Assembly: GCA_002711995.1 (NCBI GenBank) | Contig: PASN01000009.1 | Coordinates: 243,019 to 307,018, forward strand | Direction: 5' to 3' | From: Halobacteriovoraceae bacterium | GTDB taxonomy: Bacteria; Bdellovibrionota; Bacteriovoracia; Bacteriovoracales; Bacteriovoracaceae | Length of the DNA stretch: 64,000 bases | Shown here: piece after piece, positions 1 to 64,000 of the stretch | Layout: each line of letters begins with the position of its first letter | Position numbering within the stretch: the stretch's first letter is position 1 | Made by a program: the position numbers and the translations under genes | Notes under the pieces: model-generated | Databases searched by the model: none | What the model saw: the letters and a program-made list of their open reading frames with translations, nothing else | Told to the model about the DNA's origin: nothing

Positions 1-1626
1 AAAGGCGATATCATTAGCGACTCTGCATCAGGAGATGAGCCTAAAAATTGGTTCAACCTCTCCCCCGATGAGGACTCCATCCAAGGAGTCTCGACGGAAA
101 AACTTTATAAAAACTTTGGCCAGCCTTTTGAGGAAGTAATAGTCGCCGTCATAGACTCTGGTGTCGATGTCAATCATGAAGACCTTCAAGGAAAGGTTTG
201 GATCAATGAAGATGAAATCCCAAACAACAATATCGATGACGACAATAACGGCTACATTGACGATGTGTATGGTTGGAACTTTATTGGTGGAAAGAAAGGA
301 ATGGCCACCTTTAAAAGAGACAATTCTATTAATGGCATTAAGCTAATTAAAGGAGACCCGGCCTATCAAGTGAACTCTGACACCCTTGAGATGACCAGAG
401 AAGTAAAAAGACTAAGAGAACTTAAAGAAGACTTAGCAAAAGATGGTTACTACCTATTGCCTGAAGAGGTAAAAAAACTAAAAGAGCTTAGCGAGATCGT
501 AGAATCAAAAAGCAAAAGCGCTTCAAGATATTTCAAGACTCTTTCACAAGAAAAGAAAAGTTACGAGGAAGGGCTGGAAGTTTTAAAGGCCGCTGGACTT
601 AAGACCTACACAATGGAAGCAGTCTCAAACTTTGAGCCACAAAACAGTGAACAAGAACAGGCAAAGCAGAAAATGATGAGCATCTATGCTCAAGGCTACT
701 CTCATGATGAAATCTATGAGTACTACGACTACTTTAAGGCCCAGGCGCTGTTTCACTACAATCTTGAAAGCGACACGCGCTCCACAATTGTTGGAGACAA
801 TATTAAAGACAAATACGAAAGAGACTACGGAAACAATGATGTGATTGGCCCAGACTCAAGTCATGGCACTCACGTAGCGGGCATTATAGCTGCTGCCAGA
901 AACAACGGAATAGGAATGAACGGTGTTGCCAGCAACGTAAAGATCATGGCGATTAGGGCCGTGCCTAATGGGGATGAAAGAGACAAAGATGTTGCAAACT
1001 CAATATATTACGCTGTGGACAACGGTGCCAAAGTAATAAACATGAGCTTTGGAAAGTCCTACTCTCCATATAAAGATATTGTGGACGAGGCAGTTGAATA
1101 TGCGAGATCAAAAGGTGTTCTTTTAGTTCACGCAGCTGGCAACGACTCAAAGGACCTAGATGAAAATGACAACTTTCCTAATAAAATAGTTAACGGTGAG
1201 CCGGTTGAAAACTGGCTAGAAGTTGGAGCTTCGGCCTTTATGAACGGACCTTTGCTTCCGGCCTCATTTTCTAACTACGGCAAGACAACTGTGGACATCT
1301 TTGCGCCAGGAAAGAACATTTATGCCACATTTCCGGACAATGAGTATAAGACTATTTCAGGAACCAGCATGGCATCCCCTGTGGTTGCAGGTGTGGCCGC
1401 CTTGATTCTTGGCTATTTGCCTGAGCTTACAGCGGCAGAGCTTAAGGAGGCAATCATGTCCTCTTCAGATCGCCAAGCAAATCTAAAAGTTGTTTCGCCG
1501 GGATCGGAAATGGTATTTTTCTCTGAGTTAAGCGTTTCAGGTGGTGTGGCAAACGCATTTGAGGCCCTAAACACTTTAACTCGAGACACCCAAGTTCCAT
1601 ATAGAGTTAAACTGGCCGGAATTTAA
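1..1626 (+). CDS. Subtilisin-like serine peptidase (S8), 5'-truncated by window edge
   Basis: Frame 1 is open from the first base, so the gene starts upstream of the window. The subtilase triad is readable: Asp in VAVIDSGVD (about 150-175 nt), His in SHGTHVAG (about 860-890) and Ser in GTSMASPVVAG (about 1360-1395). Between Asp and His lies an insertion of more than 200 residues, rich in charged helical sequence, much longer than in secreted subtilisins. Family knowledge: S8 enzymes are usually exported broad-specificity endopeptidases; the signal peptide would be off-window. An internal ATG at 265 falls after the catalytic Asp and cannot be the true start. A strong hairpin terminator follows. 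Function class is secure; substrate is unknown. Confidence 0.93.
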   Translation, partial: KGDIISDSASGDEPKNWFNLSPDEDSIQGVSTEKLYKNFGQPFEEVIVAVIDSGVDVNHEDLQGKVWINEDEIPNNNIDDDNNGYIDDVYGWNFIGGKKGMATFKRDNSINGIKLIKGDPAYQVNSDTLEMTREVKRLRELKEDLAKDGYYLLPEEVKKLKELSEIVESKSKSASRYFKTLSQEKKSYEEGLEVLKAAGLKTYTMEAVSNFEPQNSEQEQAKQKMMSIYAQGYSHDEIYEYYDYFKAQALFHYNLESDTRSTIVGDNIKDKYERDYGNNDVIGPDSSHGTHVAGIIAAARNNGIGMNGVASNVKIMAIRAVPNGDERDKDVANSIYYAVDNGAKVINMSFGKSYSPYKDIVDEAVEYARSKGVLLVHAAGNDSKDLDENDNFPNKIVNGEPVENWLEVGASAFMNGPLLPASFSNYGKTTVDIFAPGKNIYATFPDNEYKTISGTSMASPVVAGVAALILGYLPELTAAELKEAIMSSSDRQANLKVVSPGSEMVFFSELSVSGGVANAFEALNTLTRDTQVPYRVKLAGI

Positions 1627-1655
1627 TTTCTTCACATAAGTTAAACATATCCAAA

Positions 1656-1687
1656 GCCTGGTTTCATACCAGGCCTTTTTCTATTTT
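1656..1687 (+). terminator. Rho-independent terminator after the subtilase
   Basis: Stem GCCTGG (1656-1661), 7-nt loop, CCAGGC (1669-1674), followed by a T-rich tract (CTTTTTCTATTTTT). It lies 30 nt after the stop codon and separates the protease from the maeB operon. Confidence 0.85.
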
Positions 1688-1814
1688 TAATCCCAGACTT
1701 TTTTGATTTTTTTGGCAATTCTTCCGATAAAAGGGAGAAATGACACCTCGCAATCTGTTACAATATCCGCAAATTTTAAATAGTTAGGATATAAAAACAA
1801 AAAAGGAATCCACA

Positions 1815-4079
1815 GTGGAAGACAAAAAGAAACAACAAGCGTTGGACTATCACGCTCAGGGAAGACCGGGAAAAATTGAAGTTATCTCTACAAAGCCATG
1901 TGTAACTTCAAGAGAACTATCATTGGCCTACTCTCCAGGAGTGGCCCAACCATGTTTAAAAATCGCCGAAAATCCTGAAGATGTTTACAAATACACCGCC
2001 AAAGGAAACTTGGTTGCCGTTATTTCAAACGGAAGCGCAGTTTTGGGACTTGGAAACATTGGACCTCTTGCTGGAAAACCAGTTATGGAGGGCAAAGGGG
2101 TTCTATTTAAGAAATTCGCCGATGTTGATGTGTTTGATATTGAACTTAACGCCAAAACAGTTGAAGAAATGGTGTCCACAGTAAAGACTCTTGAGCAAAC
2201 TTTTGGCGGAGTTAACCTGGAAGATATCAAAGCGCCAGAGTGTTTTGAAGTTGAAGAGCAGCTTCAAGAAATTATGGACATACCTGTATTTCATGATGAT
2301 CAGCACGGGACTGCAATCATCGCATCAGCAGGCTTCATTAACGCTTTAGAGCTTTCAAACAAAAAGATTGAAGATGTAAGAATCGTGTTCAGTGGCGCTG
2401 GCGCCGCCTCGATTGCAATTGGGAAGCTATTCCTAGAGCTTGGAGCAAAGCCTGAAAACATGCTTATGTGTGACTCCAAGGGAGTAATATACAAAGGCAG
2501 AAAAGAAGGCATGAATAAATACAAAGATCTTTTTGCTGTTGATACAGACAAAAGGACTTTGGAAGACGCTATGAAAGGTGCTGACGCCTTTATGGGTCTT
2601 TCCGCTAAAGGTGTTGTCTCTAAAAAAATGGTAAAAGAGATGGCCGACAGACCAATCATTTTTGCAATGGCAAACCCTGATCCAGAGATCACACCGGAAG
2701 AAGTTGCAGAAGTTAGAGACGACGCCATTATGGCTACAGGACGAAGCGACTACCCTAACCAAGTTAACAACGTATTAGGCTTCCCATTTATCTTTAGAGG
2801 AGCTCTTGATGTAAGAGCGAGAAAGATAAATGAAGAAATGAAAATCGCTGCAGTTAAAGCTCTAGCTGCCTTAACTAAGGAAGAAGTGCCTGATCAAGTT
2901 AAGATGTCCTACTCGGGAGAAGACTTTAGGTTTGGCCCAGATTACATTATTCCAAAGCCATTTGATAAAAGGGTTCTTACCCGTGTGGCCCCTGCCGTGG
3001 CAAGGGCAGCAATGAAATCGGGTGTTGCAAGAAAAGAAATCAATGACTTTCACGCATACGCCTTAGAGCTTGAAGCAAGAATGGGTCAGTCTGCTGAATT
3101 CATGGGAGAAGTCAGATCAAGACTTACTAAGGACTCCAAGAAAAGAATCGTTTTTGCTGAAGGCGCAAACACGAGAATCCTTCAGGCAGTTTCAATCCTC
3201 GCAGAAGAAGGAAAAATCGAACCTCTTCTACTTGGTGACAAAACAGTTATCCATCAAAAAATGGATAGCCTTGGACTTTCTCACCTTAAAGAACTTGAAA
3301 TCATTAAGCCTAGCCAATCTGACAAACTTGAGGACTACTACACCAGTTACCACAATCTGAGACAGAGACAGGGTGCCACTTTATCTCTATCAGAAGACCT
3401 TATGAAGCGTGGAAACTACTTCGGCTCCATGATGGTTATGAAAAAGCATGCTGACGGCATGATCACAGGTACGACTCAAAACTACCCTGATTGCTTTAAG
3501 CCAATCATGAGGGTTGCCGGAAAGGGCAATCGAAAAGTTGCTGGTGTCATGATTATGGTTCTAAGAAACAGAATTTTGTTCTTGGCCGACTGTACGGTTC
3601 AAAAAGATCCAAACAGCGAAGAGCTTGCAGACATTGCGCTTTCCACAACAAACCTTTACAGAACTTTCATGAGAAAAGAGCCAAAGGTTGCATTCCTTAG
3701 TTACTCTAACTTTGGTTCAAACCTAAACGACGACACAATGAAAGTTAAAAAAGCGGTTGAACTTACAAAACAGAGAGAGCCATCTCTAGTTGTTGACGGT
3801 GAGATGCAAGCGGACGTTGCTGTGAACGAAAAGATCTTGAAAAACCTATTCAACTTTTCAAGCCTTGACGGTGAAGCCGATGTTCTAATCTTCCCAGACC
3901 TTCAGTCTGCAAATATTAGTTACAAGCTTCTTTCACAGCTTGCAGAGTGTACTCCAATTGGGCCAATACTTGCTCCAATGACTCATCCAATTAATATTGT
4001 TCAAAGAACCTCAACAGTTGAGGAAATTGTTAACATGACTCACCTAACAGCACTAATAACTGACAGGGAGGGAAAATAA
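1815..4079 (+). CDS. maeB: NADP-dependent malic enzyme with C-terminal phosphotransacetylase-like domain
   Basis: 754 residues, the length of the two-domain MaeB family. Malic enzyme oxidatively decarboxylates malate to pyruvate with reduction of NADP; the C-terminal PTA-like half (about residues 430-754) is known in this family as a regulatory, acetyl-CoA-sensing domain rather than an active phosphotransacetylase. Visible motifs: SPGVAQPC near residue 40, FHDDQHGTA near residue 160, and the Rossmann stretch [11 protein letters not shown] near residue 195. The start is GTG at 1815 with AAGGA 8-12 nt upstream. ridA follows after 2 nt, so the two are surely co-transcribed. Confidence 0.95.
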
Positions 4080-4081
4080 CA

Positions 4082-4468
4082 ATGGGATTTAAAAAGAATA
4101 TTATTAGCACAGACCTAGCTCCAGCAGCAGTTGGTACTTACTCTCAAGGTGTGGAGTACAATGGAACTTATCTTTTCTCTGGTCAAATTGGACTGCACCC
4201 AAAGACAGGTGAAATGCCATCTGACTTTGAAGGACAAGTTAAACAAATTATGAGCAATATAGATGGATTGTTGGAAGCTTGCTCAATCACGAGAGAGCAC
4301 ATCATCAAGACGTCTATCTTTGTTACAGATCTTGGAAACTTCTCAAAGGTCAATGAGGCCTATGTGGAGTATTTTAGCGAGCCTTATCCGGCCAGAAGCT
4401 GTATTGAAGTGCCAGCACTTCCAAAAGGTGCTCTGGTTGAGATAGAGGTTATCGCAGCTAAAGGATAA
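4082..4468 (+). CDS. ridA: RidA family enamine/imine deaminase
   Basis: 128 residues, standard for RidA (YjgF/YER057c/UK114). RidA hydrolyses reactive 2-aminoacrylate-type enamines released by PLP enzymes. Family features include AAVGTYSQGVEYNG near the N-terminus, FSGQIGL, and the C-terminal PARSCIEVPALPKGALVEIE stretch that holds the conserved substrate-contacting Arg and Glu. It starts 2 nt after maeB and is followed after 9 nt by a DUF218 gene, forming a three-gene operon. Confidence 0.95.
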   Translation: MGFKKNIISTDLAPAAVGTYSQGVEYNGTYLFSGQIGLHPKTGEMPSDFEGQVKQIMSNIDGLLEACSITREHIIKTSIFVTDLGNFSKVNEAYVEYFSEPYPARSCIEVPALPKGALVEIEVIAAKG

Positions 4469-4477
4469 AGAACAACG

Positions 4478-5149
4478 ATGTTTGCCAAGAAGTACGTTTT
4501 CGAAACTAGATACACTCGCTCAAAGCGGCTCGTGCGAAACGTTTTCTTGGCAATCATAGCAACAGGGCTGGCCAGCACACTTTTAACAATCTATCTTCCC
4601 ATTTACGCTCAAAAGCAGAAAGAGGCGAGCTCCAAGGCCTTCTTTCAAAAGGCTCCGGATGTTATCGCTGTATTTACTGGCGATGGTGGAAGAATAGAGC
4701 ATGCTTTAAAGCTAGCAGAGAAACACCCCAGTGCTAAAGTCTTTATCACAGGCGTATATGTTAAAAACAATCTCAAGACACTTCTAGAAAGTCAGGGAAC
4801 AAACCTATCGGTGGAAGAATACCTTGAACAAGAAAGCCATCATATCGAAATAGACTATCTTGCCAGAAACACAGTTGAGAACGGCCTGGCAACTCTTCAC
4901 TACGCTCAAAGACTTCCGGCCGTAAAAGATATTCTGGTAATTTCGAGTGATTACCACATATTTAGAGTGAATCTGATTATGGATACTTTAAGATCAAGTG
5001 GACAAAACTATTCTTTCCATTATGACGCCATTGAAAGTGACTACACTCAATGGCGCAATATTAAGATTTTAATGAAGGAAGTCTATAAGCTTTTAAAGAC
5101 TTCAACCTTCCTTCTATTTTGGGACAAAGAATCCCCTATTCCTCACTAG
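4478..5149 (+). CDS. DUF218 (YdcF/SanA-type) inner-membrane protein
   Basis: 223 residues. A basic N-terminus is followed by one membrane segment (about 24-44), then a soluble domain starting PDVIAVFTGDGGR and continuing KVFITGV and ILVISSDYH, the pattern of the DUF218 fold. E. coli relatives YdcF and SanA are linked to nucleotide binding and envelope integrity, but no enzymatic reaction is agreed. It is the last gene of the maeB operon. Its 3' end overlaps the convergent lipoprotein gene by 14 nt, with no room for a terminator. Confidence 0.8.
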   Translation: MFAKKYVFETRYTRSKRLVRNVFLAIIATGLASTLLTIYLPIYAQKQKEASSKAFFQKAPDVIAVFTGDGGRIEHALKLAEKHPSAKVFITGVYVKNNLKTLLESQGTNLSVEEYLEQESHHIEIDYLARNTVENGLATLHYAQRLPAVKDILVISSDYHIFRVNLIMDTLRSSGQNYSFHYDAIESDYTQWRNIKILMKEVYKLLKTSTFLLFWDKESPIPH

Positions 5150-5921
5150 AGTCAAAGTCCTCAATATTAAATATTCTAGACTCTAAGCTATTGCTGCTGA
5201 AAGCGTTCGTATCCACAGTGACATTCACTCTTTTGAAATCCCAAGTAGACCTGGAACAAACCACATTTGAGTCACACTGATCTTTGGTGATTGTCTTAAC
5301 AGAGTAGGTGTTGTTCTTAGGAGAGGAAGCTGCGTTATTTAAAGTTTTATACTGAGTGGATATTTTTCTATTCCATTCCATAAAAACAAGAGGCTGTGAC
5401 AATCTAGTAGTGTAAGACTCCACAATTTTTTCGTATGCGTCCTGATTGCCTTTTATTCGTGAGTCTGTGAAAGAGAAGACTGTTTTATTATTCAAAGCAT
5501 TTGAACTATGGCCGTATCTCAATTCTTTATTTGGCGTACATACACCGTTGGCTATTGCAGAAATAAGATCATTATTGTTTTGAGAAGTGTATATAATTGT
5601 TCTCGAATCTTCCTCTTCAGAATAATAATGAATAGCAAGGCTGTCCTTGCTCACTTCATTAATTAAAATGAAGTCGCTGTACTTTGCGCCATTGTCTTTG
5701 GCAATATCCACCTGAAAGTAAGAACCATTTTTAAATGCCTTGCTGAAGTCGTTTTGCTTTTGCATTTCCTGAAAGATTCTTGATTCGTTGATACACTTGT
5801 CTGCGCCCATTTGCTGCACAAGACGATAGTCCTTGTGCTTTTTGTCGTAAAGATACTCTTCAGTCTGCTTTCCGCAGGAGCTGAGTAAAACCGTAACAAA
5901 AGTCAGTGTGAAAAGTCTCAT
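5136..5921 (-). CDS. Predicted lipoprotein, unrecognised
   Basis: 261 residues from the ATG at 5921, chosen because AAGGAG lies 8 nt upstream and the protein then begins with a clean lipoprotein signal (MRLFTLTFVTVLLSSCGK; lipobox LSSC). An in-frame ATG further upstream (5987) would bury this signal and overlap the neighbouring gene. The mature protein is polar, with many Asn, Ser and Asp and several Cys, and I recognise no domain. It lies 10 nt downstream of the outer-membrane protein gene at 5932-6702 and probably shares its transcript. Confidence 0.75.
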   Translation of the reverse strand: MRLFTLTFVTVLLSSCGKQTEEYLYDKKHKDYRLVQQMGADKCINESRIFQEMQKQNDFSKAFKNGSYFQVDIAKDNGAKYSDFILINEVSKDSLAIHYYSEEEDSRTIIYTSQNNNDLISAIANGVCTPNKELRYGHSSNALNNKTVFSFTDSRIKGNQDAYEKIVESYTTRLSQPLVFMEWNRKISTQYKTLNNAASSPKNNTYSVKTITKDQCDSNVVCSRSTWDFKRVNVTVDTNAFSSNSLESRIFNIEDFDSSEE

Positions 5922-5931
5922 ATATTGCTCC

Positions 5932-6702
5932 TTAAAAGAAAAATCCCATGCCAATAGTTCCAGAGTAAATGTCAGTCGCTTCATCAAATTCGTCTTGAAC
6001 GGAGTCTAATGAGCTGCCATTTACTTCTCCGGCCACTTCACGCTCATTGTAGCTAGCGCTCATTTTTGTGGCCTTTATAAAAGATATAATCCCAGTTCTG
6101 GAAATGAAGTTTACCCCCACACTTGTCTTCACAAAGTCAAAGTCTTCTTCCATTTCCGCCAAGTAACTTTCGGCGTCGCTATTGTCGGGTTGGACCCCGT
6201 CAAAGGTGTATTCTTTTTCAATCTCGGTTTTACCCTGTCCCATGCCAAACTCTAAAAATGGCTGAATGTTAAAATACTTCGTTTCAAAAAGGTAGTTTAG
6301 TGAAGCAGAGGCCTGAGCTCCATAGATTAGGTGATCCGTCCTGACATTTGCAAGATCAACATCCACGTCTTCAGAAGCTTTTCCATTGTTGTTTTCATTT
6401 CCCTTGTTATAAAAGGCTCCAATTCGGATGGAGGTTGATAGAGCGCCTATAAGAGAAAACTCTCTTCCAACTCCCAAGTCAGCTCCATAAACACCAACCT
6501 TTTCCTCTTCAGGCACTGTAGTGTGGGCACCTTTAAACTCAGGCAGAGATGTCGGATAGTCGATATAACCAACGCCAAGGTTGAAAAGCCACTTTTTATT
6601 CTTCAAGTCTTCAGGCCTGAAGCTCTCATCTCGGTATTCAAGGAAGCTAGCACTTGCACTTAGGCTAAATAGAATTGTTAGAAAGAAAAGGCCAAGTTTC
6701 AT
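5932..6702 (-). CDS. Predicted outer-membrane beta-barrel protein
   Basis: 256 residues. A Sec signal peptide (MKLGLFFLTILFSLSASA) is followed by alternating hydrophobic/polar strands, an aromatic-rich pattern (LFNLGVGYIDYP, NYLFETKYFNIQPFLEFG) and a C-terminal strand ending GTIGMGFFF, the terminal-Phe signature used by the BAM complex. No specific family recognised. SD GGGGAA precedes the start. It is the first gene of a likely two-gene unit with the lipoprotein at 5136-5921. Confidence 0.75.
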   Translation of the reverse strand: MKLGLFFLTILFSLSASASFLEYRDESFRPEDLKNKKWLFNLGVGYIDYPTSLPEFKGAHTTVPEEEKVGVYGADLGVGREFSLIGALSTSIRIGAFYNKGNENNNGKASEDVDVDLANVRTDHLIYGAQASASLNYLFETKYFNIQPFLEFGMGQGKTEIEKEYTFDGVQPDNSDAESYLAEMEEDFDFVKTSVGVNFISRTGIISFIKATKMSASYNEREVAGEVNGSSLDSVQDEFDEATDIYSGTIGMGFFF

Positions 6703-6807
6703 AAATTCCCCACAAAGTTGTCGACTGTCGAATCTTTTGACAATTATTTCATCAAAAGTTCAACTTTTTAACTGTTTTTGTAGGTTTTATTGCATGGATT
6801 GCGCCAA

Positions 6808-9003
6808 TTAGGCACGAGTTACAGAGATAACCTCTTCCATTGCCTCAATGATGCTCACAACCTTTAAGAATTCTGAATAATCCCCAACCTCAATCTCGAA
6901 AACAAAGCTCCCTTTTAGATCCGGAAGCGATTTTGCCACAGCACTCTTAATGTTCACGCCAAGACTGTTGATATTGTTGGATATTCTGGAAAGGATTCCC
7001 GGCCTGTCATGAGTAATAACTCTAAGACTTACCGGGTGCTTGAAAGTGTAAGTTTGGTTCCACTCAACATGTATTTTTCTAGAGTCTTCAAACTCCTGAA
7101 TTCTAGTACAACTCTTTGTGTGAATGGTTATACCTCTGCCTCTGGTAATAAAGCCAACGATTGGATCTCCTGGGATAGGATTACAGCACTTGCCCATCCT
7201 AACCATGATATCGTCCAGTCCATCCACAATGACAGCGTTGTCTTTATGAGAGGTCTTTTTAGCAGTATTCGAGATTTTATTATAAAGACTCTCCACCGTT
7301 TTCTTCTTCTCAGGCTCAGCGCCTTCTTCTTTGTAGTCAATGCTTGGAATCAGCTCGAGAATGTTCTTTAGGTGAAGTCTGCCGGAGCCCAATGACTGGT
7401 AAAGCTCTTCAGCATTCTTTAAATGAAATTGATCGTAAGTTTTACTTAGCTCGTTCTTTTTATCAAGTGCTTTAACACTTGTTCCAAAGTCCTTTAAGGC
7501 CTTATCAAACATCTCTTGGCCAAGCTCTTTATTTCTTTCTCTCTCCACCTTTAAAAGGTGTTGCTTAATCTTGGTTCTCGCTCTTGATGTTTTAACAATC
7601 TTTAGCCAGTCTTTCCCTGGTGTTTGCGTCTTGCTTGTTAAAACTTCAACAGTGTCACCTGACTTTAGGCGGTACTTTAGTGGTACCATCTTGCCGTTAA
7701 CCTTAGCTCCCACACATTTGTTTCCGACATCAGTGTGAACTGCGTAAGCGAAGTCCAGTGGACTTGCTCCATGTCGAAGCTCTTTAACATCACCAGTTGG
7801 AGTGAATACAAAGATTCCGCCGATATCAAGGTCGTTTTTAACAACGTCCATAAATTCGCTTGAAGTAGGAATGTCACGGTTGTACTCCATGAGCTCTTCA
7901 ACCCACTTAAGCTTATTGAGGTTTTTAGCGCCCTCTCCTGTTTTATATTTCCAGTGTGCGGCAACACCAGTCTCTGCAACTTCATGCATTTCATGAGTTC
8001 TAATCTGAATCTCAATTCTTTCGGCCTTAGGCCCTATCACTGTAGTGTGAAGAGATTGGTAGTTGTTCACTTTTGGAATGGCAATATAGTCCTTGAATCT
8101 TCCAGGTACCGGCGTGAATGATGAGTGAATAATACCCAGACACTTATAACATTCGGTTATATTTCCAACCATTATCCTAAACGCCAAAAGATCTTGGATT
8201 TGTTCGAAATCCACATCTCTATTTTGCATTTTTTTATAAATTGAATAGAAGTGTTTTGGGCGTCCGTAGATTTCTGCCTTAACCCCATACTCCGAAAGTT
8301 TGTCGTGAACCAAAGAGACAGTCTCGCGAATATAAGATTCCCTTTCAGACTTTTTCATCGCCACTTTTTCAGCAAGACGGTAGTACATATCAGGATGCAA
8401 GAACCTTAAACACAAGTCTTCCAACTCACTCTTCACAGAGTTAATACCCAAGCGACTTGCAAGCGGCACGTAGATATCCAGTGTCTCCTGTGCTTTCTTT
8501 ACTTGTTTCTCTTTCGAGACATATTGAAGGGTAAGCATGTTGTGCATGCGATCAGCAAGTTTAACGATGATTACTCTTATATCTTTGGCCATAGCGACAA
8601 CCATCTTTCGAAAGTTTTCGGCCTGTGACTCTTCTTTAGTTTTGAATTTAATTTTTGAGATTTTGGTACAACCAATAACAATATTGCCAATCCCTTCACC
8701 AAACTCTTCGATGATCTCTTCCTCAGAAACGTCACAATCTTCAACTACATCGTGAAGAAGCCCGCCACACAGAGAGTCCAGATCCATTTTAAGCTTGATT
8801 AAGGTTGCGGCCACATTCAATGGGTGAATGATGTAAGGCTCGCCAGAGCTTCTTTTTTGAGGGCGGTGGTGTCTTTCAGCGAATTCAAACGCTTTTTTTA
8901 GAGGAGTTAGATCTGTATCTTCTGGAAGATTCGCTTTTGCCCTTCTGAGAAGCTCGTCAATAGTGAGGTCTCCCTCATGTGAAAAATCCAGTCTGTGATA
9001 CAT
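6808..9003 (-). CDS. spoT: Bifunctional (p)ppGpp synthetase/hydrolase (Rel/SpoT)
   Basis: 731 residues with the full long-RSH layout. The N-terminal HD hydrolase domain has YIIHPLNVA and HDVVED; the synthetase domain has GRPKHFYSIYKKM and the RFKD motif typical of bifunctional enzymes rather than the ExDD of RelA; then TGS (VFTPTGDVKELRHG), a Cys-rich region (GKCCNPIPGD) and a C-terminal ACT domain (HDRPGILS). It makes and degrades the stringent alarmone. The ATG directly follows the gmk stop (TAAATG), with GAGG 8 nt upstream inside gmk, so translation is likely coupled. The common rpoZ gene between gmk and spoT is absent here. Confidence 0.96.
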   Translation of the reverse strand: MYHRLDFSHEGDLTIDELLRRAKANLPEDTDLTPLKKAFEFAERHHRPQKRSSGEPYIIHPLNVAATLIKLKMDLDSLCGGLLHDVVEDCDVSEEEIIEEFGEGIGNIVIGCTKISKIKFKTKEESQAENFRKMVVAMAKDIRVIIVKLADRMHNMLTLQYVSKEKQVKKAQETLDIYVPLASRLGINSVKSELEDLCLRFLHPDMYYRLAEKVAMKKSERESYIRETVSLVHDKLSEYGVKAEIYGRPKHFYSIYKKMQNRDVDFEQIQDLLAFRIMVGNITECYKCLGIIHSSFTPVPGRFKDYIAIPKVNNYQSLHTTVIGPKAERIEIQIRTHEMHEVAETGVAAHWKYKTGEGAKNLNKLKWVEELMEYNRDIPTSSEFMDVVKNDLDIGGIFVFTPTGDVKELRHGASPLDFAYAVHTDVGNKCVGAKVNGKMVPLKYRLKSGDTVEVLTSKTQTPGKDWLKIVKTSRARTKIKQHLLKVERERNKELGQEMFDKALKDFGTSVKALDKKNELSKTYDQFHLKNAEELYQSLGSGRLHLKNILELIPSIDYKEEGAEPEKKKTVESLYNKISNTAKKTSHKDNAVIVDGLDDIMVRMGKCCNPIPGDPIVGFITRGRGITIHTKSCTRIQEFEDSRKIHVEWNQTYTFKHPVSLRVITHDRPGILSRISNNINSLGVNIKSAVAKSLPDLKGSFVFEIEVGDYSEFLKVVSIIEAMEEVISVTRA

Positions 9004-9570
9004 TTATTTCCTCAAAATTTCGCCTACGACCTTTTTCAAAGCCCCAACCGCCTTCTCTATGTCATCGTTTGTAACTAAATAATCAAAATCGTCTTTTCGA
9101 GACAATTCGCTTTTAGCATTAGAAAGTCTTTCTTGTATTACTTCTTCGGAATCAGTTCCCCTAAGCTTAAGCCTTCTGCAAAGTTCTTCATAACTTGGGG
9201 GTTCGATAAAGATAACATTGGCCTCGTCGCCGTAGATCTTCTTCATCTGATCGCAGCCTTGAACATCCAGGTCAAACAATAAGTTCTTCCCCTCTTCAAG
9301 GCCTTGGTCTACAAACTTCTTCAAAGTTCCATAGTAATTTGAATGAACCTTGGCCCACTCAATGAACTCATTATTGTCCTTTCTCTCAAGAAATTCTTCC
9401 TCACCAAGGAAGTGGTAATCAACTCCATTAACCTCGCCCCTTCTTATCGGGCGTGTTGTGCATGAAACGGACCACTCGAGTTCTTTAACTTCATGCATGA
9501 GCTTGGATATTAATGTGCTTTTGCCGGTGCCGCTTGGAGCGACAATGACAATCAACTTTCCTCTTTGCAA
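9004..9570 (-). CDS. gmk: Guanylate kinase
   Basis: 188 residues. P-loop IVAPSGTGKSTL at the N-terminus, then the GMP-binding TTRPIRRGEVNGVDYHF segment and the lid region RLKLRGTDS. It phosphorylates GMP to GDP with ATP. The start is TTG (9570), supported by GGAG about 10 nt upstream, which lies in the last codons of yicC, and by exact alignment with the family N-terminus. It is co-transcribed between yicC and spoT. Confidence 0.95.
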   Translation of the reverse strand: MQRGKLIVIVAPSGTGKSTLISKLMHEVKELEWSVSCTTRPIRRGEVNGVDYHFLGEEEFLERKDNNEFIEWAKVHSNYYGTLKKFVDQGLEEGKNLLFDLDVQGCDQMKKIYGDEANVIFIEPPSYEELCRRLKLRGTDSEEVIQERLSNAKSELSRKDDFDYLVTNDDIEKAVGALKKVVGEILRK

Positions 9571-9575
9571 AACTT

Positions 9576-10442
9576 TTACTCCAAATTAAGCGCCTGCTCT
9601 CTAATTTTTTCCAGTTGGGCCTTCATCTGAACCACTGACTCGGAAATATCTGTTGAAGCCGACTTTGAACCAATAGTGTTGGTTTCCCTATTGAGCTCCT
9701 GAACCATGAAATCAATTTGTCTTCCGATCTCGCGAGGACTCTCCAAAGTTTTATCAAGCTTTTGAAGATGAATGGCAATACGGTTTATCTCTTCGTCAAT
9801 ATCCAGTTTTTCAAGATAATAAATTACTTCCTGCTGGAATCTTTGATCTTCGATCTGCAAGTTTTCCTGAGAAAACTTTGCGTGAAGCTTCTCTTTAACT
9901 TTGTCTTGGTATGAATCTTTTAGAGACTCAACAACCTTATAGTGTTCGCTGTATTGCTTTTTATGCTCCTGAAGAGTTTCCACAAGCTTCTGACCTTCCT
10001 CTGAACGGCTTTCAGTCAGACTTTCCATCGCCAAGTCAAAGGCCTTGAGAGTTAACTCTTGTAGCTCACTCTCTTTGTCGTCCTCTTCGATATAAAATTC
10101 ATTTTTCAAAAAGCCTGTTGGGTTAACATTTATGGCCACGCCAGTTTCGTCTGAGCATTCTTTTAAGTCCTTAAGAAAAGCTTTTATCTTTTCTTTATCC
10201 AACTCAAACGAGGCTTTGGCCTGCTCTTTTCATTTATAGTTAACAAAAACGTCAAAAGAGCCTCTTTTAAAATTTTGATCAATCTTCTTCTTCATTGGAA
10301 GCTCTATTGAATTTAAAAGAGAACCCATTTTAAAGCGAATGTCCTTGAAGCGATGATTTACTGATTTCATCTCCACCGAAACTTTATACTTTTCGCCTTC
10401 TGCTTCGCCTTTGCCAAAACCGGTCATTGATTGCAATGCCAT
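9576..10442 (-). pseudogene. yicC: YicC family endoribonuclease, interrupted by a single in-frame TGA
   Basis: Read without the stop, the frame 10442 to 9576 gives 288 sense codons plus the normal stop, the usual YicC length. The N-terminal part has the family start MALQSMTGFGKGE and SVNHRF; the C-terminal part has the conserved IDFMVQELNRETNTIGSKS. A TGA at 10232-10230 (codon 71) divides them. Against E. coli YicC the stop replaces one residue between RG and the following LD/LN with no length change, so this is a nonsense codon and not a frameshift. The 9576-10202 part has only a TTG with no clear SD. It could be a recent pseudogene, a sequencing error or readthrough. YicC relatives act in RNA decay. 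Confidence 0.85.
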
Positions 10443-11416
10443 TAATTACTTCCTTTTTCAGATAGGATGGTTTGATTGCCCATTCTTCTGAATTTTTCAA
10501 ATCTGTTTTCTAAGAGCTTTGCATCATCAAGTTTAGAAAGTGCATTTAGCTCTTTTTTCAAAGTGGAGCTTAGACTCTTGCAGGCCTCCTCAATATCTCT
10601 ATGCGCGCCACCAGCTGGTTCAGGAATAATTCCGTCGATGATTCCCAGCTCAAGTGCTTTTTGAGGTCCTAGTTGAAGTGAGTTCGCTGCTGTTTCCGCT
10701 TTCTTTGGATCTGCCCAAAGAATGGATGCGCAAGACTCCGGAGAGATTACTGAATAAACAGAGTACTCCATCATGAAGGCCTTGTCGGCGATGGCAATGC
10801 CCAAAGCTCCGCCAGATCCACCTTCACCAATAACAACGGCCAATATAGGAGTTTTAATCCCAAACATTTCTTCCAAGTTTTCTGCAATGGCCTGTGCCTG
10901 TCCTCTTTCTTCTGCTCCAATTCCTGGATATGCGCCAGGAGTGTCCACAAAAGTTATAATAGGGATTTCAAACTGCGCGGCCATTTTCATAACTCTTAGG
11001 GCCTTTCTGTATCCCTCAGGTCTGGCCATGCCAAAGTTTCTAAGAATTTTATCTTGAGTTTTTCTGCCCTTTTCAATTCCAATGACTGCAACTTTTTGTC
11101 CATCTAGATATCCAAAGCCAGTCACCATAGATGGATCATCAGAGAATCTTCTATCCCCATGAACCTCGTGAAAGTCAGTGATCATTTTGTCTATGTAGTC
11201 CATTGTGTGTGGACGCTGAGGATGCCTGGAAAGTTGCACTCGCTCCCATGGAGAAAGGTTGTCATAAATGTCTTTTATAAGACCATCCACCTTGTCCTGA
11301 AGGGCATTAATTTCTTTGGAGATATCAATTCCAGGTTTGGCGTTCGCTTCCTGAAGCTCTTTAATTTGATTTTCCAATTCATGGACAGGTTTTTCAAAAT
11401 CGAGAGTGTAATCCAT
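10442..11416 (-). CDS. accA: Acetyl-CoA carboxylase carboxyltransferase subunit alpha
   Basis: 324 residues from ATG 11416, preferred over an in-frame TTG at 11425 because AGG lies about 10 nt upstream and the family begins near DYTLDFEKP. The carboxyltransferase crotonase-fold motifs are present: GDRRFSDDPSM, FVDTPGAYPG and GEGGSGGALG. AccA with AccD transfers carboxyl from biotin to acetyl-CoA, the first step of fatty-acid synthesis. Its TAA overlaps the yicC ATG by one base (TAATG), so accA, yicC, gmk and spoT read as one operon. Confidence 0.96.
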   Translation of the reverse strand: MDYTLDFEKPVHELENQIKELQEANAKPGIDISKEINALQDKVDGLIKDIYDNLSPWERVQLSRHPQRPHTMDYIDKMITDFHEVHGDRRFSDDPSMVTGFGYLDGQKVAVIGIEKGRKTQDKILRNFGMARPEGYRKALRVMKMAAQFEIPIITFVDTPGAYPGIGAEERGQAQAIAENLEEMFGIKTPILAVVIGEGGSGGALGIAIADKAFMMEYSVYSVISPESCASILWADPKKAETAANSLQLGPQKALELGIIDGIIPEPAGGAHRDIEEACKSLSSTLKKELNALSKLDDAKLLENRFEKFRRMGNQTILSEKGSN

Positions 11417-11500
11417 AGTTACCAACCTATTTTTAAATTTTCTATGTATTAGGCCAGTCTACTTACTTTTACTCGTTTTGATAACCATTTAGAGCGTATT

Positions 11501-12139
11501 TTATTGCTCACTCCAGCCCTCAACCAGGCCATCTTCAAAATAGATAAATTTCACCTTTCCACCTCTGTGGTAGGCCCATCTCTCATTTCCAGAACTTGGG
11601 TCGTTTCCGGCCTTATCCAGGCGGTCAGGCTCTCCCCAGCTGTTAAGAACCTGCTGTTTACTCATTCTTAGGGATAAATTGTTGCTAAAAAACACCTGTG
11701 CCACTTCACGAGTGTTATAGGATTTAGATGGAGCAATACCTCTTACTCCTAGATACTCGGCCTGTTGTGCCGGTGCTAATCTAAGATAATATATTCGCTC
11801 ATAATCAGAGCCCAATTGTTCTCTAACCCTTAAATAGTCATTGTAATTTTGGTCACTTAGACGGGATTCTAACCAAGAAAGCTCACGCTTTATAGAATTG
11901 TCATATCTACTTCTTTCTTGCTGCGCTGCTGTGGCAGGCGCTCTTCCCATTATTTCTTCATGCGCCCTATAGGCCCTTCCCGTATCCCCAGGCACGACAG
12001 CAAAGTCCTGCTCAGGCATAAACATCGGCTGATCAAACCTGGTATCCATCTGCTCATAGAAATCGCGACGATCAAGCATCGCACAAGAAGTACTGATTAG
12101 AGCGAGGGTAAATGTTAAAAATGTGGTCTTAAAACCCAT
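11501..12139 (-). CDS. Lipoprotein with C-terminal BamE/SmpA-like motif
   Basis: 212 residues from ATG 12139 (SD GGAGAAAG). The longer frame to 12178 would hide the lipoprotein signal MGFKTTFLTFTLALISTSC. The middle is charged and helical with Arg/Tyr-rich stretches. The last 60 residues (LRMSKQQVLNSWGEPDRL, then ERWAYHRGG and FEDGLVEGW) resemble the BamE/SmpA beta fold, in which 'G-x-P' follows a helix and ends in beta strands. Role unknown; possibly an envelope assembly factor. It stands 84 nt upstream of accA. Confidence 0.7.
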   Translation of the reverse strand: MGFKTTFLTFTLALISTSCAMLDRRDFYEQMDTRFDQPMFMPEQDFAVVPGDTGRAYRAHEEIMGRAPATAAQQERSRYDNSIKRELSWLESRLSDQNYNDYLRVREQLGSDYERIYYLRLAPAQQAEYLGVRGIAPSKSYNTREVAQVFFSNNLSLRMSKQQVLNSWGEPDRLDKAGNDPSSGNERWAYHRGGKVKFIYFEDGLVEGWSEQ

Positions 12140-12296
12140 AACTTTCTCCTGGTTCCTATCTTTTTTTCGGAATTTCAACCCGGTGAGATGAAGTTTTTTA
12201 AAGGATTTCGATCACTTGGGAAATATTTGCCCAAAAAACCGGCCAAAAAGGTTAACTAGTAAACGCAACGCGCCGATAAATGGTTGAGAGAGGAAC

Positions 12297-13175
12297 ATGC
12301 TAGATAAATTTGAAAAACTGGAAAATTCACTTAACAAGATTTTGTCAGCTCTTGGCGGCCAGCTAAAGAAGCTGTGGTTTTTTATTGTTCCCTCAATAAT
12401 TTTCGTAAAGCTTAAAGCTTTAAAACTATCTGTAAAAAACGGAATTCAAAAGTTTAAAGAAAGAACCCGTGCAAAAACTCAGAAGGGCGCAAGTGTTGGA
12501 GGAAAAGGCATCGCCAAGATCAATGAGTTTCTGGATAAGTGCAAAAATTATCCCGCAAAAGAAAAGTCCATTGAAAACGCTTTAAAGCTTAAAGACTTCC
12601 TTTTAAAAACACCTTTTAAAAACCATGCTGACGCAATCTCAAAATTTGTGGCCAAACAAGTTGAGAAAGTAGCAGTCGTTCTTAAAAAATTGACATCCAC
12701 TCAAGCTCTTATAGCTGAGGCGGCATTAATGATGATTATGCTGGGAACTTATGGGGTTTATGTTTCCAGTGAAAAAATTTATAAAAAAGAATACGCAACA
12801 AGAGCTCCGGCCAGCCAAGAAGAGTACCTCTACAGGCCAGACTACCTTAAATATGAAAAAAGAACTCTTAAGGTTTTCAATGTGAAGGTTCCTATTTTTG
12901 TGGAAAGTCTCAAAGCGGTTTCCAGTGTAACCGTGGACTTCACCGTAAGAACAGACACAAGGTTTGCGAAAACTTATCTTCAAGAATACGAATACAAACT
13001 TATAGACCACTTCTTTATGACCACCCAGCCTGTAATTTCATCCTTTCCTCTTCAACATGAAGGAAAGTCCATCCTTAAGCAAAAGATTAAGGATGAACTC
13101 AACATTTTCCTGGATAAAAACAATGTAGAGGGTGATGTTAAAGAGGTTGAAATCATCTTTATAGTGGGCTCCTAA
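12297..13175 (+). CDS. Single-pass membrane protein with FliL-like C-terminal domain
   Basis: 292 residues. The first 140 are strongly basic and helical. A membrane segment follows (about 140-158, LIAEAALMMIMLGTYGVYV), then a periplasmic domain of about 130 residues. Its end, EGKSILKQKIKDELNIFL through VKEVEIIFIV, matches the pattern of FliL, the stomatin-like flagellar stator accessory protein. No other flagellar genes are nearby and the long basic cytoplasmic extension is not typical of FliL, so it may serve another motility or stator system. SD GAGAGG precedes the ATG. Its TAA shares bases with the TAG of the convergent regulator. Confidence 0.6.
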   Translation: MLDKFEKLENSLNKILSALGGQLKKLWFFIVPSIIFVKLKALKLSVKNGIQKFKERTRAKTQKGASVGGKGIAKINEFLDKCKNYPAKEKSIENALKLKDFLLKTPFKNHADAISKFVAKQVEKVAVVLKKLTSTQALIAEAALMMIMLGTYGVYVSSEKIYKKEYATRAPASQEEYLYRPDYLKYEKRTLKVFNVKVPIFVESLKAVSSVTVDFTVRTDTRFAKTYLQEYEYKLIDHFFMTTQPVISSFPLQHEGKSILKQKIKDELNIFLDKNNVEGDVKEVEIIFIVGS

Positions 13176-14452
13176 GAGCAGCGATCCAAAATATTCTTTA
13201 CAGATCTAGGTGTTATAGCAAGCTTTCTTGCGGTCATGGCCGCATTTTGTCCGCACTTGAAGTACATGCTTTTCACATATTCATACTTCATGTCTTCAAG
13301 CGTTTTCGCTTTTTCGTCCGGAGAAAACGATAGTTCTGACAGATCACTACTTTCCACAGCGAGAAGCTCGTCCAAAGAATCAAATTCAAGTCTCTGCCCT
13401 TTGGCGTACAACATCTTCTTTTTTAGATGCCCTAGAAGCTGCCTAATATTTCCTGGCCATGGGAGCGTTTTGTAAAATTCCACGAGGTGATTCGAAATCA
13501 ATACTTGATTATCTGCTCCAAATCGAGAACAAAGCTCTTCGACTAAATTTTCATTATATCTCATGGATGGCAAAGAAACTGAAAGGCCGGATGCAATTCT
13601 ATAGTAGAAATCCTTTCTCATCTTTCCTCTCTTTACCAAAGACTTCAGGTCTGTTCCACTTGCGCATACAAGCATGCACTCTGTCTTATAATCACGCGAG
13701 CCGCCAACAGGACGAACTTTAAACTCATCAAGAAAAATCAAAAGCTTTGTCTGAATCTCAATTGGTAGTGAGTCTATTTCGTCTAAAAAAAGAGTCCCTC
13801 CTCTAGCATCTCTAAAAGCTCCGGCCTTGTCGTTGTGTGCCCCCGTAAATGCTCCCTTAACATGTCCAAAAAGTTCTGATTCAAGAATTGTTTGTGAAAA
13901 GGAAGACAGATTCAAATGAACAAAGTTGGATTCCGGTCTGGAAAGTTTATGAATGCTTTTTGCCAGGGTGGTTTTTCCGGTTCCAGTTTCACCACAAATT
14001 AGCACTGGAAGATCTGATTCGATTATTTTAAGTCCTGACTCATCTATAGGAAGGGTGTGCTCCACTTTTGCGGGTGCCTCCACTTCAAGTTCATTGTGAC
14101 CCATCTCAACTCGATCTCCTCTCTCCAGGAACGCCTCGTTTGTGAAATTTCCATTGTGACGAAACGGTGCACCTTCAACAGTGGTCAGTAGATAGCGTTG
14201 TTTAAACTCTCTATTTCTTCCCATGGTTTTGACGGCCCTTAACTGGTAGTGGAGTTTTTCCTTATCCAAGCAATCCAAAGTCTTTGAGCATCCTAGCTCA
14301 GAACCAATATGTTTTGTGGCAAAGTCAATCTTGGTTCTCATAAGCTTAAACTTGCTCCTTCTGCCATACAAAGGCCTAAACGTTAAAGCATCCCCCTCTC
14401 TAAGCCCCCTTGAGTCCAATAAATCTGAAACGTGACAAAGTTCTTTCTGCAT
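13172..14452 (-). CDS. Sigma-54-dependent transcriptional activator with FHA-like N-terminus
   Basis: 426 residues. The AAA+ domain is complete: Walker A GETGTGKT, the sigma-54-contacting GAFTGA loop (GHVKGAFTGAHND), Walker B GGTLFLDEID and an arginine-finger region. The C-terminus ends in a Fis-type helix-turn-helix (NAAMTARKLAITPRSVKNIL). The N-terminal 130 residues contain NGNFTNEAFLERGDRVEMG, which resembles the end of an FHA phosphothreonine-binding domain, so activity may be set by a Ser/Thr kinase and not by a receiver domain. A sigma-54-type promoter is visible at 36.5 kb, but no link to this regulator is shown. Confidence 0.9.
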   Translation of the reverse strand: MQKELCHVSDLLDSRGLREGDALTFRPLYGRRSKFKLMRTKIDFATKHIGSELGCSKTLDCLDKEKLHYQLRAVKTMGRNREFKQRYLLTTVEGAPFRHNGNFTNEAFLERGDRVEMGHNELEVEAPAKVEHTLPIDESGLKIIESDLPVLICGETGTGKTTLAKSIHKLSRPESNFVHLNLSSFSQTILESELFGHVKGAFTGAHNDKAGAFRDARGGTLFLDEIDSLPIEIQTKLLIFLDEFKVRPVGGSRDYKTECMLVCASGTDLKSLVKRGKMRKDFYYRIASGLSVSLPSMRYNENLVEELCSRFGADNQVLISNHLVEFYKTLPWPGNIRQLLGHLKKKMLYAKGQRLEFDSLDELLAVESSDLSELSFSPDEKAKTLEDMKYEYVKSMYFKCGQNAAMTARKLAITPRSVKNILDRCS

Positions 14453-14556
14453 AGCTTTTTCCCCTTTTTGTCTTTGGGCTTTTCAAGCTCCATGCCATGC
14501 GCTAATACCTTTTAAATCAGAAACTTAGGCCACGAGATGGTTCAGGAAATATACTT

Positions 14557-15204
14557 ATGCAAAACGAATTGCTTACCAGAGGCAGCGCTAAATTTTTAAG
14601 AGCTTACGACAAGCCGGAAGACATCATTAAGTGGTTTGAAGCAAACCCCGCCCCAGGGCTGGCAATGGCGGGTAGATCAAATGTGGGGAAATCATCCTTA
14701 ATCAATGCTCTGTTTGGCCCCAAAACGGCGAGAACATCCAAAACTCCAGGTAGAACGCAAAAAATCAACATTTTCAGTTTTGAAGTAAAAGGCGAAGACG
14801 AAGAAGTTCAGAAGTTCTACCTTTACGATTTGCCAGGTTATGGATTTGCCCAGGTTTCAAAGTCCATGCTAAGAAATTGGCAGGAACTAATGACATCCTT
14901 CTTTTTAAATTTAAACGACCAAACACTTGTATTAAATATTCAAGATGCAAGACATCCAAATCAAAAAAGCGATTTGTCGTTTTATGAATTTATTGATCCC
15001 AAATATGTGGATATCTTTTTAGCGTTTAATAAAATTGATAAATTGAAAAAGCAAAAAGAAAAAGCCGCTCTTAAAAATTTAAAAGCAAAAATTTACGAGC
15101 AATACAAAGCTGTGAAGCAGATACATTTTATATCCGCCGAAAAAAGAACAGGATGCCCAGAGCTTGAGTACGCCATAGGCTCCTATCTTTTATCTAAAGT
15201 TTAA
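14557..15204 (+). CDS. engB: Ribosome biogenesis GTPase EngB (YihA/YsxC)
   Basis: 215 residues. All GTPase motifs are visible: G1 GRSNVGKSS, switch KTPGRTQKIN, G3 DLPGYGFA, G4 NKIDK and G5 SAEK. EngB is required for late 50S subunit assembly. The ATG at 14557 gives the usual N-terminal extension (KFLRAYDKPED). The gene is monocistronic by spacing and shares its stop bases (TTAA, 15201-15204) with the convergent gene. Confidence 0.95.
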   Translation: MQNELLTRGSAKFLRAYDKPEDIIKWFEANPAPGLAMAGRSNVGKSSLINALFGPKTARTSKTPGRTQKINIFSFEVKGEDEEVQKFYLYDLPGYGFAQVSKSMLRNWQELMTSFFLNLNDQTLVLNIQDARHPNQKSDLSFYEFIDPKYVDIFLAFNKIDKLKKQKEKAALKNLKAKIYEQYKAVKQIHFISAEKRTGCPELEYAIGSYLLSKV

Positions 15205-15518
15205 CTTTTTTTGATATTTTGAACATCCTCTTCAAGGTCTTCCAACTCGCTTTGAAGAGTGTGAATTTTTTCAAGCATTTGCTTGGCCTGAGGGTTGTCC
15301 CACTCTAGTTCATTTGAGTCGATACAGTCCTTAACAAGTCTGCCAAGACTTTCGTAGGTCTCTTTAAGCTGCACATTGGACTGAGAGGCCGTCAGCATCT
15401 TCATTCCAATTTGTGTCGTTCGCTTAAGTTCAGTCTGGCACGATTGAACCAAGTCGTTGAACTTTGCCTTCCAGTCTTGGTCATTCATTTCGGATGTCTT
15501 TTTATTATCTTCACTCAT
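15201..15518 (-). CDS. Small acidic coiled-coil protein, unrecognised
   Basis: 105 residues from ATG 15518 with AAGGA 8-12 nt upstream; the ATG at 15536 lacks a site. No signal peptide or membrane segment, so cytoplasmic. Composition is hydrophilic, with heptad-like Leu/Ile spacing in the last 40 residues (MLEKIHTLQSELEDLEEDV) that suggests a coiled coil. Function unknown. It is convergent with engB and divergent from the acyltransferase gene at 15604. Confidence 0.65.
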   Translation of the reverse strand: MSEDNKKTSEMNDQDWKAKFNDLVQSCQTELKRTTQIGMKMLTASQSNVQLKETYESLGRLVKDCIDSNELEWDNPQAKQMLEKIHTLQSELEDLEEDVQNIKKS

Positions 15519-15603
15519 TGTGCAATCCTTGATCAATTTTCCCGCTTACAGTATATCGCTAAATCCATTATATATAAAGATAGGTAATCTACAATAGGAT
15601 TTT

Positions 15604-16479
15604 ATGCTTGATCAATTAGGTCTGGGGCTCAATGAGCAGGAGAAGGCCAAGAAACAACTTATTTTTACAAGGCTAAAAGAGCGCTATCGCAATTATAGCG
15701 ACCCTTGGGGCTTTAATCTTGGCACTGTGGAGAAAGCGCTCAGTGTCCTTCTGCCTATCTACTCCCGATACTTCAAGGTGAGAGTCTTTGGAGCGGAAAA
15801 CATCAAAGATGAGCCTTATATTTTTGTTTCAAATCACACGGGACAGATTCCAATTGACGGCGCATTAATAACTCTTGCCACAGCTTTGGAGACAAATCCC
15901 CCAAGAATCCTTCACTCTATGGTTGAAAGGTTTATGGCAAAGTTTCCATTTCTTGGAGATTTCTCAGCTCAAACCGGCTCAATTCTTGGCGACCGAGAGA
16001 ATTGTAAATGGCTTCTAAAAAAGAAAGAATCAATATTGGTGTTCCCTGAAGGTGTGCGGGGAATATCAAAAAGCACATCACACTTTTATGAACTTCAGCA
16101 GTTCACAAATGGTTTTTATAGGATAGCTCTTTCAACTAAAACAAAGATTCTTCCTGTAACTGTCGTTGGAGCAGAAGAAATGTTTCCTTTGGTTGTTCAC
16201 GCGAGAAAGGCCGGAAAAGCATTAGGACTTCCCACACTTCCCATATCTGCAAATCTATTTCCGCTCCCCTCTCCGATTGATATCTACTTCGGAGAGCCAA
16301 TAGATCTGCCTGAAAACCTCGATGCGGAGGCACAGGACAAAGATATACGTCCGCATGTTTATGAAATAGAAAATGTCATAAAAAAACAGCTTGAGCACGG
16401 GCTCGAAAATAAAAGAGAGTTCTTAGAACCTTTAAAACGCCCAGTAGAGATGATCTCAAAGCTTAAGGATTTGCTGTGA
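15604..16479 (+). CDS. Lysophospholipid acyltransferase family protein (PlsC-like)
   Basis: 291 residues. The acyltransferase block I is SNHTGQIPIDG, with wider His-Asp spacing than the canonical HX4D, as in the hemolysin/diacylglycerol-acyltransferase-like branch of the family. Block III is VFPEGVRG (usually FPEGTR). It most likely transfers an acyl group to a lipid at the inner membrane; the exact acceptor cannot be told. It overlaps the next gene by 4 nt (GTGA), so the two are translated together. Confidence 0.8.
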   Translation: MLDQLGLGLNEQEKAKKQLIFTRLKERYRNYSDPWGFNLGTVEKALSVLLPIYSRYFKVRVFGAENIKDEPYIFVSNHTGQIPIDGALITLATALETNPPRILHSMVERFMAKFPFLGDFSAQTGSILGDRENCKWLLKKKESILVFPEGVRGISKSTSHFYELQQFTNGFYRIALSTKTKILPVTVVGAEEMFPLVVHARKAGKALGLPTLPISANLFPLPSPIDIYFGEPIDLPENLDAEAQDKDIRPHVYEIENVIKKQLEHGLENKREFLEPLKRPVEMISKLKDLL

Positions 16480-17435
16480 GCGAAGAGAAAACCAAGAGAG
16501 TATTAATCATTGGAATTGTAGGTGGGCTAGCCCAAATTACAGCAAGACTTCTTTTGCAGAACCATCCTGAATGGGAAGTCGTTGGAATTGACTCTAGGGA
16601 CACAAAAAAGATCCAGGCCATTAAAGGCCTTAAAACGATAACTATGAAGTACTCTCGTGGAAACTTTGAGAAGCTTTTTAGAGAGCAAAGTTTTGATGTT
16701 ATCTATCACTTAGCAAGATTCAGCCACGCTTCTCTTGGAGCGGAGAATCTTACTAAACGTTTAGAATTGAGTGTGATGGGCACCAATAGAATTCTTGATA
16801 TGGGACTTAGGTTTGGTGTTAAAAAAATTATAGTTTTAAGCACCTACCATGTTTATGGAGCTCTTCCAGACAACTCAATATTTCTTCCAGAAGACTCCCC
16901 TCTTAAGGCCTCTATTCAATATCCTGAACTATTAGATGTTGTGGAGATGGATCAGATAGCCACAAACTTTATGTGGAAATATCAAAAAAAGATTGAAGTG
17001 GTTGTTCTTAGGCCAAGTAATATTATTGGAAACCAAATCAAAAACACCATGAGCCGTTATTTGAAAAATCACCTGGCGCTCAGGCCTATAGATTACAATC
17101 CAATGTTTCAATTCATACATGAGTTTGACATGGCCAGTGTTTTGATGCGCTCTGCAGAAGAATTGCCTATAGGTATTTACAATGTTGCAACAGATGATTT
17201 TGTTTCTTTAAGAAAAGCGTTGGAAGTGGTTGGTGTTAAAGGTATTCCCTTTGCTATGGCCGCCGCAGGACCCCTCAACAAAGTGCTCAATAAAATGAAT
17301 ATTAAGATTCCTGACTATCTAATCGACTACTTGAAATATTCATGCCTTATAAGCAATAAAGAGCTAAAAAAACACTTGGGTGAGAACTTTTACAGATTCA
17401 ATATGGAGGAATCTTTAAAGCTTCTTAGGGCCTAA
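16476..17435 (+). CDS. NAD-dependent epimerase/dehydratase (extended SDR)
   Basis: 319 residues, GTG start overlapping the acyltransferase stop. The N-terminal VLIIGIVGGLAQITARLL keeps the glycine-rich Rossmann turn but not the exact GxxGxxG spacing, having Ala at the last Gly. VIYHLARFSHA and LSTYHVYG are typical extended-SDR stretches, but the catalytic YxxxK is not obvious: the region after it reads YPELLDVVEMDQIATNF. It may therefore be a non-catalytic or divergent member. Pairing with an acyltransferase suggests a lipid or polyisoprenoid-linked sugar role (inference). Confidence 0.75.
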   Translation: MSEEKTKRVLIIGIVGGLAQITARLLLQNHPEWEVVGIDSRDTKKIQAIKGLKTITMKYSRGNFEKLFREQSFDVIYHLARFSHASLGAENLTKRLELSVMGTNRILDMGLRFGVKKIIVLSTYHVYGALPDNSIFLPEDSPLKASIQYPELLDVVEMDQIATNFMWKYQKKIEVVVLRPSNIIGNQIKNTMSRYLKNHLALRPIDYNPMFQFIHEFDMASVLMRSAEELPIGIYNVATDDFVSLRKALEVVGVKGIPFAMAAAGPLNKVLNKMNIKIPDYLIDYLKYSCLISNKELKKHLGENFYRFNMEESLKLLRA

Positions 17436-17442
17436 AGATTTA

Positions 17443-17471
17443 TTGACCTTTACACCCAATTCTAATAGTAT
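17443..17471 (+). promoter_or_regulatory. Sigma-70-type promoter for tRNA-Leu
   Basis: TTGACC (17443-17448), 17-nt spacer, TAGTAT (17466-17471), placing the start about 9 nt before the mature tRNA. The -10 box is weak but its position fits. Confidence 0.5.
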
Positions 17472-17486
17472 AAATCTCACTAAAGT

Positions 17487-17572
17487 GCCCGGGTGGCGGA
17501 ATGGTAGACGCAGCGGATTCAAAATCCGCCGCCAGCAATGGCGTGGGGGTTCAAGTCCCTTTCCGGGCACCA
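17487..17572 (+). tRNA. tRNA-Leu (CAA)
   Basis: 86 nt including an encoded CCA. Acceptor GCCCGGG pairs with TCCGGGC, discriminator A. The anticodon loop TTCAAAA closed by GCGGA/TCCGC gives anticodon CAA, reading UUG. The long variable arm (CGCCAGCAATGGCG) marks a class II leucine tRNA, and GGTTCAAGTCC forms the T arm. A terminator follows. Confidence 0.97.
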
Positions 17573-17592
17573 TTCGAAATTATTCAATTTTA

Positions 17593-17623
17593 AAAGCCTT
17601 CTTCTTTGGAAGGCTTTTTTATT
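17593..17623 (+). terminator. Rho-independent terminator after tRNA-Leu
   Basis: AAAGCCTTC, short loop, GGAAGGCTTTTTT; stem of about 8 bp with a T run, 20 nt after the tRNA. Confidence 0.85.
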
Positions 17624-17755
17624 TCTAAAAACACTCAATTCTTAATCACAACCTTTAACTTCGTTTAGAAATTCATATTTCACTCATAAATTGCCCAGAC
17701 TTTACATCACTTTATATAGTTGGTAATTCTGCTTAACTAAAATCTTGGAGTCTAT

Positions 17756-18178
17756 ATGGAAAAGTTCTTAGTTCTAATATCTTTAATATTCGCCTCCCAG
17801 GCCTACTCTTTTAGTGGTCAACCTAAAGAATTACTAGTTATGGAGTCCATGAGCCAAAAGACCACTCTTGAATTAAACCAAATCAAAACCGTGAACCTAA
17901 ATGATTGTTCAAAATTAGCTCACTTTAATCCGGAAGCAACCATTACAGCAGGAAGGGTCACATACAAACTGGCAGAATCATACGGAAGTGTAAAAAGCGG
18001 AAATTGCGTACAGGTTTTAACTGGGCAACCAAATCAAACAGGTTTTCTCTACCTTATATATAAAGAACCTCAAACAGGAACAAGATTGACAATTACCTTT
18101 AACTCCAACCAAGGGCCAAAGGTCATTTTTGGGTATGGGAAAAACAAGCAATCTTCAAAAGTTCTTTCAACTTTTTAA
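17756..18178 (+). CDS. Small secreted protein, unrecognised
   Basis: 140 residues. A Sec signal peptide (MEKFLVLISLIFASQAYS) and TTGGAG SD support the start. The mature part has two Cys (near residues 57 and 89) that could form a disulfide, and a beta-rich, Gln/Thr-rich sequence. No known domain. Convergent with, and sharing stop bases (TTAA) with, the small secreted protein at 18175-18576. Confidence 0.7.
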   Translation: MEKFLVLISLIFASQAYSFSGQPKELLVMESMSQKTTLELNQIKTVNLNDCSKLAHFNPEATITAGRVTYKLAESYGSVKSGNCVQVLTGQPNQTGFLYLIYKEPQTGTRLTITFNSNQGPKVIFGYGKNKQSSKVLSTF

Positions 18179-18576
18179 TTGTTTGTTTTTTTATCATTTT
18201 TTCTGCCATAAAAAAGCAAGGTTCCACTATCAATGAGAGAGCCGCTTCTAAGCTTGCAAAATGAGTTTTCACTCTTTGAACTCTCCCTAACTCCAACCAA
18301 GACCTTCCCCTTGAGCTGTTGTTTACAGATTAGAGCTCCAAGGTTTGCTCCACCATATTGAACATTAACCAATGATTCATATGAAATTGAATCCGAGGCT
18401 TTTAAACCATCGCATGAGGCCAACTTCTTGTTTTCCACACAGTTCTCTGAAATTAGAATTCTTTTTTGAGCAAAGCTATAGAACTTAACCCTTTTACTAC
18501 CAAACTTGTAGAACCTAATCTCTTGCCCGTATAAACTGGGCACTAAAATGAAAAAGAAAGTTAAAGTTTTTAGCAT
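18175..18576 (-). CDS. Small secreted protein with DUF333-like Cys motif
   Basis: 133 residues; signal peptide MLKTLTFFFILVPSLYG. The C-terminal half, GGANLGALICKQQLKGKV then SENSFCKLRSGSLID, resembles the DUF333 pattern (N-P-A..C...GG......C.F.DGS) found in small exported proteins of unknown role. Its ATG immediately follows the TAG of the papain-like protease (TAGATG), so the two are translationally coupled. A protease partner or inhibitor is conceivable from context only. Confidence 0.65.
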   Translation of the reverse strand: MLKTLTFFFILVPSLYGQEIRFYKFGSKRVKFYSFAQKRILISENCVENKKLASCDGLKASDSISYESLVNVQYGGANLGALICKQQLKGKVLVGVRESSKSENSFCKLRSGSLIDSGTLLFYGRKNDKKTNN

Positions 18577-19635
18577 CTATTCCAACCAAGTTGTGTAATA
18601 AATATTCCTTCCAAGCGCCTCTTGATCAACCCAGACTTGTCCGTTTTCGCATTCCCAATCATAGCTATTACAGCTATCACCTTTAGAGTTCCTAACTAAA
18701 AACTGACAAGTTTTACCATCTTTTGAGGGCCTTCTTCCAACCACGATTGATGCATGATGCGTACGGCATCTAGAGCTAACCTTTCCTTGCTTATCAACCC
18801 CAACATGACCCTTCCTATACAAAAAGTCCTCACAGAAGCTTATTGCTACAGGTTGTGGATTGCTTGTTTCCCAAGCGTCGTGAATGGAGTTAAACACACC
18901 CTCGGTGCGGTCTTTAGGACTGAAGTCTCGTGCATATTTAGTGTGCTGCTTAGGTTTAAATCTAAGTTCTTTTTTGTTTTTTTTGCATAAAGCATTAAAG
19001 AGCTCTTTTAAATATTCTAGCTTTGTTGAACTCTTTAAAGCATTCAACACCTCTTCTAGTCCAGGCACAACTTCCCTAGCAGCTCCTTGTTCATATATAA
19101 AACATTGCAAATCGCTTCCTAGTTCATTTGGAGTTTTGGGTTTAAAAAAGCCAAAAAAGGATCCTCTACTGCCAAGATTTTTAAAGTCATCAAAGTAATC
19201 CTCAAGTTCTTCAAAATATTCTTTGAAGTCCACTTGTCCAACCTCTCTATAGATAGTGCTATGTTTACAAGAACCACTTTCTAAAACAGATAAAATTGCA
19301 TCCTCGGTTTTTCCATACTCAATACTATCCTTCTCCTTTTCAGCGGAATAATATACTGAGACGGCCACCGGTGAAGTTAAATGATCAAAGTCTTTATCGC
19401 CATGGGAGAACCTATAGGCGTCAATCACCTGAGATACAGCGTAACCATAACAAATATTCAAGTTGCCTTGGTCTAGAACTGGCATCCGTTCCAGTGGTCC
19501 ACCTTCTCTATCCAGCCTCATTGGACTACAGGAGCCGTAGAGAGATGTAGATACAGAGAAGAAAGCAAGGCTAAATAAGAAAAATTTACCAAATAGAATA
19601 CTTACCTCCTCCTCGAGTTTATCTATGTAACTCAT
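18577..19635 (-). CDS. Papain-like (C1 family) cysteine peptidase, exported
   Basis: 352 residues from ATG 19635. The papain active-site order is visible: DQGNLNICYGYA (oxyanion Gln and catalytic Cys with the same spacing as QGxCGSCW), HHASIVVGRR (catalytic His) and VRNSKGDSC (Asn of the triad). The disulfide Cys next to the catalytic Cys is missing. A hydrophobic export signal (FFLFSLAFFSVSTSLYG) lies at about residues 18-34. The ATG has no SD; a strong GGAGGAGGT sits inside the frame 5 nt before an ATT codon at 19599, which would give a better signal peptide, so the true start may be there. Confidence 0.8.
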   Translation of the reverse strand: MSYIDKLEEEVSILFGKFFLFSLAFFSVSTSLYGSCSPMRLDREGGPLERMPVLDQGNLNICYGYAVSQVIDAYRFSHGDKDFDHLTSPVAVSVYYSAEKEKDSIEYGKTEDAILSVLESGSCKHSTIYREVGQVDFKEYFEELEDYFDDFKNLGSRGSFFGFFKPKTPNELGSDLQCFIYEQGAAREVVPGLEEVLNALKSSTKLEYLKELFNALCKKNKKELRFKPKQHTKYARDFSPKDRTEGVFNSIHDAWETSNPQPVAISFCEDFLYRKGHVGVDKQGKVSSRCRTHHASIVVGRRPSKDGKTCQFLVRNSKGDSCNSYDWECENGQVWVDQEALGRNIYYTTWLE

Positions 19636-19757
19636 CGATAATTTTAAGAGTTTTCTTTAAAAACAGGGGGAAATCATGTTACTCAAGGAAATTATTTATT
19701 TAGAACAGCCCTTATAGGCGACTTACACAGTCAAATACTACATTTTTGAGCATATTT

Positions 19758-20534
19758 ATGAGTTTAATTCTTAGTCTCCTTATCATTTTAACCCTAGCGA
19801 CTACGAGTGTGTATTCTTCAAATTCAAAAACCTTATCGGTTTGCACATTAAAACTTGCTGGAAACATGGTTATAGATGCAGAGAAAGGATTTTTAATTGA
19901 TGTGTTAAATAACACCTTAGGTAAGTATCGACCATTAAAGGTGCAACTCTTCCCTCCTGTGAGGGCATTTCACTCATTTGCTAAAAAAGACTGTGACGTT
20001 TTAGTTTCAGCATCTGAAAGATTCATAACTAAATACACTTCAGAAGAAACAGTTGAGTTGCCTATAGGACTCAGAGACTACCACACTGTTTTTTCTCATA
20101 GTGACCAAGCGTTAAAAAGACTTGATTTAGCCAAACCTCAAAACTTTGTGAGTTTGCACAAGTGGTTTATCCCCCAAGATTTTGCAAAAAAGCATCACGT
20201 CTATTTTGCACATTCTCTAGAGAATGCTTTAAAGATGTTAAAAGCAAAAAGAGTCGACTACTTTATAGGTTTTAACTTCCTGAGCTTAGAGTACATTAAA
20301 GAAAAAGAAATAAAGGGGCTAGTAAGCCTAAAAGATATTCGTTTGGACCCCAGAAAAGTTGTTTTTTTAATACATAAACGTAAAAATTCCAATCACTTAA
20401 AAACAGCTTTTAAAAAGAACCTTTTAAAGTATGTTGAAAGTGGCGATTACGATCGCGATATAAACAAACACAATGTGCCAAATTATGTATTGATGAGTAG
20501 AAAGGATTTCTTAGAAAGCCTCCAAGAGATCTAG
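19758..20534 (+). CDS. Periplasmic solute-binding-like protein (SBP_bac_3 type)
   Basis: 258 residues from ATG 19758; a TTG at 19746 is in frame but neither has a clear SD. A signal peptide (SLILSLLIILTLATTSVYS) is followed by KTLSVCTLKLAGN, GFLIDVLNNTL, and a second lobe with LENALKMLKAKRVDYFIGF, the usual pattern of family 3 extracellular solute-binding proteins. Comparable orphan proteins without transporter genes are common in predatory and other delta-type bacteria. No permease is adjacent, so ligand and role (sensor, enzyme-like or transport) are unknown. Confidence 0.7.
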   Translation: MSLILSLLIILTLATTSVYSSNSKTLSVCTLKLAGNMVIDAEKGFLIDVLNNTLGKYRPLKVQLFPPVRAFHSFAKKDCDVLVSASERFITKYTSEETVELPIGLRDYHTVFSHSDQALKRLDLAKPQNFVSLHKWFIPQDFAKKHHVYFAHSLENALKMLKAKRVDYFIGFNFLSLEYIKEKEIKGLVSLKDIRLDPRKVVFLIHKRKNSNHLKTAFKKNLLKYVESGDYDRDINKHNVPNYVLMSRKDFLESLQEI

Positions 20535-20565
20535 GCGCCACCTTCCAGACACCAGAAGAAGCATA

Positions 20566-21183
20566 TTAAAACCTTCTCACATAGCTTAGGCCTGCTACAT
20601 AATCTCCCTGTTTAGTTTTAAAAACAGAGGGCGCCAACGCTTGTGAGTAATAGTAATCTTCATACTTGTCTTTATAAAAGGCAGCATAGCCTACAACGAT
20701 TAAGTTTACTCCACCTAGGAAGGTATACACATCCTTAAGGCTGTCATCTGTATCCCCTAGGAAGGCATTGGCAAAGTATTGGGTTGCGAGAAGAGAAGAC
20801 TTGTACAATAAGGAAAGCCTTTTAGCTCTTTCCTCATGCGCAAAAACTTTTACTATTCTTTTTGGGGCCGTCTTTGGTCTTCTTAAAGCAAGGTAGAGTT
20901 CTTTGTCAAAAACAGGCCTGTAGTAATCATAAATCCCCTGTCCAACGTTTAAGATGCCAATTGTTTGGATCCCACTGTAGGCCACTTGTAATGAGGAGCT
21001 CTCTGTTTGGTAATAGCCAATATTTCCCACTGTGAAAGCAAGGCCTCCACTAATAATACTTTCGTACTTGTTGTATTTGTATTTTTTCTTGTTTTGCAAT
21101 GCCTGCTCTATTAGAAACTTCATAGGTGATTCTTTAGAGTTGGCAATGGATGTGAATACTAAAATGAGTAAAACTAATCTCAT
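20566..21183 (-). CDS. Exported or membrane protein, unrecognised
   Basis: 205 residues with signal peptide MRLVLLILVFTSIANS. Later segments (IISGGLAFTVGNIGYY, VYTFLGGVNLIVVGYAAFY) are moderately hydrophobic and could be membrane-embedded. The C-terminus, DYVAGLSYVRRF, ends in Phe with alternating residues, so an outer-membrane location is possible. No family recognised. Its ATG overlaps the stop of the upstream barrel-like gene by 4 nt (ATGA), so the two products are coupled. Confidence 0.7.
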   Translation of the reverse strand: MRLVLLILVFTSIANSKESPMKFLIEQALQNKKKYKYNKYESIISGGLAFTVGNIGYYQTESSSLQVAYSGIQTIGILNVGQGIYDYYRPVFDKELYLALRRPKTAPKRIVKVFAHEERAKRLSLLYKSSLLATQYFANAFLGDTDDSLKDVYTFLGGVNLIVVGYAAFYKDKYEDYYYSQALAPSVFKTKQGDYVAGLSYVRRF

Positions 21184-22262
21184 AAATAGATCTCCAAGTT
21201 TACAATTGCGAAATCCTCGTGGTCATCTAAAAAGTCCCCCAACGCCTTGGTTCTGCCGTAAACAATTCCAACTGAATTTGAATCTGAAGAAAATTTGATA
21301 CCAGCAGTTTGGGTGTATAGAGAGTACGAACCAAGTAATTCAAAGTTCCATAAAGAGTAGCCTAGTGACAAGGTTGTATAGTCGGAATAATAAGTGCCGA
21401 TGCCTTTGTCAGTGTACATTCCTATTGCTGCAGCAAGGGAGCCATAGTCCATATTAAAGTCGTATCCAAATTCAGCTTTTAGATATGTTTCATAGAGTAA
21501 TATTGGCTCCAATGCCTTTTCATCATCCAAACGAGCAGAGTCTACCTCATGTTTAGAACCGATGTTTTTATACACAAAAGAGAAGCTGGGGATCCATCTC
21601 ACTCCATTATTTCTATAAATAACTCCAAGATCAGCGTTAATTGCTGAGCTGGCCTTTAAGTCAATAAGCTCGTCAACGGAAGCTCCAGAGAGTTCGAACA
21701 ATGAAAAGCTCCCAGAAAAATAGTCACGTTCATAGTAAAAAGTGTTCAGCCCAAAGTGGAAATTATGATCGCCATATTTTAAATCTTCCGAGAGTGTTAG
21801 GTTTATTCTTCTTTGCTTGCTGGTTGTAAGTGAAATTTCAGGAGATGCAGGATTAAAAATGAAGAATGCGGCCTGCGCGTAAACTGGCTCGTAGCTAAGA
21901 TAAAAGAAAGGTGTTTGAAACTCAAGCATGCTGCCCGCTTCCCAACTGTTGAAAGAATTTAGTTCAAATAATTCTTCAAGAAACTCCTTGTCAATTGGAC
22001 TAAATAAAACATCCTGTCCGGCCTCAACAGAGTCGCCATCAGTTTTAGTGACTAGAGAAAATACAAGTCCCTCCTCAGAGTTCATTGAAAGGTTTGCGGG
22101 GTTGCACAGAACTGAGTCGCGACGGCCAAAGAAAATACCACAGACCCCTTGTGTAGCAACCTGATTGATGCCATAGCGTGGCTTAATAATTGTAGAAAGC
22201 GGATGACATAAGGCAACTTGGGTCAATGCCCAAGTGAAAATTGCTACTAAAACTTTTATCAT
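21180..22262 (-). CDS. Predicted outer-membrane beta-barrel protein
   Basis: 360 residues. Signal peptide (MIKVLVAIFTWALTQVALC), then the short N-terminal NPANL motif common in FadL/PorV-like barrels, and repeated amphipathic strands (FYLSYEPVYAQAAFFIF, DYTTLSLGYSLWNFELLGSYSLY). It ends IVNLEIYL. Probably a 12-14-strand barrel of unknown cargo. Weak SD only. It lies 20 nt after the lipoprotein gene 22283-23542 and overlaps the next gene, making a three-gene envelope operon. Confidence 0.7.
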   Translation of the reverse strand: MIKVLVAIFTWALTQVALCHPLSTIIKPRYGINQVATQGVCGIFFGRRDSVLCNPANLSMNSEEGLVFSLVTKTDGDSVEAGQDVLFSPIDKEFLEELFELNSFNSWEAGSMLEFQTPFFYLSYEPVYAQAAFFIFNPASPEISLTTSKQRRINLTLSEDLKYGDHNFHFGLNTFYYERDYFSGSFSLFELSGASVDELIDLKASSAINADLGVIYRNNGVRWIPSFSFVYKNIGSKHEVDSARLDDEKALEPILLYETYLKAEFGYDFNMDYGSLAAAIGMYTDKGIGTYYSDYTTLSLGYSLWNFELLGSYSLYTQTAGIKFSSDSNSVGIVYGRTKALGDFLDDHEDFAIVNLEIYL

Positions 22263-22282
22263 CCATCAATTGTGAACAAATA

Positions 22283-23542
22283 TTACGAATTAAGCAAGAA
22301 TATTGAAGGTCCGCAGTTTTTAATTTTGTAATCCCTAATAGATCTAAAAAGCTTTTCTTTATCAGTTTCACTGATAGAGTCTTCGGAAGTATCAAGATAA
22401 TTTCTTATGCTTTCAAAATTGTCCTGAGACACATGCTCATCCAATAGGCCCATTTCCCCTAATTCTCTTACATACTTCACCCGATCTCGCAAAATCTTCA
22501 AATGCCCTAGAAGGGTCTTCTCCTTAATATTGCAACCAAGACTTATGGGAGAATCCACGGCCTGTAGATCAAATGAATCAGCGAATATACTGGATACAGA
22601 GAAGAAAAGAGTCATAACAATCATCTTTGAGCTTTTCTCATGGGTGGGATCTTCACTCATATTATCTTTTAATATTTCAAGCACAGTGTTTAGTGTACTT
22701 TGGCCATTGTCATCAATTTTAGGAAGACGCTGGATCAAAGGAATACTTTCGTAAACACTCCAGAGAAACTTCATCAATTGTTGGTGGATTTCAGACTTTT
22801 CGTCTTTTAACTCTCCGGAAATAAAAAGATCCTTTTTGTAATCCAAAGTAACCATTTGTCTGTAGTGATCCTCTAGGTCGTTAAATATGATTTGTTCTGA
22901 ATATACAAAGTCATCATCATCGTTAGAATCGCTGAGGTGTTGGGTGAAGGCCACAACCTCATCCACTTTAACTTTCACCTTGTTTAGCTGGTAAGGATCC
23001 AATTCGGAATAATAATAATTTTCCGCTTTAATATCTTCTCTAAGCTGCTCATATCGATCACGTGTGTCTTCGCACAGCTCTTCATTCTCATACTCTGTGC
23101 AGTCGAATTCAAGCGCTTCAATAACTCCGGCGGACAAACTTGCCTCGATATATTTCTGCCATGCCTCCTTGCGCTCCTCCACACTGGCGCTACTTGTTGT
23201 CTTATTGATCAAAAACTTTCCATAGGGGTTTCTTTGTTCTTCCAGCTCACTCCAATCAATTGCTCTTTTGTGAAAGAGCTCGACTTCCATTAATGGAAAT
23301 AGGGAGTACACATCCATCCCGCCCTTAATAGCAAATGCGGATGCCATAAGGTACCTATCTTCTATGGACAAGTTTCCGCTTTCTTTCTTGTTTTCCAGCG
23401 TCGATATGACGGAGGTATAGTCACTTTTATTCAATTTTTTTAAAATTATTGAGGACTCTGAATCTTTTGATGAAAAGCTCTGCTCCTTACACCCCGTGAT
23501 TAAAGTGGAAATGAATAGGGCAAATGTCAAAGTTTTGAACAC
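22283..23542 (-). CDS. Predicted lipoprotein, large helical, unrecognised
   Basis: 419 residues. GTG start at 23542 with AGAGGAG 8 nt upstream; lipobox LITGC (residues 14-18) follows a short signal. The mature part is acidic and mostly helical, with many Glu/Asp/Tyr residues, paired Cys (DCTEYENEELCED; and SLGCNIKEK with KIKNCGPS) and a tetratricopeptide-like look early on (LNKSDYTSVISTLENKK), but no repeat is clear enough to name. First gene of the envelope operon continuing to 20566. Confidence 0.7.
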   Translation of the reverse strand: MFKTLTFALFISTLITGCKEQSFSSKDSESSIILKKLNKSDYTSVISTLENKKESGNLSIEDRYLMASAFAIKGGMDVYSLFPLMEVELFHKRAIDWSELEEQRNPYGKFLINKTTSSASVEERKEAWQKYIEASLSAGVIEALEFDCTEYENEELCEDTRDRYEQLREDIKAENYYYSELDPYQLNKVKVKVDEVVAFTQHLSDSNDDDDFVYSEQIIFNDLEDHYRQMVTLDYKKDLFISGELKDEKSEIHQQLMKFLWSVYESIPLIQRLPKIDDNGQSTLNTVLEILKDNMSEDPTHEKSSKMIVMTLFFSVSSIFADSFDLQAVDSPISLGCNIKEKTLLGHLKILRDRVKYVRELGEMGLLDEHVSQDNFESIRNYLDTSEDSISETDKEKLFRSIRDYKIKNCGPSIFLLNS

Positions 23543-23690
23543 AGATAGCTCCTCTAAGTGCTTAAATTATTGTAAGTCTTCTACTTATTAATAATTAATG
23601 GAGCAAAAAGGATGCCAGATAATTTAAGTTTTTCATCAGCCGGTGATTAAAAAAATCATCCAGGTATATGAAAATAGAGTTTTCCGATAA

Positions 23691-26081
23691 TTATTTAAGT
23701 TCCTTGCCAAGAACTCTTTTTAGATCGCCGACCTTTAGAGGTTTTGGAATAAAGTCATCCATTCCAGCATCAAAACACTTTCGCCTGTCTTCTTCATAAA
23801 CATTTGCAGTCATCGCTACTATTTTAGGTCTTGTATCTCCATAAATTTCAGCTATCTTTTTCGTGGCGCTTATTCCATCCATTTCTGGCATTTGCATGTC
23901 CATAAAAATAAGGGTGTAAGAATGGCCTTTTTCCTCAACAACCTTTAAAGCTTTTAATGCTTCTAGTCCGTTTGCGGCTATGTCGCATCCGTAGCCAAGC
24001 TTTTCCAACATCAACTTTGCAAGCTTTTGATTTATTGAGTTGTCTTCCACAACTAAAATTTTATGTTCAGTGAACTTAATTTCCTTTTCATTGATTAACG
24101 TTTCCGGTTCATCAGCGACTCTTCCCTCTTCTAAAGGCAAGACTAAGGTAAAAGTTGATCCTTTATCTAATTCACTTTCTAATTTAACCACTCCCCCCAT
24201 AACATGAGCGAGGCTTGAGCAAATTGAAAGACCAAGGCCTGTGCCTCCAAATTTTCTTGTGATGGAGGCGTCTGCTTGTGAGAATACACTGAAAAGGTTT
24301 TCTTGATCTTCTTTTTTTATTCCTATTCCCGTGTCTATAACCCTAAAGTAAATTTCAAACCTTCGCTTCCCAATGCTTTTGCTATCTACACTGACTTGTA
24401 CAGAACCGGACTCTGTAAACTTAACCGCATTGGACAAAAGGTTAACTAGAATCTGTCTAATCCTGGTTACATCTCCTTTCAAATTTAAGGGTGTGTCTTC
24501 ACTGATCTTTGAAATGAGGTCTAAACCTTTTTGACTTGCTGTGTATGAGGACAGATACAGTACTTCTTCGACACATTTTTTCAAATTAAAGTCCATAATT
24601 TCGAGCTGAATGTTGCCAGACTCAACTTTACTGAAGTCCAAAATGTCATTAAGGATAGTCATCAGTCCATCACCACAAGACCTAATTGTTTCAAGCATCT
24701 CCCTTTGTTCTTTTGAGAGTTTAGTGTCTTTTAAAAGGGTGATCATCCCCAAAATGCCATTCATAGGTGTTCGAATCTCATGAGACATGTTAGCGAGAAA
24801 AAGACCCTTTGACCGGGCCAACTCTTGAGATTTTCTCATTGCTTCAATAGTTTTACTTTCCGCCAATTTCTTGTCAGTTATGTCGTATTTAATAACCACA
24901 AACTTTTCAATATTACCCTCACTATCAAGAATTGGGGAAATCGTAGCTTCAAACCAAAGAGCTTCTCCGTCACGGTCTAAAAATTTGAATTCACCTTTTA
25001 CGATTCCTCTAGTTACATTAATTGCTTTTTGAAGCGCATTATCTAATTCCGAAGAAAAACGTTTGTAGCTGTCGCCTAATAATTCGTATTGTTTAAATTT
25101 CGTTGTTTTTAAAAAGTTGCTATTTACATATGTTATTTTACCACTTGCGTTCGCCTCGCTAACCATAGATGAACGATCCAAACTACTCGTAATGGCACGC
25201 ATTTTACTGTTAAGATTCTCTTTTTCTTTATTAGTGGAAACATAGCCCCAACATAGCCCTACAAACGGAAGTCCATAAGATAAGATTTTAGTAAAATGTC
25301 CAATATTGAAAAAACTATCGAACAGAACTTCAGAGCCAAAGGCCATATAAGCTTGTGTCGCAATATTTGGTAACGTACTTAAAAGAAGAGCATGGGAAAA
25401 AGGTCCAGGTCTTCTTTTAAAAAATTGATAAAAAACAAAGCCTGAGAAAACGTAGATTAAAATAGGTCCAAGGTCGAACGGTCTGGAGATTAACGCTCCA
25501 GGAAATTGAGTATTTGGGAGCTGCTCGCTTGAAGCGGCGAGGTCAATAATCAAGTATGAAATCGATCCAAATAATATACTTGCGATGGATATAATGGATA
25601 TAGCACTTTTTCTAGGAAGTCTTTTTCCCAATAAAAACAGTGAAACTCCAATAAGACAAATGAAGGCGTTAAACATTCGGCACAGTGCCCAGGTAAACGG
25701 GATAAAGTCAGAGTTGTCCGCTAAAGAGTTAACAAATCGAATTGCGGCAAGCGTGTGAAAAGCGTCCATGATTCCTGCACAAAGCAAGGCGACACCAATG
25801 ACAGGGGTTGCTGGGTCACGCTTAATGGCGAAGTCAGTAAAGGCTAAAAAGCAAGTTATCAGTGCCAAGGAGAAGGCGGACCATTCAAGAATGGTATGCG
25901 AAAATGCTCCTTTTAATGTGTAAAAGGCACGATCAAGATCGTCACCGTGTGATGTCACTGCAACGCTAGCTGTTGAAAAGTCTAGTCCTGCAAAGTGGAG
26001 GATTAATGGGAATATTGATAAAACAATTGTAAGGATGACCACTATTTTCGGTAGTTGGTTTAGATCCTCAATTTTCTTCAC
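23691..26081 (-). CDS. Hybrid sensor histidine kinase with MASE-type membrane sensor, PAS and receiver domains
   Basis: 796 residues. The N-terminus has about eight membrane segments with HTILEWSAF and DAFHTLAAI, similar to MASE3-type integral sensory domains. A PAS/PAC domain follows (about 300-415), then HisKA with the phosphorylated His in ANMSHEIRTPMNG, an HATPase domain (NLLSNAVKF; GTGLGLSI), and a C-terminal receiver with the phospho-Asp in FMDMQMPEMDG. Phosphorelay output must pass through an Hpt partner; an orphan Hpt protein is encoded at 34658-34999. No response regulator is adjacent. Signal unknown. Confidence 0.92.
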   Translation of the reverse strand: MKKIEDLNQLPKIVVILTIVLSIFPLILHFAGLDFSTASVAVTSHGDDLDRAFYTLKGAFSHTILEWSAFSLALITCFLAFTDFAIKRDPATPVIGVALLCAGIMDAFHTLAAIRFVNSLADNSDFIPFTWALCRMFNAFICLIGVSLFLLGKRLPRKSAISIISIASILFGSISYLIIDLAASSEQLPNTQFPGALISRPFDLGPILIYVFSGFVFYQFFKRRPGPFSHALLLSTLPNIATQAYMAFGSEVLFDSFFNIGHFTKILSYGLPFVGLCWGYVSTNKEKENLNSKMRAITSSLDRSSMVSEANASGKITYVNSNFLKTTKFKQYELLGDSYKRFSSELDNALQKAINVTRGIVKGEFKFLDRDGEALWFEATISPILDSEGNIEKFVVIKYDITDKKLAESKTIEAMRKSQELARSKGLFLANMSHEIRTPMNGILGMITLLKDTKLSKEQREMLETIRSCGDGLMTILNDILDFSKVESGNIQLEIMDFNLKKCVEEVLYLSSYTASQKGLDLISKISEDTPLNLKGDVTRIRQILVNLLSNAVKFTESGSVQVSVDSKSIGKRRFEIYFRVIDTGIGIKKEDQENLFSVFSQADASITRKFGGTGLGLSICSSLAHVMGGVVKLESELDKGSTFTLVLPLEEGRVADEPETLINEKEIKFTEHKILVVEDNSINQKLAKLMLEKLGYGCDIAANGLEALKALKVVEEKGHSYTLIFMDMQMPEMDGISATKKIAEIYGDTRPKIVAMTANVYEEDRRKCFDAGMDDFIPKPLKVGDLKRVLGKELK

Positions 26082-26171
26082 TCTAAGTACCTACATACAT
26101 TATTAATGAAACAAATGCTAACAACCCATGTCATTAGAAACAATGAGGGTCAAAAATTTTCCCTTTTATCT

Positions 26172-26188
26172 CCGACTTACTCAGTCGG
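26172..26188. repeat. Perfect 6-bp inverted repeat in the kinase-transporter intergenic region
   Basis: CCGACT, 5-nt spacer TACTC, AGTCGG. It lies in the 228-nt divergent spacer between the hybrid kinase and the transporter and has no T run on either side, so it looks more like an operator or leader hairpin than a terminator. Function unknown. Confidence 0.4.
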
Positions 26189-26309
26189 CAAGGCCTGATA
26201 TAGATGATATGGTTAATAAAATTTGCCTAGAAGATTTTCTCCTTAAAGGACGTTAAGTTGTAAATGAAAGGGATAGTCCTTCATCTATAACAAAAATAAA
26301 TGAGCCACT

Positions 26310-27896
26310 ATGCTAAAAATTTTTACAGAACCCTATATAGCCCTTTTTGTAATTATGATGGTCGGTGTTGCCCTTTCAAAGCTCTCATATAAAAGAATAG
26401 GTCTTGGATCATCGGCAATAGTAATTGTGGCCATCATTTTTGGCCATTTTGGAATACAGACCCCACAGTCTATAGAAAAAATAGGCCTAATTCTTTTTAT
26501 CTTTTCCGTGGGTATCGAAGCAGGCCCAGGCTTTTTTCAAAGCTTTAAGACCGGGGAAGTAAAACAGTACATTCTCCCCATACTAGTGACGATGCTTTCA
26601 ACCTTTACACTATCATTGCTTGCCTCCAAGATATTCGGGCTTGACTCTTCTTGGGCCGTTGGTCTTTTTGCGGGAATCAACACTTCAACCCCCACACTTG
26701 CAGCAGCAATTGACAATGGGGCCAATTCAACAGCTCTACTCTCCTACACCATCGCCTATCCACTGGCGTTGATCTCATCAATTGTAATCTTTAGAGCGCT
26801 TCCATCATTCATAAAAATCAACGTTGATGACGAAGAAAAGGACTATCGAGAAAAAACGCTCAAACACTTTCCAGTGGTAAAGGCAAAAAGCTTTTTAGTG
26901 GAGAATCCCAATATCGCAAACAGACAGCTAAATGAAATAAACCTGCCTCAAATGACTGGAGCATTCCCCTCTAGAATACAAGGGAATGAAGAAGAGTCCC
27001 AGGTTCCTGGAAGCAACACTGTTATAAACCTTGGCGACAAGTTGAAAATAATAGGAGATGAAGCTTCTCTTTCAAAAGCCGAATTGGTGATAGGAAGACC
27101 AGTTCTAAGTGAGATGCCACTTGCAGCGAAAGAGACGGTAATCAGCATATTGGTTACCTCGCCTGTGGCAATTGGAAAGTCTCTTGCCCAGTTAAATTTG
27201 AACGAAGTGTGGAATGCCGAGGTCACTAAAATCAGAAGAGCTGGAATTAATCTTGCGCCAAATGGGAAAACAAGACTTCGATATGGTGACAAGCTCCAAA
27301 TAACATTAAGAGAAAGTAGTGTTGATGGCATTACTAAAATGCTAGGTGGAAAAGAGTCAACAAAGATCGACTTTCTCCCGATCGCGGCTAGCATCTCACT
27401 GGGAGTGGCCATTGGGCAAATCACGATTCAAATAGGCGATGGACAGATTGGTCCCGGAATAACTGGGGGCATTCTTTTTGCGACTCTGCTTTTAGGCCAA
27501 ATTGGTAAAACCGGCTCTCTCCTTTGGAGCATTGCTGGTCCTACAAACCAGTTCCTTAGACAACTTGGGATGATGCTTTTTCTTTGTGGTATTGGAACCA
27601 ACGCAGGTCAAAGCATCGCAAGCGCTTTCGAAAGCAATGGACCAATTGCTCTTGGAAGCGCGTTTGCTATCATTTTAATCTCAATTCTCTTTAGCTCTAT
27701 TGTTTGTCTAAAGGTTTTTAAAATGAACAAGCTTCAATTCTTGGGTGCGATGGCGGGTGCTTTAACATGTTCAGCAGCTCTCCCTGATTCTGAAGACATC
27801 AAAAGCTCGACTGTTCCGGCCACAAGCTACTCTATTGCTTATCCATTCTCTTTATTGCTCACAATTTTTCTAGGTCAGGTCTTTCTGATTTTTTAA
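26310..27896 (+). CDS. AspT/YidE/YbjL-type transporter (aspartate:alanine exchanger family)
   Basis: 528 residues with the family's two membrane halves flanking cytoplasmic RCK_C/TrkA_C-like domains. The first half carries LFIFSVGIEAGPGFF and the second LGMMLFLCGIGTNAGQS, the duplicated family motif; GALTCSAALPD sits near the C-terminus. Two regulatory domains are visible about residues 190-260 and 275-345 (GDKLKIIGDEASL and RYGDKLQITLRES). Characterised AspT exchanges aspartate for alanine; most homologues have unknown substrates, so the substrate is left open. Followed by an inverted-repeat terminator. Confidence 0.88.
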   Translation: MLKIFTEPYIALFVIMMVGVALSKLSYKRIGLGSSAIVIVAIIFGHFGIQTPQSIEKIGLILFIFSVGIEAGPGFFQSFKTGEVKQYILPILVTMLSTFTLSLLASKIFGLDSSWAVGLFAGINTSTPTLAAAIDNGANSTALLSYTIAYPLALISSIVIFRALPSFIKINVDDEEKDYREKTLKHFPVVKAKSFLVENPNIANRQLNEINLPQMTGAFPSRIQGNEEESQVPGSNTVINLGDKLKIIGDEASLSKAELVIGRPVLSEMPLAAKETVISILVTSPVAIGKSLAQLNLNEVWNAEVTKIRRAGINLAPNGKTRLRYGDKLQITLRESSVDGITKMLGGKESTKIDFLPIAASISLGVAIGQITIQIGDGQIGPGITGGILFATLLLGQIGKTGSLLWSIAGPTNQFLRQLGMMLFLCGIGTNAGQSIASAFESNGPIALGSAFAIILISILFSSIVCLKVFKMNKLQFLGAMAGALTCSAALPDSEDIKSSTVPATSYSIAYPFSLLLTIFLGQVFLIF

Positions 27897-27918
27897 TCCC
27901 GACAAAATAGAATAAGGG

Positions 27919-27957
27919 AACATTCAGGCGAGCACCTAGCTTTCCTGAATGTTTTAA
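27919..27957 (+). terminator. Hairpin terminator, probably bidirectional
   Basis: AACATTCAGG (27919-27928) pairs with CCTGAATGTT (27944-27953) around a 15-nt loop, then TTTT. It sits between the transporter and the convergent tolC-like gene, whose stop codon lies just inside it. Confidence 0.65.
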
Positions 27958-29345
27958 AAGTCCATCGTCAGTTGTTTATATACAGAAAGGGTCTTTTTGA
28001 ATTTGCTTAGCCGTTGAAAAAACTTCGCTTTGGCATCCGCAGCGTCTTGCTCACGAAGGTTCACCACAAAGAAGTCACTTCCACCCTCTTTAAATTTGAT
28101 TCTTTCCGCATTTTGAAGCTTTTGAGCAAGCTCTGCTTCCTGCTTTATATTTTTGAGCTCCATCGTTAAGGACTTGAGTTGTACGGACATCGCTCTGGCG
28201 CTTGTTCCGATTTTTTCTCTATATAATTTAATTTGGTATTCTAAAGCTCTTTTCTTTGCAGCGGTGGCCTCAGACTTTCCTTTTGCAAGCCTTCGCTCTA
28301 TAGGGATCTCAAGCATAAGCGCCAATCTTTGCTCATCTTCACGAAGGGTTTCACTTCCCTGCCCGTAGTCTTTGGAAACTTCAATTCTAAGGTCAAGCTT
28401 TGGATTTAATTTGTTTCTCTCAAAAGCAAATTGATTTTCAAGTATTTTGCTTTTAAGACCTAATTGTTTAAGTTTTGGATTTTGCTGAAGAGCTTTTTCA
28501 ACTTTATCTACGTTTTCTCCCTTAAAACCTTCACCCACCTCAAGATTATCCATTGCAGGAAGCCTTTCGGGTTTAACGAATACTGGTCTTCCAGCTTTAT
28601 CTCTTAAAAACAAGGCGAGCTTTAGGCCGGCCTGTATGAACTCCCGCTCGGCCTTAATCGCCTTACTCTTCCTACGAGCGATGTATTGTTGATTTTCCAG
28701 ACCATAAATTTGAGCAAGATCTCCTTTCTGAATCCTTTTCTTAAGCCCAACCGCTCTTTTCTTGGCTATTTCCAAAAGTTGCTCGTAGATTTTATAAATT
28801 TGGCCCTTGGCAACCCAGCTCCAATAGGCCGAGTAGGCCATAGCTTTTGACTTTAATAACACTTGCTGGGTATTGGCCTCGCTTCCTTCAAGTCCTAAGA
28901 CTTCATTCGCTAGACTTGTCCGCCGTTTGTCTATCAAGCTGTCTCGCCAAAGTGAGAGTTTAAGTCCAAGCCTTGCTTCTCCTTCGTCCAATGTTTCTTT
29001 TTTGCCCTCATAAACTGGCCAATCACCGTCAGAACTTCTAAAGCCTGCATAAACTTCACCATTTAAGGGACCAAAAGGTTTTATAGCAACTGCGTCCACA
29101 GAATCTGCTTCATAAAAGCCTTCAAGCCGTTGGTCTTTTTTGACAGACAGCTTGGAGTCGAAAAGCCCTTTAGCCGCCAGTACTTTACTTTTGGAAGATT
29201 CAAGCTCTTGTAAACTTTCCAGCACTAAAGGATAGTGAAGCTTCACTGAGTTTAAGACTTCATCGATCTTAAGTGGCTCCTTGGCCACAATGTGGGTGCT
29301 TAAAAGCGTCAGAACGAATAGAGTTTTAGAAAAAGGTCTAGGCAT
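27954..29345 (-). CDS. TolC family outer-membrane efflux protein
   Basis: 463 residues from ATG 29345, which overlaps the HlyD stop by one base (TGATG); a GTG at 29348 is also in frame. A signal peptide (to about residue 21, THIVA-KEP) is followed by long helical heptads typical of outer-membrane efflux proteins, with two repeats and a C-terminal RIKFKEGGSDFFVVNLREQDAA, the family hallmark. It would form the outer-membrane channel for the HlyD/ABC pair upstream. Last gene of the operon. Confidence 0.9.
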   Translation of the reverse strand: MPRPFSKTLFVLTLLSTHIVAKEPLKIDEVLNSVKLHYPLVLESLQELESSKSKVLAAKGLFDSKLSVKKDQRLEGFYEADSVDAVAIKPFGPLNGEVYAGFRSSDGDWPVYEGKKETLDEGEARLGLKLSLWRDSLIDKRRTSLANEVLGLEGSEANTQQVLLKSKAMAYSAYWSWVAKGQIYKIYEQLLEIAKKRAVGLKKRIQKGDLAQIYGLENQQYIARRKSKAIKAEREFIQAGLKLALFLRDKAGRPVFVKPERLPAMDNLEVGEGFKGENVDKVEKALQQNPKLKQLGLKSKILENQFAFERNKLNPKLDLRIEVSKDYGQGSETLREDEQRLALMLEIPIERRLAKGKSEATAAKKRALEYQIKLYREKIGTSARAMSVQLKSLTMELKNIKQEAELAQKLQNAERIKFKEGGSDFFVVNLREQDAADAKAKFFQRLSKFKKTLSVYKQLTMDF

Positions 29346-30385
29346 CACTTAACTTTCCCGCTTTTCTTTATTGGAAACTCATTTGATTCAGGTCTCCCTT
29401 CCATTGATGGTGGGAAGCCATTAAACGTACGCCATAGCTCATATCCTATACTAACCGTATTTAGAAGGATCCAACCATAGACTCTTGTTCCTTGTCTAAG
29501 ATAAACATTGTCAGGCCAATCCTGTCCTTTACCAGGGATAACAATCACTCGAAACTTCCCATCTTTAGTGGCAGAGGGATCGATGCTCAACACCCTCCCC
29601 TTAAAAGTGCCGATTGCCACAGACGGCCAACCAGAAAATTGAACCGCAGGCCATCCTTCAAATTGAAGTCGCACCTGCCTCCCTGGAAATACCAAAGGCA
29701 GATCGTTTCCACTAATATAGATCTCTGCAGCGAGCTTCACTTCATTTGGCACAAACACCGCAAGCTTTTCACCTTTTTTAATAAAAACAGATCCTGACCC
29801 ATGTAGAGTTCTTAAAATTATTCCATCCTGAGGAGCCTTAACAGTTTGAGTCTGTTGCCTAGCAAGCTTGACTTCTTTTTGCGCCAAGGCCGCGGCTGCT
29901 TCGGCCTCTTGAGACTGCAGCTTTTTATAATTGATCCTGGCCTTCTCAACTTCAAGTTTTGAGCTTAGCCCTTGTGAGAAAAGACTTTTTTGCCTCTGGT
30001 AGTTATTGAGGGATGTGGCCCTTGCGTCTTCGGCCGCATCCAACTTCTTTTGAGCAGCATCCCTTTCAAGCTTTAGCCGCCTGATATAATCAGGGTCGAT
30101 GTCAACAATGCTTACAATCGGTTCACCCTTTTTGACTTCCATTCCATCACGCACAAACCATTTGTCGAGACGGCCATCAACGGTGGCGTTTATATTCTGC
30201 ACTCGGTTATTTGGGTCAAGGGCGATCACCTCTCCCCTGCCTTTTGAGGTCTGTTGCCAAGGAACAAAAAACATAACGATCATGATGAGACAAAAGAAAG
30301 CAAGAAGGATTAGAGCGAACAAGCGCGCCCAATTCGGAATCCTCACCTTCTCCATGCAACTGAAAAGTTCTTCTCCTGCTCTCAA
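29345..30385 (-). CDS. HlyD-type periplasmic adaptor protein
   Basis: 346 residues. TTG start at 30385 overlaps the ABC gene's TGA by 4 nt; AAGGA lies about 9-13 nt upstream, whereas the ATG at 30355 has none at good distance. One membrane anchor (about 20-42, LFALILLAFFCLIMIVMFFV), a lipoyl-like domain (NINATVDGRLDKWFVRDGMEVKKGE), a helical hairpin about 95-160 and a barrel with VKAPQDGIILR. It bridges an inner-membrane exporter to TolC. Same operon as the ABC and TolC genes. Confidence 0.9.
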   Translation of the reverse strand: MRAGEELFSCMEKVRIPNWARLFALILLAFFCLIMIVMFFVPWQQTSKGRGEVIALDPNNRVQNINATVDGRLDKWFVRDGMEVKKGEPIVSIVDIDPDYIRRLKLERDAAQKKLDAAEDARATSLNNYQRQKSLFSQGLSSKLEVEKARINYKKLQSQEAEAAAALAQKEVKLARQQTQTVKAPQDGIILRTLHGSGSVFIKKGEKLAVFVPNEVKLAAEIYISGNDLPLVFPGRQVRLQFEGWPAVQFSGWPSVAIGTFKGRVLSIDPSATKDGKFRVIVIPGKGQDWPDNVYLRQGTRVYGWILLNTVSIGYELWRTFNGFPPSMEGRPESNEFPIKKSGKVK

Positions 30386-32094
30386 CTTGTTTTTTCCTTT
30401 TGGAGTAAATAGTCTTTAAACTCTTCCATACTTTCAGAGATTGTTACCTTTTCATGACCAAACCATAAATAATCATCAAAATCTTTTGGGGCCTTATGCT
30501 TGTCGCTAAAGACTAATAAGGTCATGGGCAACTCTAACAGCCTGGAAAGAATTCTATTTCTAAGCCTGACTTCAATTTGGTCAAAAATATCCGTTAAAAT
30601 TAAAACCTTAGGTTTTTTCATTAGATGTTTAGCAAGCTCTAAAAGTATTAACTGAGAACTCCATAGAGGCGAGCCAGATGCTGTGAGATGTGTGTCCAGA
30701 CCTTTGGGAAGTTCTTCCTCCAAAAAATTTAGCTCAACAATGTCTATTATGTTTTTCATTTCTGATATAGAACTCGAGTCCTGTCCAAATGCGATGTTGT
30801 CCCAGATAGAACCTTCGATAATTCTGATTCTATCCAACACACCCACGTAGTCATTAATCTCTTCTTGTCCCAAATCATCGGTTGGGGTACTGCCTAAATA
30901 AATTCTGCCCTTATAAGGTTCTAAGTTTTTTCTAACAAGCTCTACAAACAAGGCCTGAAGAAAAAAGCTGTCTTTGCCAGCAAAGTACTTCCTGCCGCAC
31001 TCCAATTGAAAGTCGAAAGAGTAATCAACACCCCAGTGACTGCCCTCCACCTTTCTAAAGTCCAAACCACATGCTTCATCATGCAACCCCACTCTTGTAA
31101 CCTCCTCACTTGGAAGCTTTTTAAAAACAGTGAGCTTTTCTACGGCAGCATAAAGGTCATAAAAATCTTCCAAGTGCTTGCCGGACTTTGCGAGAGCACC
31201 CAGTATCATTGTTGCCACAAGTTCTGCGGCAACAAGCTGTCCTAAACTTAGCTGTTCTAAGATTACGAGATAGCCACCCAATCCCAACACAGCGGAGCTC
31301 ATCAATGCATAAATGCTAAATAGAAATATGATCTGGTAGAGAAGAAATTTAAAGTGTTGTTGTCTATTGTCTAGGTACCCCTTGATCTTTTCATCAGCGA
31401 CTTGGAGCGCTTTTTTTCTTCTAAGAGTAGTCTTAAAAAAAGAGTGGGATTTTGCAATCTGCTCAAGCCACTCGGCCACTTCGTATTTTGAAGTGGACTC
31501 ATAAGTGGCACTTTTAAGACCATTTTTACCAAAAAGCCCCCAAACCAAAACAAGCAAAACCAAAAGCAGAATATCAAATGCTAAAAAATAAGGATGATAA
31601 AATGCCAATAGTAGAAGCCCTGCAAAAGTTTGAAGAGCTATTGCAACACCACCCACAATCAAGCTTGTGACTTTCTTCTGAACAGTCATGATGTCAAAGT
31701 ATTTATTTACCAAAGATAGCCCGTCTCGTTGATCAACGACATGAGAATTTGCGTCTAGGAGCGCCAAAGCGGCATCGGAGGCGGATCGCGCAAAGAAGTG
31801 TCTTTGGAAAAGCTCGGTGACATAGAATTGAACCACATTGAGAATTCCGGAAAACACCAATAGTGAAAAAAGAACAAACGAGAGAACTAACAATGGCTGT
31901 AAAAGCCCAGTGAAGGCCACGGAGTTCACTAGGGACTGTACTGAAATGGGAACGGCCAAGCTTAAAACACTTGCCCCAATACCATAGACGATAGCTGCAA
32001 AGTATAGGGATTTTTCCGGAGCTAAAATAGTATTAAGGTTTTTCCACATTTCCTCGTAAGAAAGCACCCTGTTCTTAACACCGCTCTTTTTCAA
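30382..32094 (-). CDS. ABC exporter-like protein with degenerate nucleotide-binding domain
   Basis: 570 residues: an N-terminal ABC exporter membrane domain of six segments (about 30-310) and a C-terminal half laid out like an ABC ATPase. The ATPase motifs are missing. At the Walker A position it reads FAGKDSFFLQAL instead of GxxGxGKST; the LSGGQ site reads ASGSPLWSSQ; Walker B reads KVLILTDIFD without the following Glu; an H-loop-like SDKH remains. It probably cannot hydrolyse ATP as a homodimer and may need a partner. Start TTG 32094 with AAGGA 7 nt upstream. It overlaps HlyD by 4 nt and follows the LysR gene by 10 nt. Confidence 0.85.
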   Translation of the reverse strand: MKKSGVKNRVLSYEEMWKNLNTILAPEKSLYFAAIVYGIGASVLSLAVPISVQSLVNSVAFTGLLQPLLVLSFVLFSLLVFSGILNVVQFYVTELFQRHFFARSASDAALALLDANSHVVDQRDGLSLVNKYFDIMTVQKKVTSLIVGGVAIALQTFAGLLLLAFYHPYFLAFDILLLVLLVLVWGLFGKNGLKSATYESTSKYEVAEWLEQIAKSHSFFKTTLRRKKALQVADEKIKGYLDNRQQHFKFLLYQIIFLFSIYALMSSAVLGLGGYLVILEQLSLGQLVAAELVATMILGALAKSGKHLEDFYDLYAAVEKLTVFKKLPSEEVTRVGLHDEACGLDFRKVEGSHWGVDYSFDFQLECGRKYFAGKDSFFLQALFVELVRKNLEPYKGRIYLGSTPTDDLGQEEINDYVGVLDRIRIIEGSIWDNIAFGQDSSSISEMKNIIDIVELNFLEEELPKGLDTHLTASGSPLWSSQLILLELAKHLMKKPKVLILTDIFDQIEVRLRNRILSRLLELPMTLLVFSDKHKAPKDFDDYLWFGHEKVTISESMEEFKDYLLQKEKTS

Positions 32095-32104
32095 AACAAT
32101 TTCC

Positions 32105-32989
32105 TTAGACTAGAAAGTCATTAATTAAGAATTCCGTTATGGGATTCGGCAAGGTTCTCTGCACAGAGTAAAGAAAATATTCTTCTTTAAGCTCTCCCAA
32201 CCTTCCTATCTCATGCAGCTTTCCTTCTTCAACCAGTGGCATTGCAGCAAAGTCGGACAGAAATATCAAGCCCTTGCCATTCTCAGCTAGCATTTTTTTA
32301 AGACTTGAATCTTGAACCTCGGCCAAAAGCTTATATTTTATTTTATTTTGCTGGAATGAGTGTTCAATGTCATACCTTAGTTTGCTATGGGTGGTGGGGA
32401 GAATGAAGCCCATTTCATTTAAGGAGTTTGGAAAGTCAGACTTAAGGTCTTTATATTCCTCAGATCCATAGATCGAAACCTTGAACTCTCCAACTCGTTT
32501 TTCAAAGATGCCCTGCTGTCTGGCGTTTACACCTCCATTGGAAAGTACAAGTTCTAATTTGTGGGACATTAGCTTCTCTATTAAATTTTCCGGCTCCCCT
32601 TCTACAACGGATAGAAAAGTGTCTTCCCCAGCGTTCTGAGCTGCTTCTATTAGCTTACAAGACAAAGTCTTTGGGGCGGTGTCACATATGCCGATTCGGT
32701 ACTTGGACTGAAAAGACAAACTTTTATTATTGAAGATCTGAACAAACTCTTCACCTTTTTGAAAGATTTCCTCAGCATACTGCAGAGCAACTTTGCCAGC
32801 TTCTGTAAGCTCCATTTTTCTGCCTTTTCTTAAAAAAAGTTGTTGGCCAACACTTTCCTCAAGTTGTTTCAATTGAGAGCTTAATGCTGATTGTCCGACA
32901 GACAGTTTTTCTGAAGCACGAGATATACTTCCCTCGGTGGCTATTGTTCGAAAATAAAGAAGATGGTGATAGTTTAGCCACTTGATCAT
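32105..32989 (-). CDS. LysR-family transcriptional regulator, NhaR-like
   Basis: 294 residues. The N-terminal winged HTH (LNYHHLLYFRTIATEGSISRAS, then LSSQLKQLEESVGQQLF) closely follows NhaR, which responds to sodium in E. coli. The ligand-binding domain follows (about 90-290). Weak SD (AGGG) 6 nt upstream. With only 10 nt before the ABC gene, it is likely the first cistron of the exporter operon and may regulate it; an NhaR-type ligand is not implied. Confidence 0.85.
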   Translation of the reverse strand: MIKWLNYHHLLYFRTIATEGSISRASEKLSVGQSALSSQLKQLEESVGQQLFLRKGRKMELTEAGKVALQYAEEIFQKGEEFVQIFNNKSLSFQSKYRIGICDTAPKTLSCKLIEAAQNAGEDTFLSVVEGEPENLIEKLMSHKLELVLSNGGVNARQQGIFEKRVGEFKVSIYGSEEYKDLKSDFPNSLNEMGFILPTTHSKLRYDIEHSFQQNKIKYKLLAEVQDSSLKKMLAENGKGLIFLSDFAAMPLVEEGKLHEIGRLGELKEEYFLYSVQRTLPNPITEFLINDFLV

Positions 32990-33019
32990 GTTTAACCCTA
33001 CACTTTTGATTGGGGATAA

Positions 33020-33041
33020 TTAGGCCTCGCAAGAGGCCTAA
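33020..33041 (-). terminator. Hairpin after the 33045-33884 gene
   Basis: TTAGGCCTC, loop GCAA on the + strand, GAGGCCTAA: a perfect 9-bp stem immediately downstream of the leftward gene's stop. The following T content is weak (TTATC), so termination efficiency is uncertain. Confidence 0.55.
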
Positions 33042-33044
33042 GGT

Positions 33045-33884
33045 TTAAAAAAGTCTTCCTGAGAGCCACATGGTGAAGTTTGCATCAGACAAATCAAAGT
33101 TTGTATTTCTGAAGGTGGTGAGCATTGGCTCCACACGCAGCAAATCACTTACCCTATATGACAACAAGAGGGTAAGGGACTCATCTTGTAAAAAGCTTAT
33201 ATCACTGTTGTTGTCTGCACTTCCATTGAGCCTATAAAAAACAGTGCTGCCTATATTGTCATTAAAAGCATAGTTCACTAATGGGGACATCCAAAAGGTT
33301 GCTCGGTCCTCTTGGTCCGCATTGCTTCCTTCAAACACGAGCAATCTACCGACAATCCAGCTGCCAACAGAAAGAGCTGGGTTTATTTGATAGTTGACGC
33401 TGTTAAAGCCACCTGGGTTGAACAAAAGTCCATCTTCTCGCGTATCACTAGTTCTAGCGAAGGGCATTATGGAGTTGATTCCACCGCCAAAGCTGAAGTC
33501 TCCGCGTCTATACCACTCCCCTGCAACACCAATCACTGGATCATCAAGCTGGAAATTGTTTGGCCGCTCATCAGGAGCATTGTGGTTAATAACAAATCTT
33601 GGATTGGCGACAAATCTTAAATTTTTATTAATCTCCCATCCAAAGCTTAACTGGTTCCACGTTGAGACTCCGCCTTCCTCTATTTCACCAAATTCATTCA
33701 CGGGGTCTTTGCCATTCCCAATTGAAGGTCCAGTAAAGATAGAGAAATAACTCAACTGATCAGGCTTAATAGCTTCAAGTCCCCTCACATTCAAAGGGAC
33801 TTTAGCTTTCATAAGATTAGTATTAGTGGCGGCAAAGGACATACCAGTTGCCATAACTAGTCCGAAGCTTATTAAAAATTTCAT
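33045..33884 (-). CDS. Predicted outer-membrane beta-barrel protein
   Basis: 279 residues. Signal peptide MKFLISFGLVMATGMSFA; the rest is amphipathic strands with aromatic girdle residues and short turns (SFGWEINKNLRFVANPRFVIN, TLLLSYRVSDLLRVEP), and the last strand ends MWLSGRLF with a terminal Phe. No specific family recognised. A 53-residue lipoprotein gene lies 9 nt upstream, so the pair are likely co-expressed. Confidence 0.72.
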   Translation of the reverse strand: MKFLISFGLVMATGMSFAATNTNLMKAKVPLNVRGLEAIKPDQLSYFSIFTGPSIGNGKDPVNEFGEIEEGGVSTWNQLSFGWEINKNLRFVANPRFVINHNAPDERPNNFQLDDPVIGVAGEWYRRGDFSFGGGINSIMPFARTSDTREDGLLFNPGGFNSVNYQINPALSVGSWIVGRLLVFEGSNADQEDRATFWMSPLVNYAFNDNIGSTVFYRLNGSADNNSDISFLQDESLTLLLSYRVSDLLRVEPMLTTFRNTNFDLSDANFTMWLSGRLF

Positions 33885-33893
33885 AGCTTCCCC

Positions 33894-34055
33894 CTACCTT
33901 CTATCGCCTCTGAAGTCCATATAAGGAGGAATGTCGTAAATTCTTTCGTGATAAGCTTTCTTACCTTCAGAATCTGTGCTGACTTTCTTGCCCGAAGTGG
34001 CACAAGAAATAAATAGGATTGGTAACATAAATACAACTAAAGCTCTTAATTTCAT
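33894..34055 (-). CDS. 53-residue lipoprotein
   Basis: ATG at 34055 with AAGGAG 8 nt upstream. The translation begins MKLRALVVFMLPILFISC, a clear lipobox (FISC), and the mature 36 residues are charged (TSGKKVSTDSEG) and end DIPPYMDFRGDRR. No domain can be named. It is followed after 9 nt by the barrel gene, suggesting a small lipoprotein partner of that barrel. Confidence 0.7.
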   Translation of the reverse strand: MKLRALVVFMLPILFISCATSGKKVSTDSEGKKAYHERIYDIPPYMDFRGDRR

Positions 34056-34131
34056 TTTTTTTGCTCCTTGAGAATTATCTCAAATTAGGTTCATTCAACT
34101 TTTTAAAATAACGAATTTTTGAAAGTGGGGA

Positions 34132-34458
34132 TTAAACCTGTTCGGGAGGTGGCAAGGCCACAGAATAGTTGCTTGTGAGCATATTGATTCGTAAATGAAA
34201 TGTGGGATTACCTAAATTAAAAGACTTAAGCACAAAAGCGTGATCAATCACAAGCTCTGTGTTTTCTTCACTAAGGTCAGAGTTTTTCTCTGTATCGCTG
34301 AAAGGTGAAGAACCAGTATTGGTTTCTCCCTGGTTCAATGCTTCAGCTAGCATTTCTGTGCTGTTAACATTAAGTTTTTCTACATCCGCAAAGCTGGTCG
34401 CCGGGAACAATGAAATTCCTAAAGTGAAAATAAATGTTAAAAGCATTAGGTTTCTCAT
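34132..34458 (-). CDS. Small exported protein, unrecognised
   Basis: 108 residues from ATG 34458; the ATG at 34485 would place hydrophilic residues ahead of an otherwise normal signal peptide (MRNLMLLTFIFTLGISLFPATSFA). The mature part is acidic and Ser/Asn/Glu-rich in its first half, then beta-like (LKSFNLGNPTFHLRINML) and ends PPPEQV. No SD is obvious. No family recognised. Confidence 0.55.
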   Translation of the reverse strand: MRNLMLLTFIFTLGISLFPATSFADVEKLNVNSTEMLAEALNQGETNTGSSPFSDTEKNSDLSEENTELVIDHAFVLKSFNLGNPTFHLRINMLTSNYSVALPPPEQV

Positions 34459-34657
34459 GTGTACAAAGTAACATAGTAAAACCATTGAGAAAACACCATA
34501 AAAACAAACGAATCATACGAAAAAATCGATATAAAAATGCAAAAATGACCATAAACCACTAAAATTACTAAGAGCCAAGAAGCTTAACAATAAAAAAATC
34601 TTAAGCACTTGAGAATTCTTAAATTCCCCCGATAATGTAGGGAGCAAAGGATTATTT

Positions 34658-34999
34658 ATGGAAAGACTCATCGACCAAGATCAATTTAATGAGGCCGTAG
34701 ATGGCGACCAAGACGTTATTGAAGTTATTGCTCAAACATATATTGATACCTATGAGGACCTGTACGAATCTTTTAAAAGTTCATATGACTCAAATGACCC
34801 TGAAAAACTTGCACAGACCTCTCATACGTTAAAGGGCGCTGTCAGCATGTTCTTTGCAGAATCCTTAACCGGTCCTCTAGAGCAAATTGAGCTGAATGCG
34901 AAAGCAGGAAAAATTTCAATTGATGAAAGCGAAGTTATTAAAATCAAGGAGGACCTCAACAAGCTCTCCCTGGAACTTAAAGAGCTAATCAAAAACTAG
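34658..34999 (+). CDS. Hpt (histidine phosphotransfer) domain protein
   Basis: 113 residues, a single Hpt four-helix bundle by pattern. The phospho-accepting His lies in QTSHTLKGAVSMF (near residue 55). Hpt proteins relay phosphate between a hybrid kinase's receiver and a response regulator. No kinase is adjacent; the hybrid kinase at 23691-26081 lacks an Hpt domain and is the nearest candidate donor (inference). SD AAAGGA precedes the ATG. Confidence 0.85.
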   Translation: MERLIDQDQFNEAVDGDQDVIEVIAQTYIDTYEDLYESFKSSYDSNDPEKLAQTSHTLKGAVSMFFAESLTGPLEQIELNAKAGKISIDESEVIKIKEDLNKLSLELKELIKN

Positions 35000-35109
35000 A
35001 CACTGCCAAAACTTTCGACACCTAGACCTTACAAATTCAGCATCTTAGAGCATATCTCTTGGCATAAATCTTGGATATTATTTTCCATACACATATTTGG
35101 GAGAACAAT

Positions 35110-35682
35110 ATGAAAGTTACCTTTTCCGTGCTCTTAATTGGCACAATTATTTCAAGCTGTGTAAGAATTGAGAAAAAGAAGTACACAGTTCCCACTATCA
35201 ATCCAAAGGTCAAAAGTGCTGAAGAAATTCTTGAAAGTCTTTACAAAACAAAGAATGGAATTGAATGTGAGTTGGAAAATCAGGACTCCCTAGAAACAAA
35301 CCCAGTATTTATTGTTGGTAAAACAAAAATAGATGAGCAAACTCAAGAAGAAAAATTTCAACACAGCTTTTATACTATTAACGACGAACTAAGACCCTCT
35401 TTGGGAATTAACCTTAATGGCCACAACATCGACTTTCTCACATACGAAGAAAGTAAAGACCAAATCTACACAGTACAATCATATGCAGTATCAAGGCTCA
35501 AAAAAGATGATGACGATAAATCAATCATTAGCGCCAAACTAACCTATGATAAGAAGATAGAAGAGATAGGCATCAAAATTATTGAACAAAAATTTGATGG
35601 TACTCAAATGGTTGAAGAAGAGATCGGTCACTTTAAAATCAATGGGTGCCAAGAAGCGGAGAAAAAGATTCTTGATATTTAA
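35110..35682 (+). CDS. Predicted lipoprotein, unrecognised
   Basis: 190 residues from ATG 35110. The longer reading from 35071 puts 13 hydrophilic residues before a clear lipoprotein signal (MKVTFSVLLIGTIISSC), so the internal ATG is preferred. The mature protein is acidic/lysine-rich with mixed beta pattern and two Cys. No domain recognised. Followed directly by a terminator. Confidence 0.7.
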   Translation: MKVTFSVLLIGTIISSCVRIEKKKYTVPTINPKVKSAEEILESLYKTKNGIECELENQDSLETNPVFIVGKTKIDEQTQEEKFQHSFYTINDELRPSLGINLNGHNIDFLTYEESKDQIYTVQSYAVSRLKKDDDDKSIISAKLTYDKKIEEIGIKIIEQKFDGTQMVEEEIGHFKINGCQEAEKKILDI

Positions 35683-35707
35683 AGCTGGCTTTTAGCCAGC
35701 TTTTTTA
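35682..35707 (+). terminator. Rho-independent terminator, likely bidirectional
   Basis: AAGCTGGCT, TTTT loop, AGCCAGCTT then TTTTT. It begins at the stop of the rightward lipoprotein and overlaps the stop of the leftward gene 35705-36370, so it can serve both. Confidence 0.85.
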
Positions 35708-36370
35708 GTTAGCAAAGATAATCTTGTGAGGAACACCTCTTCTGCCTTCGATGATTGCATCGAGAAGCTTTTTAAAAGACTTCTTAACTTGCGCAGTGGT
35801 TACGTCCTCAACAGTTACTTCTCTATCAACCTGAGTTTCTCTTGCTTCGATATCATCAAGGTCTCCGTAGTCAGCTTCATCTATAATTGCGCTTAACGAT
35901 AGGGAAAGGTCTCTGTGAACAAATGGGTCTAAAACATCAAAGCTTATCATCGAAGCAGGAGCCCCCACAGCGCTCGTGCCAGCACCTGCAATCGCAGAAG
36001 CTGCTCCAAGACCTTCAGTACTATAACCTAGAACCCCAGCGTAATATGCAATTTCCAATTTTGCTGCAATAAAAGGAAAGACAATTGCTGCAGCCGAAAT
36101 ACCCACATCAGCAACTAAAGCAAGGTAAGCGTCCACTTTCTTGTCTGACGCCATCATTCGAATTTCATCTTTTGTAAACGTGACTGGCACCTGAAAAAAC
36201 GAATCGCATAAATAGTCTTCATAGCTACCTTCACACTCTAGAAAGTGAATCTCTTCACCGACCTCTTCAGCAATTAGAAAGTGTTCATAAGAATCCTCGC
36301 CTCTAATAATTAAAGCCGAAGCGTTGAATGAGATCGCAAATAAAAGTATTGTGCCAATTAACTTAGTCAT
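35705..36370 (-). CDS. Exported protein with central hydrophobic region, unrecognised
   Basis: 221 residues from ATG 36370 (GGTGGA SD 6 nt upstream). A signal peptide (MTKLIGTILLFAISFNASA) is followed by charged sequence, then a Gly/Ala-rich hydrophobic stretch (about 85-140, VGISAAAIVFPFIAA ... GLGAASAIAGAGTSAVG) that could span or insert into a membrane, and an acidic then basic C-terminus. The pattern could fit a membrane-inserting exported protein, but nothing identifies it. A palindrome lies in its leader. Confidence 0.65.
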   Translation of the reverse strand: MTKLIGTILLFAISFNASALIIRGEDSYEHFLIAEEVGEEIHFLECEGSYEDYLCDSFFQVPVTFTKDEIRMMASDKKVDAYLALVADVGISAAAIVFPFIAAKLEIAYYAGVLGYSTEGLGAASAIAGAGTSAVGAPASMISFDVLDPFVHRDLSLSLSAIIDEADYGDLDDIEARETQVDREVTVEDVTTAQVKKSFKKLLDAIIEGRRGVPHKIIFAN

Positions 36371-36383
36371 GTTTTCCACCTTA

Positions 36384-36402
36384 TTGCGGCACAATACCGC
36401 AA
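36384..36402. promoter_or_regulatory. Palindrome TTGCGG-N7-CCGCAA just upstream of the 35705-36370 start
   Basis: Perfect 6-bp inverted repeat 14 nt before the ATG of the leftward gene, on the transcript or promoter. It could be an operator or an mRNA hairpin near the ribosome site. Confidence 0.5.
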
Positions 36403-36510
36403 CGCAACAACACAATAAAGCTCTCCCTAAGAAACACTGTAATAGTTTCACTATTTTTGGCTAAGAATTGCTTAATAAAACTGGCCAACAAGCGTGCAAT
36501 AAACAACTTG

Positions 36511-36526
36511 TGGCAGTTCTCTTGCT
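36511..36526 (+). promoter_or_regulatory. Sigma-54-type promoter for the repeat lipoprotein
   Basis: TGGCAGTTCTCTTGCT matches the -24/-12 pattern TGGCA-N6-TTGCW with correct 12-nt spacing from GG to GC; the deviation is G for C at the sixth base. The predicted start near 36537 leaves about a 35-nt leader before the ATG at 36572, which has AGGAGA as SD. The window also encodes a sigma-54 activator (13172-14452). Confidence 0.6.
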
Positions 36527-36571
36527 TAATATTCCTCAACGTTAAAAACTTTTAATCTCAGGAGAAACGAT

Positions 36572-37585
<1,014 letters not shown>

Positions 37586-37596
37586 TATTCTCAACG

Positions 37597-37625
37597 AACG
37601 GAGGCCTTAGGCATCCGTTTATTCG
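37597..37625 (+). terminator. Hairpin terminator after the repeat lipoprotein
   Basis: AACGGA-GCC stem with one mismatch closing a TTA loop against GGC-TCCGTT (37597-37619), followed by a weak T tract. It lies 12 nt after the stop codon. Confidence 0.55.
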
Positions 37626-37674
37626 GAAAATGATTCAGCCTTCCTCATGAATTTTACTATGAGATAATGTCACC

Positions 37675-38238
37675 ATGAAAAAACTAATTTTTATATTATT
37701 GTGCTCATATTCTTTAACCTCTATTGCTGCAGAACTTAAAATTCAACCAGTCTACAGTATAGAAACCACACGAAGGGAATACCCAGAGCCTGCAAATCAA
37801 ATAACAAAGACATATGTGGGAGTTAGCGCCCTCTATGGAGAGCCTATATTTTCAGGTGAGTTTGAAATAGCGCAATCAACCTATACGGACACATTTCCAT
37901 CATCAGATTCAGAGGTTACAAGTTTAACACGAAGAGCGATGTTGGGCATTCGCTCTTACCCGATTACTAGTAAGTACCTTGGCGGATTTCTAAGGGCCGG
38001 AGTAAGAGCTAAGCAAGAAACATTGGATATTAAAGAGTCTGGTGAAACAAGAGAGGAAGTACTCCCTGTATATATTGACCCCTACGCTGGTGCGGGCCTG
38101 ACACTAGCTCTTGGGAGCATTGCCGCAGTGAATGCCAGTGCAACTATGGTTTACAATAGAAGCGCTGATGTGGATGAATCTGAACGCTATGACGTTCAGT
38201 ATACACTCTCGGCTACATTTAAAATTGGCAATCGTTAG
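37675..38238 (+). CDS. Predicted small outer-membrane beta-barrel
   Basis: 187 residues. Signal peptide MKKLIFILLCSYSLTSIA, then about eight amphipathic strands with Gly/aromatic turns (GVSALYGEPIFSGEFEIA, GFLRAGVRAKQE, YDVQYTLSATFKIG) consistent with an OmpX/OmpW-size barrel. No named family. Preceded by a terminator and followed after 75 nt by another exported gene. Confidence 0.68.
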   Translation: MKKLIFILLCSYSLTSIAAELKIQPVYSIETTRREYPEPANQITKTYVGVSALYGEPIFSGEFEIAQSTYTDTFPSSDSEVTSLTRRAMLGIRSYPITSKYLGGFLRAGVRAKQETLDIKESGETREEVLPVYIDPYAGAGLTLALGSIAAVNASATMVYNRSADVDESERYDVQYTLSATFKIGNR

Positions 38239-38313
38239 ATTTTCGCTGATCACTTAACAGTCCTATGGACTCAGTTCAATTAGCATGTCAATTTCTTTCT
38301 TAAAGGAGTTTGT

Positions 38314-38850
38314 ATGCGTTTAATTCTGATTTTTTTAAGTGCATTTTTTGTGGCACAGGCCAAGGATGTAAAGAATGTTAAAGTTCTTAAGTCCAAGGCA
38401 AAAGAGAGTCTTAAAAAGCGAATTCAGGCAAGAAAACAAATACCTCTTGTTCCCCAAAAGGCTAAAATTCAGACAACGGACATTAAAATTCCATCCAAGG
38501 TATTAGTAAAACACGCAGAAAAAGCTAGAGAAATAAAAAAAAGAAAATTAAAGCATCAAGAAGGTATAGAAGAATTGATCACCTCCACCATGGATAAGGG
38601 TCTTTTTGCAAAGATGCTGGCATCTAGAAATAGCGAGCTTAAAAAATTTAAAAAGGCGGAAGTATCTAAGTTTAAGAAATTGAAAGATGCAATAAAAACC
38701 AAAAAAACATCATTCAACCAAGAAATTTCCAGATACCTATATCAAGATAAAGAGATGCCTTTGATTAAATTCAAGCAAATAAGCAAGATTCTCTTGATGA
38801 ACCCTAAATTTAAAGAGCGCTATCAAAGAGTCACAAAACAGACCGAGTAG
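38314..38850 (+). CDS. Lysine-rich exported protein, unrecognised
   Basis: 178 residues with SD AAAGGAG and signal peptide MRLILIFLSAFFVAQA. By hand count 39 of 178 residues are Lys (about 22 %) with several Arg, so the mature protein is strongly basic. Predicted structure is helical (KVLVKHAEKAREIKKRK; KKFKKAEVSKFKKLK). Candidates are a nucleic-acid, polyanion or cell-wall binding protein, but no family matches. Confidence 0.65.
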   Translation: MRLILIFLSAFFVAQAKDVKNVKVLKSKAKESLKKRIQARKQIPLVPQKAKIQTTDIKIPSKVLVKHAEKAREIKKRKLKHQEGIEELITSTMDKGLFAKMLASRNSELKKFKKAEVSKFKKLKDAIKTKKTSFNQEISRYLYQDKEMPLIKFKQISKILLMNPKFKERYQRVTKQTE

Positions 38851-38887
38851 AATGATTTTTCCGCCCCGCCCAAACAATTCCAATGAT

Positions 38888-38896
38888 TGTTATAAT
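38888..38896 (+). promoter_or_regulatory. Extended -10 promoter for glutaminase
   Basis: TGTTATAAT (TGN plus consensus TATAAT) 18 nt before the GTG start; no good -35 is seen, which extended -10 promoters tolerate. A short dyad (AACAATTCCAATGATTGTT) overlaps it and might be an operator. Confidence 0.4.
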
Positions 38897-38914
38897 TATT
38901 AAAAAGGGGTTTAT

Positions 38915-39862
38915 GTGAAGTTAAAGCAAGAGATTCAAGCTCTATATGAAAAATATAAAAACGATCGCTCCGGCGAGGTTAACAAGTCCATACCGGCCTT
39001 ATCTCAAGTAAATGCCGACTCTTTTGCGATTAGTGTTGCCATGGCTAATGGCAAAGTCATTGAAGTTGGAGATATAAACACCACCTTTACGATTCAATCA
39101 ATATCAAAACCCTTTATATATGGCCTTGCCTTGGAGCAATACGGAAGTGATTTTGTGGAAAGCAAGGTAGGTATTGAGCCAACTGGAGAAGACTTTGACA
39201 CAGTCATCAAACTGGATGATCAAGGCCGTCCTTACAACCCGATGGTAAATTCTGGCGCAATAGCAGTTACAAGCCTGGTAAATGCTGACACTAAAAAAAG
39301 CAGAGACGAGGAAGTTTTGGGTTGTCTGTCCAACTACGCGGGGAGAAAACTTAGATTGCACTCTCCCACTTTTAAATCAGAAAAAGAGTCTGGCGATAAA
39401 AACTATGCAATAGCACACCTATTGAAGCACTTTCAAATTTTAGGAAAAAACCTAAAACAAGACCTAGAGCTCTATTTTAAACAATGCTCTGCAAGTGTAA
39501 CCAGCACTGATCTTGCAATGATGGGAGCAACCTTGGCAAATAATGGCGTAAACCCTGTGACTAAAAAAGAATGTGTCTCACCTGAAAATTTAAGACATAT
39601 TTTAAGCATTATCCTAACCTGTGGAATGTACAACTACAGCGGTGAATGGGTTTTTGATATTGGCCTTCCAGCAAAGAGTGGTGTTTCCGGCGGAATCCTA
39701 ATGGTGGTTCCAGGCCTCATGGCAATCTCAGTTTACTCTCCTCGACTTGATAAGCGAGGAAACTCGATTAGAGGCATCAAAGTCTGCGAGGAGCTTTCGA
39801 AAATTTACAATCTCCATATTCTTGATACATCCAGCCCTAAGAAGGCATCTGAAATACTTTAA
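38915..39862 (+). CDS. glsA: Glutaminase
   Basis: 315 residues, standard for the serine-dependent beta-lactamase-fold glutaminase family. It hydrolyses glutamine to glutamate and ammonia. Visible motifs: SxxK in IQSISKPFIYG, NPMVNSGAIA, NYAIAHLLK, and KSGVSGGILMVVPG near the C-terminus. The start is GTG at 38915 after AAAGGGG; an ATG 4 nt upstream runs straight into a stop. Cytoplasmic, monocistronic. Confidence 0.95.
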   Translation: MKLKQEIQALYEKYKNDRSGEVNKSIPALSQVNADSFAISVAMANGKVIEVGDINTTFTIQSISKPFIYGLALEQYGSDFVESKVGIEPTGEDFDTVIKLDDQGRPYNPMVNSGAIAVTSLVNADTKKSRDEEVLGCLSNYAGRKLRLHSPTFKSEKESGDKNYAIAHLLKHFQILGKNLKQDLELYFKQCSASVTSTDLAMMGATLANNGVNPVTKKECVSPENLRHILSIILTCGMYNYSGEWVFDIGLPAKSGVSGGILMVVPGLMAISVYSPRLDKRGNSIRGIKVCEELSKIYNLHILDTSSPKKASEIL

Positions 39863-39963
39863 GACAAGGCCTTGTCCAAGCTTAAACTGGCCTGGACAGG
39901 GTTCATATTCCTTTTAAGACTTATTAAGCTGTCCTCCTGTTAAATTAAACAAAGGAAGGACTT

Positions 39964-40611
39964 ATGAAAAACTTTTTAGGCTTCGCTATTATCGTTGCTC
40001 TTTCTGGTTGTGCGAGTACCGGGGAGCAAAAAGATGAAAACATTAATACCAAAAAAGGCGCGGGCATTGGCGCGGCCGTTGGAGCTGTAGCAGGCTCAAT
40101 AGTATCGGGTGACAAGAAAAAGGGTGCCGTTATCGGTGGAGTCCTAGGAGGCATTGCGGGAGGCGCCTATGGAAAGAAACTCGACGAGCAAGCAAAGGAA
40201 CTTGAAGAGGTTGCTGAAACAAAAAGAACTGACCAAGGGATTATCACAAAACTTAAGGGCGATATCACTTTTAAAACTGGCAAAAGTGAAGTTCGACCAG
40301 AGGCCAAACAGCGACTTCAGAGAATGGCCGATATCTTAAAAAAGTATCCTGAAAATCAAATTACCGTCATAGGTCACACAGATTCCACAGGGCCAGAGCC
40401 GGTGAATGAAGAGCTTTCAAAGGAGCGTGCCCAAGAAGTGAAACAAATTCTGGTTTCAAATGGAGTGCCAATCGAAAGCGTCAACACCATGGGTGTGGCT
40501 TCTTCCGACCCCATTGCATCTAATCAAACTAAGCAAGGTAGGGCCGCAAATCGCCGTGTAGAGCTTGCTATCACAATGGATGAAACAGAATCATCTCGCC
40601 AGGCCGAATAA
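39964..40611 (+). CDS. OmpA-family lipoprotein with glycine zipper
   Basis: 215 residues. Lipobox LSGC, then a glycine-zipper segment (GAGIGAAVGAVAGSIVSG, GAVIGGVLGGIAGGAYG) and a C-terminal OmpA-like peptidoglycan-binding domain (VIGHTDSTGPEPVNEELSKER; NRRVELAI). It should anchor the outer membrane to peptidoglycan from the lipid-anchored side. SD AGGAAGGA is strong. Monocistronic. Confidence 0.92.
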   Translation: MKNFLGFAIIVALSGCASTGEQKDENINTKKGAGIGAAVGAVAGSIVSGDKKKGAVIGGVLGGIAGGAYGKKLDEQAKELEEVAETKRTDQGIITKLKGDITFKTGKSEVRPEAKQRLQRMADILKKYPENQITVIGHTDSTGPEPVNEELSKERAQEVKQILVSNGVPIESVNTMGVASSDPIASNQTKQGRAANRRVELAITMDETESSRQAE

Positions 40612-40720
40612 AACTTAATATTTCTTAACCACCTTGCTGCTTCGCACGGCAAGGTTTTTCCACCATTATTTCCATCGAGTTTTCTGCGACAATGAATTGA
40701 TATGTCAAAAAGGAAGACTC

Positions 40721-42256
40721 ATGAAATTAATTCTTATCGCTTTGCTTGTTTCATCATTTTCATTCGCCAAAAAGATTCAAATCATTCACACGAATGACCT
40801 TCACTCGTTTTACTTTGGACCAACTAAAGAAGGCGATGGTGGCTATGCAAGAGTAAAGACATTAATCGACAAGCTAAAGGCAGACGCAAACAGAAAGGGC
40901 ATACCTTCCCTAGTCTTAGACGCAGGTGATTTTGGCGAAGGCTCTTACCAATTTCTATTTGATAATGGAATCGGCTCCTTTAAGGCCTTAGACATGCTGG
41001 GAATTGATGCGGCAGTGGTTGGAAACCATGACCATATGTTTGGAGGCAAAATGCTTTCAGATCAAATAAAAGAGTCTGGAGTAAAAACACAGCTTCTAGG
41101 TGCAAATATCGCCACAACGGCCGATATGAAGCTCAAAGGCCTTCTTAAACCAAATGCTGTTTTCGATTTAGATGTAGTTAGAGTTGATGTTATTGGCCTA
41201 ACCACCGACAGCCTTCACTTCATGCACCAAATAAGACCAGGATTTATTTTTCCCCCCGCCCCTGTAAGCAGGGCCTATTCAAAAATTGCTAGAGAGGACA
41301 ATTCAGATCTAATTATAGCTCTAACTCATATCGGCCTTGAAAAAGATAAAAAACTAGCAAAGGACGATCCTGAGCTTGACCTGATCATTGGTGGACACAG
41401 TCATACAAGACTTGAAAAAGTGGTTCACCAAACAAATCAAGAAAACAGAAACATCCCCATAGTTCAAACAGGGGCGCATGCCATGGCCGTGGGTAGTCTT
41501 ATCCTAGACCTTAAAGGCCCAAAAGATGTTGAAGTGGTCTCTTACAACCTTCATGACGCTTTGGCAGATGTGGCCGAAGATGAAGAGGTTAAGAGCTTTG
41601 TAGATGATGTTGACTATAGGGCCAGAAGGGCCTTGGCAGGGAATCGTTGGAACGAAGTCATCGGAAAAAGTGAAGTGGACCTAGCAGGTTATGTTAATGG
41701 AAAACAAGAAAGGTTTGATGGTTGTTGGCTTGAACATCTTCCGAAAATAATTCAAGAAGAGTCAGACAGCAATGTGGGTCTCTATTTGCCAAACTTCACT
41801 GGCAAGGCAATTTCAAAAGGGAACATTACTTATGGAAATATTGTGGAGAACTTTCCACATATCAATGAGTACGGAAGGCCTGGTTGGGAGATCATGAAAT
41901 TTAAAGTTAACGGTTGGAAACTTTACACTCTCCTACTAGCATTGGTATCAGCAGATGTTGGTGACAGCGCCCCACTCATTGGTGGTGTTGAGTATTCTTT
42001 ATTCACCTTTCCAGACAGCATACCATGGATAGGTGGAGTGAGTTTTTTCACTAGGTTAAAAATAAATGGCAAGACAGTCGACTTCTCAGACATGTATGAA
42101 GTTGCTCTTCCATTTGAGTTCTCTCGAATGCTTGAAGGACTGTTGCCTAAAAAATTTAGTAAACTATTTACCAAAGACTTTGTTCGCGGGGACTGGTATT
42201 TGTGGAACATGGCTGAGAATTATATTAAAAAGCACGAAGTTATTAGCTGTCGCTAA
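40721..42256 (+). CDS. Exported 5'-nucleotidase/UshA-type metallophosphoesterase
   Basis: 511 residues from ATG 40721 (SD AGGA), preferred over an upstream ATG at 40634 because it begins the signal peptide (MKLILIALLVSSFSFA). Metal-binding motifs of the UshA family follow: IIHTNDLHS, DAGDFGEG, GNHDHMFG, ALTHIGLEKD and GGHSHTR; the C-terminal nucleotide-binding half is present (ITYGNIVENFPHIN). Such periplasmic or surface enzymes release phosphate from nucleotides. Shares stop bases (CTAA) with the convergent kinase. Confidence 0.9.
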   Translation: MKLILIALLVSSFSFAKKIQIIHTNDLHSFYFGPTKEGDGGYARVKTLIDKLKADANRKGIPSLVLDAGDFGEGSYQFLFDNGIGSFKALDMLGIDAAVVGNHDHMFGGKMLSDQIKESGVKTQLLGANIATTADMKLKGLLKPNAVFDLDVVRVDVIGLTTDSLHFMHQIRPGFIFPPAPVSRAYSKIAREDNSDLIIALTHIGLEKDKKLAKDDPELDLIIGGHSHTRLEKVVHQTNQENRNIPIVQTGAHAMAVGSLILDLKGPKDVEVVSYNLHDALADVAEDEEVKSFVDDVDYRARRALAGNRWNEVIGKSEVDLAGYVNGKQERFDGCWLEHLPKIIQEESDSNVGLYLPNFTGKAISKGNITYGNIVENFPHINEYGRPGWEIMKFKVNGWKLYTLLLALVSADVGDSAPLIGGVEYSLFTFPDSIPWIGGVSFFTRLKINGKTVDFSDMYEVALPFEFSRMLEGLLPKKFSKLFTKDFVRGDWYLWNMAENYIKKHEVISCR

Positions 42257-43623
42257 CTTTCCAGTGGAAGCTCAACCTTAAAGGTTGAGCCCTTCCCAAC
42301 CTCACTTTCAACACTAATATTCCCTCCATGGGCCTCTATAATTTTCTTTGTGATATAGAGTCCAAGCCCCAATCCTCTTCCCTTAACGTTTTCAATTCGA
42401 GTATATTTTTTGTACAGGAGCTTTATTTGCTCGCTGCTTAGTCCTTCACCAAAGTCTCTTATTTCTACCATAACTCTTTCAGCGGATGGTTTAAAAAGGG
42501 TCACCTTTGGTGATTTGCTCTTAGCTCCGTACTTAATCGCGTTGCTTAAAAGATTTACAAATACTTGCTCCAATCGAAAAGCGTCCCAAGTGCCGACGAC
42601 ATCTTTATCCTCTTCCAGAAACTCAATTTGAACTCCATCCGACATTCTAAAGTTGCTAATGATTCTTGTCATAAGATCATTTAAGTTCGCTTTTACTTTG
42701 TGTAACTCAAGATTGCCGCTTTGTATCCTTGTCACGTCTCTCATATCGTCAATAAGTCTTGAGATATTATCGAGATTCGTGTTCATATTTTTTAAAAGAC
42801 TGAGTTTATCTTCATCACTAAGTCTCATTGACTCATCCTCACAGCCCATTTTAATCAGTTCAGCCTGTGTTTTTAAGACCGCAATCGGTGTCTTAAGTTC
42901 ATGTGAAGCTATAGAGATAAACTCATCTCTTAAACTCAACGCTTTTTCGATAGCGGCGCGCTGTTCGGCATTCTCTGCCACCAACTCCTCCAGAGACTCC
43001 TTCCTACTCTTCATTTGATTTTTCAAAATGTCTTTAATCTTGTTTGATTCGTAAAGATTAAAGAATAATCTCTCCCTCGAGGCATGGACATAGTGAGCTC
43101 CGATTGAGCCTAAAGCAGCAATTAGCAGCATAACCGCCAAGTTGAACAGTAAAACGGAATTAGTAATAAATTCTGATCCGAGGGCAACAAAGGCCCCAAA
43201 GGTGTAGGTAAACAAGACCATAGCATTTAGTTGGAATACATGAAACCCATCCTTTGGAGTTAAAACAGAAGCGGCTAGCATTACCAGAATAATCCCAATA
43301 TATTTCGGACTTTGTTCAAAACCGATAATATAATTCATTAGAGTAATTCCAACCCCTCCAACCAGAATTAAAAAACCAAATGTCATCATCGGTTGGTCAA
43401 AGGAATGAATTTTTCGAATATATAAAAAGCTGCCTAAATAAAAAAGAAATAGCGCTCCTCGAATTGAAACAAGTTCCGTCAAGACTTCAGGATGAACTTT
43501 AGCATCAATAACACCAAACAATGGAAAAAAGATCATTGCAAAAAGGCATAAAACTTTTGAGCTTTTAACAGCTTGTTTCTTTACCTCTTCCTCATATGCC
43601 TCTAAAACTTGTTGAACTTCCAT
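42253..43623 (-). CDS. Sensor histidine kinase, multi-membrane-span sensor
   Basis: 456 residues. About six membrane segments (residues 20-180), a short coiled coil, HisKA with the His in IASHELKTPIAVLK, and an HATPase domain with NLLSNAIKYG, DFGEGL and GRGLGLGLYITKK. No periplasmic sensor domain is obvious, so the membrane part itself may sense. No response regulator is adjacent, so it is an orphan kinase. The start is ATG at 43623. Confidence 0.9.
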   Translation of the reverse strand: MEVQQVLEAYEEEVKKQAVKSSKVLCLFAMIFFPLFGVIDAKVHPEVLTELVSIRGALFLFYLGSFLYIRKIHSFDQPMMTFGFLILVGGVGITLMNYIIGFEQSPKYIGIILVMLAASVLTPKDGFHVFQLNAMVLFTYTFGAFVALGSEFITNSVLLFNLAVMLLIAALGSIGAHYVHASRERLFFNLYESNKIKDILKNQMKSRKESLEELVAENAEQRAAIEKALSLRDEFISIASHELKTPIAVLKTQAELIKMGCEDESMRLSDEDKLSLLKNMNTNLDNISRLIDDMRDVTRIQSGNLELHKVKANLNDLMTRIISNFRMSDGVQIEFLEEDKDVVGTWDAFRLEQVFVNLLSNAIKYGAKSKSPKVTLFKPSAERVMVEIRDFGEGLSSEQIKLLYKKYTRIENVKGRGLGLGLYITKKIIEAHGGNISVESEVGKGSTFKVELPLES

Positions 43624-43636
43624 TAGACAGCAATTC

Positions 43637-43671
43637 CAAATAAAAAGACCAGTGATTCCTCACTGGTCTTT
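43637..43671 (-). terminator. Rho-independent terminator after the glutaminase-like gene
   Basis: 12-bp perfect stem AAAGACCAGTGA/TCACTGGTCTTT with a 4-nt loop, followed on the minus strand by TTTTTATTT. It ends the 43700-44626 transcript ahead of the kinase gene. Confidence 0.88.
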
Positions 43672-43699
43672 CGAGTAATAATTAATGTCTATGGTAATT

Positions 43700-44626
43700 T
43701 TAAATGCCGTGAATTGTCTTAGGTCTAGAGTTGACTTTATATTCGTCCAAGGAATCATCAAGTTTGTCATAATCCCAATCTGTTTGAACGTAGTTTCTAC
43801 CTGCAGAGAAATAGTCCTCAGTATGATACTGTAAATCTGTCACAGGGCGTCTTTGATCCCAAGAAGAAATGCTGCCATAGTTTAGAAATCTTAGCTCCAA
43901 CGGGCCATGGTAGTACATAGACGTTTCTTGATAAAAGCACCAAGCGTCTTGTTGAGCTCTATCGAATTCCATGATGTGTGTGATCTTCTGACATTTAATG
44001 TCTACTTTCTGATTTGGATCTTCTGTAAGACCAAGTCTCTTCAATGTATTCTGTGCTTCTACAATTTTTGCCTGGTATCTGCTAGCTCTTGAACGAGAGG
44101 CTCTTCTTAACTGACTTCTATATTTTTTAAGATCATCTAAGAGATCATACTGACGCTTCTTTAAAAGCCTCTCACCTCTTTCAGTTAGATACTCAACCCA
44201 TGATTCAGTAGTTCTTGGAGAACTTACCAAGTGTGGATCTATAACATAATCAACGCCATTCACTTCAACAGCAGGAGCAACATGAAAGTCCCATCCATCA
44301 TTGCTGGAGAAGATTCTTCCAAAGAAAGCGCCCACACCGCTTCTTCCTTGGTCATCAAGCTCATGATTAAACTTGTCAGTGTAGTGCATGAAAACTTTTT
44401 TAGACTTTACGCCATACTTTCTATCTAATTTGTATGACCAAATTGAAGCTCTTTTAAAGCAATCATCGCCTTCCATTTTTCTGTTGATCGACGAAATTTC
44501 GTCCCAGAACTGCTCAAGCTCATACTCTGTGTGATTTGTTGTGTAAAAACCTTCTATCGGACTCACTGGAGCTGCCAGTATTGATGTGCTTAAAAACACT
44601 GATGCGAAAGTAAATAATTTCTTCAT
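43700..44626 (-). CDS. Exported protein-glutaminase-like (Cys-His-Asp deamidase) protein
   Basis: 308 residues; signal peptide MKKLFTFASVFLSTSILAA. The core follows the Chryseobacterium protein-glutaminase pattern (Pfam Gln_deamidase_2 type): Cys56 in DDCFKRASIWSYKL, His115 in WDFHVAPAVEVNG and Asp130 in YVIDPHLV, in the expected order and spacing. Family enzymes deamidate protein-bound glutamine side chains. The C-terminal 170 residues are basic then Tyr/Asp-rich and have no match I recognise. SD GGGGAA. If right, an exported protein-modifying enzyme. Confidence 0.6.
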   Translation of the reverse strand: MKKLFTFASVFLSTSILAAPVSPIEGFYTTNHTEYELEQFWDEISSINRKMEGDDCFKRASIWSYKLDRKYGVKSKKVFMHYTDKFNHELDDQGRSGVGAFFGRIFSSNDGWDFHVAPAVEVNGVDYVIDPHLVSSPRTTESWVEYLTERGERLLKKRQYDLLDDLKKYRSQLRRASRSRASRYQAKIVEAQNTLKRLGLTEDPNQKVDIKCQKITHIMEFDRAQQDAWCFYQETSMYYHGPLELRFLNYGSISSWDQRRPVTDLQYHTEDYFSAGRNYVQTDWDYDKLDDSLDEYKVNSRPKTIHGI

Positions 44627-44734
44627 AATTTCCCCTATTGAAATAACCCTTTCCTTTATCTAAGGGGTTTTATAAATCGAAGCTTTTACTGGCAACAAGT
44701 TGTCGCTAGACGTGTAAAAATGACAATGTGGGAG

Positions 44735-46117
44735 CTACCTAGGGTTGGCCATCTTCTCGAAGTTCACTATTGCCTCATACTCCTCCAAGCTCATAAGTCC
44801 CTCTTTTTTGACCTCATCCCAGATGGAGGTTTCATTCTCATAGGCATTATGGGCTATTTTTGAGGCCTTTTCATAGCCAATCTTTGGAGCAATTGCCGTG
44901 ACCACCATAAGAGAATTTTCTCTATACTGCTGTAGTCTTAATTTATTAAGTCTTATTCCCTTCAAACATCTTCTTTCAAAACTTGAAACCGCATCATTTA
45001 AAAGATCAGCACTCTTGAGCACATTATGAATAATAAGAGGCTTGTATGCATTTAGCTGAAGCTGTCCATGCATTCCACCAAAGGACACGGCCACGTCATT
45101 TCCAATCACCTGGGCACATGCCATTGTCATCGCTTCGCACTGGGTAGGGTTTACTTTACCAGGCATTATAGAGCTTCCAGGCTCATTTTCTGGCAGCAAT
45201 AACTCAGCTAGCCCACAACGAGGACCACTACCTAGCAGTCGAATATCATTGGCTATCTTCATCAACGTTGATGCACACACTTTCAAAGCTCCACTAAGAC
45301 CTAGGAGATCGTCGTGGGATGCAATTTTGCTAAACTTATTTGGACAAGACCTAAAATCCGCTCCAAGATACTCATTTAGCTCCTCAACCACCAATTCGGA
45401 AAAGCTTTTTGAAGTGTTAAGTCCAGTTCCAATAGCAGTCCCCCCAATAGGCAGCTCCTCACACCAAGGCACAAGTTTCTCAAGCCCCTCTCTGGCCTGA
45501 TCAACTTGAGAGGCCCATGCTGAGAACTCTTGCCCAACAGTCATTGGGACAGCGTCCATTAAATGGGTTCTTCCAATCTTATGCTCTTTGCTAAACTCCT
45601 CAGCTTTAAGAGAAAGAGACCTCTCAAAAGACTTCAAGCTTGGAATTAAACTCAAGCGGCACTTTAGCGCCGCACTTATTTGCATCACAGTTGGAAAGGT
45701 ATCGTTGGAAGATTGTCCCATGTTAACATCGTCATTCGGATGTACCAGTTTCTGCCCTAATTTCCCTCCAAGAAGTTCAGTTGCCCTGTTGGCAACGACC
45801 TCGTTCACATTCATATTTGTTTGGGTTCCAGAGCCTGTTTGCCAAACTTTTAATGGAAAATGTTCATCAAACTTTCCATCAATAATCTCATCACATGCAT
45901 CACCTATGGCCTGTGACTTTTTAGAATCCAGCCTACCAAGGCTTTCGTTGGCCTTTGCGCACGCTTTTTTTAGGTGAGCATAGTTGTGAATGAATTCACT
46001 CGGAAAGGTTTCGTTGCTTATGGGGAAGTTTTCAAGGGATCTTTGGGTTTGAGCACCCCAGTATTTTTCTTGGGAGATTTTGAGCTCTCCCATGGAGTCT
46101 TTTTCAATTCTATGCAT
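44735..46117 (-). CDS. fumC: Class II fumarate hydratase
   Basis: 460 residues, the standard FumC length. Visible: QTGSGTQTNMNVNEV, VHPNDDVNMGQSSND, HLMDAVPMTVGQEF and the lyase signature GSSIMPGKVNPTQCE. It interconverts fumarate and malate in the TCA cycle; malate then feeds MaeB encoded at the window start. Start ATG 46117 has AAGAGG 11 nt upstream. The small lipoprotein gene lies 57 nt upstream on the same strand. Confidence 0.96.
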   Translation of the reverse strand: MHRIEKDSMGELKISQEKYWGAQTQRSLENFPISNETFPSEFIHNYAHLKKACAKANESLGRLDSKKSQAIGDACDEIIDGKFDEHFPLKVWQTGSGTQTNMNVNEVVANRATELLGGKLGQKLVHPNDDVNMGQSSNDTFPTVMQISAALKCRLSLIPSLKSFERSLSLKAEEFSKEHKIGRTHLMDAVPMTVGQEFSAWASQVDQAREGLEKLVPWCEELPIGGTAIGTGLNTSKSFSELVVEELNEYLGADFRSCPNKFSKIASHDDLLGLSGALKVCASTLMKIANDIRLLGSGPRCGLAELLLPENEPGSSIMPGKVNPTQCEAMTMACAQVIGNDVAVSFGGMHGQLQLNAYKPLIIHNVLKSADLLNDAVSSFERRCLKGIRLNKLRLQQYRENSLMVVTAIAPKIGYEKASKIAHNAYENETSIWDEVKKEGLMSLEEYEAIVNFEKMANPR

Positions 46118-46174
46118 CCTGACCTCTTTTTACCTTAGGATAAAGAGGCCAGGGCCTTTGAACAACTTAGATAT

Positions 46175-46399
46175 TTATTCGATAGTGCAGCCTGCGTCTG
46201 AATCTCCACCTAGGTTTATTTCAACCGGTTCTTCTTCAAGTTTTTTAATTTTATCATCGCAATCTTCAGGATCTTGCAACTCTTCAGGCAAGGCATTAGA
46301 AGCTGACTTTTCGGCTTTGATCACCGCTTTTGATTCAACAGTTTTCTCTTCACAAGAAGCAAACAAGGCAAGAATATCCGCTATAAACAAAAACTTCAT
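46175..46399 (-). CDS. Small acidic lipoprotein
   Basis: 74 residues with AAGGAGATATCTC before the ATG and lipobox LFASCEE. The mature part is very acidic, Glu/Asp-rich, with two further Cys near the end (EDCDDKIKK, DAGCTIE). No family. It follows the SDR gene by 11 nt and may belong to that operon with the metal permease; acidic Cys-containing lipoproteins could bind metals (inference only). Confidence 0.6.
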   Translation of the reverse strand: MKFLFIADILALFASCEEKTVESKAVIKAEKSASNALPEELQDPEDCDDKIKKLEEEPVEINLGGDSDAGCTIE

Positions 46400-46410
46400 G
46401 AGATATCTCC

Positions 46411-47163
46411 TTAATCTTCTACTGAGTAGTTAAATCGTTTCATTGACATAATTTTTAAGTATACCCTTCTTGGCAAAACAGACAAGAGCCTAACCATCAG
46501 TGTGAATTTAAATGGAAAAAAGACTCTGAGCTTTTTTTTCTTCACACCTTCGTAAACTTTTTTAGCGGCTTCTTCCACACTTATCATAGATGGCATTGGG
46601 TGTGGGGTCTTTTGTGTCAAAGGAGTGTCTATGAACCCCGGATACACGCATGTTACATTTATATTTTCATTTTTAAGATCTAGACTAAATGATTCACAAA
46701 TCTTTCCAACGGCGGCCTTGGTGGCACTGTACGCCGAAACACCTGGCAGTCCGTTCAGTGCGGCGATGGATGATATGGCCACAAGATGCCCACTTTTTTG
46801 CTGAAGCATCCTTTCAAGGGCAGCTTCAAAAGTGTTTAAGACTCCAAGTAAGTTGATATCTATAAGCTCTCTAGCTGTTTGAAAGTTAGGAAGCCTTGTT
46901 TTATTTTCATAACTCTTACCCGCATTGGCGATTACAATATCCAGGCCCTTTTCTGAAAATTTTGCAATTGCACTCAAAACTTCTGCACGCTTTGAGACGT
47001 CCACAACAAAAGTTTCAAAACTGTAGTCTTGGGCCAACTTTTGTAAAACATCCTCACGTCTAGCACAAATGCCAACTCTATAACCTTTGGCTTTATACAA
47101 CTTGGCAAGCTCAAGTCCCAGGCCAGAACTTCCTCCGGTAATAAAGACACTTAGCTGCAACAA
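46411..47163 (-). CDS. Short-chain dehydrogenase/reductase (classical SDR)
   Basis: 250 residues. Cofactor motif TGGSSGLG at the N-terminus, NAG (VIANAGKSY), catalytic Ser in AISSIAAL and YxxxK in YSATKAAVGK. It uses NAD(P)(H); substrate unknown, though the C-terminal hydrophobic/basic end (KFTLMVRLLSVLPRRVYL) suggests a membrane lipid or 3-ketosphinganine-type role. TTG start (47163), overlapping the permease gene by 13 nt. Confidence 0.85.
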   Translation of the reverse strand: MLQLSVFITGGSSGLGLELAKLYKAKGYRVGICARREDVLQKLAQDYSFETFVVDVSKRAEVLSAIAKFSEKGLDIVIANAGKSYENKTRLPNFQTARELIDINLLGVLNTFEAALERMLQQKSGHLVAISSIAALNGLPGVSAYSATKAAVGKICESFSLDLKNENINVTCVYPGFIDTPLTQKTPHPMPSMISVEEAAKKVYEGVKKKKLRVFFPFKFTLMVRLLSVLPRRVYLKIMSMKRFNYSVED

Positions 47164-48215
47164 GACTCTTTTCCTTTGTTCTCAAACCAAGGCTGGACTT
47201 TTTCTTTAAATACACCCTTTATGATCAGAGCACTTAAAATAACTCCACTGGCCTTTTCCCACCAACTGATCATTTCGTGGTCATGAAGCTCACCCACGGC
47301 CCAGTTTGTTTCAAAAAAGTTTAGGTACATATAGTCAGTTATAAAGCTAAACGCGAGTGCCACCACAATCACGGCCAGAACATTTAGAAACACACCTTTT
47401 TTACCAATGTATTTTTGAAGCACCATTATATTAGATGCGTTTGTAGCTGGACCCACGAGTAGAAGCAACAAGGCCGTGCCTGGACTCATTCCTTTTAAGA
47501 TTAAAGAGGCTGCAATGGGAGTTGTTGCAGAAGCACATATGTATACAGGAACTCCAACCGCCAAAATAAGCAAACGACTTTGATTCAAGCTTAAATGTTG
47601 AAAGAAGTTTTCAGGTACCAAAACCTGAATTATAGCTCCAAGCACAAGTCCAATTAGAAGCCAAAATGCAATGTCGTCTATCAGGTCTTTAAACCCATAT
47701 CTAAAAGCATTTTTAACCTGGTCTGCCATTGGTTCCTTTATGGCATTTTTTTTCATTCCTGACCCGCAACAGCTCTTCTGAGCCGCTTCACTCTCCTCCA
47801 TGGCCTCATTCTCATCTTTATTAAAAAACATCTGAAGGGCTCCAGCCACAAAAGCGGAGAAAAAAGCCGCGATGGGTCTAAGAATCGTCATTGGCAGATC
47901 CATCATGGCATAGGTAACAGCAATAGAATCCACTCCTGACTCCGGTGTGGATATAAGAAATGAGCTAGTGCTAGCTTTGCTCGCGCCAGACTTTCGAAGA
48001 GTAACCGCCGTTGGAATTACCGAGCATGAGCAAAGAGGAAGAGGGACTCCCACTAGAGAGGCCTTAAAAACCGAGCTAAAGTTATCTTTCCCAAGCCATT
48101 TTTTGACTTTTTCCATTGGGATGAATTGCTTGATAAAGCCAGACAATATCAATCCAAGAAGAAGGTAAGGAGCTGAAATGGCTATATATCCCCAAAGGGC
48201 CTCAAGAAATTGCAT
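47151..48215 (-). CDS. SO_0444-type Cu/Zn efflux permease (DUF318)
   Basis: 354 residues, about eight membrane segments in two repeats. The conserved PLPLCSCSVIP stretch near residue 60 and the second-half GVPVYICASATTPIAAS identify the permease family; Cys-rich sites at QKSCCGSGMKKN and the C-terminal KESCCS are typical metal-binding signals of the SO_0444 branch. It is proposed to export Cu or Zn. It heads a run with the SDR and small lipoprotein. Confidence 0.85.
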   Translation of the reverse strand: MQFLEALWGYIAISAPYLLLGLILSGFIKQFIPMEKVKKWLGKDNFSSVFKASLVGVPLPLCSCSVIPTAVTLRKSGASKASTSSFLISTPESGVDSIAVTYAMMDLPMTILRPIAAFFSAFVAGALQMFFNKDENEAMEESEAAQKSCCGSGMKKNAIKEPMADQVKNAFRYGFKDLIDDIAFWLLIGLVLGAIIQVLVPENFFQHLSLNQSRLLILAVGVPVYICASATTPIAASLILKGMSPGTALLLLLVGPATNASNIMVLQKYIGKKGVFLNVLAVIVVALAFSFITDYMYLNFFETNWAVGELHDHEMISWWEKASGVILSALIIKGVFKEKVQPWFENKGKESCCS

Positions 48216-48305
48216 ATAAGTCCTTTTTTTAAATCTTAGCGCTTTTGGACTGAATATGAAATTTGTTTAATCCCAAAGAAATTCAAAAAATTTAATAATT
48301 ATTTC

Positions 48306-48334
48306 TTGACTGATTAACAAGAGAACAATATATT
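48306..48334 (+). promoter_or_regulatory. Sigma-70-type promoter for tRNA-Asp
   Basis: TTGACT (48306-48311), 17-nt spacer, TATATT (48329-48334), about 17 nt before the mature tRNA. Near-consensus. Confidence 0.75.
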
Positions 48335-48351
48335 CTTTCTTACTGAAATGC

Positions 48352-48428
48352 GGGGGCGTAGTTAAGTTGGTTATAACGTCTGCCTGTCACGCAGAAGGCC
48401 GAGGGTTCGAGTCCCTTCGCTCCCGCCA
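48352..48428 (+). tRNA. tRNA-Asp (GTC)
   Basis: 77 nt including encoded CCA. Acceptor GGGGGCG pairs with CGCTCCC (one G-U), discriminator G. The anticodon stem-loop CTGCCTGTCACGCAG gives anticodon GTC; GGGTTCGAGTCCC is the T arm. Very close to E. coli tRNA-Asp in the anticodon arm. Confidence 0.97.
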
Positions 48429-48448
48429 TTTTTTTCAGTAAAACAGAG

Positions 48449-48474
48449 GATCGCATAAGCGGTCTTTTTTTTTG
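48449..48474 (+). terminator. Rho-independent terminator after tRNA-Asp
   Basis: GATCGC, ATAA, GCGGTC with one wobble, then eight T residues. The remaining sequence to 48614 shows nothing else recognisable. Confidence 0.75.
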
Positions 48475-48614
48475 CCTTTTTTTCCTACAGAAGCCTTAGG
48501 ATCCGATTCTTTACACTTCATATACCCTGATCAATAAATCATTGTATTAATTACATCTTTTGTATTCACACTTTAAGGCTCCTGCTAACTTCTGGAGAAT
48601 TAGGGAGGGTATTA

Positions 48615-48992
48615 ATGAAGTCTATATTTTCAATGTTATTAATTTTTGTATCGAGCACAACTTTTGCCTATCAAGAAAAAATAGAGAAATGGAATAAAAA
48701 CAGCTTAATCTCAGAAGAATTAGCGATCGACTATATCTACGAGTTTGCATATGACCGTTTTATTGGTGATGACGGTGAAAGCTGTGAGCCTCAAATGGAT
48801 TACGCGGAATTAGTTAAGTTAAAAAATGAAAAATCATTCATAATTGATGTTGAGTTATATGTTGCCAACATAGGTTATTGGGCCTGCAGCTATCTTGATT
48901 CTGAACAAGGTCTCTTTAGACTTAAATTTAGCTATAATGATAAGTATAAAAGATTTAAAGTTTCAGAATTACCTATAACTGAAGAACTATAG
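48615..48992 (+). CDS. Small exported protein, unrecognised
   Basis: 125 residues. Strong SD GGGAGGG 7 nt upstream and signal peptide MKSIFSMLLIFVSSTTFA. The mature part is acidic and Tyr-rich with two Cys (SCEPQMDY; WACSY) that may pair. It resembles no domain I know. A second exported gene begins 29 nt later. Confidence 0.68.
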   Translation: MKSIFSMLLIFVSSTTFAYQEKIEKWNKNSLISEELAIDYIYEFAYDRFIGDDGESCEPQMDYAELVKLKNEKSFIIDVELYVANIGYWACSYLDSEQGLFRLKFSYNDKYKRFKVSELPITEEL

Positions 48993-49020
48993 TAATCCAT
49001 TCCGATTAGAGCAGGTAAAA

Positions 49021-49713
49021 TTGACTTCATTAAGAATCCTATTTCTAATTTGCTCATCCCTAACGATTTTGTCCTGTAGCACCATTCAGGAAGCTATGGA
49101 TCCTAAGGATACAACTTTTGGCTATGTTGAGATTAAAAATAAAGATGGGGAAACTGTTCATCAAAGAAAGCGAGTCATAGAAAGTGAGCTCACTCCTATA
49201 GAAAATGAAGTGGTCAATTCCAATACCAAGGCTCAAGCACTTCAAAAAGAAAAGAAGGCTCCCTCTAATAATCAAGAATCAATTAGTCCGAATGTAGAAC
49301 AAAAAACTTTTATGGTCTTTGACTTAAGCGGTGGTGATGGACATATCCACACAGGAATAGGTATCGCTCATAACGCACTAGAAGCTCTCGAGATTCGTGG
49401 TGGAGCATCCCTGTTTAACTCGAAAGAGCTTTATGCTGGCCTCGACCTTAGTGCAAGGGCCAAGCTTCCCATGAAGGAACTCACCCCTTTCGTTGGTTTG
49501 GGAGGATATGGAGGGGACTCAAAATCTTGCGAAGAAAAGAATGTTGATAGTCGCTTGGAAGAGCATTGTGAAAAAAAGTTTTTATTCGCTCTATATCTTG
49601 AAGCGGGAGTTCGCTTCAACAACTTTGCTTTATTCACTCGAAAGTACAGCATAGACGAAGCAGATATTTCTCTGCCAGTTAAATACCTCTGGGGAGTTAA
49701 CATTTATTTTTAA
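49021..49713 (+). CDS. Predicted lipoprotein with beta-barrel-like C-terminal part
   Basis: 230 residues. TTG start at 49021 with AGCAGG 6 nt upstream; lipobox LSCS at residues 17-20 supports it. The middle (about 40-95) is charged and low complexity. From about 100 there are amphipathic strands (FMVFDLSGGDGHIHTG, LYAGLDLSARAKLP, YLEAGVRFNNFALF, YLWGVNIYF) ending in Phe, a barrel pattern. A lipid anchor with a barrel end is unusual. Confidence 0.62.
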   Translation: MTSLRILFLICSSLTILSCSTIQEAMDPKDTTFGYVEIKNKDGETVHQRKRVIESELTPIENEVVNSNTKAQALQKEKKAPSNNQESISPNVEQKTFMVFDLSGGDGHIHTGIGIAHNALEALEIRGGASLFNSKELYAGLDLSARAKLPMKELTPFVGLGGYGGDSKSCEEKNVDSRLEEHCEKKFLFALYLEAGVRFNNFALFTRKYSIDEADISLPVKYLWGVNIYF

Positions 49714-49852
49714 AGTTAAAACCTTTCTAAACCGGAAGATAAACTGAATCTAATAAATTTGTAGTGGGCCATCCCCGAAGGGGTCTAACTAACGATCGTT
49801 TTCAGAAACTTAAATAGCTTTCAATGGTCATACTATTTCTTCTAGATTCAAC

Positions 49853-51073
49853 TTAAAGTTTTTTAATCCAAAGCTTCTCTCGTAAATTAACGGGTATTCT
49901 CTTATTTAATAAAGACCTCGTTAACACCTCTGAGGATAACTTAGCCTTCTCGAACGAATTGTTATCGTAAAACTCCGTAAAGGCTCCATGGCCTCGTTCT
50001 TTTAAGTAGTAGGTGTTTCCACTTTTTATATAAGAATCAATTCTTTTTAATTCTTTTTCTGTGCCGTCAAACTCACCTAAAAAGATATCCACAGGAACAC
50101 TTACTTTCATCTTTTTAATATCAAATGTATTTTGATCTCCTACCTCGCCTACTTTGCAATACTCCTTATGTTGATCGAACAAGAAGGAGCACTTAAAATC
50201 ATTTTGCATTACAAACTCAGTATCCCCCTGGGTCTCCCAAGTGTAAGTTTCATCCCTAAGGGCGAACTTACCTAAGTTACCTTCAAACAAGCTCGATAAG
50301 AACTCATAACCTTCTTTCACTTCCATTAAACTTTTATCTTTAAGAAGGTCTGACTGCACCTTTTCAACTAACTTTTCTAGCCCCTCAATTCCCAGTGAAT
50401 TCGCAAAATCGTAGGATAAATCGTGAACAAGTTTCAAACTGTCGCAAGTGTGTAATTCGTGGGTAATAAATGAATCTGTTTTAACTCGTAGATTCTTAAT
50501 AAATTCGTCCTTCTCTTTCTGGTTCTCTGGAGTTATAAAAGCGGGCCCTATTAGGGTTACTTTCTTTACTTTCTCAGGAAATAGTTCAGCGTACTTTAAA
50601 CCTATCGTTGCTCCAAAAGAGTGCCCAAGAATAATTATCCTCTCTATACCTAGCTCTTTTCTAATCTCTTCAATATCCCTAGCTGAATTTTCAACCGAGT
50701 AAAAATTCGGATCGTCTTGAATAGCTTTTGAATCGGGTCTAGAACAGACAAAACCTCGTTGATCGAAGAAGAGAATATTAAACTCTTTTGCCAAATCGTC
50801 ATACAGTTTATGATAGTTGTGTGAGGTAGCACCAGGTCCGCCATCCACATAGACAACAGTTGGTTTCGTTACATCATACTTTCCGCCGAGGAATCTATAA
50901 TATAATGGACTAGTTTCTAGTTTTGATTTTTTATAATTATTAGGAACTGTAACCCAAGCACCATTTTGCTTAACAGCAACACCCTGGCATAGCTTTTTTC
51001 CACTAATATATTTTTGTGCTTTCACATTTTGAGTAGAAAAAACAAATAATAAAAACGATAAGAAACTGTACAT
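49853..51073 (-). CDS. Exported alpha/beta hydrolase (prolyl-aminopeptidase-like S33)
   Basis: 406 residues; signal peptide MYSFLSFLLFVFSTQNVKA. Oxyanion-hole GGPGATSHN follows strand VVYVDGG, nucleophile Ser in LGHSFGATIG, acid probably in FLGEFDG, and His in RGHGAFTEF, which gives the S33 (proline iminopeptidase, tripeptidyl aminopeptidase) arrangement. The substrate may be N-terminal peptides of degraded proteins. SD is poor. It stands apart from neighbours by 475 nt downstream of its start. Confidence 0.85.
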   Translation of the reverse strand: MYSFLSFLLFVFSTQNVKAQKYISGKKLCQGVAVKQNGAWVTVPNNYKKSKLETSPLYYRFLGGKYDVTKPTVVYVDGGPGATSHNYHKLYDDLAKEFNILFFDQRGFVCSRPDSKAIQDDPNFYSVENSARDIEEIRKELGIERIIILGHSFGATIGLKYAELFPEKVKKVTLIGPAFITPENQKEKDEFIKNLRVKTDSFITHELHTCDSLKLVHDLSYDFANSLGIEGLEKLVEKVQSDLLKDKSLMEVKEGYEFLSSLFEGNLGKFALRDETYTWETQGDTEFVMQNDFKCSFLFDQHKEYCKVGEVGDQNTFDIKKMKVSVPVDIFLGEFDGTEKELKRIDSYIKSGNTYYLKERGHGAFTEFYDNNSFEKAKLSSEVLTRSLLNKRIPVNLREKLWIKKL

Positions 51074-51554
51074 TTCACTCCAAAGTGTAAATTAGTTAGA
51101 CACTTAATTCTATTTAATTACATATTTATAAAGATTTATGCTTAAGTAAGCAAAAAACATACCAATTTAGACAGGGATAATCGAATCGTTAAAGCAACTC
51201 CGGAATCTAAAAAAAACTAAACACTTCTACACATTATCATTAACACAACATCTTCGATCAATTGGTATAATCTTCTTATGATAGAGTTACTTTTGATTGT
51301 CTTTTTCGCTTTGGTCTTTATAGGCACTTGGCTTTACAGTGACTACGAAGAGAAAAAAAGAAAGAAGCAATAAGGATTTAAGGCATTAACATTATAATTA
51401 AAGCAATTTTTAGCTAATTGCAGTATAGTGTTTGTCTAAAAGATTTGCGTCTTCTAACTTCACTTCAATATAAAGTTTCTTCAACCCTCATCCTAAACAT
51501 TCTCCACAATACTATGCTTTAATTTATTTTCTGCTTTTTAACTGGAGAATGGAT
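51074..51554. other. Sparse AT-rich spacer with one possible 31-codon ORF
   Basis: Between the leftward hydrolase and rightward PldB. Apart from the small ORF at 51278-51373, a TATAAT-like box (51266-51271) and a short GCAATT/AATTGC dyad, nothing is recognisable. Confidence 0.6.
51278..51373 (+). CDS. Possible 31-residue single-span membrane protein
   Basis: ATG at 51278 encodes MIELLLIVFFALVFIGTWLY followed by SDYEEKKRKKQ. One hydrophobic span and a charged tail look like a real small membrane protein, but there is no SD. A TATAAT box lies 6 nt upstream, so a leaderless message is possible. No support beyond composition. Confidence 0.35.
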   Translation: MIELLLIVFFALVFIGTWLYSDYEEKKRKKQ

Positions 51555-52544
51555 ATGCTTACTCTATCAAAACTATTTTTCCTAATTGTTTCAGTATCTC
51601 TAACTCCCCTTCATGCCTATATTCATTATGAATTTACCGGTAAGGGGAATGTAAATATTGTTTATACAAAGTACGGGGATCAAAAGGGACAATATGGAAG
51701 CATTGTTATTTCCCCAGGGAGAACAGAGTCCTCCTTAAAGCATGAGGAGTTATCAAACGAGCTTATCGAGAAAGGTTTTTCCCCAGTATTTATTATAAAC
51801 CATCGAGGACAGGGCCTATCTGGAAGGGTCCTGGAAGACACCAATAAAGGCCATGTTGCGAAATTTTCATATTACTACAAAGACTTTGAAAAATTTGTGA
51901 AATCTGTACTGAGGGACAGTCAAACTGATAAGAACAATTTATTTCTACTGGCACATTCAATGGGAGGTGCCATTGCAACAGGTTATTTGCAAACCTATGG
52001 AACGGACTTATTCAAGGGGCTTGTTCTCTCTAGTCCCATGCTCGGAATAAACTTTAATGATAAAACCGAGTTTGAGGTCCTGATGGAGACATTGATCGCA
52101 TGTAAAACTCCCTTAGGTCCAGATTGTAATGATTATGCCCAAGAGGGTAAATACTCTCCAGAGGCAGACTTATTTGAAGGCAACGACAATACCAGCAGTA
52201 GAGATCGTTTTGAGCGAAGAAAAAGGCTTTGGATGGATATACCGAAGTTACAATTGGGTGGGCCATCAATTCGCTGGGTTAAAGAAGCTATTAAGGCCAA
52301 CCTCAAGATGAGAAGACACAAAGCAATTAAAAAAATAACTGATCTACCAGTTCTTTTACTTCAAGCTGAAAAAGACGTGACAGTCAGCAATGAAAAACAA
52401 TCTAAGTTTTGTTCCACAGTTAATAAAGTGGATGGAAACTGCACTCTAAAAGTAATTAAGAATTCCAAGCATGAAATTCTAATGGAGGCGGATCACATAA
52501 GGGATATAGGTGTTAGGCACATTCTAGACTTTATAGAGCACTAG
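51555..52544 (+). CDS. pldB: Lysophospholipase L2 (PldB)-like alpha/beta hydrolase
   Basis: 329 residues from ATG 51555 (GGAG 7 nt upstream; the ATG at 51549 is too close). Signal peptide MLTLSKLFFLIVSVSLTPLHA. The sequence SPGRTESSLKHEEL, NHRGQGLSGR and LAHSMGGAIATG follows E. coli PldB closely; Ser of HSMGG is the nucleophile. Family enzymes deacylate lysophospholipids. It is convergent with a phospholipase A2 gene and shares its stop (CTAG). Confidence 0.85.
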   Translation: MLTLSKLFFLIVSVSLTPLHAYIHYEFTGKGNVNIVYTKYGDQKGQYGSIVISPGRTESSLKHEELSNELIEKGFSPVFIINHRGQGLSGRVLEDTNKGHVAKFSYYYKDFEKFVKSVLRDSQTDKNNLFLLAHSMGGAIATGYLQTYGTDLFKGLVLSSPMLGINFNDKTEFEVLMETLIACKTPLGPDCNDYAQEGKYSPEADLFEGNDNTSSRDRFERRKRLWMDIPKLQLGGPSIRWVKEAIKANLKMRRHKAIKKITDLPVLLLQAEKDVTVSNEKQSKFCSTVNKVDGNCTLKVIKNSKHEILMEADHIRDIGVRHILDFIEH

Positions 52545-53002
52545 TCTTCATACCTTCCATAATAATTGGCACAGTGAAACGCCGGTTTTCCAATGACTCT
52601 TAACGAGCGGTACATAAATCTGGCCCACTTTTGACAGCGTATGATGTTCTGCGCTTTCTCATCACAGATTTTTAATAACTGGTTTAGCATTCTAACATCA
52701 CAGTACTTCTGGCCTTTGCCATTTGTTGCTGGTTCGTGGTGATAGCAAAGGTCATGTTGCACGCAAGCAGGGAAGAAAAGCTTATCATGCCCACCGGTTG
52801 GACCTGAACAGCCATTAACAAATTCCAGCTCGCCATAACTATTATGATATTCACAGGTTTTAATTCTTAGTGGAAGCTTAGATTTTGGACACTGATACCA
52901 TGTAAATAACTTTCCATTTTTATTGTCACAAAAGTCATCTAACAGATCTGCATGAGAACTTTGAAGGAATAAAACACATATAGTTACAATTAAAAATCGC
53001 AT
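52541..53002 (-). CDS. Exported phospholipase A2
   Basis: 153 residues; signal peptide MRFLIVTICVLFLQSSHA. The PLA2 active site is CVQHDLCYHH with catalytic His83-Asp84, the Ca-loop-like NGCSGPTGG, and the second Asp in KYCDVRML (Asp102). Paired Cys fit secreted PLA2 disulfides. It releases sn-2 fatty acids from phospholipids. The DUF6624 gene lies 16 nt upstream on the same strand, and PldB is convergent. Confidence 0.85.
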   Translation of the reverse strand: MRFLIVTICVLFLQSSHADLLDDFCDNKNGKLFTWYQCPKSKLPLRIKTCEYHNSYGELEFVNGCSGPTGGHDKLFFPACVQHDLCYHHEPATNGKGQKYCDVRMLNQLLKICDEKAQNIIRCQKWARFMYRSLRVIGKPAFHCANYYGRYED

Positions 53003-53018
53003 CTAATAACTCTCCACT

Positions 53019-53735
53019 TTAATTACAGATATTTTTAAATCCAGATTTATACTCTTCCATTGAGGGCATCCCCATGGACTTTCTTCGCTCATCCACATTT
53101 TCAGGTTCTTCAATCTTGTGAGGTTTCCATATTCCTTTTCCCACACACTGACCTTGAGTGCCGTACCTTTGTGGTCTTCCCTCTCCTATGGCCTTAACCC
53201 TATCGTAAAGATAGGCATAGTTTGTGCGGTTCGTTTCACCTATAGGATAAAGTTTAGCAAGAGTAGTTAACACCTCTTTCTGAAAGTCTAAGTCCAAGTC
53301 CGCATGTTGCACTAAAAGCCATGCACCTCTATCAGCCTGCTCTCCAAATTCAGAGATTTTAAACCATCCATATCGATTTAGAAGCTTTTTGAGTTCGGTA
53401 GTATTTTCTTTATCCAAGGAACTAAACCGAGGCATAAACTTTTTATGAAAGTATTCTTTTTCTTCTTCAGAGTATTTATTACGATTAGGCGTGTTCAGAA
53501 ATTTGCGCGTGTATTGGTCTATCTCAACCATGTGAAAAAGTTTTTTCTTCACCCACTCCTTATCATTTAAATCTTTTGGCACTAGTAGAAATAGCGATTT
53601 CTTATCTTCAATGGTTTCATCATATTGTTTTAAATCCAACTTCACCTGGTCGAATTTCTTGCCCCCAACTTTAGAGGCGCTATCCGCATTAATTGGCGCA
53701 TAAAAGAACATCAATAGTGGAAGAAGAAACTTCAT
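53019..53735 (-). CDS. Exported DUF6624 domain protein
   Basis: 238 residues; signal peptide MKFLLPLLMFFYAPINA. The later part matches the DUF6624 pattern: LLNRYGWFKISEFGEQADRG, AWLLVQHADLDLDFQ, YLYDRVKAIGEGRPQRYGTQ. The family's function is unknown. Its 16-nt spacing before the PLA2 gene means the two are co-transcribed. Confidence 0.75.
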   Translation of the reverse strand: MKFLLPLLMFFYAPINADSASKVGGKKFDQVKLDLKQYDETIEDKKSLFLLVPKDLNDKEWVKKKLFHMVEIDQYTRKFLNTPNRNKYSEEEKEYFHKKFMPRFSSLDKENTTELKKLLNRYGWFKISEFGEQADRGAWLLVQHADLDLDFQKEVLTTLAKLYPIGETNRTNYAYLYDRVKAIGEGRPQRYGTQGQCVGKGIWKPHKIEEPENVDERRKSMGMPSMEEYKSGFKNICN

Positions 53736-53907
53736 GCCACAGTTCTACCATTCAGAACTCGCATTATCACCATGCGACGCCCCCATACTAACTGAGAATA
53801 AATAATGGCAGCTGTGATCTTTATTGCATCGTAAAATTAAGACCTTAGGCAACATACTTCATTCAAAAGCTGTAATACATAACAATCGTAAATGGAGGTT
53901 AGGCCAG

Positions 53908-54654
53908 ATGAAAAAAGAAATTCAAAAGCAAAATTCACACAAGGTTGCAACTTTGGAGACAACGCAATTCATGAAGTATTTGGGCGGGGTGGAAACTAAA
54001 ACTCTAAATACTCTGGGCAAGGCCTCCATTGTAGGAATTTACACTTTAGCAGTTGTTTTGAGCACGGCCTTTTATTTCAAATATAAAGCCCACGAACAGG
54101 TGAACAAAGACCTCCGAAGCGAAATACTTGCTTTAAAGACAGGTCAAAAAGAGCTTCATCAGGCCCTGGCAAATAGTAGCGACATCGCAAGCATGCACAG
54201 GTCTGCCACAAGGGTGCCAGTGGACATTGAAACAAGAATTCTCAATCAGATAAACAAGAAACTGGACGCCACAGACTCCTACACTTCAAAAAAGATTGAG
54301 GATCAAAAACAAGAAATTTACAATCTCAAACAAAAGATAAAGGACTTGTTGCTTTTAACTCAATCCTCACCAAAAACGTTTAAAGACCAAAAAACAATGA
54401 AATACTCTCGAGAGAACTATGACATTCTCTACTATGAGCACAGACAGGTTTTAAAAAGATTAAAAGAGAAGCATACAGATGTAGAGCAGGCCTACATGAA
54501 CCTGTATGATATGAGCCAAGATGAACATCAAGCGGAGTTTGAAAAGCTTAAAGATCGAAATAAGCTAGAGTATTATTCAGAGAAAAGAAAATTGGAAAAA
54601 GTTAGATCTCAATTTAGAAAGAAGAAGTTTTTAGTTATCGCGGAAAACAATTAA
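53908..54654 (+). CDS. Single-pass membrane protein with periplasmic coiled coil, unrecognised
   Basis: 248 residues from ATG 53908 (GGAGG 10 nt upstream); an ATG at 53824 is poor. One membrane segment near 36-57 (ASIVGIYTLAVVLSTAFYF), then a long coiled coil (about 60-175, DLRSEILALKTGQKELHQAL and TSKKIEDQKQEIYNLKQKIK) and a basic C-terminus. Possibly a structural or scaffold protein. A second gene starts 17 nt after it, so the pair form an operon. Confidence 0.7.
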   Translation: MKKEIQKQNSHKVATLETTQFMKYLGGVETKTLNTLGKASIVGIYTLAVVLSTAFYFKYKAHEQVNKDLRSEILALKTGQKELHQALANSSDIASMHRSATRVPVDIETRILNQINKKLDATDSYTSKKIEDQKQEIYNLKQKIKDLLLLTQSSPKTFKDQKTMKYSRENYDILYYEHRQVLKRLKEKHTDVEQAYMNLYDMSQDEHQAEFEKLKDRNKLEYYSEKRKLEKVRSQFRKKKFLVIAENN

Positions 54655-54671
54655 GTTGCTAGGGAATACAC

Positions 54672-55088
54672 ATGCTATTTGGCGGGTTGTCGGAAGAAGA
54701 AGTCTTTAAAATTGAAAAGATACTAGAAGAGCAAGGAATTTCATATCAAACAGGCGTAGACCAGCAAATGCTTGATAGAAACCAACAAAACTTAAGCTCT
54801 TTCGCTCGTGTTCACACTAGAGTTGGAGACCCTATAAGCAACCACATTTTAAGTATCGAAATTCAGGAAGAGGACTTCGTATCAATGAATGAAGATACAA
54901 AAGAAAAGCTTCTTGTATTTGGAATAACAAACGAATACCCAAGCGATAAAGACTTCGCCTCCCCTCAAGAAATGATAGCTCCCAAACCTGTTAGTTTTGA
55001 GAGTGGGAGTATTTGGTTAAGAATCTTAGGCATCTTTGCTGGAGCAATACTTTTTTCTTATTTAGTTTTAAAATTCGGCAAGCTTTAA
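54672..55088 (+). CDS. Small tail-anchored protein, unrecognised
   Basis: 138 residues, N-terminal soluble domain (EEEVFKIEKILEEQGISYQ ... EDFVSMNED) and one C-terminal hydrophobic span (WLRILGIFAGAILFSYLVL). It looks like a DUF2007-type signal protein in its first 70 residues, but the match is weak. Second gene after the coiled-coil protein, so a complex partner is likely. Confidence 0.6.
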   Translation: MLFGGLSEEEVFKIEKILEEQGISYQTGVDQQMLDRNQQNLSSFARVHTRVGDPISNHILSIEIQEEDFVSMNEDTKEKLLVFGITNEYPSDKDFASPQEMIAPKPVSFESGSIWLRILGIFAGAILFSYLVLKFGKL

Positions 55089-55197
55089 GACTCTAAGTTA
55101 CTAGAATCCTATACATTCCTTAAGGTTAAGCAATTTGCCCAATGTACATTTTTCACACTGCCTCCCCTAGGCCACAGAATCAGTGGTAAATGCCAGC

Positions 55198-56340
55198 ATG
55201 ATGAAGTTTTCTATCTCTAAGATAATAACCGCCCTTCAGTTCATGGTAGCACTTCCCTGTGCTGCGGTATCACTATTTCCAGAAGATGGCTCCCAGGCCA
55301 TAGGTAAGTGGTATTACTCAGAAAAAGAAATTCGCTACCTATACGAAGATGATAAAGAGTGGGAAGGAGTACTTAACGCCTTTGAATCAGAGGGGATTCA
55401 ACCAATCAATTCTAGGATGGGGAGCTTCTTTCAAGACCTAGCTTTCTTCGATACAGAAGGTAGACTCATTCTACAACACTTTCCCAAAAGACAGTCCGGC
55501 GACGCTTACGAATACAGAGAATACTTCGGTGGTTTTACCAAGGAAGTCTACATGCCTTGGGATTGGGATCATGAAGAGGAAGTAAATCTTCTCACAAAAG
55601 AGTCTTCAAAAAAACTTGGACTAGAATCAATTCAGCTAAAATATGCATTCATAGAGGGTGGAGCTACCATAACTGGCAAGTTTAAAAATGGTGATGACTA
55701 TCTACTGATAAACGAGAGCTCACTCATTAGCATTCATAAATACTACAAAGATAAAATTTCAGAAGACATAACGAAGGAAGAAGTTCTAAGACTTCTAGAG
55801 CAAGATTTCAGTCTAAGACCAGGAAACTTTATAGTACTAAACGGGACTTCCTCCCACCACTTGGATACTTTTATTAAGGCCCTACCAGGAGGCAGGATTC
55901 TCGTTGACTCTCCTGATATAAAGATTTCGCTTCTAAAAGATTTAATGTCTAAAACTAATAATCCTGAAATAGGAAAGTACCTTAAGGGCGAGCAAGAATT
56001 AATAAATCAAGATCACTACGACTATAAAGTTATTAGAAGAGCGAAAAAACAGCTTGATGAAAGATTCGAAGTTATAGATGTTGCCGGAGTCTTCAGCAGG
56101 GTAACACCTATCAATGGCCATGATCAAAGAGTAACTGATGTTAACTTCTTTAACGGTGTTTCAGGCTCCAATGAGTCTGGGGGTTATTTTATTACCAACA
56201 AAGCTAAGGTCGCTCCAGAGCTCGAAAAGGCATGGAAGGAGCAACTTAAAAGCAAGGGAGTACCTTTTGACAGGTACCACTTTGTGGGTAGGTACAAAGG
56301 AGCTGCTGGCCTAGATTGCATGGGAAGTCCCTCCCCTTAA
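55198..56340 (+). CDS. Exported peptidyl-arginine/agmatine deiminase-like protein
   Basis: 380 residues from ATG 55198 (55201 also possible; GTG 55183 in frame; none has a good SD). Signal peptide KFSISKIITALQFMVALP. The guanidine-modifying enzyme order is visible: EGGAT (153-157), HHLDTF with His221/Asp223, and C-terminal GLDCMGSP with Cys374, the catalytic Cys. Bacterial PAD-like and agmatine deiminases convert guanidino groups to ureido. Whether it acts on peptides, agmatine or arginine cannot be told. Confidence 0.65.
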   Translation: MMKFSISKIITALQFMVALPCAAVSLFPEDGSQAIGKWYYSEKEIRYLYEDDKEWEGVLNAFESEGIQPINSRMGSFFQDLAFFDTEGRLILQHFPKRQSGDAYEYREYFGGFTKEVYMPWDWDHEEEVNLLTKESSKKLGLESIQLKYAFIEGGATITGKFKNGDDYLLINESSLISIHKYYKDKISEDITKEEVLRLLEQDFSLRPGNFIVLNGTSSHHLDTFIKALPGGRILVDSPDIKISLLKDLMSKTNNPEIGKYLKGEQELINQDHYDYKVIRRAKKQLDERFEVIDVAGVFSRVTPINGHDQRVTDVNFFNGVSGSNESGGYFITNKAKVAPELEKAWKEQLKSKGVPFDRYHFVGRYKGAAGLDCMGSPSP

Positions 56341-56344
56341 CTGA

Positions 56345-56974
56345 TTAAAGGTTATTCACATTCTTTTCCAACTCTTGCTGAAACTGGCCAATATGCAGCC
56401 CATCCAACAAGGCATGGTGCGCGTGCACAGCAATGGGCATTCTCACACTGCTTCCATCTTTAACTATCTTGCCACAGGCGATTTTGGGAACTGAATCTTC
56501 AAATTCAAAATGTCTAGCGTGTGATATAGATGTGAAGTTTACCCAAGGTATCGCAGTAAAGTGGATGGTATCAAGCTTGTTATCAGAGGGGTTGAAATCC
56601 CTCGAGCTTTTGACTCTATCGATTTCGGCCAATGCTAGCTCTTTAAACTTTGAATAATCTTGATGATACTCAATATATGAAAATCCGAAAGTCTTATCAT
56701 CCCGAGCAATGGTCGCTGAAACGCCAACTTTTTGAAATACTAAAACGTCGTCTCCATCAATGCGATGACGAAACTCTTCAATTTCATTTATTGATTTTAA
56801 AATACAGTACAAATAGCTAAGAAAAAGAGATTCTCCCCTTTCTTTAGATCTATTATATAGCGCCGTGATATCAACATTGAATGTGAGACCAAAAAAAGGC
56901 TCAGAGAACTTTCTATAAAAGTCAAAGTGCTTCTTTCTGCTCCAGTTCAACTGATCAAGTTTGCAATAGTTCAT
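56345..56974 (-). CDS. Chloramphenicol-acetyltransferase-fold protein (CatA-like)
   Basis: 209 residues from ATG 56974; a TTG at 56980 is in frame. The CAT active site HHALLDGLHIGQF (HHxxxDG) is near the C-terminus, and the N-terminus WSRKKHFDFYRKF matches the family. No signal peptide, so cytoplasmic. Chromosomal CatA-like proteins often acetylate unknown substrates; resistance is not implied. Convergent with the deiminase-like gene, 4 nt apart. Confidence 0.8.
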   Translation of the reverse strand: MNYCKLDQLNWSRKKHFDFYRKFSEPFFGLTFNVDITALYNRSKERGESLFLSYLYCILKSINEIEEFRHRIDGDDVLVFQKVGVSATIARDDKTFGFSYIEYHQDYSKFKELALAEIDRVKSSRDFNPSDNKLDTIHFTAIPWVNFTSISHARHFEFEDSVPKIACGKIVKDGSSVRMPIAVHAHHALLDGLHIGQFQQELEKNVNNL

Positions 56975-57046
56975 TGGCAATTCTCTTCATGTAATATTGA
57001 ATTTCCCCAACCATAAGCGATTTAGACTTAAAATTAAAGAGAGAAA

Positions 57047-58597
57047 CTAACCTTTGAGGACGCGGTTGAGTCCCTTAATAATTTCCTCAATATTCTGCGC
57101 CTCACCACCCAGCTCCTTAGCAATTGAGCTTGCCTTGGAAGCGTTTTCTAAATTGGATTTTGCAATGCCATCAAGACTTCTTACTGCCTCATTAACTTCA
57201 GACACACCCAAAGACTGTTCTTGTGAGGCCTCGGATATGGATTTTACTCTGAGATTAACATTGCTTACATTGTCGTTGATCTTAGTAAGCGTCTCTTTGT
57301 TATTCGCCGCGACCTCCATTCCCGTTCTCACTTTAGACTCTGTAATGTTTAAAATTTCTTTGGTATCTGATTTTGCCTCTTTAACTATTGACTCAATATG
57401 AGAGATGCTAGACTCAAGTAGTTTCGATATTTCTTCAGCAGAGGTTCCGGACATTGTTGCCAAGTTTCCAACCTCTTCGGCAACAACCGCAAAACCTTTG
57501 CCTTGCTCCCCTGCTCTTGCGGCCTCCACAGAAGCGTTGAAAGAAAGAAGCTTGGTCTGAAACACAATATCATTTATAACTTTAGTTTTCTCTTCTATAC
57601 TTTTAATATAGCCTAAAATTTCTTCAGTTCTGCGAGTATTGTTTTCCATTTTATGAGAAACCTCTTTATTTCCCTCTGAAATATCATTCACAGCATTTGT
57701 CATTTCCTCAACCACCCTCATACCTTTAGCCACAACTTCAGATGTGTTGGTGGTATACTCTTCACTCTCCTTTGAATGCTCAACATTACGCTCAATCATG
57801 GCATTAATCTCCTCCATGGATGCCGAAGTTTCATCCAAAGAAGCACTCAGCTCATTTGTGGATTTTGATAGAGTTTCAGAGGTTGCCACCATTCCATTTG
57901 AATAGTTGCTAAGGCTTTCCCCAGAAGCTCTCAACTCACTTTGAAGAGATACAAGAGGATTTACAATCATTTTTCTCACAAAGAAAACAGCTACAACTAG
58001 TGTTAAAAGTATGCCTAATCCCATAACTATCAAGTTGTTTTTAACAAACTTAGAGATAAGCGCGTCTATGTCATTGGTGTAAACTCCTGCTCCAATAAAG
58101 TAAGGTGAGGCACCAATTCTTTTTGCATAAGCAAGCTTAGTCACTAATTTGTTTTCATCTTCCTTAGACGGCCAGAGATAATCAAACACACCTTCACCTG
58201 CATCTGATTTGACGAGTTTAATAAACTCCTGAAGAATAAACTTGCCATTTTTATCTTTTAAATTGTAGAGATCTTTGCCTATTAGTGATTCCTTGATGTG
58301 GGATAGAGTGATCCCATTGAAGTCATAGATAAAGAAATAGTTGGTGCCATCCTCAAACCTGACATTGGCAAAGTCATCCCTTATCTTTCTTTTGAATTCA
58401 GAACTGTTTTCCGATAACTTGTAAGTCTTTAAGGCCTTCGTTGAGGCAAGGTTTACCAGCTCCCTCAATTGAGTTCTCTTTTGAGTAGTGAGCTCCTCTT
58501 TATAGCTTTTATATGTGTAATAGCCTATGCACAGACCAAGCAGTAAAACTGGAACCGCTGTAAGCAAACCAACCTTAGCTGTTAAATTTAACTTCAT
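57047..58597 (-). CDS. Methyl-accepting chemotaxis protein with sCache-type sensor
   Basis: 516 residues. Membrane segments at about 8-26 and 190-210 flank a periplasmic single-Cache domain with [20 protein letters not shown] and [12 protein letters not shown], typical of sCache_2 organic-acid-type sensors. The cytoplasmic coiled coil ends with the conserved signalling hairpin ([33 protein letters not shown]). No HAMP domain is clear. It follows the porin gene by 17 nt, so the two are co-transcribed. Confidence 0.9.
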
Positions 58598-58614
58598 GAT
58601 ACAAACTCCCTTCT

Positions 58615-59757
58615 CTAAAAGCTATACTTTGCCGAAAACATATACCTAGAGCCTCTTGCTCCATCGCTCTCGCCCAAAGCTTTAGTGGCCTCATATCTGG
58701 TAACGTCCGCCTGCGCCCATTCAAAGCCATATGAAATATTCTTGCTTCTTTGTTTAATAATATTCGCCCTTATGGTGGACACTTTTTTCACACTTGAAGC
58801 AACAAATGTTTCTTGCACTCCCACTCCGTAGTCAAAGTTGAATCTCCAAGTATTAGTCAGGAGCTGCCTAACCCCCAAGTGCCATTGATTTGTTTCCGTT
58901 GCCTCTAATGTATTTTCAGAGGTTGTAAACACAGCATCTTTTTGAGTGGTAAATGATCCATAACGTCCAAGGTTTCCGCCAGAGTAAGCAAATTTAAAAC
59001 TACTCCCAACACCATATCTTAGCTCCCCTCCAAAAGTGTAAGCGACACCTGTATCTTTACTCTCAGTAGAGTCTTCTGCCGAATGCGTTCTGTGCATAAT
59101 GGCCATAGCAACACTGCCATAATCACCGACATGAGAAACTTTTCCAATAAAGTCAGGGGTGGAATCTTGGTCGGCGGCTGCCGATGACAAACTCGCCCCC
59201 TCACCCTGGCCATAAGTTGTTTCCGCATTCTCTACAGACAGATCAAGTCGGTATTTATCAAAGTTTTTGGTAAACCTTATTCCAGGCTGTCTTACAAACA
59301 CTTGTCCTGCGAACCCACCAAAGTCCAACTGTTCACTAAGAGAACTAAGAATCATAAAGTTCGACCAGGATTGTCCAAACAACCAATCGCAGTCTTTAAA
59401 GTAGGCGTGTCTTAATCTTGGGTTAAACGAGTTTGAGATGTTTTCATCGCCAGTTGCTGACAAATAAAAATCCATTTCAATATAAGAACTGGTGTTGCCT
59501 TTTTGAGTGCCAAATCCAAAACGAGATTCAAGAACTTGAAATCCACTCCTGGTGCCAGCATCATCATTTACAATGGCGACAGGTACAGTAAGCGAGCGAT
59601 TTATGGCTGATGCGCTTCCATCACCTTGGACTTGAACGTAGTCCAATTTGACATAGCCTTTTAAAAACATGTCCACATCCGCGGCCTTCCAATTGGCCGC
59701 GCTGGCACTATTCACGCCAAGCACCGTGACCAGTAAGCTTTTTACTACTCTATTCAT
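58615..59757 (-). CDS. DcaP-like outer-membrane porin
   Basis: 380 residues; signal peptide ending [52 protein letters not shown] follow the DcaP trimeric porin pattern, and the C-terminus ends MFSAKYSF with terminal Phe. DcaP porins take up organic acids such as phthalates and succinate. SD TAGGAG. The chemoreceptor gene is 17 nt downstream, suggesting coupled nutrient sensing and uptake. Confidence 0.82.
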
Positions 59758-59854
59758 TACTACTCCTAAGTTAACTTGGAGTAGTTCGGCTTGAATTAAT
59801 TTTTCTTAACATTATGTGAAGTGAAAATAATAAAGATACCTGATCGAGGTATTT

Positions 59855-59891
59855 AAAAATCGTTTGGTCTGATATTCCTTCAGACCAAACG
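59855..59891 (-). terminator. Rho-independent terminator, 12-bp perfect stem
   Basis: CGTTTGGTCTGA (59861-59872), 7-nt loop, TCAGACCAAACG (59880-59891), followed on the minus strand by ATTTTT. It ends the TonB operon. Confidence 0.88.
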
Positions 59892-59901
59892 AGTGGGATA
59901 A

Positions 59902-60381
59902 TTAAATCTTCTTATAGTGATAAACGGGATAATCTCCCGCTCCATCGCAAGAATACTTTGTGATTGTGTCAGGGTTAAATATCTGGACTCTATTGCCGTT
60001 TACTCTGTAGTTAAACACACCATACTCTTCCACTCCAAAAAGCTTTCTCTTTAGGATGGCCGTCCACATGGCGTTATTGCACTTTGCACTGATATTTGGC
60101 AGCTCACCTTCGTATTTTCCTTCTTGAGTGTAAACATAGCTCCCTCTATTAACTTGAGAGCAGTTTAGTTTGAAAGGGGCCCAGCTTCCAGACTTGGCCA
60201 CAGCTGTCATGACCATTTCTGAAGCTTTTACATCTAAGAAAATTCCATAGACCATAAATTTTCCACCAAGCTTCATTACCTTGCCGGTCTTGCATTGGAT
60301 TTTTTCGGCCTTGTATTTACCCAATGGGATTTGCGCCATTGCTGAACTAATTACCAGGACTGCAGCTAAAAGTGTTTTCAT
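59902..60381 (-). CDS. Small exported protein in the TonB operon, unrecognised
   Basis: 159 residues; signal peptide MKTLLAAVLVISSAMA with SD AGGAGG. It contains several Cys (IQCKTGKVMK, KLNCSQVN, SAKCNNAMW, YSCDGAG) that could form disulfides. Beta-rich; no known domain. It lies 8 nt after the TonB-dependent receptor stop and before the terminator, so it probably serves the same uptake system. Confidence 0.7.
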   Translation of the reverse strand: MKTLLAAVLVISSAMAQIPLGKYKAEKIQCKTGKVMKLGGKFMVYGIFLDVKASEMVMTAVAKSGSWAPFKLNCSQVNRGSYVYTQEGKYEGELPNISAKCNNAMWTAILKRKLFGVEEYGVFNYRVNGNRVQIFNPDTITKYSCDGAGDYPVYHYKKI

Positions 60382-60389
60382 ACATCCTC

Positions 60390-62342
60390 CTAAAGAGTGT
60401 TTACCTTGTATTTGAAAGTAAGTTTATAATCCTCACGAGTTTCATTTAAAAATGAACCATGTCTTCTGTATTCTTTATTGCCTAAATTGTCTATTCTAAG
60501 ACCGACTTCAAAGTTATCACCTATGTCTTTCTTGCCATAAATATTATGAATGAAGTAAGCAGTGGTTTTCTCTGTTCTTTGAAGAGTCTCGGGGTTAGTT
60601 CTATTTTGCTCTTGGGCCTGGATGCCAAAGTACCCGAACTGCGCTCGATACTTGTCTAAATAAACATTAAAGCTATATGTATATTGATCTGCAGGAAGAT
60701 CCTCTAGAAAAAGATTTTCGGTTTCATTCTTGCCCCTCACCTGAGCATATGAAACCTTCCACTCATAAATATCGTAGTTCAAACCAAGCTCGGCCTCTCC
60801 ACCGTAAAGAGTAACCTCAGGAATATTTATAAATTGGCTGGTGCCATCCTCATCATCCATGATTGAGCGGTCTATTCGTTCAAGCTTAATGTAGTTATCT
60901 ATTTTGTTCTCATAAATGGATGCTTTGAAGTTCAAACTTCCTGTGTAATCAAACAGATACTTCTTAGTAGATACGCCAATTTCATTATTTGAAGAGACTT
61001 CATGCTCCAGGTCCAAATTAGGTATGAAGTTGTTTGCTCTTGCCAGCCACTCCGCTGGGCTGTGCTCTCCTGACGGGTAGACCTGTTCGACACGTGGAGA
61101 ATTGAATCCTTCGGAGTAAGAGGCATAAAGATAAGATTCTTTGGAAAAGGAGGATTTAAGCTTTAGCTTTTTAGAAAGGTCCTGGGCCGATCTATAAGCA
61201 TTATCCTCTCCACTGGTTTGTAGGTTGTAGTAATTTAGCCTTACTCCTGGGGTAGCTTTTAAACTTTTATAATTTATATCTCTTTCAATAAAGCTGCTAA
61301 GGTAGACGCTTTTTGCTTTTGGATAGGATGTGATCTCACTTCCCTCTTTTTCAGAGTCTAATGAATCTTGAAAGCCTTCAGCGCCAAAGCGGTAAAGTCC
61401 AAAGTTTTTATTGAAATTAACTCCAACAGTATCAATTTCTCTAATCTCTCGAGTTTTATTTTCTCGCTCAGTTTTATCTGTTTTAAATTGGTTAAAATAT
61501 ACGTTCGCTGTCTGCCCTTTAATCTGATGCTTTAAGATAGTGGTGTTTTTCTCCATTAAGCTATCGGCCATAAGGGACTGAATAGAGTCTGGGGGATTCA
61601 ATGAAGGGTCCAAAGGGTTGTCATCTTCTCTTCTAAAAAACTCATGAGAAACGGTCCAATTGCCACTTTTTAACTTTATAAGACCAATAAAATCTTCATA
61701 GCTAGAATTATTAAGGGTTTCACCGTTATTCAATTCTATATCGCCGGTCTGCTGCGAAGTAAGGCTGATAAAGCCAGAGTATTTGGAGGTCTTAAACACA
61801 TTTTTTGCGTTGTAAGTGCTTCCAGAGTTTGCGCTATTGCTTTGGAACTTGAACTCACCACCGACCTTTTTATTCTTCCTTAAAAAATCCTCAGGGTCCT
61901 TTGTTACAAATTGAATTCCTCCGCCCAAGGAATTGCCTTTTGAGAAATCAGCTGAGTTTTCATAGATTTGCACGGCCTTCAGGTTTTCTAGATCCACAGT
62001 GATCATTGAAGTGTGCTCTCCTCTAAAGTTTTGTCTTACTCCATCGACTGCGACAAAAATTTTAGAAGTGTCCAGGCCTCTTACTCGAATAGATTCACTT
62101 GAATTCCTAGGACCTCTGGCAGTAGTGGCGCTTGGGGCCTGTCTTAAAATATCATCCACACTGGAGGGAGCTGCATTATCAAGCTCGCTCTCCCCAATTG
62201 AAAAAACATGATCACCATCCAATTCAAGGACTTGAGCATCTTCCGAATTGGAGGTTTCAGAGTGAACCACCTTCTCTAAACGAAATTGTCCCCAGGCATC
62301 ACTGAGGGTGAAAATAGCTGTAATTATTATAAAAAATCGCAC
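60390..62342 (-). CDS. TonB-dependent outer-membrane receptor
   Basis: 650 residues; signal peptide to about residue 18. The plug domain (VDDILRQAPSATTARG, SESIRVRGLDTSKIFVAVDGVRQNF, NSLGGGIQFVTKD) and the barrel end (VGLRIDNLGNKEYRRHGS ... KVNTL) are clear. NFIPNLDLEHEVSSNNEIGVS fits the NPxLxPE region. It resembles the hemoglobin/heme receptor branch, but the ligand is not decided. A tonB-like gene lies 56 nt upstream. Confidence 0.9.
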   Translation of the reverse strand: MRFFIIITAIFTLSDAWGQFRLEKVVHSETSNSEDAQVLELDGDHVFSIGESELDNAAPSSVDDILRQAPSATTARGPRNSSESIRVRGLDTSKIFVAVDGVRQNFRGEHTSMITVDLENLKAVQIYENSADFSKGNSLGGGIQFVTKDPEDFLRKNKKVGGEFKFQSNSANSGSTYNAKNVFKTSKYSGFISLTSQQTGDIELNNGETLNNSSYEDFIGLIKLKSGNWTVSHEFFRREDDNPLDPSLNPPDSIQSLMADSLMEKNTTILKHQIKGQTANVYFNQFKTDKTERENKTREIREIDTVGVNFNKNFGLYRFGAEGFQDSLDSEKEGSEITSYPKAKSVYLSSFIERDINYKSLKATPGVRLNYYNLQTSGEDNAYRSAQDLSKKLKLKSSFSKESYLYASYSEGFNSPRVEQVYPSGEHSPAEWLARANNFIPNLDLEHEVSSNNEIGVSTKKYLFDYTGSLNFKASIYENKIDNYIKLERIDRSIMDDEDGTSQFINIPEVTLYGGEAELGLNYDIYEWKVSYAQVRGKNETENLFLEDLPADQYTYSFNVYLDKYRAQFGYFGIQAQEQNRTNPETLQRTEKTTAYFIHNIYGKKDIGDNFEVGLRIDNLGNKEYRRHGSFLNETREDYKLTFKYKVNTL

Positions 62343-62398
62343 GATTTTTCCCTATCATAATTATCGGGAAAAAATGTCATAAAAATGTAGCCAAGAGC

Positions 62399-62986
62399 TC
62401 ATTCGAATACCATTTCCAGGGTCATTGTAATTTCTTCAAGCCCAAGTTTTGTAGGAATGGCCGGGACCTCTTTAATGCGTCGAATAGTCTCAATGGCAGA
62501 CTCATCTAGAAGTTTCTTGCCGGAAGACTTTATTATTATAACCTCTTTGAGCCTGTTAGGGTACTTGACTTTAAAGCTAAGTATGGACGTCCCTTTAAGA
62601 TTTAACCTGCTGGCAATTGGACTTTTAAACTTATTGTCCAGAATAAGCTCCCGAATATCACTTAAATACTTAGAAAGAATGGAATCATCCCCACTTTCTT
62701 TTGTCTTTTTGGAGTGGTCGTTTACCCGAGATTTCCCTTTTGTGCCCTTCGCTGGTTCATTGGCCCTCCTATTCCCAAGCTTGGAAACCCGTTTAACTTT
62801 TTGCTGAACGACCAATCTCGCCTTAATTGAACTCATGGCACTCTTTTTGGAATAATTAGCTGGGTTTAACCTTGTAAGGATACTCACACGGTCCATACCA
62901 AATAAAACCAACAAGTGAACTAGACAAGAAATGAGAAGAAAGAATAAAAATTTTAACACCCCTTCATAATACACTGGTAAGCCCAC
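62399..62986 (-). CDS. TonB-like energy transducer
   Basis: 195 residues from GTG 62986; GTG codons at 62974 and 62959 are alternatives. One N-terminal membrane segment (about 11-30, LKFLFFLLISCLVHLLVLF), a basic linker lacking the usual Pro-rich stretch, and a C-terminal TonB domain (LSFKVKYPNRLKEVIIIKSSG, LDESAIETIRRIKEVPAIP). It transfers proton-motive energy to the receptor; ExbB/ExbD genes are not in the window. Confidence 0.8.
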   Translation of the reverse strand: MGLPVYYEGVLKFLFFLLISCLVHLLVLFGMDRVSILTRLNPANYSKKSAMSSIKARLVVQQKVKRVSKLGNRRANEPAKGTKGKSRVNDHSKKTKESGDDSILSKYLSDIRELILDNKFKSPIASRLNLKGTSILSFKVKYPNRLKEVIIIKSSGKKLLDESAIETIRRIKEVPAIPTKLGLEEITMTLEMVFE

Positions 62987-63101
62987 TACGTATAGTTCAG
63001 AGAAACTGAAGGGCCACCTGCTAAAATCGAAAATTTTTCCGAGGACTTAAAAATCTTTTTAAATTTTAAGCTCAAAAGGGGTTAAATTCGACAAGATAGA
63101 T

Positions 63102-63581
63102 ATGTCACGCTTTGTATCTATCCTACTATTATTACTATCCTTCCCCCTAAAGGCCGAGGTTCCCAAAGGTTGGAATTTGGTAAGAAGTGACTTAGGTGTT
63201 GAGGTTTGGCTTAAAGAATCAAATCACAATATCACTGCATCCATTGAAATTGAAAAGGCCAAAAATCAATTAACCTGGAGCTCTGTGAACAACACAGAGT
63301 ATTTTAAGACTTTGACCAAATCTAAGAAAAAACAGCTTAGCCTAATAGGTATCCGAAATTGGAAATCGTCCGACTACAGATGGGTGGAGGGACCAAAATC
63401 AAAACAGCTTATAGTGAGAGGTAGCTATACAGATCCCTCCAATAGAAAAATTCATTTTCTAGAGGTTCATACCTTCTTCACCACATTCAATAAACGAGTC
63501 TTGCATACTTGGCCCACCGACTCCAAGGAGTCTGCGGAAATAGTGGAGTACCTTAATAAAAAAGAGTTGGACGATGACTAA
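63102..63581 (+). CDS. Small exported protein, unrecognised
   Basis: 159 residues; signal peptide MSRFVSILLLLLSFPLKA. The mature part begins VPKGWNLVRSDLGVEVW, with beta-rich SSDYRWVEGPKSKQLIVRG, and looks like a START-like or lipocalin-size beta domain, but I cannot assign it. It overlaps the next gene by 8 nt. Confidence 0.65.
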   Translation: MSRFVSILLLLLSFPLKAEVPKGWNLVRSDLGVEVWLKESNHNITASIEIEKAKNQLTWSSVNNTEYFKTLTKSKKKQLSLIGIRNWKSSDYRWVEGPKSKQLIVRGSYTDPSNRKIHFLEVHTFFTTFNKRVLHTWPTDSKESAEIVEYLNKKELDDD

Positions 63582-64000
63582 ATTCAATGTCTTCATTCTA
63601 AGTATTCAATTTTTCTTTTTCAGCTCATTTTCCCATGCTCAAAGCTCTTTTCTCACAGACCCAACAGTAAGGCCGACCGTAGACGCTTATCAAGCCATTT
63701 GTGGGCCTCAACTTCCTATGGACTACCAAGCACCAGAAGAGTTGAAGAACCTATGCAGGGTCGTAAGTAAAAGTGAGCTCTGCAAAGAGGTGGCAAAGGA
63801 AAACCTTATAAACTGCCACTCCTTTGGCGAGTGGAAGAAGTTGAATATATGGGACTTTTTTCAAGGTTGCGCTTCGGGAGTTTTTAACTCAATAGAAGAA
63901 ATCTTAAGCTTCACATGGGAAGCAATGCAATGGGTATGGAGTCATTCCACCTCCAAAGAAACAAGACAAGAAAGCCTAGGTCAAGCGAAAGAATATTCAA
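63574..64000 (+). CDS. Exported protein, 3'-truncated by window edge
   Basis: ATG at 63574 overlaps the previous gene by 8 nt; the frame is open to the window end (142 codons). Signal peptide TKFNVFILSIQFFFFSSFSHA, then a Cys-rich segment (CGPQL, LCRVVSKSELCKE, NCHSFGEW, GCASGVF) and an aromatic stretch (TWEAMQWVWSHS). No family recognised. Confidence 0.7.
   Translation, partial: MTKFNVFILSIQFFFFSSFSHAQSSFLTDPTVRPTVDAYQAICGPQLPMDYQAPEELKNLCRVVSKSELCKEVAKENLINCHSFGEWKKLNIWDFFQGCASGVFNSIEEILSFTWEAMQWVWSHSTSKETRQESLGQAKEYS

Follow-up and report, generated by a model that had tools for sequence, protein, structure and literature searches.

A widespread family of tripartite pseudo-ABC exporters with an eroded or missing ATPase domain that may be driven by proton motive force

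Results and discussion

The ABC gene and its operon

The window, which is the whole stretch of 64,000 nucleotides analysed here from a Halobacteriovoraceae bacterium, carries four genes on one strand in the order LysR, ABC, HlyD, and TolC (Table 1). The initial annotation took these to be an intact operon with small overlaps and this is borne out: the ABC and HlyD genes overlap by 4 nt, the HlyD and TolC genes also overlap by 4 nt, and the LysR gene, which lies upstream, is separated from the ABC gene by 10 nt. The HlyD, OEP, and LysR neighbours all gave clear Pfam matches, and a LysR gene also adjoins the operon in locus L033 and in one Alteromonas locus. The window adaptor retains an RLS-type TolC-docking motif, for which we used the published definition (PMC3391258); the strict RLS pattern was found in only 50 of 75 adaptors. 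A scan for promoters and terminators gave promoter-like sites that were no commoner than in shuffled sequences, and no substrate gene was recognised among the neighbours of the ABC operon. At 33045-33884 on the minus strand is a gene for a 279-aa protein that has no Pfam or NCBIfam match and whose kin are encoded at most a few kb away from the operon in L031, L033, L044, and L046; it is possibly an outer-membrane partner.

Table 1. Positions in the window of the genes, domains, and residues discussed in the text
Feature	Position	Strand	Remarks
TolC-family outer membrane efflux protein	27954..29348	-	464 aa; Pfam OEP 1.4e-18
HlyD-family periplasmic adaptor	29345..30385	-	346 aa; Pfam HlyD_D23/HlyD_3
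Putative TolC-docking RLS motif in adaptor hairpin	29960..29995	-	RQKSLFSQGLSS
Pseudo-ABC half-exporter	30382..32094	-	570 aa; TMD residues 1-327, pseudo-NBD about 340-560
H-loop place	30493..30522	-	reads TLLVFSDKHK; aligned position without His
Walker B place	30577..30609	-	reads KVLILTDIFDQ (LILDE to LILTD); Asp and catalytic Glu gone
ABC signature place (LSGGQ)	30652..30675	-	reads GSPLWSSQ
Q-loop place	30820..30852	-	reads DYVGVLDRIRI; Gln absent
Walker A place	30952..30978	-	reads GKDSFFLQA (residues 373-381); expected GxxxxGK[ST]
Transmembrane domain, six long helices	31114..32094	-	conserved in at least 547 relatives
E291 in TM6 (GQLVAAE)	31222..31224	-	
H167 between TM3 and TM4 (YHP)	31594..31596	-	148/150 rows
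E94 in TM2 helix	31813..31815	-	143/150 rows; Asp in 5
LysR-family regulator	32105..32989	-	closest NCBIfam model NhaR, below cut-off

An ATPase domain without its motifs

In Pfam the ABC gene matched ABC_membrane weakly (17.3 bits with a cut-off of 28) and did not match ABC_tran. Despite the missing ABC_tran match the C-terminal half is, by homology, a nucleotide-binding domain (NBD): phmmer aligned residues 100-530 to TM287 (7e-14) and the NCBIfam search aligned residues 17-532 to LssB (9e-19). An AlphaFold2 model of the protein, made from an input alignment of 70 family sequences, had a pLDDT of 92.6 and a pTM of 0.85 with the NBD fold present in the C-terminal half, and Foldseek matched the predicted structure to the cores of PCAT1, TmrAB, and HlyB with a TM-score of about 0.87.

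What is read at the place of each ATPase motif is given in Table 1. Walker A, LSGGQ, and the Walker B Glu, which the initial annotation had named as eroded, are indeed absent at the aligned places, and to these losses that of the Walker B Asp is to be added. The loss is common to the nearest family members. It had been argued that a Walker A conserved in close homologues would speak against this reading; the homologue search found the opposite, the same lost motifs being shared by close relatives. The genome encodes three further ABC exporters, and since Walker A (GSGKS) is intact in each of them, as are the Gln of the Q-loop and the His of the H-loop, the motif loss is not a genome-wide artefact. 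Many of the family genomes are MAGs; sequencing or assembly error is ruled out because the identical loss recurs across many genomes assembled independently and the reading frame is open throughout, with 0 stops and 0 frameshifts. Judged by these residues the window protein cannot function as an ordinary ATPase and, given that both Walker A and the Walker B Asp are missing, it probably does not bind Mg-ATP.

Distribution of the family

The hallmark of the family is the TM6 motif GQLVAAE. Matches to the protein were found in 28 of 97 relatives, the weakest being ordinary ABC exporters. HlyD of the window type is encoded in 72 of 369 genomes of the phylum and at these loci, if the contig extends far enough, the preceding gene nearly always belongs to the same transmembrane domain (TMD) family. 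A genome-wide scan with the TMD alignment gave at least 547 relatives. The 80 that were fetched came from Bacteriovoracia, Planctomycetota, Acidobacteriota, Methylococcaceae, Alteromonas, Salinimonas, Kordiimonas, Parvularcula, Erythrobacter, Halieaceae, and Myxococcales, and most of them have HlyD and TolC downstream. At the level of phyla the family is in Bdellovibrionota, Pseudomonadota, Planctomycetota, Acidobacteriota, and Myxococcota, and more distantly related proteins occur in Bacteroidota. It is also carried on sphingomonad plasmids, the records of which title two degenerate members 'ABC transporter transmembrane domain-containing protein'. No earlier description was found in the literature searched, which was open-access papers, and the family, which is large, is apparently undescribed so far. 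Some Planctomycetota members (L190 3488-5608 and others) are about 700 aa long with an N-terminal extension of about 150 aa, which in L190 had no Pfam match. Members in two records titled Klebsiella pneumoniae MAG, L182 and L219, group with environmental Proteobacteria in the TMD tree and these are likely mislabelled MAGs.

Graded loss of the motifs

The Q-loop Gln is absent from all 117 NBD-bearing members examined (0/117), and only 10 of the 117 have the Walker Lys, Asp, and Glu together with the H-loop His. The Walker A Lys is kept in 63, among which 62 have the Walker B Asp and just 16 the catalytic Glu; in the other 54 Walker A is lost, mostly alongside the Walker B Asp. The TMD tree has 150 rows and long branches, and 'quick' support values for the widest tree. 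In it the window falls in a clade of 53 rows (97% SH-aLRT), 49 of them degenerate and four fused, that is made up of Bacteriovoracia, Alteromonas, Sphingomonadales, and relatives and has lost Walker A; additional losses lie in Myxococcales and Planctomycetes. By its distribution, the motif loss in the window is a family trait and not local decay. The family appears to have drifted stepwise from ATP: every member lacks the Q-loop, most lack the Glu and the H-loop, many have lost Walker A and B, and some lineages are without the whole NBD.

Relatives without an NBD

In Bdellovibrionota there are 25 loci at which a TMD-only protein of 281-316 aa is encoded directly before HlyD. Four genomes and species of this phylum, from two families, encode the TMD and HlyD as a single-chain fusion of 668-701 aa with 0 stops, three of the fusions being 55-56% identical to the fourth over nearly the full length. 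These NBD-less relatives keep the same HlyD-TolC neighbourhood. Support is 99/93 for the nesting of the fusions inside the degenerate clade, and 99/94 for the grouping of one TMD-only pair with proteins that bear Walker A. Because a single origin of the TMD-only and fusion proteins is rejected (AU p = 1.8e-5) and a single origin of all the TMD-only proteins is not (AU p = 0.10), the tree places the outright removal of the NBD at no fewer than two events in Bdellovibrionota, one giving TMD-only proteins and one giving fusions, and the number of removals claimed is limited to two. ICL1 and ICL2 are the two cytoplasmic loops to which the NBD normally docks. In the TMD-only proteins they are mostly shortened, the medians going from 46 to 34 residues for ICL1 and from 44 to 28 for ICL2. 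In the fusions their lengths are nearly retained, which is consistent with descent from NBD-bearing degenerate proteins, and the loop lengths of the window protein are normal. As these relatives indicate, the family can manage without an NBD.

Two loci are irregular. At L048 9050-9938 a TMD-only gene is broken into two ORFs (146 and 151 aa) that overlap, with intact HlyD and TolC after it, and the split is either a frameshift or an assembly error. At L104 395-3622, HlyD and TolC lie behind a modABC-like molybdate operon and the TMD gene is missing; this was considered as a TMD-less variant with a new ATPase and rejected, as the ATPase is part of the molybdate operon.

Conserved residues of the TMD and selection

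E291 is kept in 65 of 65 Walker-A-bearing rows, in all 25 TMD-only and all four fusion rows, and in 45 of 56 degenerate rows, and is replaced, by Ala or Phe, only in one degenerate clade of 11 rows. Loci L085-L097, of genera g24 and g5, form a paralogous degenerate clade without E291 that also has K140S, E199L, S200A, and H247L, and several of these genomes have a TMD-only copy too, in a separate operon. Like E291, both E94 and H167 occur in Walker-A-keeping relatives. That E291 was gained upon NBD loss as a marker of proton coupling is refuted, since Walker-A-bearing relatives already have it.

In close pairs the dN/dS of the TMD is mostly 0.005-0.08, with a maximum of 0.12. That of the pseudo-NBD is 0.025 in Erythrobacter, 0.064 in Alteromonas, and 0.020 in genus g24, these values being for pairs with measurable dS. 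In such pairs, on these ratios, the dead NBD is under purifying selection. The proposal that this is a retained pseudo-ATPase and not a decaying gene thus holds, as homologues share the losses and close pairs show purifying selection.

Comparison with known systems

The best matches in sequence and fold are the type I secretion and bacteriocin exporters HlyB, LssB, PCAT1, and ComA, with which the window protein shares the type-IV exporter fold and NBD; HlyB likewise partners with a HlyD adaptor and TolC. These four have complete ATPase motifs whereas the window protein has none, and it is also without the N-terminal C39-type domain of HlyB and PCAT1. By operon it has the HlyD-type adaptor and TolC of a type I secretion system, and in the predicted structure it has the exporter TMD and NBD fold in one chain as in a type-IV ABC exporter, but it lacks the Walker A, Walker B Asp and Glu, LSGGQ, Q-loop Gln, and H-loop His of an ATP-driven one. 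Its placement is therefore type I secretion-like by fold and operon and outside the ATP-driven ABC transporters by its ATPase residues, and it is best described as a member of a tripartite pseudo-ABC exporter family. Heterodimeric exporters with a degenerate site, such as TmrAB, TM287/288, and BmrCD, also have degenerate ATP-site residues in an exporter NBD; the window chain, unlike these, has lost every catalytic motif and has no co-encoded partner half. With the RND and MFS tripartite pumps AcrAB-TolC and EmrAB-TolC it would share an adaptor with an RLS-type motif, TolC, and a non-ATP inner-membrane pump, but its inner-membrane part has the ABC-exporter fold and not that of RND or MFS.

The candidate for a system that works alike is SbmA/BacA (SLiPT). 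SbmA is an ABC-exporter TMD that has lost both the NBD and the coupling helices and is run by protons; part of the glutamate ladder is already present in YddA, a relative of SbmA with an NBD (PMC13316013). The likeness lies in an ABC-exporter TMD without ATPase, an NBD-bearing ancestor, and conserved TMD glutamates (PMC13316013), and in coupling loops that are lost or shortened in NBD-less members. On the other hand, SbmA/BacA is an importer whereas the window family has the architecture of an exporter with HlyD-TolC, and the window protein, unlike SbmA/BacA, retains the NBD fold and normal loops. Proton coupling is proposed here by analogy. Membership of SLiPT by sequence is ruled out, as none of the 31 TMDs scanned matched PF05992 (SbmA/BacA).

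Energy source of the exporter

We propose that the ABC protein is the inner-membrane part of a tripartite exporter of pseudo-ABC protein, HlyD, and TolC, in which the ABC-exporter TMD would be the working part and the NBD a catalytically dead scaffold that does not hydrolyse ATP. Export would then be driven by proton motive force acting on the conserved acidic and His residues of the TMD, E94, H167, and E291, and the substrate is perhaps a small molecule or peptide. That the exporter works without ATP hydrolysis of its own, most likely on proton motive force as in SbmA, we consider about evenly balanced between true and false, and proton drive is preferred because the SbmA parallel is close. 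The three residues may instead serve contact with the substrate or the adaptor. Motif loss, conservation, selection, synteny, and NBD-less relatives are read from the sequences, and from there we infer transport activity and energy source for the window protein. The earlier suggestion of another energy source for export is thus the one we favour, chiefly since there are relatives without any NBD.

The main rival to proton drive is a gated or non-energised conduit, in which the TMD dimer would serve only to open the HlyD-TolC duct, as a gate or anchor, and the substrate would exit down its own gradient; a variant, covered by the same estimate, has the duct draining periplasmic substrate flipped by another protein. 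We regard it as doubtful. HlyD shows stronger conservation than the ABC protein (39-63% identity among the matches across the phylum) while the NBD erodes, L104 seems to have HlyD-TolC but no TMD gene, and fusion of TMD and adaptor suits a structural role, but the TMD core, its polar intra-helix residues included, is nearly invariant across phyla, beyond the needs of an anchor, and the TMD dN/dS is low. A purely passive conduit would have the same sequence signature as a proton-driven pump. It is less likely than the conduit that the NBD is regulated and not dead, binding ATP in some members without hydrolysis as a nucleotide-sensing switch, with the window protein as the fully dead extreme. 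The members that keep the Walker A Lys, nearly all with the Asp and few with the Glu, may still bind ATP, and a nucleotide-regulatory role may lie at the root of the family. Such a switch, though, is inapplicable to the window protein, where both Walker motifs are gone, and is silent on the energy source.

Pairing with an active subunit encoded elsewhere, which had also been suggested, would make the protein one half of a heterodimer with an ATPase-competent ABC half-exporter in trans, as in TM287/288 and TmrAB. The ABC exporter superfamily does include heterodimers in which one site is degenerate (PMC8277102), and this genome encodes other ABC exporters. The scan for a second half-transporter gave one adjacent pair (C13) and one MsbA-like half (C17); Walker A is intact in all of these and none belongs to the GQLVAAE family, and no orphan half-exporter was found in the genome. 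A second NBD lies near the operon in just 5 of 167 loci and is not conserved there, and NBD dimers are impossible for the TMD-only and fusion relatives. A hidden partner for the window protein is therefore unlikely, slightly more so than the nucleotide switch. The loss of every catalytic motif would also fit a pseudogene in decay, derived from an ordinary ABC transporter of type I secretion, a reading that is very improbable: the frame is open with a codon-position composition like that of the neighbours, the AlphaFold2 fold is intact, dN/dS is low in close pairs, and the loss is shared by the 53-row clade over Bdellovibrionota and Pseudomonadota. Selection and this clade rule out a local pseudogene.

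Hydrolysis of ATP at the NBD is what defines ABC transporters, and SbmA is the sole well-studied ABC-exporter fold without it that was found in the literature searched. For the preferred reading, extended to the widespread family as an ABC exporter turned secondary proton-driven pump that is still the inner-membrane part of an adaptor-TolC machine, our confidence falls a little short of even. If it is true, RND and MFS would be joined by an additional class of non-ATP tripartite exporters, in which many stages of NBD loss can be seen, NBD removal and fusion of pump and adaptor among them. One conserved operon offers the graded series, from Q-loop lost with Walker A kept, through catalytic Glu lost and NBD dead, to NBD removed and fused TMD, and among its carriers are bacteria in culture with sequenced genomes, for example Novosphingobium aromaticivorans, Erythrobacter, and Alteromonas, so that a change of energy source in the ABC fold becomes directly testable in this family. 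In strain DSM 12444 of N. aromaticivorans the operon is SARO_RS19820-19810. The annotation of such operons as 'ABC transporter' may mislead on energy, and a non-ATP drive could expose a new way to power export across two membranes.
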